This document shows, piece by piece, positions 1 through 23,104 of a stretch of 23,104 nucleotides of DNA. Both the position numbers and the translations under genes were made by a program. The notes under the pieces are model-generated. The model saw only the letters and a program-made list of their open reading frames with translations. It was not told where the DNA came from and ran no database searches. This stretch comes from a virus. Position 1 is the first letter of the stretch, and every line of letters begins with the position of its first letter. The DNA is taken from the IMG/VR virus record IMGVR_UViG_3300033141_001188, positions 1-23,104 of that record. One strand, 5' to 3'.

Positions 1-288
1 AGCTATTGCTTGTCCTAGTCCCTCTGCTAATTTACCACCTCCAACAATACTGGCTGCAACATCTCTAGCCTTACCCCAAAAACTTGTAGCCTTTGGTTTT
101 TCAAATTCTTGTTGTGTTACGAGAGGTTGTGATGCTTTCTTTTGTTCTCTAAAAACAGTAGAAGTTAAGGGGTCTAATCCCTCTAGGTTATATCCTCTAC
201 CAATAAGACCCTCAACAATAGTTCTATTGTCTGTTCCTGTTGGTTTGTTTTTTAGGATTGTCTTTAGTTGTTCTTGTGAAATTTGCAT
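1..288 (-). CDS. N-terminus of an unrecognised virion-associated protein (cut by left edge)
   Basis: An open frame starts with ATG at 286-288 and stays open for 96 codons to the window edge, so the C-terminus is missing. The start follows the previous gene's stop after a single base (TAATATG), which supports it. The visible part begins MQISQEQLKTILKNKP and has an IVEGLIGRGYNLEG segment. It then passes through a charged stretch to a small, glycine- and alanine-rich segment near residues 77-96 (VAASIVGGG). No enzymatic motif is visible. Its place at the end of a run of tail-type genes, straight after a large coiled-coil protein, suggests an internal or tail-associated virion protein. That is inference from position only. 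Confidence 0.72.
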   Translation of the reverse strand, partial: MQISQEQLKTILKNKPTGTDNRTIVEGLIGRGYNLEGLDPLTSTVFREQKKASQPLVTQQEFEKPKATSFWGKARDVAASIVGGGKLAEGLGQAIA

Positions 289-289
289 A

Positions 290-2059
290 TTAAAGTGTTA
301 TATTAAAATCCATTGATTCTTTCTTATAATTTGTTGTGGCTGGGGTTGAACCACCTAGTTCTAATCCGTTTAGAAAATCATCTAAACCATCTCCTGATTG
401 TAAGACACTATCAACTTCATTTATATATTGTCCTGATGTAGAGCTTGAACCACTAACTATATTCCAAACCTTTTCGGCTCCACTAATATTTGCTTCAACA
501 GTAGAAATGTATTTATTTTCTATTGCATTCCTAGCACCTTTAATAATAGCAAGGTTAAGGTCAATAGTCTTTCCTGTGCCTGGGTTAATTGAGGCATACT
601 CCCTTGATTCTTGTGGTGTAAAGGCGGCACCTGTCATTTCCTGTCGGTATGTTTGGAAATTACGAGTCAATTCAACAGCAAACGCTGTAAAGCGAGGGTC
701 ATCTCCTATAAGCCCTAGCTTTCTTGTAATTTCTTCAGCCTTACCTTTAAAGATGTTCATATCTCCTCCAGCATCTTGATATTGCTGTAAAGAATTACTC
801 ATTTTATCTAAAGCAAGATATTCTCTCCTTTGTGCATCAAATTTAGATTTGTTCTCTCCTGTTAATGCTTCTGATACATTATTAGCCATAAGAGTATAAA
901 CCCTATTATAGTTTTGGTCTTTAAAGGCATCTGCAAGTAATTTCTTTGTATTAGCTCTACCATCTTTTGAACCAGCTAGTGAGGCAGTATCATTAATTAA
1001 ATCTCCCCAATCATCATTAACTTCTGATGTTGAGTTATATGTTTCTAAGGCTGTATTATAAGATAACTGTTTAATAGCTCTATCAAGTGGGTCTACTAAA
1101 TAACCACCTGTTGTAGCAAAAACAGATTCGGGGGTTATACTTCCTTTTGATAATTGACTCATTAAATTAGAGCCTGTGCTAGAACCTAGACCATTTCCCA
1201 TAGCTGTGATAATACTCTGTCTAGCTTCCAATTCGTTAGCCATTTGTTTTTCTAATCTATTAGATAATAGAGATATTTCTGTTTGTCTTTTCTCTGCCAG
1301 TTTTGCCTCCTTACTTGTCATCTTATCCTTATTCATATTAATAAGAGTATTTTGAGCATCTAATTCTCCTTGTAGAGCAGAATATTTAATATTCATAGAT
1401 TGTGTAACATAATCCTGTGCTGTTTGGATATTTCCCAATAGTTGTTGATTAATAGCGGATAGACCTGCCATTTCAGCTGCAGCCTGTCTTGCTCTACGTC
1501 CCCTCTCTCCTCCTGAAGCAAAGGCTAAACCACCCTCTTGGCGACTTTGTTCTGTTATAGTTTCTAAATCAGTAGTTAATTGAGCCTGTAATGCTGTCAT
1601 TTGAGCAACCACATCTCTTTGAGATTCCCTAAATTCAGGTAAACCAGTCTTAGCCTCTAATTTCTTTTGTTCTCTTGGTTGATTTCCTATATCCCTTTGT
1701 ATATCTGCCACATCTTTTGCTGAAGAAGAAAGAACACTCCATAAATCATCTATATTCTCCTCATCTTGAGCCATTGTATCAATACCAGATACACTACGAA
1801 TTTGGTTTTCCAAATCAGAATAAATATCATTTTCTGCAATAGGGGCATCAACTGGAGATGCTACCGGTTGATTTATATTTTTAGCATCTATTTGTGTTGT
1901 GGTAGCTGGAGCATCAACACCTGCACTATCTGCCATTTCATTTAAAGAGGGTTTATCTGGTGTAAAAAAGGTCTCCGTTAAGGGAGTAGCAGATTCATTC
2001 CCTGTTAATGGGTTTGCGTTATCAAATTGTCCTGATGTTAATACTGTTTCGTTGTCCAT
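290..2059 (-). CDS. Large coiled-coil virion protein, function unknown (589 aa)
   Basis: The protein has no recognisable catalytic motif. Residues 1-90 are acidic, rich in T, A, P and N, and look disordered. Residues about 100-290 are rich in Q, E, K, A and L with few prolines and look like a long coiled coil, broken near residues 180-190 by a GGERGRRAR stretch. The rest is mixed and polar, ending MDFNITL. It lies between a 69-residue virion-type protein and the truncated last gene of the window. Length, helical character and place among tail genes fit an internal (ejection) protein or a tail-tube or tape-measure-like protein of a short-tailed phage. The sequence does not decide between these. 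A perfect TGTTATAAT lies 6 bases before the start. Confidence 0.8.
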   Translation of the reverse strand: MDNETVLTSGQFDNANPLTGNESATPLTETFFTPDKPSLNEMADSAGVDAPATTTQIDAKNINQPVASPVDAPIAENDIYSDLENQIRSVSGIDTMAQDEENIDDLWSVLSSSAKDVADIQRDIGNQPREQKKLEAKTGLPEFRESQRDVVAQMTALQAQLTTDLETITEQSRQEGGLAFASGGERGRRARQAAAEMAGLSAINQQLLGNIQTAQDYVTQSMNIKYSALQGELDAQNTLINMNKDKMTSKEAKLAEKRQTEISLLSNRLEKQMANELEARQSIITAMGNGLGSSTGSNLMSQLSKGSITPESVFATTGGYLVDPLDRAIKQLSYNTALETYNSTSEVNDDWGDLINDTASLAGSKDGRANTKKLLADAFKDQNYNRVYTLMANNVSEALTGENKSKFDAQRREYLALDKMSNSLQQYQDAGGDMNIFKGKAEEITRKLGLIGDDPRFTAFAVELTRNFQTYRQEMTGAAFTPQESREYASINPGTGKTIDLNLAIIKGARNAIENKYISTVEANISGAEKVWNIVSGSSSTSGQYINEVDSVLQSGDGLDDFLNGLELGGSTPATTNYKKESMDFNITL

Positions 2060-2065
2060 AATAAT

Positions 2066-2074
2066 ATTATAACA
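2066..2074 (-). promoter_or_regulatory. Extended -10-like box before the 589-aa virion gene
   Basis: The minus strand reads TGTTATAAT, a TGn extended -10 followed by a perfect TATAAT (2066-2071), with 6 bases before the ATG at 2059. If used, transcription would begin at or next to the start codon and give a leaderless mRNA. No good -35 was sought or identified here. Confidence 0.4.
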
Positions 2075-2075
2075 T

Positions 2076-2285
2076 TTAATTTTCGTTGATTAGACCTAAG
2101 TCCTCAAGCGTGCTAATAATTGTGTTAATTGCTGTTCTTGCTTCCGAGTCCTGTGTTCCACCTCCTGTTGGGGCTGTTATCGCTGTCTTTCTAACTATTG
2201 AAAGGTCATTAAAATTGACCTTAACCCCATCAATACCAGAGTGTTTATGTTGTCTGAATTCTTCTTTTTGTATATTGTCTGCCAT
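2076..2285 (-). CDS. Small virion-type protein (69 aa), function unknown
   Basis: A 69-residue protein with an N-terminal HKHSGIDG segment followed by KVNFNDL. From memory, a His-rich HxHxGxDG start followed by a short hydrophobic tail is common in small proteins encoded next to phage tail-fibre genes. I cannot assign a role. The C-terminal 20 residues (AINTIISTLEDLGLINEN) look helical and may mediate oligomerisation. The start is joined to the upstream stop by TAATATG with one spacer base, so the gene is probably translationally coupled to the larger tail protein before it. Confidence 0.7.
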   Translation of the reverse strand: MADNIQKEEFRQHKHSGIDGVKVNFNDLSIVRKTAITAPTGGGTQDSEARTAINTIISTLEDLGLINEN

Positions 2286-2286
2286 A

Positions 2287-3783
2287 TTAAAATATTCTTA
2301 CTGTAATTAATTCTGGTGTGGTTGTTGAACTTGCACCCGTTGTCATTTCCACTTTCAATTGAAGTGTGGAAGCGTCTGTTATCTTTGCTGTGTCATTAAA
2401 TTGTGCCTTAGCTCCATAAGTAGCAAAATCAAAGGTCTGCATTACTGTCCAACTATCTGATAAATTCTTACGATAAGAAACTCTAACCCCTTGTCCTGTT
2501 GCCAACTCTTTAGCTAAAGATACCTCTAGTTGTTGATATGATTTCTTTTTAAGGGAACCACTAACCTGATAGAGGGGACTTTCCATATAAGCACCATAAG
2601 ACGTTCTCCTATATCCTGATTTACCAAAATGGTCTACTACATAAGATGGTGTTACAGCATCTTCATAACCAACAAGATATTCTCCAAAACCAATAGTAGT
2701 TACAAACTTAATATCCACTTCAGCATTAATACCAACCTCCCCTGTTGAAATTGTATGTCTTGTATATGAACCATGACTTATATGATAAACACCCGCTGGT
2801 TTACTATCTCCATCTTCTGATGATAAACCAAGCACAAAATAATCATTTGTTCTTGAGGCACAATCTTTATTTCCAGTTAAATAACCACCATAATTAACTT
2901 CAGATTGAATATCAAGACCGAATAGTGTTTGTGTTGAGGATAGGTTTGTTACACCCCAGCTTCTATCAGCCCACTTGTGATAGTAAATATTGTTATCTAC
3001 AGTAATTAATGGAGAAGCTACATTAGTATTTAATTCCACAAAGCCTGTAAACTCCTGTGCCACAGTTATATTTTGACTTAAATCCCAATAATAAAGTCTT
3101 GCTCCATAAAAATGTGTTGTTGCTGAAGCAGAACCACTTATAGAAGCAGAGACTATTAAATAATTAGCTATGGTATCTATATCATTAATAACATAACCAA
3201 CGGGAAGTATTAAGAACTTATCAATAGAAGTCCAAGTCCCACTATCAGTTGGGTCAAAAGTTCCAATACCTGATATTCTTGCAACGTATCTTCCATATCC
3301 GATATATAAATCATCATCTGCTGGAGATGGGTGTATTTTATTATATCCAGCACCTGAACTTGAGTCTGCTGTATATGATTCCCAATCAGCAGTCCAAGTT
3401 GATGTTCCATCAAAGGCATCTATATCAATAGTTGTTCCTGAAACATCTGTAGCAATTAGATAATTCTTCCACCATTTTCCATTTGCCATTCCCTCTGAAC
3501 CATCAGCCTTAGCACCCAGAACGGATGTATCAACATTATAATCATAAAGTTCTCCATCTCTATCCCCCAAGAAAACAGAATTAGTTTCGGGTCTAAAAGC
3601 ACCAAAGGTTGGTTTGTCTGTAAAATCTGTAGTAGCTAGGGCTGTAGGGGCTAATGCTATTTTCACTATCCCTGGTGTATCAAAAATATCCATATTAACA
3701 ATATCACCCATTCCTGTTACTGGGGTTTTAATACCATATTTCCAAGTGTCATAATTTAATGTTATATTTCCGTTTTTATCCAT
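2287..3783 (-). CDS. Beta-rich putative tail protein (498 aa)
   Basis: This long protein is rich in S, T, G, D, Y and aromatic residues with alternating beta-strand pattern. Repeated phrases such as VFLGDRDGELYDYN and LYIGYGRYVARISG are reminiscent of beta-propeller blades. The last 80 residues (KKKSYQQLEVSLAK through TPELITVRIF) resemble the closing domain of phage tail or tail-tip proteins. No lyase or hydrolase motif is visible. I place the start at the ATG at 3781-3783. A longer frame begins at 3804, but with TTG and with a 17-base overlap of the preceding gene. The ATG lies 4 bases after that gene's stop, matching neighbouring junctions. A receptor-binding or tail-surface role is inferred from composition and position. 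Confidence 0.75.
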   Translation of the reverse strand: MDKNGNITLNYDTWKYGIKTPVTGMGDIVNMDIFDTPGIVKIALAPTALATTDFTDKPTFGAFRPETNSVFLGDRDGELYDYNVDTSVLGAKADGSEGMANGKWWKNYLIATDVSGTTIDIDAFDGTSTWTADWESYTADSSSGAGYNKIHPSPADDDLYIGYGRYVARISGIGTFDPTDSGTWTSIDKFLILPVGYVINDIDTIANYLIVSASISGSASATTHFYGARLYYWDLSQNITVAQEFTGFVELNTNVASPLITVDNNIYYHKWADRSWGVTNLSSTQTLFGLDIQSEVNYGGYLTGNKDCASRTNDYFVLGLSSEDGDSKPAGVYHISHGSYTRHTISTGEVGINAEVDIKFVTTIGFGEYLVGYEDAVTPSYVVDHFGKSGYRRTSYGAYMESPLYQVSGSLKKKSYQQLEVSLAKELATGQGVRVSYRKNLSDSWTVMQTFDFATYGAKAQFNDTAKITDASTLQLKVEMTTGASSTTTPELITVRIF

Positions 3784-3787
3784 AATT

Positions 3788-4660
3788 TTATATTTGGTCT
3801 TCAATAGTCCATACAGAAGCAGATGGTTTTGATTCGTTAGTCCAACTAACTGTTGTAACCGTGACTGTTGGTGCAGGAACTGAAGCTGTTATTACTAATG
3901 GGCTTGGTGCTATATTAGCATCTGCTGTTACTACAACTGATGGAACAGTAGATGTCATAACAATGGGGTCGGGAGATATTGTTACATCTACCATTTCGTT
4001 AAGGGCTATTAAAATTCCTATTCCATCATTGTTTGCACCTAATATGGTTGAATAATTACCAGTAGCACTTGTTTCTGCCCTTGAGCCATAGGCTATTGAT
4101 AGTGTTGCATCATTTCCCTCTGAAATTACCTCGTCTAATACTTCTGTCCAACTAGGGTTATCTGTTACAACAGCCCACCCTGTTGACGTGCTTGAAGCAT
4201 CTGTAAATACACCCATAACTAGAAAAGAGTTAGCACTTGCTGGTGTTACACCCCCAACGAATGTGATTGTAGGATTTCCTGCTGCTAAATTAGCATCTCC
4301 AACAATTAAACTAGAAGCATCGAAACTACCAACATCAGAAGAAAATCTTAATATTGCACCGACACTCTCATCATTACCACCCCCTTTAGTGAAAGAGAAA
4401 TTGGAAGCTGCCGTATCTCCTGAATCTGCCACCTTTGCTAAACAAGTATGATTGCCAGGGTTAGCTCCCCAGAAAGTAGCATCTCCAAGACCATCTATTA
4501 CTGTCCACCCAGCTAATGAAGAGTTTGTTGTTGCATCTGCACCTGAACCTATAAAAGCCACCATTAAATCGCCAACAGCTAAACTTATTGGTTTTGTAAT
4601 TGTTATTGTTGCACTCCCATCATCCGTTGTGGATTGTATTGATTCGTATGATATTGCCAT
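3788..4660 (-). CDS. Putative tail/fibre surface protein with C-terminal peptide repeat (290 aa)
   Basis: A secreted-looking, threonine-, serine-, alanine- and glycine-rich beta protein without a signal peptide, as expected of a virion protein. The N-terminal 220 residues contain GWTVIDGLG and GWAVVTDNPSW segments, and resemble the beta-sandwich virion proteins common in phage tail regions. Residues about 227-268 hold two imperfect copies of a proline-valine repeat (SPDPIVMTSTVPSVVVT and APSPLVITASVPAPTVT). The last 20 residues return to ordinary sequence. The start is coupled to the upstream stop through TAATATG. No catalytic residues were recognised. Attachment or decoration of the tail is inference. 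Confidence 0.72.
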   Translation of the reverse strand: MAISYESIQSTTDDGSATITITKPISLAVGDLMVAFIGSGADATTNSSLAGWTVIDGLGDATFWGANPGNHTCLAKVADSGDTAASNFSFTKGGGNDESVGAILRFSSDVGSFDASSLIVGDANLAAGNPTITFVGGVTPASANSFLVMGVFTDASSTSTGWAVVTDNPSWTEVLDEVISEGNDATLSIAYGSRAETSATGNYSTILGANNDGIGILIALNEMVDVTISPDPIVMTSTVPSVVVTADANIAPSPLVITASVPAPTVTVTTVSWTNESKPSASVWTIEDQI

Positions 4661-4661
4661 A

Positions 4662-5084
4662 TTAAGCTAATTGTAATATTCCCTCTGCGTTGTATGCTAT
4701 TTTGAAGTCGCCAGATGTTGAAGTCTTATCTGTTGAAAAATCAATATAACAAATCAAAGCTGAAGTTCCTGGTGTTCCTGTGTCTTGATAAACAACTGCT
4801 CCTCTTGCAGTAATTGTTGCTGAAGACCAAGTTGTATCTGCTGCATCAAATTCTGCTCTGTTATTTGTTGTATCAACTGTTACAGTTTTGCTTCCAAGTT
4901 CTTCTCCTCCTGCTGTATAACCTGTTCCTGTAACCTCATTTGAAAGGTCATCAAAGAATATATCTGCATCAATGTCTGGTGTATATGAAGAAGTGTAAAG
5001 AGCAATGTTTATTGTATCTGAATCTAAATCAATAGTTCCGTCCATCAACTTTCCTTTTGTGCTGTTGTAAACTACGTTTGCCAT
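4662..5084 (-). CDS. Putative virion structural protein (140 aa)
   Basis: A 140-residue acidic, beta-rich protein. It starts MANVVYNSTKGKLMDGTIDL and contains a GTGYTAGGEELG segment and a following WSSATITARGAVVYQD segment. From memory this layout (short lead, DGTIDL, then GYTAGGxxL and an aromatic beta stretch) recurs in small proteins of phage tail-fibre regions, but no function is established that I can cite. It sits between the adaptor-like gene and two larger tail-type proteins. The start follows the adaptor stop by one base (TAATATG), so co-translation with the adaptor is likely. It could be a tail-tip, head-fibre or decoration protein. Confidence 0.72.
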   Translation of the reverse strand: MANVVYNSTKGKLMDGTIDLDSDTINIALYTSSYTPDIDADIFFDDLSNEVTGTGYTAGGEELGSKTVTVDTTNNRAEFDAADTTWSSATITARGAVVYQDTGTPGTSALICYIDFSTDKTSTSGDFKIAYNAEGILQLA

Positions 5085-5085
5085 A

Positions 5086-5796
5086 TTATATGTATTGTTT
5101 TAATGTGTCAGAGCTAATAAATTTGGGTGGGAACTTTTCTTCCCATCGTCTTGTATAATAATCCTTAATACTCTTCTCGGAATTTAACCATTCTGACCTG
5201 ATTTTATCCCAATTAGGTAATGTTTTATTAATACCAATAAAATATGATGCCCCCGTGGCAACTGCTCCGTGAAACTCTGAAGCAAAGCCTGGGTCTTTTT
5301 CTATATCCGTTGAAACAAAAGATACTGAACCTCTATCAAATTGGACTCTTAAAGCATCTGACCTTGATGTGTCTGTTGCTGGATATGTTTTAACCATATC
5401 ACTAATTAATGCATAATATCTTGGTTCTGCTGGAGTGTCGTGCCATTCCTTTTCTGAATAGAATTGGTTTATCTCTGTCGTTGAAACAGGAAGTAATTTA
5501 GTCCAATCTCCACCTGAATTTTTATATTCCACTTCTCTAACAGTTAATGCCTCACTAGGTAAAATATATTTTGCTTGGTCTGCTACTAAATCAGTTGTTG
5601 CGATTGGTAAATTTGTATTATTACTATCATCATAAATCCAACCTCCATAAGACTCAAAAATCCACGACCAAATCTTCTTGTTCGCTTCGTTTGCTGCCCT
5701 TGTTATTTGTTTAATCTGAACAGTAGTGTCAATACCAGTTGCATCTCCAATTAATGAAACAATATCTTGTGAATCTGAATCTTTATTGTATTGCAT
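5086..5796 (-). CDS. Probable head-to-tail adaptor / connector protein (236 aa)
   Basis: The protein has a helical N-terminus (residues 1-45, with QIKQITRAANEANKKIWSW), then a segment with YILPSEALTVREVEY, then PRYYALISDMVKTYPATD, and a helical C-terminus with FHGAVATGASYFIG. This order (alpha helix, ILPS-type strand, YY..I..YP strand, FH helix) is what I associate with connector proteins that bind under the portal in short-tailed phages. It is the first virion gene after the carbohydrate block. In related phages such a gene usually sits close behind the capsid gene, so the block appears to interrupt the head module. An extended -10-like box lies 6 bases upstream, consistent with separate transcription. 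The family assignment is from pattern memory only. Confidence 0.65.
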   Translation of the reverse strand: MQYNKDSDSQDIVSLIGDATGIDTTVQIKQITRAANEANKKIWSWIFESYGGWIYDDSNNTNLPIATTDLVADQAKYILPSEALTVREVEYKNSGGDWTKLLPVSTTEINQFYSEKEWHDTPAEPRYYALISDMVKTYPATDTSRSDALRVQFDRGSVSFVSTDIEKDPGFASEFHGAVATGASYFIGINKTLPNWDKIRSEWLNSEKSIKDYYTRRWEEKFPPKFISSDTLKQYI

Positions 5797-5802
5797 AATT
5801 TA

Positions 5803-5811
5803 ATTATACCA
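5803..5811 (-). promoter_or_regulatory. Extended -10-like box before the adaptor gene
   Basis: The minus strand reads TGGTATAAT (perfect TATAAT at 5803-5808 with a TGn extension), 6 bases before the ATG at 5796. It overlaps the stop codon of the preceding dehydrogenase-like gene (5804-5806). It may restart transcription of the tail genes after the carbohydrate block. Part of the match is forced by the TAA stop, which lowers confidence. Confidence 0.4.
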
Positions 5812-6478
5812 CACCATCATTGAGTTTTTTTAACAAAGAAGATAGTGGACTATTAAGATTATCCATATTTTGAATAATACAATGCCCTCCTATTTTTCCC
5901 TCCATATGTTTAAGATTATATTGTTGGAATTGTGGTAATCCCATCTTGTTATAACCCCCATTATACATCTCCACAAAATCTGTATAAACCTCATTAAAAT
6001 CAAGTTTGTTTTCTTCACAATATTTATATATTTCCTTTTCTATCATCACATTTAGTCCATAAATATTTAAAGCCCACAATTTACCAGCTTCTGTATTCTC
6101 TGGTTTAATCAACACTTTAGTTTCACAACCCTTAAAATCAAACTCTTCGGCCATTCTTTTAGCCCCTCTACCAGCAAATAGTTTTGTAAACAATAATATA
6201 CTTTCATATAAATCAGGGTGTTTTCCTGTTATGGGAGAATGACAAGCCTCTAATGTTCTGGAGGTTCCAACAGGAACTGTTGAATGAATAACTACATATC
6301 TAGCATTATGTTCTTTCTTATATTTTTTAACTTGTGATATAAATCTATCTGAATAAGGAAAACATATGTGAATAGCACCATATTCGCCCTCAAATTTCTC
6401 TATATCTCTAATATCACACTTCAAAATCTGCGAGATGGCAGTTCCTATCTGCCCACTTCCTATAACTAAATGATTCAT
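5804..6478 (-). CDS. Short nucleotide-sugar dehydrogenase-like protein (224 aa)
   Basis: The N-terminus has a Rossmann NAD-binding turn (VIGSGQIGTAI, residues 5-15). It is followed by VVIHSTVPVGTS (62-73), the strand typical of UDP-sugar 6-dehydrogenases, then SPITGKHPDL, a central helix (KLWALNIYGLNVMIEKEI), and GGHC with Cys200, in the position of the catalytic-cysteine motif of the UDP-ManNAc dehydrogenase branch. Family members usually have about 400 residues and a C-terminal nucleotide-sugar domain; this protein stops soon after the cysteine. It may therefore be a minimal oxidoreductase with a different substrate, or no longer a four-electron dehydrogenase. It overlaps the aminotransferase gene by ATGA (6475-6478), placing it last in the sugar operon. 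Confidence 0.68.
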   Translation of the reverse strand: MNHLVIGSGQIGTAISQILKCDIRDIEKFEGEYGAIHICFPYSDRFISQVKKYKKEHNARYVVIHSTVPVGTSRTLEACHSPITGKHPDLYESILLFTKLFAGRGAKRMAEEFDFKGCETKVLIKPENTEAGKLWALNIYGLNVMIEKEIYKYCEENKLDFNEVYTDFVEMYNGGYNKMGLPQFQQYNLKHMEGKIGGHCIIQNMDNLNSPLSSLLKKLNDGVV

Positions 6479-7521
6479 AATACGTCTTTTAATGTTTTAC
6501 AGATGGTTTTAACGTCTTCTTCTGTCATATCTGTATAAGTTGGTAAATAAAGACCCTGATAAGCCCATCTAAAAGCATTTAAATGATTATAAGGTCTATT
6601 ATATGTTGGTTGTTGGCTCATTGGTTTAAAGAAAACTCTTGAATCAACACCCTTTTTCTTTAATTCTTGTCTAATAAGGTTCTGTTTATATCCTACATTA
6701 ATATCATACATCCACAAGACATCTCTAGGAGGCATTTTAAGATATTCAGGGATATTTTCATCATACCATTTCTCTATTAACTTCCTTTTTCTTATTATTT
6801 CATCAAACCTCTCCACTTGAGCTAATGCTACTGCACCTTGTAGAGCTGTCATTCTGAAATTATAACCTAAATCTGGGTGTAAAAATGTATGGTCTTCATT
6901 AAAACACATAGCTCCATACCATTTCATTAATTCAGCATACCTCTTGTTGTTTGTTAGACATATTCCACCCTCTCCTGATGTGATTATCTTGTTGGCGAAA
7001 AGTGAATAACAGGCAATATCCCCTCTAACTTTTGTTCCGTGTGCCTCTGCTAAATCTTCTATAATCTTAATCTTTTTTGTTCTCCTTTTATTTACCTGCG
7101 TTATAGCCCTAATTACTGCATCACTATACATTCTTCCATAAATTGAAACTGGTATTATTGCTTTTGTCTTTATTGTGATAGCCTTTCGTATTTTCTTTGG
7201 ATTAATATTTAAGGTATCATCACAATCAACAAAAACAGGTGTTGCACCCACATAAGTTACTGCCCACGCAGTTGCAACCATAGTAAATTCAGGAACGATA
7301 ACCTCATCTCCCTCCTGAACTCCTATAGCCCTTAATGCTAGGACAAGAGCAGTAGTTCCACTTGAACAACCTACTCCATATTCCATTTTATTCTTTTTAG
7401 CCCAAGCCTTTTCAAATCTCTCTACAAAGGGTCCTTTAGAAGAAATCCAATTAGTGTCTAGGGCTTCATTGACATATTTTTTCTCCAAGTCTGTCAAACT
7501 CGGCATACTTACTGGTATCAT
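6475..7521 (-). CDS. DegT/DnrJ/EryC1/StrS-family sugar aminotransferase, probably GDP-perosamine synthase-like
   Basis: A complete, normal-length (348 aa) PLP-dependent sugar aminotransferase. Visible landmarks are SSGTTALVLAL (53-63, phosphate-binding turn), EFTMVATAWAV (78-88), VDCDDTLNI, the EDLAEAHG motif with Asp156 placed to contact the PLP ring nitrogen, and Lys178 in NKIITSGEGG as the Schiff-base lysine. The C-terminal part (GYKQNLIRQELKKKGV ... FFKPMSQQPTY) is also typical. Known relatives transfer an amino group from glutamate to C4 or C3 of a keto-sugar nucleotide. The dehydratase gene directly upstream overlaps it by ATGA (7518-7521). A GDP-4-keto-6-deoxymannose substrate giving GDP-perosamine is thus the best guess. 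Exact regiochemistry is inference. Confidence 0.88.
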   Translation of the reverse strand: MIPVSMPSLTDLEKKYVNEALDTNWISSKGPFVERFEKAWAKKNKMEYGVGCSSGTTALVLALRAIGVQEGDEVIVPEFTMVATAWAVTYVGATPVFVDCDDTLNINPKKIRKAITIKTKAIIPVSIYGRMYSDAVIRAITQVNKRRTKKIKIIEDLAEAHGTKVRGDIACYSLFANKIITSGEGGICLTNNKRYAELMKWYGAMCFNEDHTFLHPDLGYNFRMTALQGAVALAQVERFDEIIRKRKLIEKWYDENIPEYLKMPPRDVLWMYDINVGYKQNLIRQELKKKGVDSRVFFKPMSQQPTYNRPYNHLNAFRWAYQGLYLPTYTDMTEEDVKTICKTLKDVL

Positions 7522-8489
7522 TTTGTTGTATCGTTAATAACCATTAATTTCACAAGAGATTCAAAGCCGATTTTAGGCGACCACCCTAATACAGCTTTGG
7601 CTCTTGAACTATCCCCCAATAGGGTTTGAACCTCATTAGGTCTTACAAATTCTAAATCTGTTCTAATATTATCTTGGAAGTTAAGGTCTGTTTTATATAT
7701 TTGATTAGTTATTTCAAAAGCCTTATCTATAAAATCTCTTACAGAGTATTTTTCTCCTGTTGCAATTACTAAATCTTCTGGTTTATCTTGTTGTAACATT
7801 AACCACATAGCCTCAACATAATCTTTAGCGTGTCCCCAATCCCTTTCTGCTGTTAGATTACCTAATACAATATGTTTAATCTTTCCATCTAGTATATCCC
7901 TTATACCTTTAGTAATCTTTCTAGTTACAAAGTTTTCTCCTCTCCTTTCTGATTCGTGGTTAAATAGTATTCCATTAACTACAAACATATCGTAAGACTC
8001 TCTGTAAATTCTTGTTAAGTTATATGAATATAGTTTAGCTACACCATAAGGACTTTTAGGGCAGAATTTAGATTTTTCATTATAAGGACATTCATCTTCA
8101 TTACCAGAAAACATTTCTGAAGTAGAGGCTTGATATATCCTTGTTTTTAGCCCTAATATCCTTACAGCTTCCAATAGATTAAGGGTTCCTAAAGCATCAA
8201 CTTGTCCTGTGTAGATAGGAGTGTCAAAACTAACAGCAACGTGTGATTGGGCAGCCAAATTATATATCTCATCAGGTTTCACTTTTTTTATAATTCTAAG
8301 TAGTGAAGCAATGTCTGTCATATCTCCATAGTGGAGTTTGTCCTCTAAATCTAGATGGTCTATACGACCTCTATTAAATGTTGAAGCTCTGCGAACTATT
8401 CCGTGAACCTCATAACCCTTTTCTATTAATAACTCTGCAAGATAACTTCCATCTTGTCCTGTTATTCCTGTTATAAGTGCTTTTTTCAT
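7518..8489 (-). CDS. gmd: GDP-mannose 4,6-dehydratase
   Basis: An extended short-chain dehydrogenase/reductase that converts GDP-mannose to GDP-4-keto-6-deoxymannose in the cytoplasm. The family hallmarks are clear: GITGQDGSYLAELL (8-21, NADP-binding glycine motif), IVRRAS (31-36), YNLAAQSHV (76-84), ASTSEMF (121-127, with Thr123 and Glu125), the catalytic YGVAK (Tyr148, Lys152), and NHESERRGENFVTRKI (177-192). At 323 residues it is slightly shorter than many cellular forms but covers the whole fold. It feeds the aminotransferase encoded next, which overlaps by ATGA. The start follows the preceding stop by TAATATG. Arg codons are nearly all AGA or AGG (16 of 18), unlike the capsid gene. Confidence 0.95.
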   Translation of the reverse strand: MKKALITGITGQDGSYLAELLIEKGYEVHGIVRRASTFNRGRIDHLDLEDKLHYGDMTDIASLLRIIKKVKPDEIYNLAAQSHVAVSFDTPIYTGQVDALGTLNLLEAVRILGLKTRIYQASTSEMFSGNEDECPYNEKSKFCPKSPYGVAKLYSYNLTRIYRESYDMFVVNGILFNHESERRGENFVTRKITKGIRDILDGKIKHIVLGNLTAERDWGHAKDYVEAMWLMLQQDKPEDLVIATGEKYSVRDFIDKAFEITNQIYKTDLNFQDNIRTDLEFVRPNEVQTLLGDSSRAKAVLGWSPKIGFESLVKLMVINDTTK

Positions 8490-8490
8490 A

Positions 8491-8853
8491 TTATTTTTTA
8501 TTTAACTCCAACCACAACTTCGCAACACTCTCCTCTGGGGTTTTACCATACATAACTACACTAACACTATCTATTTCAAGTGGGTCTATTGAAGCATTCG
8601 CCACCCATTTGTGTAGATATTTAGATAATGAGTCAAACTCCTCCCCACAAGCATCTATTAGTTCTGATAGGGTTGGTTTCTTATACCATTCTCCACTCAT
8701 ATTATTGGCTCCTTCACTCAATACTAATGTTTCTGCCCACTGTATTGGTATTCCCATTCTAGGGTGTCCAATCTTGGAGTAATACTCATTACCTATAATA
8801 AGTTTCTGTGGAAACCCAGCCTCTTTTAATTCTTTTGCTAATTTGTAGTTCAT
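8491..8853 (-). CDS. Unknown 120-aa protein inside the carbohydrate block
   Basis: I do not recognise an enzyme here. The protein starts with a helix (LAKELKEAGFP), continues through GIPIQWAETLVLSEGAN and WYKKPTLSELIDACGEEF, and ends GKTPEESVAKLWLELNKK. The order KELKEAGFPQ, then PTLSELIxACG, then TPEExVAxLWL is one I associate with small conserved proteins of unknown function in phage and metagenomic sequence. It is joined to the glycosyltransferase upstream by an ATGA overlap (8850-8853) and to gmd downstream by TAATATG, so it is co-translated with sugar genes. That does not prove a sugar role. No membrane segment or metal site is visible. Confidence 0.75.
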   Translation of the reverse strand: MNYKLAKELKEAGFPQKLIIGNEYYSKIGHPRMGIPIQWAETLVLSEGANNMSGEWYKKPTLSELIDACGEEFDSLSKYLHKWVANASIDPLEIDSVSVVMYGKTPEESVAKLWLELNKK

Positions 8854-9770
8854 AATAATTTTAGATATTTAGCTTTTAACTTCTTCCAAGAATTATCTTC
8901 TCCAAACTTCTTACCTTTCCTTGATGTTATTATTATATCACTTTTATAGACTTCTTCTATTTTTTCGGCAATATCTTCTGGGGAAAACTCTGCATAATCA
9001 AATTCAGTTGATAAGGTTTCCTTTCTGTAACTTTTAACTGGTATTAAATATTCTTTTGGTAGCCACTCATTCATTGGAAACCTATCTCCACACATTACAA
9101 CCATTCCTGAAGCATAAGCCTCCTGAATTGGTAAAGACAAACCATTAAAGGCTTCGGGGAATATAAATACATCTCCCTCTGACCATATATCATCAAATTG
9201 ACCCACTCTAACCTCAATTCTTTCGTCATCTACATCATTCATAGGAACTTGCGACCTTATTATCAACTTAACAGGGCTTTTTACCCACTTAAATGCCTCT
9301 ATAAGCTCCTTAGTCCCATTACGCCCTCCCAAACCACCATTTCCAGCATTATGCACAAAGACGAGTGCTTTTTGCCTCTCTCTCCATTTAATATGTTTAG
9401 GTATTGGAACGTTTATTCGTATTCCTTTTGGATAATACTGTTGGTCTAAATCAGAGGGGGTTAAGATAACATCTGGGAAGTATATTAGGGGATAATTGGT
9501 GCATTCATACATAGGCATTAATACTGTCTTAACCTTTTTAGCTCTTGCCTTTAATATAATAGTCCAATCAAAAGGAGTTTCAAAGAATAGGATAGTATCA
9601 CAATCTAATAAGTCCTCCATCTTATCTACCCTATTGTTATACCAATCATAATGATTTTTCCTAGAAGAATGGGGATATACAAAAACCTTATCTATAACTC
9701 CATTGTCATAGAAGTCTTTGGCTAGATAACCTAGTCCCTGATTAGTTGCTAATACTACTGCTCCAATCAT
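8850..9770 (-). CDS. Glycosyltransferase, GT-B fold (GT4-like), 306 aa
   Basis: The N-terminal half shows alternating strands and helices of a Rossmann-like domain (GAVVLATNQGLGYLAKDFY). The C-terminal half begins with ALVFVHNAGNGGLGGRNGT (about residues 135-153), the nucleotide-sugar phosphate-binding region seen in GT4 enzymes. It also carries DVFIFPEAFNGLSLPIQEA, the acidic E-x-F-G-L-x-x-x-E-A type motif that contacts the donor sugar. No transmembrane segment or signal peptide is visible, so it should act in the cytoplasm. The start overlaps the end of the preceding glycosyltransferase gene by 29 bases. Donor and acceptor cannot be read from the sequence; the neighbouring gmd and aminotransferase suggest a GDP-activated 6-deoxy sugar. 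Confidence 0.85.
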   Translation of the reverse strand: MIGAVVLATNQGLGYLAKDFYDNGVIDKVFVYPHSSRKNHYDWYNNRVDKMEDLLDCDTILFFETPFDWTIILKARAKKVKTVLMPMYECTNYPLIYFPDVILTPSDLDQQYYPKGIRINVPIPKHIKWRERQKALVFVHNAGNGGLGGRNGTKELIEAFKWVKSPVKLIIRSQVPMNDVDDERIEVRVGQFDDIWSEGDVFIFPEAFNGLSLPIQEAYASGMVVMCGDRFPMNEWLPKEYLIPVKSYRKETLSTEFDYAEFSPEDIAEKIEEVYKSDIIITSRKGKKFGEDNSWKKLKAKYLKLL

Positions 9771-10731
9771 TTAAGTATTGTTTTAACGCTTCTTCCTTTT
9801 CTCCTGTCCACTCTGTTAATTTCTTCCAATGTCTATAACCCTGCTGACCTATCTTTTGGTTAAACTCTGGGTCTTTTAATTTCTCTACAATTTCCTTTAT
9901 CTCCTCAACGGCTTTAGGCATTTCGTTTTCCATATCCTCTATAATGATTCTTGGGTCTTTCTTATCCTGTTTAAAGACACTATCTCCCCAAGTCATACAG
10001 GTATCTCCATTAATATATAAATCTTCCATTTTCATTCTTGCCGCCAATAGAGAGGGAACTACTACTGGTGTTGCAGTTTCAAATGCTTCATATAAAGCCC
10101 AACCTGGGCAATCACTAGATTTAATATGAATAAAGCAATTAGCATTAGTAAGTAATTCTTCAACTTGTGTATTTTGTATCTTTCCTGCTGGGGAACGATT
10201 ATCTCCATAAATACGAAGCCCCGTTGCTTCAATTATGGGATTAATCCAATCTTTATAACCCCAATTATAAGCATTGTGTAATAATCCTATTGGAGAGTCC
10301 TTACCCATCTCTGTTTTAGGAGTGTAATCATCAACTGGAGGCGACCAAACGTGGAAAGCATTTTTAATCCAAAAGTTATTGGTAATAGTCGGGAAGTATA
10401 AACCACAATCCTCATATCCATCACAACCCCCATTAATAATATACAAAGCACCCCTTATCTCAGGATATATCTTTAACATTGATTCTAAATCCCTTTGTTT
10501 TAAATCAAAGAAGATGTCAGCACCCTCTACTGTATCTATTGGTTTAATTTTTGCCATATTATATCCCATTGATTTTAATAAATCAGAAGTTACTCCTCCT
10601 TTATAACCTTTTTCCTGATATTTTCTTATTGCTTCATCTGTAAGCATAAAGACCTCATATCCTATTTTTTCTAACATAAAGGCTAGACTCTCTGCTGGTT
10701 TTGTATCTATTCCTGTTATTACTGCTTTCAT
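9742..10731 (-). CDS. Putative GT-B glycosyltransferase (329 aa)
   Basis: The protein begins with a Rossmann-type strand-loop-helix (MKAVITGIDTKPAESLAFML). It has a middle region with aromatic residues (FHVWSPPVDDYTP; GLLHNAYNWGYKDW). The C-terminal ELLTNANCFIHIKSSDCPG plus WALYEAFETATPVVVPS matches the donor-binding end of GT4-type enzymes, where an acidic residue pair spaced along a helix holds the sugar nucleotide. It overlaps the GT-A gene before it by ATGA (10728-10731) and the next glycosyltransferase by 29 bases, so all three are probably made together. The N-terminal domain is more divergent than in well-known families, so substrate and exact CAZy family are unclear. No membrane segment is visible. 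Confidence 0.78.
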   Translation of the reverse strand: MKAVITGIDTKPAESLAFMLEKIGYEVFMLTDEAIRKYQEKGYKGGVTSDLLKSMGYNMAKIKPIDTVEGADIFFDLKQRDLESMLKIYPEIRGALYIINGGCDGYEDCGLYFPTITNNFWIKNAFHVWSPPVDDYTPKTEMGKDSPIGLLHNAYNWGYKDWINPIIEATGLRIYGDNRSPAGKIQNTQVEELLTNANCFIHIKSSDCPGWALYEAFETATPVVVPSLLAARMKMEDLYINGDTCMTWGDSVFKQDKKDPRIIIEDMENEMPKAVEEIKEIVEKLKDPEFNQKIGQQGYRHWKKLTEWTGEKEEALKQYLNDWSSSISN

Positions 10732-11411
10732 TTTTTTGTTAAGTTAAATTGTTTATAATCTGCTAATTCTACCTCTATTTCTGGGTTAGTGATATAGTCC
10801 CAAAAATCATAAGGTTGTTTACCTACTGCTCTTGTGTAATTATCGTTCCATCGTTTCTTATGGTGTTCTCTTAATTCTTCTGTGGAATATCCATAATGAA
10901 CTATTACTGATTTACCATAATGTCTTTTATATGCTTTATCTACCTTACTTTTTACAAAATGAAACGGAGATACTATTATTTTATCTCTCCACCTCCAGTC
11001 TTCTTGTGTATAATAAGCTCTTTCCCTTAACCAAGCTGTAAACATAGGAAATTGAATTACCTTTGCCCCCTTTTCTTCTGCATCTTTAAAGTCTTGTTGT
11101 AGGTTTGCTGATATATCCCACCTCTCATCTATATCCCAATGAAATGCCCACTTATAACCTAATTCCTTGAGAGCATAGAAAGGGTTTTGTCTAAATGATT
11201 CTAAGTATGGTTCGGTTTCTTCTTTAATCCATACTGTATTTTTAAAGTCCTTTATCTTTTGTTTGGTTTTGTCTGAACAATGGTCTAGTTGCCAAGCAAT
11301 ATCAACATCTATCATTTCTGCATTAACAAGAAAATCATCTAACCAGATGGTATCTTCTTCACAGAACATTACATAAGCTCCTATACGATTATTATTGGTT
11401 TGTCTCTCCAT
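10728..11411 (-). CDS. Putative GT-A-type glycosyltransferase (227 aa)
   Basis: The protein opens with IGAYVMFCEEDTIWLDDFL (10-28), a strand and loop like those of GT2-related enzymes that sense donor nucleotide. It carries FHWDIDERWD near residues 90-99, with Asp93 and Asp95 forming the DxD metal-binding motif. Later segments (VIQFPMFTAWLRERAYY, then HYGKSVIVHYGY) fit the acceptor half of a small GT-A domain. The first ATG lies inside the end of the preceding ParB-methyltransferase gene (31-base overlap). A later in-frame ATG at codon 15 would cut into the first strand, so I keep the first. Substrate unknown. Two GT-B genes follow it directly. Confidence 0.75.
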   Translation of the reverse strand: MERQTNNNRIGAYVMFCEEDTIWLDDFLVNAEMIDVDIAWQLDHCSDKTKQKIKDFKNTVWIKEETEPYLESFRQNPFYALKELGYKWAFHWDIDERWDISANLQQDFKDAEEKGAKVIQFPMFTAWLRERAYYTQEDWRWRDKIIVSPFHFVKSKVDKAYKRHYGKSVIVHYGYSTEELREHHKKRWNDNYTRAVGKQPYDFWDYITNPEIEVELADYKQFNLTKK

Positions 11412-12424
11412 TCTATTTCTTTAAAAATTTTAAATCCACACTCTTTTAAAAGAGCTTTTAAGTCATCGGGGTGGGAAGTATAATATATATCCCTCTCCTT
11501 TTCTTTCCTTAAATTACATTGGAAAATTATCCTTTTACCCTTAAACTTTTCCAATACTGCTTTCTGTTTAGCTTTCGGTATATGGTAGAGGACGTTCAAC
11601 ATTAAAATAGTGTCTGCTGTTTTTGTGGTTTCCTCTATAAGTTCTTCGTGAAATTCAATAGGTAAATCTTTCTTATCACAATATTCAAAGATTAATTTAT
11701 TCAACCAAGCATTATGAGTATAGTTTAAATCTATTCCTGTAACCTTATATCCTTGCCGAGCTAACTGTATTCCAATGTAGCCCTCATTACAACCTAAATC
11801 TAAAATAGTCTCCCCTTTAATGAAAGGTATAAACAAATCCCATCTACCAGCATTTTCCGTATAAACCTCCCCTCCATCTGGGATATTCCACATTCCATTA
11901 GGATATTCAAACTGGTAATACTCTTTACCTGATGACATCCACCTTGCTTTAATCTTTCTTTCTATAAAGTCATCATCTATATCTTTCCAATGAAACTTAT
12001 GTAAGACTGCCCTTACTTTCTTAATACCGAGATACATAGCTATTTTAGTTCTGAATGAACCATCTAGTCTTTCTCCCGTTATCTCACAATGAACTGGCTC
12101 TAATATTCCATTTTCTCTTATATTGTAAAGAAGTTTAGGAAGCCTATCAATCCTAGATTTAACATCTTCCCCTTTATATCCATAAATATGATAATACTCT
12201 GATTTAGTATAGTCATAGTTTATATTTCCATCTAAACCTCTCAACATATCTATAAATTCATCTGGGGAGTGTTCATAATATTTAGCTGTCCCCTCCTCAC
12301 AGACAATACATTTATGGTCAGGATTCTTCTGAAAAGATAAGGGGTTAATCTCTATTTCTTCCCCCTCTTGTTCCATAAGCAAATCCCTTTCGCTTTTTCT
12401 AGTTGTATGGTTACCAAAAAACAT
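11381..12424 (-). CDS. ParB/Srx-like domain fused to a class I methyltransferase (347 aa)
   Basis: Two domains are visible. Residues about 85-145 read NIRENGILEPVHCEITGERLDG... then FRTKIAMYLGIKKVRAVL. This matches the ParB/Srx fold core, where a family member states a parameter, stores it as a DG-x-x-R segment and follows with an LG-x-x-x-V helix-strand. Residues about 200-345 form a SAM-dependent methyltransferase, with motif I LDLGCNEGYIGIQLA (208-222), acidic motif II VTGIDLNYTH, and ILMLNVLYHI as motif IV. A Cys pair (CIVC, 39-42) precedes both domains. The gene is 8 bases downstream of another methyltransferase gene and overlaps a glycosyltransferase gene. Methylation of a sugar or of modified DNA is possible. 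The fusion itself is the notable point. Confidence 0.82.
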   Translation of the reverse strand: MFFGNHTTRKSERDLLMEQEGEEIEINPLSFQKNPDHKCIVCEEGTAKYYEHSPDEFIDMLRGLDGNINYDYTKSEYYHIYGYKGEDVKSRIDRLPKLLYNIRENGILEPVHCEITGERLDGSFRTKIAMYLGIKKVRAVLHKFHWKDIDDDFIERKIKARWMSSGKEYYQFEYPNGMWNIPDGGEVYTENAGRWDLFIPFIKGETILDLGCNEGYIGIQLARQGYKVTGIDLNYTHNAWLNKLIFEYCDKKDLPIEFHEELIEETTKTADTILMLNVLYHIPKAKQKAVLEKFKGKRIIFQCNLRKEKERDIYYTSHPDDLKALLKECGFKIFKEIEWRDKPIIIV

Positions 12425-12432
12425 AATGTTAT

Positions 12433-12933
12433 TTAATTTAATTTGTTAAATATTGATGGGTCGGTATATTCTAATAATAACACCTCTTTTGCAACTCGCA
12501 GTAATTCCTTTTCCATTTTGTCCCATACAGCACCTCCTAATTGACCTACTACCATATTCTTTATTGATACACATATAGCGATATCAAATTCATTATCTTT
12601 GAAAGGTAGTTTTTTTAAATCCCCTATAATAAACTCTTTATCAGGATATAATTCTTTTGCCTTTTCTATAAAATCAGGAGAGAAGTCAATACCCACATAA
12701 TTAGTAAACCATTCAGAACTTCTACCATAACCACAACCAGCGTCTAATACTTTCTTATCTCTATATTGTCCTAGTATCTTTTTATGTTCTTCGGCGATTC
12801 TCTCCCATTCATCTTGATTTACTAAATATACAGACTCGTGTTTTAAATCGTCATTTTCGTGTTTAGCATCTCTTTCAAAAGACTTATCTACTCTATATTT
12901 CCAGTAACTTATTTTTTCTATTGGTTGTCTCAT
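12433..12933 (-). CDS. Class I SAM-dependent methyltransferase (166 aa)
   Basis: A compact Rossmann methyltransferase. Motif I is KVLDAGCGYGRSSEWF (61-76), the following acidic strand is VGIDFSPDFIEKA (80-92), and the post-II region reads GDLKKLPFKDNEFDIAICVS (105-124), the usual order for SAM-binding enzymes of the UbiE/COQ5 type. At 166 residues it lacks most of the C-terminal substrate-binding additions and ends soon after the core. Substrate cannot be told. Its setting between a sulfotransferase-like gene and a ParB-methyltransferase gene, within a sugar block, favours O-methylation of a sugar, but nucleic acid or small-molecule targets remain open. The start is two bases after the upstream stop (TAATTATG). 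Confidence 0.88.
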   Translation of the reverse strand: MRQPIEKISYWKYRVDKSFERDAKHENDDLKHESVYLVNQDEWERIAEEHKKILGQYRDKKVLDAGCGYGRSSEWFTNYVGIDFSPDFIEKAKELYPDKEFIIGDLKKLPFKDNEFDIAICVSIKNMVVGQLGGAVWDKMEKELLRVAKEVLLLEYTDPSIFNKLN

Positions 12934-12935
12934 AA

Positions 12936-13424
12936 TTAAAAATGTTTATATCTTGGTTTAATAAATTCTATTGCCTCGTCTAATCTCTTAATGTCAAACA
13001 TAGCCAACACTTCGTGGGGTTTATTTATTAAGTCTTCAAAGGGGATTTCTATTGGTTTTAACTTCCTTGCCTCCTTGTTAAACTTTATTATACTTCTCCT
13101 TGCCTTTTCAATATCTCCATCTCCCTTTAATTGAACTGCTATTGATTTAGATTGTGAATCCTCATCTCTTGTCATTAATATTATAGTTTCATCTCCCCTA
13201 GTTCTGATAGGTAATCCTGTTCTCTTATGATTTCCCTTAGTTCTTATCTCCCCTTTAGTTTCTAAATAACCACAAACACCCTCTCCAGCACTCATACAGG
13301 CTATTCTTTTAGGTGGTCTATGGCCAGGGAATCTCCAACCACCCTTAACAAGAGCACCAGCTAATGCAGAAGTTCCACATCTACCTCTACCTAATATTAA
13401 GATTGGTTGTCTAATTCTTGGCAT
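12936..13424 (-). CDS. Miniature sulfotransferase-like P-loop protein (162 aa)
   Basis: The N-terminus reads PILILGRGRCGTSALAGAL, matching the 5'-phosphosulfate-binding loop of PAPS-dependent sulfotransferases (residues 12-19), which differs from a kinase Walker A by ending in TS. A second hallmark is MTRDEDSQSKS: Arg86 and Ser94 are spaced R-x7-S, as in the 3'-phosphate-binding site. Near the C-terminus IEIPFEDLINKPHEVL fits the closing strand and helix of that fold. At 162 residues it is much shorter than the usual 250-300, having lost part of the acceptor-binding region. It overlaps the two-domain glycosyltransferase gene by 28 bases. A sulfated glycan product is inferred; loss of activity is possible. 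Confidence 0.75.
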   Translation of the reverse strand: MPRIRQPILILGRGRCGTSALAGALVKGGWRFPGHRPPKRIACMSAGEGVCGYLETKGEIRTKGNHKRTGLPIRTRGDETIILMTRDEDSQSKSIAVQLKGDGDIEKARRSIIKFNKEARKLKPIEIPFEDLINKPHEVLAMFDIKRLDEAIEFIKPRYKHF

Positions 13425-15106
13425 AGTTTTTTACATTTGTGCTTCATTAAATAATTCTTTTTGACCCATTCAAGATTTTTATTAATAATTTCCTCCCTCT
13501 CCTTAGGATTTTGTTTATAGTGTCCTATTTTATCCTTTAGGTCTTGATAGTTCCCTCTTTCATAGGTTACTAAATAAGGATATTCCTTTTCTATACCCTC
13601 AACATAAACGTGGATAAGGAAACCTCCTCTCCCTAAAGTTTCAACCACCCTATTTGACCAATAGTTAGGGCTGTAAACACTATCTCCAACTACCACCTTT
13701 GTCTTACTATATAATTGATTAAGTTTAGGTCCTCTAACTTCATCAGGGTCATCTTTACCAAACCAATGGAAGTCAAAGTCCTTATCAACCTTTCTTAATA
13801 TATCATTCCTTTCGGAGTTATGAACATTGAAAGTTCCAACGAATATAACATCATATTCCTTTTTAGCTTCTATTTTATAACAATCTAGTTTATGTATTCC
13901 CTGTCTTATACAAGTGTGGTCTATATCCACAGACTTCCATTCTTCTTTGTGTCCTCCATCTGAGGTAAATACCTTATCTGCCCTAAACATATTTCCATTT
14001 TTAATTATATATTCCCTTTTATAACCCCAATATAAATCCCACACCCAACATACTGTCTTAATATTATTAATATTACAGTAATCAATAATCTTAGATGCCT
14101 GTGGTGTTTGTAATTTAGCCCACAAGACTACATCAGGCTCAAACATTTCTAATTGTTGTATTATCTTTGGGTCTCTTTCGGTTATTCTTCCTACATCGTG
14201 TCCTAATGACTCAAAGGCTGTATATTTAGGCATTTCTTCCACTAATTTGAATCCCATTCCTTTGTATTTTCTTTTTAATTGCATACTAATAAATTTTTCG
14301 GGAACTGGGAATGTTAATCCGTCCTTTTCTCTAACAACTAAAAATTCCCTTTTATTCTTCTTCTGCATTGGTAATTCCTTATTAAGTGGTTGGTTTAAAC
14401 TATTAATGTGATTATCTAATTCAAATTGTATCTTCTCTTGATTAAAAGGCTCACAAGTGTTTAAACTTAAAGCCCTATAATAACTTGGGTGTCTATAAAC
14501 TTGATTAGGGTCATATTTCTTATATCTCCTTATCTTTCTCCTCCTATCAACCTCTTTCTTTAAACCATAATGTTTAAGCATAAAAGGGGCGTGGAGGTTT
14601 AAATGATAAGCCCATTTGGGAGCTAAACCACAATGTAAAGGTCTATTCTCAAACTTAAAGAAACCCTCCCCAAGTTTATCTTTCCAACCCCAAGACCAAA
14701 ACCTAACATTCCAAAAAGACCAATCAGACCGATAACCATCATTCCACAAGTTTGCAATATAAACATACCAAGCCTGTCCTTTCCTTGCCCACTCCTCAAG
14801 TTTATCCCTTGTAGCGACCAATTCTTCGTCCATATCAAGACAAACTGTTGCGTCTGGGTTTAATAGGGCAACATTATTCTTTAAAAAGTCCTCTTTCATT
14901 ATATGTTGGTTCTTACCCCACTCCCTATCATCTTCCACTAAATGAAAGCCAAACTCCTTAATTAGGGTTCTCTCCTTATCAGTAATATTATTACCTAATA
15001 TGATTGTCTCATCACATAATTCTTTGAAGGATTTAAAAGCAGTATTTTTCATATACCTACCAGCTTCCCCTCCTCCACAAATTCCGTAACCTACAATTTT
15101 TAACAT
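13397..15106 (-). CDS. Two-domain glycosyltransferase: GT2-like N-terminus, CgeB-like GT-B C-terminus (569 aa)
   Basis: Residues 1-230 resemble a GT-A domain without a membrane anchor. The first strand is MLKIVGYGICGGGEAGRYM, a donor-side segment is CDETIILGNN, and VCLDMDEELV (88-97) carries the DxD-type acidic motif. HLNLHAPFMLKHYG (168-181) is typical of the closing part of such domains. After a basic linker (about 235-260), residues 270-565 form a GT-B glycosyltransferase. DVIFVGTFNVHNSERNDIL (419-437) and NRVVETLGRGGFLIH (485-499) match the CgeB-like C-terminal domain. One polypeptide may thus add two sugars in sequence. It is the first gene of the carbohydrate block and overlaps both neighbours (7 and 28 bases). 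Confidence 0.8.
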   Translation of the reverse strand: MLKIVGYGICGGGEAGRYMKNTAFKSFKELCDETIILGNNITDKERTLIKEFGFHLVEDDREWGKNQHIMKEDFLKNNVALLNPDATVCLDMDEELVATRDKLEEWARKGQAWYVYIANLWNDGYRSDWSFWNVRFWSWGWKDKLGEGFFKFENRPLHCGLAPKWAYHLNLHAPFMLKHYGLKKEVDRRRKIRRYKKYDPNQVYRHPSYYRALSLNTCEPFNQEKIQFELDNHINSLNQPLNKELPMQKKNKREFLVVREKDGLTFPVPEKFISMQLKRKYKGMGFKLVEEMPKYTAFESLGHDVGRITERDPKIIQQLEMFEPDVVLWAKLQTPQASKIIDYCNINNIKTVCWVWDLYWGYKREYIIKNGNMFRADKVFTSDGGHKEEWKSVDIDHTCIRQGIHKLDCYKIEAKKEYDVIFVGTFNVHNSERNDILRKVDKDFDFHWFGKDDPDEVRGPKLNQLYSKTKVVVGDSVYSPNYWSNRVVETLGRGGFLIHVYVEGIEKEYPYLVTYERGNYQDLKDKIGHYKQNPKEREEIINKNLEWVKKNYLMKHKCKKLCQELDNQS

Positions 15107-15426
15107 AATCCGTTATCTTTATGTGAGTGGCATTTATGGCAAAGAGCTTCCCAATCGTTTAGGTCTCTCTTATATTCGCCCGAAATGTTTGCCCACTCAA
15201 TAATTCTCCTTCCCTTTCCGTCCCATATTTTGCCACACATATTACATACAGTTGGTGTTTCCTTGTTGCGTTCAACCCACATATGTAATGCACGATATTT
15301 TACGTTATCTCCCTTCCACATTCCGTGAGTTTCTCCTTTTCGGTCTTTTCTTTCGTTATATCTACCAGTCCAATAACTTAAACCCTTAATAAATCTTCCT
15401 TTTTTATCTCTTATTACAGAGTGCAT
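15100..15426 (-). CDS. HNH-type zinc-binding protein (putative endonuclease), 108 aa
   Basis: Two Cys pairs are placed as in a treble-clef HNH fold: CNMC (61-64) and CHKC followed by His100 (96-100). Between them lies EWANISGEYKRDLNDWEALC, with the Asn seen in related HNH-like phage proteins. The usual double His at the catalytic strand is not obvious (EWANISG instead), so nuclease activity is uncertain. The first 40 residues (IRDKKGRFIKG... THGMWKGD) are basic and resemble the NUMOD-type DNA-binding leaders of homing endonucleases. The gene sits exactly where head genes end and sugar genes start, overlapping both neighbours. That place fits a mobile gene or a remnant of one. Confidence 0.75.
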   Translation of the reverse strand: MHSVIRDKKGRFIKGLSYWTGRYNERKDRKGETHGMWKGDNVKYRALHMWVERNKETPTVCNMCGKIWDGKGRRIIEWANISGEYKRDLNDWEALCHKCHSHKDNGLC

Positions 15427-15683
15427 AGGTAATCGTAATATTTCTTTTTATATATTCTATTATCTTTCATAGGGTGTAATTGTTGTAACTTCAATTTCTC
15501 CAAGTTTTCAATCATAGCTTCCCTCTGTTCCTTATTCTTTTCCTTTTTAGCTTTCTTTAATTTTTCGTCCAAATCATTTTCAACAAATACAATTTGAATT
15601 TCTAATGTAACTACTTCATCTATTACTGCATCAATCTGCTTTTTAAGCACATTGGGCATAGCCTCTTTAATCTTTTCTTCCAT
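15414..15683 (-). CDS. Small coiled-coil protein, function unknown (89 aa)
   Basis: No family was recognised. Residues about 10-70 form one long charged helix with heptad spacing of I, V and L (VIDEVVTLEIQIVFV; LDEKLKKAKKEKNKEQ; MIENLEKLKLQQL), so a dimeric coiled coil is likely. The C-terminal 15 residues are basic and tyrosine-rich (RIYKKKYYDYLCTL). The start lies 17 bases inside the preceding gene and the end overlaps the HNH gene by 13 bases, typical of a packed phage operon. Its place just after the capsid module leaves open a head-maturation or chaperone role. Confidence 0.7.
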   Translation of the reverse strand: MEEKIKEAMPNVLKKQIDAVIDEVVTLEIQIVFVENDLDEKLKKAKKEKNKEQREAMIENLEKLKLQQLHPMKDNRIYKKKYYDYLCTL

Positions 15684-16035
15684 TTTGTTTTTTGGTTAAT
15701 TTTTTAATCTTCTTAAAATAAGGGTCTTTATCTGGGTGGGTAAGTAGTCCCTCATTAATGTTTTTAGTAATCTCCTTACCCATATAATCGTCCATCTTCT
15801 TTAATACCTTATCGTCTATAACTCTTTCTGTTCCCTCTAGTATATGACTATCTCTAATTGATTTCATTTTCTTTAATTCATCTTCAGAGAACATATCCTT
15901 TTTCTCTGTTAGAGCCTTTTCAATTATTTTTAAAATAACATCTGCTTTGGGTTTATCTATCCACAGCTTATCCCCATATTTTGCATTGGCACGCATTTGT
16001 ATATCATCAAGTATTTTTTTATCTCGTTTTTTCAT
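15667..16035 (-). CDS. Small charged protein, function unknown (122 aa)
   Basis: A highly charged, lysine- and aspartate-rich helical protein without Cys, signal peptide or membrane segment. The sequence starts MKKRDKKILDDIQMRANAKYG and contains ILKIIEKALTEKKDMFSEDELKKM, then ends in a basic KKIKKLTKKQNGRKD tail. No known motif was recognised. The start overlaps the previous stop by ATGA (16032-16035), so it should be translated together with the 143-residue protein before it. The position between capsid and carbohydrate genes gives no firm hint of function. Confidence 0.7.
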   Translation of the reverse strand: MKKRDKKILDDIQMRANAKYGDKLWIDKPKADVILKIIEKALTEKKDMFSEDELKKMKSIRDSHILEGTERVIDDKVLKKMDDYMGKEITKNINEGLLTHPDKDPYFKKIKKLTKKQNGRKD

Positions 16036-16463
16036 ACTTTGATTGAACCAATTATCTCATCTCTTGATGCACCTGAATCTGATGCCTTTACTACATATCT
16101 TAATTTCTTGTCAGGTTGCTTAACCCCGTTTAATTTAGCCTGTTCAAGTTCATCTTTCTTCCCCTGATTTAATATCTCACTTATTTCTGGTCTGTGCATA
16201 TCTTGTAATTTAAAATCAGCCAGTTTCCTTTCTTCAGGGTTTAGGATAGCATAATCAGGGTAAATCTCATCTCTCTTTAATTTCATTAACTCCTTAACTT
16301 GTAATACAGCTTTATTATAAACTGTTCCGTCTCCAGTTCCCAAGAACCTTAATCTCATTCTTTGGGAAATGTTATTGCTTTCAAAATGGGTAAGAGCTTC
16401 CATCTCTGAAAGTTCTATAATATTACCATCTTGTTTTTCAGCAAACCAAATTTTGTTTATCAT
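16032..16463 (-). CDS. Unknown protein following the capsid gene (143 aa)
   Basis: The sequence begins MINKIWFAEKQDGNIIELSEMEA and has a middle segment of TYNKAVLQV type (TVYNKAVLQVKELMKLKRD), ending VVKASDSGASRDEIIGSIKV. I recognise no family. The frame is open six codons further to a TTG at 16479-16481. That TTG lies in the U-tract of the capsid terminator, so the ATG at 16461-16463 is the better start. It lies 6 bases after a perfect TATAAT. It is therefore probably the first gene of a new transcription unit. A virion or head-completion function is conceivable but not shown. Confidence 0.7.
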   Translation of the reverse strand: MINKIWFAEKQDGNIIELSEMEALTHFESNNISQRMRLRFLGTGDGTVYNKAVLQVKELMKLKRDEIYPDYAILNPEERKLADFKLQDMHRPEISEILNQGKKDELEQAKLNGVKQPDKKLRYVVKASDSGASRDEIIGSIKV

Positions 16464-16469
16464 CTTATT

Positions 16470-16475
16470 ATTATA
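16470..16475 (-). promoter_or_regulatory. TATAAT box between the capsid terminator and the next gene
   Basis: A perfect TATAAT on the minus strand, 6 bases before the ATG at 16463 and directly after the terminator U-tract. A -35 would have to lie within the terminator hairpin, where none is evident. The position fits renewed transcription after the capsid unit. Confidence 0.35.
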
Positions 16476-16479
16476 TAAC

Positions 16480-16506
16480 AAAAAAGCTCCTAGTTAAAGG
16501 AACTTT
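16480..16506 (-). terminator. Intrinsic terminator after the major capsid gene
   Basis: On the minus strand AAAGTTCCT and AGGAGCTTT (plus 16498-16506 and 16483-16491) pair in a 9-bp stem with one G-U pair and a 6-base loop. Three further Ts follow at once, giving TTTTTT across the stem end. It lies 25 bases past the capsid stop and points only along the minus strand. High capsid expression would be insulated from the small genes downstream. Confidence 0.75.
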
Positions 16507-16511
16507 AGTGT

Positions 16512-16535
16512 ATAAGTTATGAATTATAAACTTAT
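16512..16535 (-). repeat. Inverted repeat at the end of the capsid gene
   Basis: ATAAGTT and AACTTAT (16512-16518 and 16529-16535) form a perfect 7-bp inverted repeat with a 10-base loop. It includes the capsid stop codon (16532-16534) and lies 5 bases before the terminator stem. It may protect the 3' end of the transcript; it is AT-only apart from one G-C pair and thus weak. Confidence 0.4.
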
Positions 16536-17482
16536 GAAGTGATAAATGCGTTTGAAGCATTAATTACAACACCTCCATCAGCTCTAATTGCTGCAACTCC
16601 GTAACTCATATCGGCGATTGCCAATACTGCTAGGTTACGTAGTTGATATTCTGTCTGCACTCTAATCTTTAGAGGTGTAGGACCGAACTCAGTCATAATA
16701 GAACCTCCGAATGGTCGAACTGCCCACATAAATGCGTTTGGTGTAAGCAATAGGTTTCGGTAAGTCTGCAAAGCATTAACTAGGTTAGTTGATGTATACA
16801 ATGGTATTGCAAACAACTGACCTTTGTATGCGTGTTGCATACCTGATTGGTTAGGTAGGTTTCCTGTCTTCTGTAGTGGGAATTGTGAAGTATCAAATGT
16901 ATAATACTTTGAAATTCCGTGAATTTGTGTCCAGTAAACTTCTGGGTGGAAGAAAAACGCCATATCTTCTACTCTAAAGTCTGCTGATTCCAAGGTTGAG
17001 ATTGCGACACGAATGTCTGCATCTGAAACTGCGTTTGATGTATCTCCAACTCCTGTAGTTGAAAGTGATGACCATAGACCAGCGATTGCTGCCTCAATAG
17101 TATTCATAAGTAGTCCTTGGGCTTGTCGGGCATAAGCCTCGTTCAAGTCATAGAATCGTGCTACTTGTGAAAGTGTATTGTCTCCAAGTAACCAAGCCAC
17201 ATAAGAGTGAGTTGTTACTGTTAGAGAATCATCAACTTGTGCTGCAACTGATGGAGTAATTTCTGTTCCCTCAGTTGATTGTGTTGATACTGATAATTCA
17301 TTTGTGTAAAAGTCTGGGACGTGAACAATGTCTCCTCCCGCTTCTACAAATCTTGATAGGTCTACACAAAAATCTGTCAATACTGCGTGAGGGAAATTAA
17401 CCTCATTGATTATTGGACTCCAAATTTCTGGAATTGTAGCTGCCAAGTTTGCTGCTGTGTAAGCTTGTCCTGTAACTGCCAT
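16532..17482 (-). CDS. Major capsid protein (HK97-fold type), 316 aa
   Basis: It has the length, composition and position of a phage coat protein, directly after an acidic scaffold gene in the order terminase, portal, scaffold, capsid. The start reads MAVTGQAYTAANLAATIPEIW, then GGDIVHVPDFYTNE (49-62), where a strand of the E-loop region would fall. MAFFFHPEVYWTQIHG and NLLLTPNAFMWAVRPFGG lie in the region of the axial domain, and RVQTEYQLRNLAVLAIADMSYGVAAIRADG ends the fold. The pattern fits HK97-fold coats of short-tailed phages; finer family is unsure. Six of ten Arg codons are CGA or CGT, unlike the sugar genes. A GAGGG lies 12 bases before the start, the only hint of a Shine-Dalgarno in the window. 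Confidence 0.9.
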   Translation of the reverse strand: MAVTGQAYTAANLAATIPEIWSPIINEVNFPHAVLTDFCVDLSRFVEAGGDIVHVPDFYTNELSVSTQSTEGTEITPSVAAQVDDSLTVTTHSYVAWLLGDNTLSQVARFYDLNEAYARQAQGLLMNTIEAAIAGLWSSLSTTGVGDTSNAVSDADIRVAISTLESADFRVEDMAFFFHPEVYWTQIHGISKYYTFDTSQFPLQKTGNLPNQSGMQHAYKGQLFAIPLYTSTNLVNALQTYRNLLLTPNAFMWAVRPFGGSIMTEFGPTPLKIRVQTEYQLRNLAVLAIADMSYGVAAIRADGGVVINASNAFITS

Positions 17483-17498
17483 AATGTTTTATTACCCT

Positions 17499-18038
17499 CT
17501 ATTTCTTAGATTCCATATATTTCTGGTAAGCTACTTGTTTGTCCTCTGGGGACATATCCTTCATAGCTTTTCTGTCTAAGGTTTTAGATTTGGCCGACGT
17601 TTGGGGTGTATTGTTATTAACCCTCTCCTGTCTTTCAATACCTTTAAGACCAGCTTTAATAAAAGGGTCTTTAAGAGTATCTTTGTCTGGGTTCTGATTA
17701 ACTGAAAATACCTTATCAACTTGAGAAGGTGTCAAGTTATGTTCAAACTGAAATTGTCGCTTTTTGGCTTCAAGTTTCAAGTATTCAACATCTGACCTCA
17801 AGTCATCTGGGTTTTGTGCCTTATCTTGTAAATTACTATTAATATTACTATTAATCTTCTTTTTTGTTTTGCGATTTGCAATAGCCTTATATTTAAGAGC
17901 TTCTGCTTTCCAATCAGTTTCGTCTTCTACTGATTTTTCTTCTTCAACTTCTTCTTGAGGTTCTTCTACTTCTTCAACCTCTTGTTCTTCGTCATTTTGT
18001 TCTTCAAGTTCAACTTCTTGGTTTTCTTCATTTTCCAT
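17499..18038 (-). CDS. Scaffolding protein, acidic (179 aa)
   Basis: The N-terminal 45 residues are almost all Glu, Val and Gln (EEQNDEEQEVEEVEEPQEE). The middle, residues about 45-110, is helical and Lys-rich (YKAIANRKTKKKINSN; VEYLKLEAKKRQFQFEHNL). The C-terminus is basic (KSKTLDRKAMKDMSPEDK...YMESKK). That order (acidic, disordered N-terminus, helical centre, basic C-terminal helix that binds coat) and the place between portal and coat genes are characteristic of phage scaffolds. It would direct capsid assembly and then leave. It shares its transcription unit with the coat gene; a TATAAT and a GC-richer leader lie upstream. Confidence 0.85.
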   Translation of the reverse strand: MENEENQEVELEEQNDEEQEVEEVEEPQEEVEEEKSVEDETDWKAEALKYKAIANRKTKKKINSNINSNLQDKAQNPDDLRSDVEYLKLEAKKRQFQFEHNLTPSQVDKVFSVNQNPDKDTLKDPFIKAGLKGIERQERVNNNTPQTSAKSKTLDRKAMKDMSPEDKQVAYQKYMESKK

Positions 18039-18119
18039 AGTTTTGTCTAGTTATATTATAATCAGCCGTTTCGGTGGCGAGCCTAATAGTTCGTTTTTGG
18101 TCGGAAACCGATATCCGTA
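18039..18119 (-). promoter_or_regulatory. Leader/promoter region before the scaffold-capsid unit
   Basis: The largest intergenic gap in the window (81 bases). A perfect TATAAT (18055-18060, minus strand) lies 16 bases before the scaffold ATG. No clear TTGACA is present at the expected distance. Upstream, 18061-18119 has 29 G or C in 59 bases, visibly richer than its surroundings. It holds two small palindromes: TCGG-AAA-CCGA (18101-18111) and CCG-TTT-CGG (18066-18074). They could be operator half-sites or RNA hairpins. No U-run follows, so a terminator is not indicated. Confidence 0.45.
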
Positions 18120-18356
18120 TTAATCGTATGAATCTTCCTCTCCTTGTTCTACTGTGTGTTCTTCTAATAAATCTAATAGTTGTGATTTTAAGATAAACTT
18201 AACTGTTTGTGCATTCTTAATAATGTCTGTTGTTAAGTTATCAATGTCTGATACCTCTTTAATTATTCTAGTTAAATAGTCCTTTAATATATCCGTATCA
18301 CTACTTCTTGATAGTTTTAAAAAGTATTCTTTTTCTTTATCATTAAGCGATAACAT
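18120..18356 (-). CDS. Small protein between portal and scaffold, function unknown (78 aa)
   Basis: A helical, charged 78-residue protein starting MLSLNDKEKEYFLKLSRSSD and containing LKDYLTRIIKEVSDIDNL, ending in an acidic tail (VEQGEEDSYD). The start overlaps the end of the portal gene by 14 bases, so it is coupled to portal synthesis. Small helical proteins of unknown role are common at this place in short-tailed phage head modules. No motif was recognised. It may support portal assembly; that is inference from position. Confidence 0.75.
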   Translation of the reverse strand: MLSLNDKEKEYFLKLSRSSDTDILKDYLTRIIKEVSDIDNLTTDIIKNAQTVKFILKSQLLDLLEEHTVEQGEEDSYD

Positions 18357-20088
18357 TTTGTGATGGTTGATTTAGTCCTGATAGGTTGGGTGTTGCTAAA
18401 CTACCTCCCTGTGGTAATTGTTGCACTGATTGCTTAACCTTTTGGGCATCTCCCAATATCTTATTAGGATTCTTACCTGCCAAAGAGATAATCCAATCTA
18501 ATACTCTGTCTGCTCTAGGGTCTCCTCTCTGTGCGAGTGTCTGATATAGGGTAGTTGCTGTCGCCATTTCTGCATCTGTATCTGTCTCCTGATTATCAAT
18601 ATCCAACTGCATATAAAACTTAACATCATCATACGCCTTATTTGGTAATCCTACAAACATAAAAGGAGATTTCTGTAAGTCCTCTCTAACCCTAATCTCT
18701 ATCTTATCTCTGTTAGGTATCTTTCCATCAAGTAATTGAGAGAAATATTTACGATTAATGTTCCAATCTATTACAGCATCTTTAATAAATTCTGTTCCCT
18801 CCTCTCCATTTGCAACTGCTACTGTATGCTCTTTGGTTTGGTCTTTGAATATAGGTATTAATTGACTGAAGAATGACCTACTTAGGAATAGTGAGAAGTT
18901 CTCCCTTTTGAGTTCAAAGTATCTTGCTGCCGAATTAGCGAGTATAACTCCTAATCTGAATGGTGTTCCACTAGGCATTGATTCCCCAGTAGATACCTCA
19001 AAGGCAAAGGCCTTTTGGTCTGAATTAGACATCCACCCACTCTTTGATAATTCAAACTCTTGTAAGTTTTGAGAAGCCATAGGCACTTCTGAAATAGCAC
19101 CATTTGCTCCAACCTCTAATACAGCTCCGTCTTGAACTTGTTTAGATAGGTTCTTAACTACTGCATTACCTTGAGTTTGCCACACTCTTTTAGCTCCATA
19201 AATAAGATGCTTTCGTCTTAGGTTCTCTGTCATATTAACAGCAACTTGATTTTCAAATTGTTTCTCAACCTCCCCAACTCCTAACCATCTTCCATCTTGT
19301 TTATCCCAATGAGCTTCTTCTAAAGGAACTTCATCAATCTGTTCCATAAATAGTATTTGTTCTTGGTCTCCTACTTCTGGTGCAACATAAGCAACCATTA
19401 AGTAATCTTCTCCGTCATCATATTCATCTCCCTCAAGATATTTACCATCACAAAGTGTATAATATTCATAAACAGGTGTTTGTCCCTCAACTTCCACATC
19501 TTTCCAATCAGGCATCTTATTAATCTCTGTATCTGTCATCATATGTTTGATAGCAACATATCCTCCCTCTAATGGAGAGTCTTTAAGAGTCCTTGCATCT
19601 AACGGGTTATAAATATGTCTTAAAGGTATTCTTTCAACTGTATCTTTTAGTTTCTTTAATACACAAGTTCCATACTTTGAATAATCTTTATTTAAATCAT
19701 TAATTGTCTGACCAAAGTCATTTTCTCTAGTCCAAACAATAAATTGTCTCTTTAAGAACCACACCATATTGGCATCCTTTTCGCCATCTGGTATAAAATT
19801 ATAGTTCTTTATATCAATATCTGTTTGCTTCTCTGCCACATTGGCCTTGAATTGAACGATATTCATAAACAACTTCCTTTGTTGTTCGTTGTCTAATCTT
19901 CCGTCTTTATACTTTGAATTGTAGTATAAATCTATTAAATCAATTGTGTCCTTTTGGTTAAAATAATATCCTCCATTCTCGTCTGCCGAACCACCAAAGC
20001 GAATATTATCTTCGTTTAATGAATCAACTATCGTAATAGAGTTCTTAAAATCTGCTAAATCTATGTTTAGTTTGGTTAATATGTCCAT
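18343..20088 (-). CDS. Portal protein (581 aa)
   Basis: Assigned from its length, composition and place directly after the large terminase and before scaffold and coat. Sequence signs are a mixed alpha/beta N-terminus with the DTIDLIDLYYNSKYKDGRLDN segment, then YNFIPDGEKDANMVWFLKRQFIVW, RHIYNPLDARTLKDSP, and a central stretch LTENLRRKHLIYG. A long helical C-terminal third has SAARYFELKRENFSLFLSRSFF, which suits the stem or wing helices of the ring. The C-terminal tail is Gln- and Pro-rich. The protein would form the dodecameric DNA-entry ring at one capsid vertex. An extended -10-like box lies 8 bases upstream of the start. Confidence 0.85.
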   Translation of the reverse strand: MDILTKLNIDLADFKNSITIVDSLNEDNIRFGGSADENGGYYFNQKDTIDLIDLYYNSKYKDGRLDNEQQRKLFMNIVQFKANVAEKQTDIDIKNYNFIPDGEKDANMVWFLKRQFIVWTRENDFGQTINDLNKDYSKYGTCVLKKLKDTVERIPLRHIYNPLDARTLKDSPLEGGYVAIKHMMTDTEINKMPDWKDVEVEGQTPVYEYYTLCDGKYLEGDEYDDGEDYLMVAYVAPEVGDQEQILFMEQIDEVPLEEAHWDKQDGRWLGVGEVEKQFENQVAVNMTENLRRKHLIYGAKRVWQTQGNAVVKNLSKQVQDGAVLEVGANGAISEVPMASQNLQEFELSKSGWMSNSDQKAFAFEVSTGESMPSGTPFRLGVILANSAARYFELKRENFSLFLSRSFFSQLIPIFKDQTKEHTVAVANGEEGTEFIKDAVIDWNINRKYFSQLLDGKIPNRDKIEIRVREDLQKSPFMFVGLPNKAYDDVKFYMQLDIDNQETDTDAEMATATTLYQTLAQRGDPRADRVLDWIISLAGKNPNKILGDAQKVKQSVQQLPQGGSLATPNLSGLNQPSQNVIA

Positions 20089-20096
20089 ATAACTAA

Positions 20097-20105
20097 ATTA
20101 TACCA
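20097..20105 (-). promoter_or_regulatory. Extended -10-like box before the portal gene
   Basis: The minus strand reads TGGTATAAT, with the perfect TATAAT at 20097-20102, 8 bases before the ATG at 20088. It lies in the short gap between terminase and portal genes. If used, the mRNA would be leaderless or nearly so. No convincing -35 is seen 17 bases upstream (AACTTA). Confidence 0.45.
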
Positions 20106-20112
20106 TTATTTT

Positions 20113-21459
20113 TTAATCATAAGTTGTTATCTCTACGTCATCACTTCCTATTGATTTATTCATTGATAAGTATCTAATTGTATGCGTTTCTGTCTTTAGG
20201 GGAGTTTCTGGTATCTGCCAAACAGATAGAGCCAATCCCATAATCATATCATCGTGTAAACCATCAGGCACCTTAATCCTTATCCTATTTCTATCAAGCG
20301 CCTGTTGGGTTTCTGGTAGTTCAAACCTCATAGACTTTAACTCATCTATAAGTATTGGGTCATTTGGTATTCTTATCTTTCCCTTATCCAACAGTATTCT
20401 TAAATTCTCTAGTAAGTCTCTCCTAGAGTTCATAGTAAATTTAAAGCCATTAACATTCATACCAGCAGTAACTAAATCATCAAAGATTGGGTCTCCTAAT
20501 CCTGTAGAGTCCTGATTAATTAAAGGCCTTATATCTGGTGCTGTTGTATAGTCTTTTGAAGCTAATTTAATCCTAGTCTTTTGTGTTCCCCAGTCCAATT
20601 GATTAAATCTATCTATACTTCCAACCTTAAAGGTAGCAAGGTCAAAGGGAGCAATAACTGTATAGTCTTGGTATTTACCTAAATCAACTCCTAATTGGTA
20701 TCTATGGGTTGGGTCTGGTTTATCTGGGGCTTCATTATAAATACAACCATCTACATTTCTAAAGTATGCACCGGCTCCCTCAATGAATTTACAATAATAC
20801 TCCTGTTCAATTAAATCCTCTGTCATTCCCTCTGCTCTCTCCTCATCTATATCCTTTTCTGTTAAGACCATTGTATCTGTAACAGTTAGCTGTTCGCTAT
20901 ACCAAGTCTTTGGGTTGTTGCGAGCCACCTGTAATAGTTTATGTGCGTGATTAACTCCTCTAGGAGTAAAGTTAAATATAGCCCACCCTTTATTAACTTT
21001 TAAAATAGGTCTAACAAAATCCCACACTTCTGGTCTATTAATTGAATACTCACTAAAGACTACACCAACGGGGTTAGTTCCAACACCACTCTTTTCAAAG
21101 ACATCAGCACCAATCAATTGAATTATAGAACCATTTTTAAATTCTATTTTAAGTTCACTCTCATTCTTATTCTTAATAATCTCTGGTGGTATATGGTCAA
21201 GCATCTTAAAGCTATCATTATCAATATTAGCCCAAACAACCTTTTTAGCTTGTGAATAAGAGGGCAGAAAGTAAAAATAAGTTCCGACTCTTTCCCAAGC
21301 CTTACGAATCATATAATTAAAACAAGTCTTATCCTTTCCACTTCTTCGGTGCCAAACAATAACTGCCCTTTTCTTTTTACCCTTATCTAAAGCCCTTAAA
21401 AAGGGTAATTGGTAATCTCTTGGTGTAAAGTTGTGTGGTAATTTAATCTTTGTCTCCAT
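20113..21459 (-). CDS. Terminase large subunit (448 aa)
   Basis: The DNA-packaging motor. The ATPase half has a Walker A-type loop HRRSGKDKT (37-45), a Walker B strand GVVFSEYS (132-139) with its acidic residue, and a coupling motif NFTPRG (163-168). The nuclease half has the RNase H-like acid set GVDLGKYQDYTVIA (Asp259), NQDSTGLGDPI (Asp317) and DGLHDDMIMGLAL (Asp403/404). Length and motif order are normal for a complete large terminase. The start overlaps the end of the probable small subunit gene by 17 bases. No intein or frameshift is seen. It would cleave concatemeric DNA and drive it through the portal encoded next. Confidence 0.96.
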   Translation of the reverse strand: METKIKLPHNFTPRDYQLPFLRALDKGKKKRAVIVWHRRSGKDKTCFNYMIRKAWERVGTYFYFLPSYSQAKKVVWANIDNDSFKMLDHIPPEIIKNKNESELKIEFKNGSIIQLIGADVFEKSGVGTNPVGVVFSEYSINRPEVWDFVRPILKVNKGWAIFNFTPRGVNHAHKLLQVARNNPKTWYSEQLTVTDTMVLTEKDIDEERAEGMTEDLIEQEYYCKFIEGAGAYFRNVDGCIYNEAPDKPDPTHRYQLGVDLGKYQDYTVIAPFDLATFKVGSIDRFNQLDWGTQKTRIKLASKDYTTAPDIRPLINQDSTGLGDPIFDDLVTAGMNVNGFKFTMNSRRDLLENLRILLDKGKIRIPNDPILIDELKSMRFELPETQQALDRNRIRIKVPDGLHDDMIMGLALSVWQIPETPLKTETHTIRYLSMNKSIGSDDVEITTYD

Positions 21460-21775
21460 ATTGAGTTAATTCTATGGTTATATCTCCCGAAACTTCTAGG
21501 TTCTCCTTAGGTCTTCCGTGTATTCTATCCATTGTATCTCTATAAAAACTATAATTTCCTTTAATAGCATTAAGTATTCCTGATTTAGCAAGGTCATTTT
21601 CTATGTCTTCTGGTGTCATATCCTTTGATTCTGCAATCTTAATTATAGCCTCTCTATAAAGGGTTACATAATCTTTTGACCCTACTGTTCTTCCATTAGG
21701 ATTACCACTCATTCCTTTTTTAAAGGTTCCATCAGGATTCCTGTTGTTTTCCAGTTCTTTAGGTTCTTTTTCCAT
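21443..21775 (-). CDS. Probable terminase small subunit (110 aa)
   Basis: The N-terminus reads NPDGTFKKGMSGNPNGRTVGS (13-33); the GNPNGR segment is typical of DUF5681-like and small-terminase-associated sequences. The remainder is helical (YVTLYREAIIKIAES; DIENDLAKSGILNAIKG; YRDTMDRIHGRP), as expected for a DNA-recognising small subunit. It ends in an acidic tail. Placement directly before the large subunit with a 17-base overlap supports the call. The function is inferred from gene order and motif, not from a firm family match. A perfect TATAAT lies 8 bases upstream of the start. Confidence 0.75.
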   Translation of the reverse strand: MEKEPKELENNRNPDGTFKKGMSGNPNGRTVGSKDYVTLYREAIIKIAESKDMTPEDIENDLAKSGILNAIKGNYSFYRDTMDRIHGRPKENLEVSGDITIELTQYGDKD

Positions 21776-21783
21776 ATAATATT

Positions 21784-21789
21784 ATTATA
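21784..21789 (-). promoter_or_regulatory. TATAAT box before the small terminase gene
   Basis: A perfect TATAAT on the minus strand, 8 bases before the ATG at 21775, overlapping the stop codon of the preceding glycosyltransferase gene. It is preceded by TAG rather than a TGn extension. It may begin transcription of the packaging module. Confidence 0.35.
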
Positions 21790-22621
21790 CTACTTTCTTA
21801 ATCTTCATACCATAATTGTCTATTCCCTCTTTAATTTTTAGGTCTTTCCTTTTAATAAAAGTATTCTTTCTAAAGGGTCTATAATCTACTGAATGTTGCC
21901 ATCTTCCCCACTTCCATTTTATCTCTACTATATCAGGGTGTTGTTGTTGGAGAGATTTAGCCATCATTAGTCTTCCGTCCATCTTTCTGTCTTGTTTGTA
22001 TAGTTGGTCTGTATTACCTCCTTTCATAGTCATTGTTGCGGTTTTATCACACATAAAAGCATTAAATAGTATTGTGCAATATCCATCTTTTAAAAACCTT
22101 ATAGATAGGTCAGTATCTTCGTTGTAGCGACCTCTCCAGCGATGTGGCATATCATTCTGTAATAATATACAACTATATATTCTAGTATTAGGGGTGAATG
22201 CCTTTTTATTCTTATCAACTACAAACATTTTATAGTTAAGACCCGCCATAGCTATGTTTTCATATCTATCAGTAAAATCTTCTGCGGCCTTTAGGATTGT
22301 CCCATCTCCCACATAATATCTTCTTCCACCTATTAATCTCAAAAAGGATTGAATATTATCGTCCATTATCCAATGTCTCTTATGTCCCCCTGTTCTTGAG
22401 TGTTCCCATACCCAATTTCTAGCAGGGATACTACCCTTACCTAAATTACTAAAGGGAAGTTGTAATATCTTTTCTTTATCTATTACTTTGGCATAATCAT
22501 CATATTCCTGTGGTTCAATAACTATTCTATAAGGAACATTCATCTTTTCCAAGGCTTTTGAGGTCTGGCGACTCTCCCATCTCCCTTTAGATATTATATA
22601 TATTGGGTATTTAGGATTCAT
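21785..22621 (-). CDS. TET-associated-type glycosyltransferase (TAGT-like), 278 aa
   Basis: The layout matches the TAGT family, described from phage DNA base-modification loci. It runs IYIISKGRWESRQTSKAL (7-24), YRIVIEPQEYDDYA, GSIPARNWVWEHSR, then RHWIMDDNIQSF with the acidic DDN motif for metal and donor. It is followed by RYNEDTDLSIRFLKDGYCT with a second acidic cluster, an MTMKGGNT loop, and a final HPDIVEIKWKWGRWQHSV then DYRPF. Known members are thought to glycosylate oxidised or hydroxymethylated pyrimidines; no TET/JBP oxygenase is in this window. It overlaps the ParB-like gene by 11 bases, so the two form one unit ahead of the packaging genes. Confidence 0.85.
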   Translation of the reverse strand: MNPKYPIYIISKGRWESRQTSKALEKMNVPYRIVIEPQEYDDYAKVIDKEKILQLPFSNLGKGSIPARNWVWEHSRTGGHKRHWIMDDNIQSFLRLIGGRRYYVGDGTILKAAEDFTDRYENIAMAGLNYKMFVVDKNKKAFTPNTRIYSCILLQNDMPHRWRGRYNEDTDLSIRFLKDGYCTILFNAFMCDKTATMTMKGGNTDQLYKQDRKMDGRLMMAKSLQQQHPDIVEIKWKWGRWQHSVDYRPFRKNTFIKRKDLKIKEGIDNYGMKIKKVV

Positions 22622-23104
22622 TTTCTACTATAAAATCTTTATTTTTTTGTTGTTCTCTAAAAGGGAACCAAGCAAATTTTGTTTTGTCTGTTAATTTAAG
22701 TTCGGTTATCTCTGCGAATTTTATAACATCTTCTGCGGTTTCAAAGTGAATTACTATTGATTGAACTGCGCCCTCTACCCTCTGGGCATTTACTTCGGGC
22801 ATACCCTCCCATTCTGCCTCAACATCTATCTCTGATGGATTAATATTATAATTTAAATCAAGTCCATAGTTCTCAAGTTCTTCCATATCATAATCGGCAC
22901 CAAGTATTTCATAATCCCAAACACCATAACCCTGATTATCAACCACAACAAACATCTTCATCTCCTCCTTAGTCCAACTTTCATCAAACATAATGACTGG
23001 TATTTCTTTCCAACCTAAATCCAAACAAGCTCTAAACCTCATATTTCCTCCCATAATCACACTATCTTGGTCTATAACAACGGGTCTAATTCCCATCATT
23101 TTGG
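22611..23104 (-). CDS. ParB-like (ParB/Srx-fold) protein, N-terminus beyond window
   Basis: The visible 3' part has RPVVIDQDSVIMGGNMRFRA (5-24) and LDLGWKEIPVIMFDESW, the ParB/Srx core with its GGNxRxRA motif, followed by VVVDNQGYGVWDYEIL, typical of phage ParB-like proteins. The last third has IVIHFETAEDVIKFAEI and FAWFPFREQQ, as in that family. The frame is open through the window edge (a Lys codon precedes the first ATG at 23099), and the core normally has about 30-50 residues before this point, so the true start is outside. Phage ParB-like proteins have been reported as nucleases or modification partners. Its overlap with the glycosyltransferase gene suggests a shared DNA-related role. 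Confidence 0.85.
   Translation of the reverse strand, partial: KMMGIRPVVIDQDSVIMGGNMRFRACLDLGWKEIPVIMFDESWTKEEMKMFVVVDNQGYGVWDYEILGADYDMEELENYGLDLNYNINPSEIDVEAEWEGMPEVNAQRVEGAVQSIVIHFETAEDVIKFAEITELKLTDKTKFAWFPFREQQKNKDFIVENES

Follow-up and report, generated by a model that had tools for sequence, protein, structure and literature searches.

Phage proteins that join a ParB-CTPase fold to a Methyltransf_23 domain have already been reported (Kaljevic et al. 2025, PMC12704722). ParB-fold domains are versatile NTP-binding modules, and the known phage fusions to Methyltransf_23 and N6_N4 methyltransferases are presumed to be DNA enzymes (PMC12704722). The Box II motif of the fold is GxxR, whose arginine is required for nucleotide binding, and one fusion of a ParB-fold protein with a SAM methyltransferase binds ATP (PMC12704722). 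One ParB-annotated protein, SerK, is an ADP-dependent kinase that acts on free serine (PMC5120207). On the glycan side, WbdD of E. coli O9a phosphorylates the terminal mannose of the O-antigen and then methylates the phosphate, the methylation requiring Y16, H132, H133 and R203 (PMC3482155).

Here we describe a protein in which a ParB/Srx-like domain precedes a class I SAM methyltransferase (MTase), encoded among glycan genes in a virus record of 23,104 bases, hereafter the window. The features discussed below are collected in Table 1.

Table 1. Coordinates of the fusion gene, its parts and its neighbours in the window.
Feature	Position	Strand	Remarks
DegT/DnrJ/EryC1 sugar aminotransferase	6475..7521	minus	PF01041 1e-83
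GDP-mannose 4,6-dehydratase family	7518..8489	minus	PF16363 1e-128
Glycosyltransferase GTc	8850..9770	minus	conserved in all four phages
Glycosyltransferase group 1-like	9742..10731	minus	PF00534 E=0.006
Glycosyltransferase-like gene	10728..11411	minus	weak Nucleotid_trans; relative in G511 prophage 28-31%
ParB/Srx-like domain + class I SAM MTase fusion protein	11381..12424	minus	347 aa, single ORF
Class I SAM MTase domain, residues ~190-347	11384..11857	minus	Pfam PF13489 4e-9; WbdD fold 3e-8, profile 3e-10
ParB/Srx-like domain, residues ~20-168, core 91-142	11921..12367	minus	AF2 secondary structure and profile searches; edges inferred
Box II-like motif D121-G-S-F-R125 (GxxR)	12050..12064	minus	D, G, S, R invariant in four phages
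Second small SAM MTase (MT2), cassette marker	12433..12933	minus	Methyltransf_11 1e-14; 28 loci
Sulfotransferase-like gene (weak)	12936..13424	minus	PF13469 E=0.04
Glycosyltransferases GTa + GTb, joined in window	13397..15106	minus	two genes in relatives
Major head protein, upstream flank of cassette	16532..17482	minus	phrog_267 4e-4; relatives 37-45%
TAGT-family glycosyltransferase adjoining second ParB	21785..22621	minus	PF20691 2e-47
Second, separate ParB-like gene	22611..23104	minus	phrog_620 1e-12; PF02195 1.4e-5

The fusion gene in four diverged phages

The fusion gene reads on the minus strand, the plus strand at the same place being full of stops. The original prediction, which gave no strand, had proposed a ParB/Srx domain and a SAM MTase in one frame at exactly these coordinates, and its residue numbers are correct (D121-G122-S123-F124-R125, YLGIKKVRAVL at 131-141 and motif I, LDLGCNEGYIGIQLA, at 208-222). 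The same gene is found in IMGVR 3300033153_002940, a near-identical contig of 38.7 kb that reaches beyond the window on either side. Looking for the same fusion in viral and genome sequences, a search that had been suggested for phage databases along with the prediction, we found it in three diverged phages, the orthologues being 41-51% identical to the window protein and all bearing both domains. A degenerate DNA pattern (LDGxFR...A..LG) retrieved IMGVR 3300037310_000135 (L014; 51% identical across the full protein), scanning with the MTase alignment gave IMGVR 3300033149_001069 (L076; 42-43%, cut by the contig end), and a genome search with the N-terminal profile retrieved a gene of the Patescibacteria genome G511 (L122:13067-14176; 41%), whose phylum rests on that of the search centre, a Candidatus Sungiibacteriota genome. 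Its occurrence in another, near-identical contig as well as in three diverged phages shows that it is no assembly artefact: the fusion is real and is kept by four diverged phages.

Further members were found neither in 1,974 genomes (repeats included) from six phyla sampled for convenience nor in 50,697 phage records searched by tblastn. DNA-pattern scans of genome contigs returned 58 stretches, none of which was confirmed as a family member, and the 57 loci with the DGxFR pattern in such contigs were unrelated proteins or chance frames.

The G511 contig carries a phage integrase (Pfam) and, further along, host-type genes recognised by inspection, namely methionyl-tRNA formyltransferase, oligoribonuclease, peptide deformylase and endolytic transglycosylase; Pfam checks on this contig cover only the integrase, the phage's own deformylase and GroEL. 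Since an integrase is followed by host-type genes, this fusion gene probably lies in a prophage of a Patescibacteria chromosome, the contig start truncating the prophage on its left. At L122:2008-6967 (G511:C5), this likely prophage encodes GroEL and a peptide deformylase, with a small GroES-like gene before GroEL by inspection.

The ParB/Srx-like half

Taken by itself, the ParB part of the window protein lies below every single-sequence threshold: its best PHROG ParB match has E=0.04, and a Pfam scan reported no PF02195 match. The best member in this respect is one of the orthologues, in which PF02195 is found at E=0.0076 with 16.7 bits, below the gathering score of 26.3. As that score is not reached, we place the domain in the ParB/Srx fold superfamily but outside the Pfam family proper. 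Searching the PDB with the N-terminal profile returned ParB proteins, sulfiredoxin and Spo0J at weak E values (0.06-2), together with one unrelated match (1.3) and pentatricopeptide matches that we discarded as repeat artefacts of one helix; ParB/Srx proteins were the sole superfamily-coherent non-repeat matches. A Pfam scan of ten secondary genome matches of the same profile found PF02195 in nine. By hhalign, the N-terminal profile matched six ParB sequences (ParB_N) with a score of 59.8, compared to 10-12 for the three shuffles listed and 14.7 for the MTase half, and with a probability of 96.6% that is somewhat flattering because most of the six had been found by this very profile. The window's second ParB, which was chosen independently, gave a weaker profile match alone (E=0.002, probability 13.5%).

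Structure prediction was among the checks proposed with the original prediction for the ParB/Srx fold. An AlphaFold2 (AF2) model built on four sequences reached a pLDDT of 82.4 and a pTM of 0.84, and superseded a poor model from three sequences (pLDDT 57). The order of elements of the fold is present in this whole-protein model, where helix 95-105, strand 111-114, helix 123-132, strand 137-142 and helix 151-168 give a helix - strand - GxxR helix - strand - helix arrangement, the block pLDDT being 84-93 over residues 91-160 and the DGSFR motif opening helix 123-132. The refuting outcome named with the original prediction, a predicted structure devoid of a ParB/Srx fold, was therefore not observed in the whole-protein model. 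An insertion of ~55 residues (35-93) precedes the core helix. When the whole model was searched against a viral fold library, a 'ParB/Sulfiredoxin' phage protein appeared at rank 39 with a poor overall superposition.

Box II is present as G122-S-F-R125, with G, S and R invariant among the four orthologues, and alignment of the four sequences indicates that G85, D87 and R91 are invariant as well. The conservation of these residues and of D121 at ~40-50% identity suggests that a ligand site is preserved. Box III is not recognisable in the fusion protein, and a Pfam scan of the window protein found neither HTH_ParB nor the dimerisation domains of canonical ParB partition proteins. Together, the profile comparisons and the predicted structure support well that the N-terminal half is a ParB/Srx-type domain, which becomes clear once the orthologues are included.

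The methyltransferase half

The C-terminal half passes the Pfam cut-off for Methyltransf_23 (36.9 bits against 27), and its motif I includes LDLGCNEG. WbdD chains were the best matches both in a PDB profile search (3e-10, the next family being at 6e-6) and in a PDB fold search (2.9e-8). In the alignment, WbdD Y16 corresponds to Y170, H132 to Y280, H133 to the invariant H281 and R203 to K342. As a control, we compared two TIGR04290 MTases, which score alike with the phage profile (42 vs 46 bits) and align at the same YH and R-P positions. Since these controls match equally well, the shared residues do not single out a phosphate acceptor, and we rejected them as proof of one. On these alignments, a phosphate acceptor is possible but is not favoured over plain O-methylation. 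TIGR04290 is also the best NCBIfam model for this half (2e-11), at 43.6 bits against a cut-off of 300, and one TIGR04290 relative sits in a glycosyltransferase cluster. The MTase belongs to no DNA-MTase family. To our knowledge, the substrate specificity of a class I MTase cannot be read from its sequence.

A glycan cassette beside the head genes

Consistent with the glycan operon that had been predicted around the fusion gene, glycosyltransferases and sugar-nucleotide genes surround it, and the neighbouring gene at 10728-11411 overlaps its 3' end by 31 nt. In all four phages the fusion gene belongs to one syntenic cassette with GTa, GTb and GTc, which also holds, where the contig permits, the second MTase, an epimerase/dehydratase and the DegT aminotransferase, and which lies between or beside head and tail genes. 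We found ~20 further viral loci with the core of the cassette (GTa/GTb, MT2 and GTc) that are devoid of the fusion gene; several of them are near-duplicates, so the independent cassettes are fewer. In addition, the place of the fusion gene within the cassette varies between phages. Its absence from these related loci and its variable position make it look like an optional, accessory tailoring step. Among the identified cassette genes there is no polymerase, flippase or exporter, ABC exporters included.

Several other features of these loci were observed. MT2 marks a glycan cassette adjoining head genes in ~20 viral contigs (L078-L104). The 569-aa GTa-GTb 'fusion' of the window is due to a deletion of 61 nt that are present in the near-identical contig, in which the two genes are separate; a second length difference between these contigs, of 57 nt, falls at ~11030 of the window, within the gene at 10728-11411. 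An HNH-like gene (window 15100-15426) stands between the head genes and the cassette, and a 44% identical relative occupies the equivalent place in the G511 prophage. GTa of the L014 phage (L014:8139-9119) ends in a C2H2 zinc finger (PF00096 1e-5), and the tail region of this phage encodes a 633-aa protein with a long serine/proline (SPSSSVSPS) repeat (L014:18875-20776). Finally, L005:13891-16890 encodes a probable tail fibre of 999 aa, whose collagen-like GXX repeats lie close to the N-terminus.

A second ParB gene on the packaging side

The window phage was also predicted to use the ParB fold twice, with a second ParB-like gene beside a gene of the DNA-glycosylation type, and this holds: the family matches of both genes identify a ParB and its TAGT neighbour (Table 1). 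The second ParB is cut at its 5' end by the window and is complete in the longer contig (207 aa, L004:8727-9350). It lies near the terminase, in a packaging-side context unlike that of the fusion gene. In the other two long members, the G2 phage and the G511 prophage, we found relatives of neither TAGT nor the second ParB.

In a Bacteroidota genome (L135:8271-10251), the gene order is ParB - ParB/Methyltransf_23 - terminase-like, the terminase and portal of this locus being identified by inspection. The small ParB there shares 43% identity with the window's second ParB and adjoins a ParB_N-Methyltransf_23 protein of the kind previously reported in phages (PMC12704722). Between this packaging-side fusion and the window protein, only the ParB core is common. 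The ParB-MTase combination is thus found in two settings, on the packaging side and in a glycan cassette.

Proposed function and alternatives

Taking these observations together, we propose, with a probability of roughly 55%, that the protein is a glycan-tailoring MTase with a nucleotide-binding ParB/Srx domain, serving an optional step of a phage cassette. The C-terminal domain would use SAM to methylate a sugar, or a sugar-linked group, of a glycan built by the neighbouring glycosyltransferases and sugar-nucleotide enzymes; that its best PDB relative, WbdD, is a glycan MTase supports such a role. The ParB/Srx domain may bind a nucleotide or a nucleotide-linked substrate through GxxR (DGSFR), and may either gate or position the substrate for the MTase or carry out a prior phosphate step. 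The fusion may be the two-step enzyme that the original prediction suggested. The glycan would decorate the virion, which we infer to be the most likely target as the cassette is located in the head and tail region and holds no identified polymerase, flippase or exporter. This position could equally fit a glycan carried by tail fibres or by the host surface.

A prior phosphate step could go as far as in WbdD, the ParB/Srx domain acting as a kinase on a sugar hydroxyl and the MTase methylating the resulting phosphate, so that the glycan is terminated or capped; WbdD would then have been re-invented with another kinase fold. The rank of WbdD as the top solved relative by both profile and fold, the correspondence of its four residues and the precedent of SerK all point that way, but the TIGR04290 MTases match equally at the same positions and the domain order is reversed relative to WbdD, and we regard this as unlikely. 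The more specific proposal of a phage-encoded sugar kinase of ParB/Srx fold and phosphate MTase that caps virion glycans with methyl-phosphate, a WbdD analogue with a different kinase fold, appears quite unlikely to us. At the other extreme, the ParB half might have lost both catalysis and ligand binding and might oligomerise or position an ordinary sugar O-methyltransferase. The missing Box III would fit such a regulatory or scaffolding role, as would a published survey in which 17 of 28 purifiable ParB-fold proteins did not bind NTP (PMC12704722), but the seven invariant residues of the putative ligand site speak for its preservation, which leaves this role rather unlikely too.

The original prediction had also considered modified DNA as a substrate. 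The fusion protein could cooperate with the TAGT/ParB pair in hypermodifying phage DNA or nucleotides, as is presumed for other phage ParB-MTase fusions; the window phage does encode a TAGT glycosyltransferase, and a ParB-Methyltransf_23 fusion does occur beside terminase-like genes. However, in four of four phages our fusion gene accompanies glycan genes and not the packaging side, the G2 phage and the G511 prophage yielded no relative of TAGT or the second ParB, and the MTase falls outside the DNA-MTase families. The DNA reading is therefore weakened, and we consider it distinctly improbable. Less plausible still is a kinship with the MADS protein mad2, as an anti-defence or defence-like factor: PADLOC mad2 does match the MTase half at 2.5e-8, but only over the generic MTase part, and the gene sits within a glycan cassette.

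Comparison with known systems

With the fusions of Kaljevic et al., the window protein has in common the presence of the same two superfamilies in one phage protein and the GxxR motif. Since such ParB-Methyltransf_23 fusions have already been reported, and one was found here at a packaging locus, the novelty lies in the different setting, the glycan cassette. An example of the reported type (L114:331-1725) stands beside terminase-like genes and a second ParB, and aligns with the window family over 47 ParB residues only (hhalign 87%); the window family differs by a long insertion in its ParB half, by an MTase resembling WbdD and TIGR04290, and by the glycan cassette around it. The TIGR04290 MTases, for their part, are devoid of a ParB domain, and one example is found in a glycosyltransferase cluster.

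WbdD is a glycan enzyme with a second domain, and its MTase is the closest solved one by profile and by fold. In WbdD, however, a eukaryotic-type kinase and a coiled coil follow the MTase, whereas in the window protein the ParB/Srx domain precedes it and a Pfam scan found no kinase domain, eukaryotic-type or other. With SerK, it shares the use of a ParB-like protein as an enzyme rather than as a partition protein; no direct similarity was detected between the two, SerK has no MTase, and a kinase role for the window protein would be by analogy.

A family conserved within a phage glycan cassette would bring the ParB fold into sugar chemistry, and the fusion protein offers a compact, expressible target for studying nucleotide-coupled glycan methylation. 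Its member in a probable Patescibacteria prophage links this type of cassette to hosts whose phages are poorly known. If the protein did combine a sugar kinase with a phosphate MTase, it would be a ParB-fold enzyme acting on glycans, including in a phage of a Patescibacteria host, and would stand beside WbdD with the ParB/Srx fold in place of the eukaryotic-type kinase.
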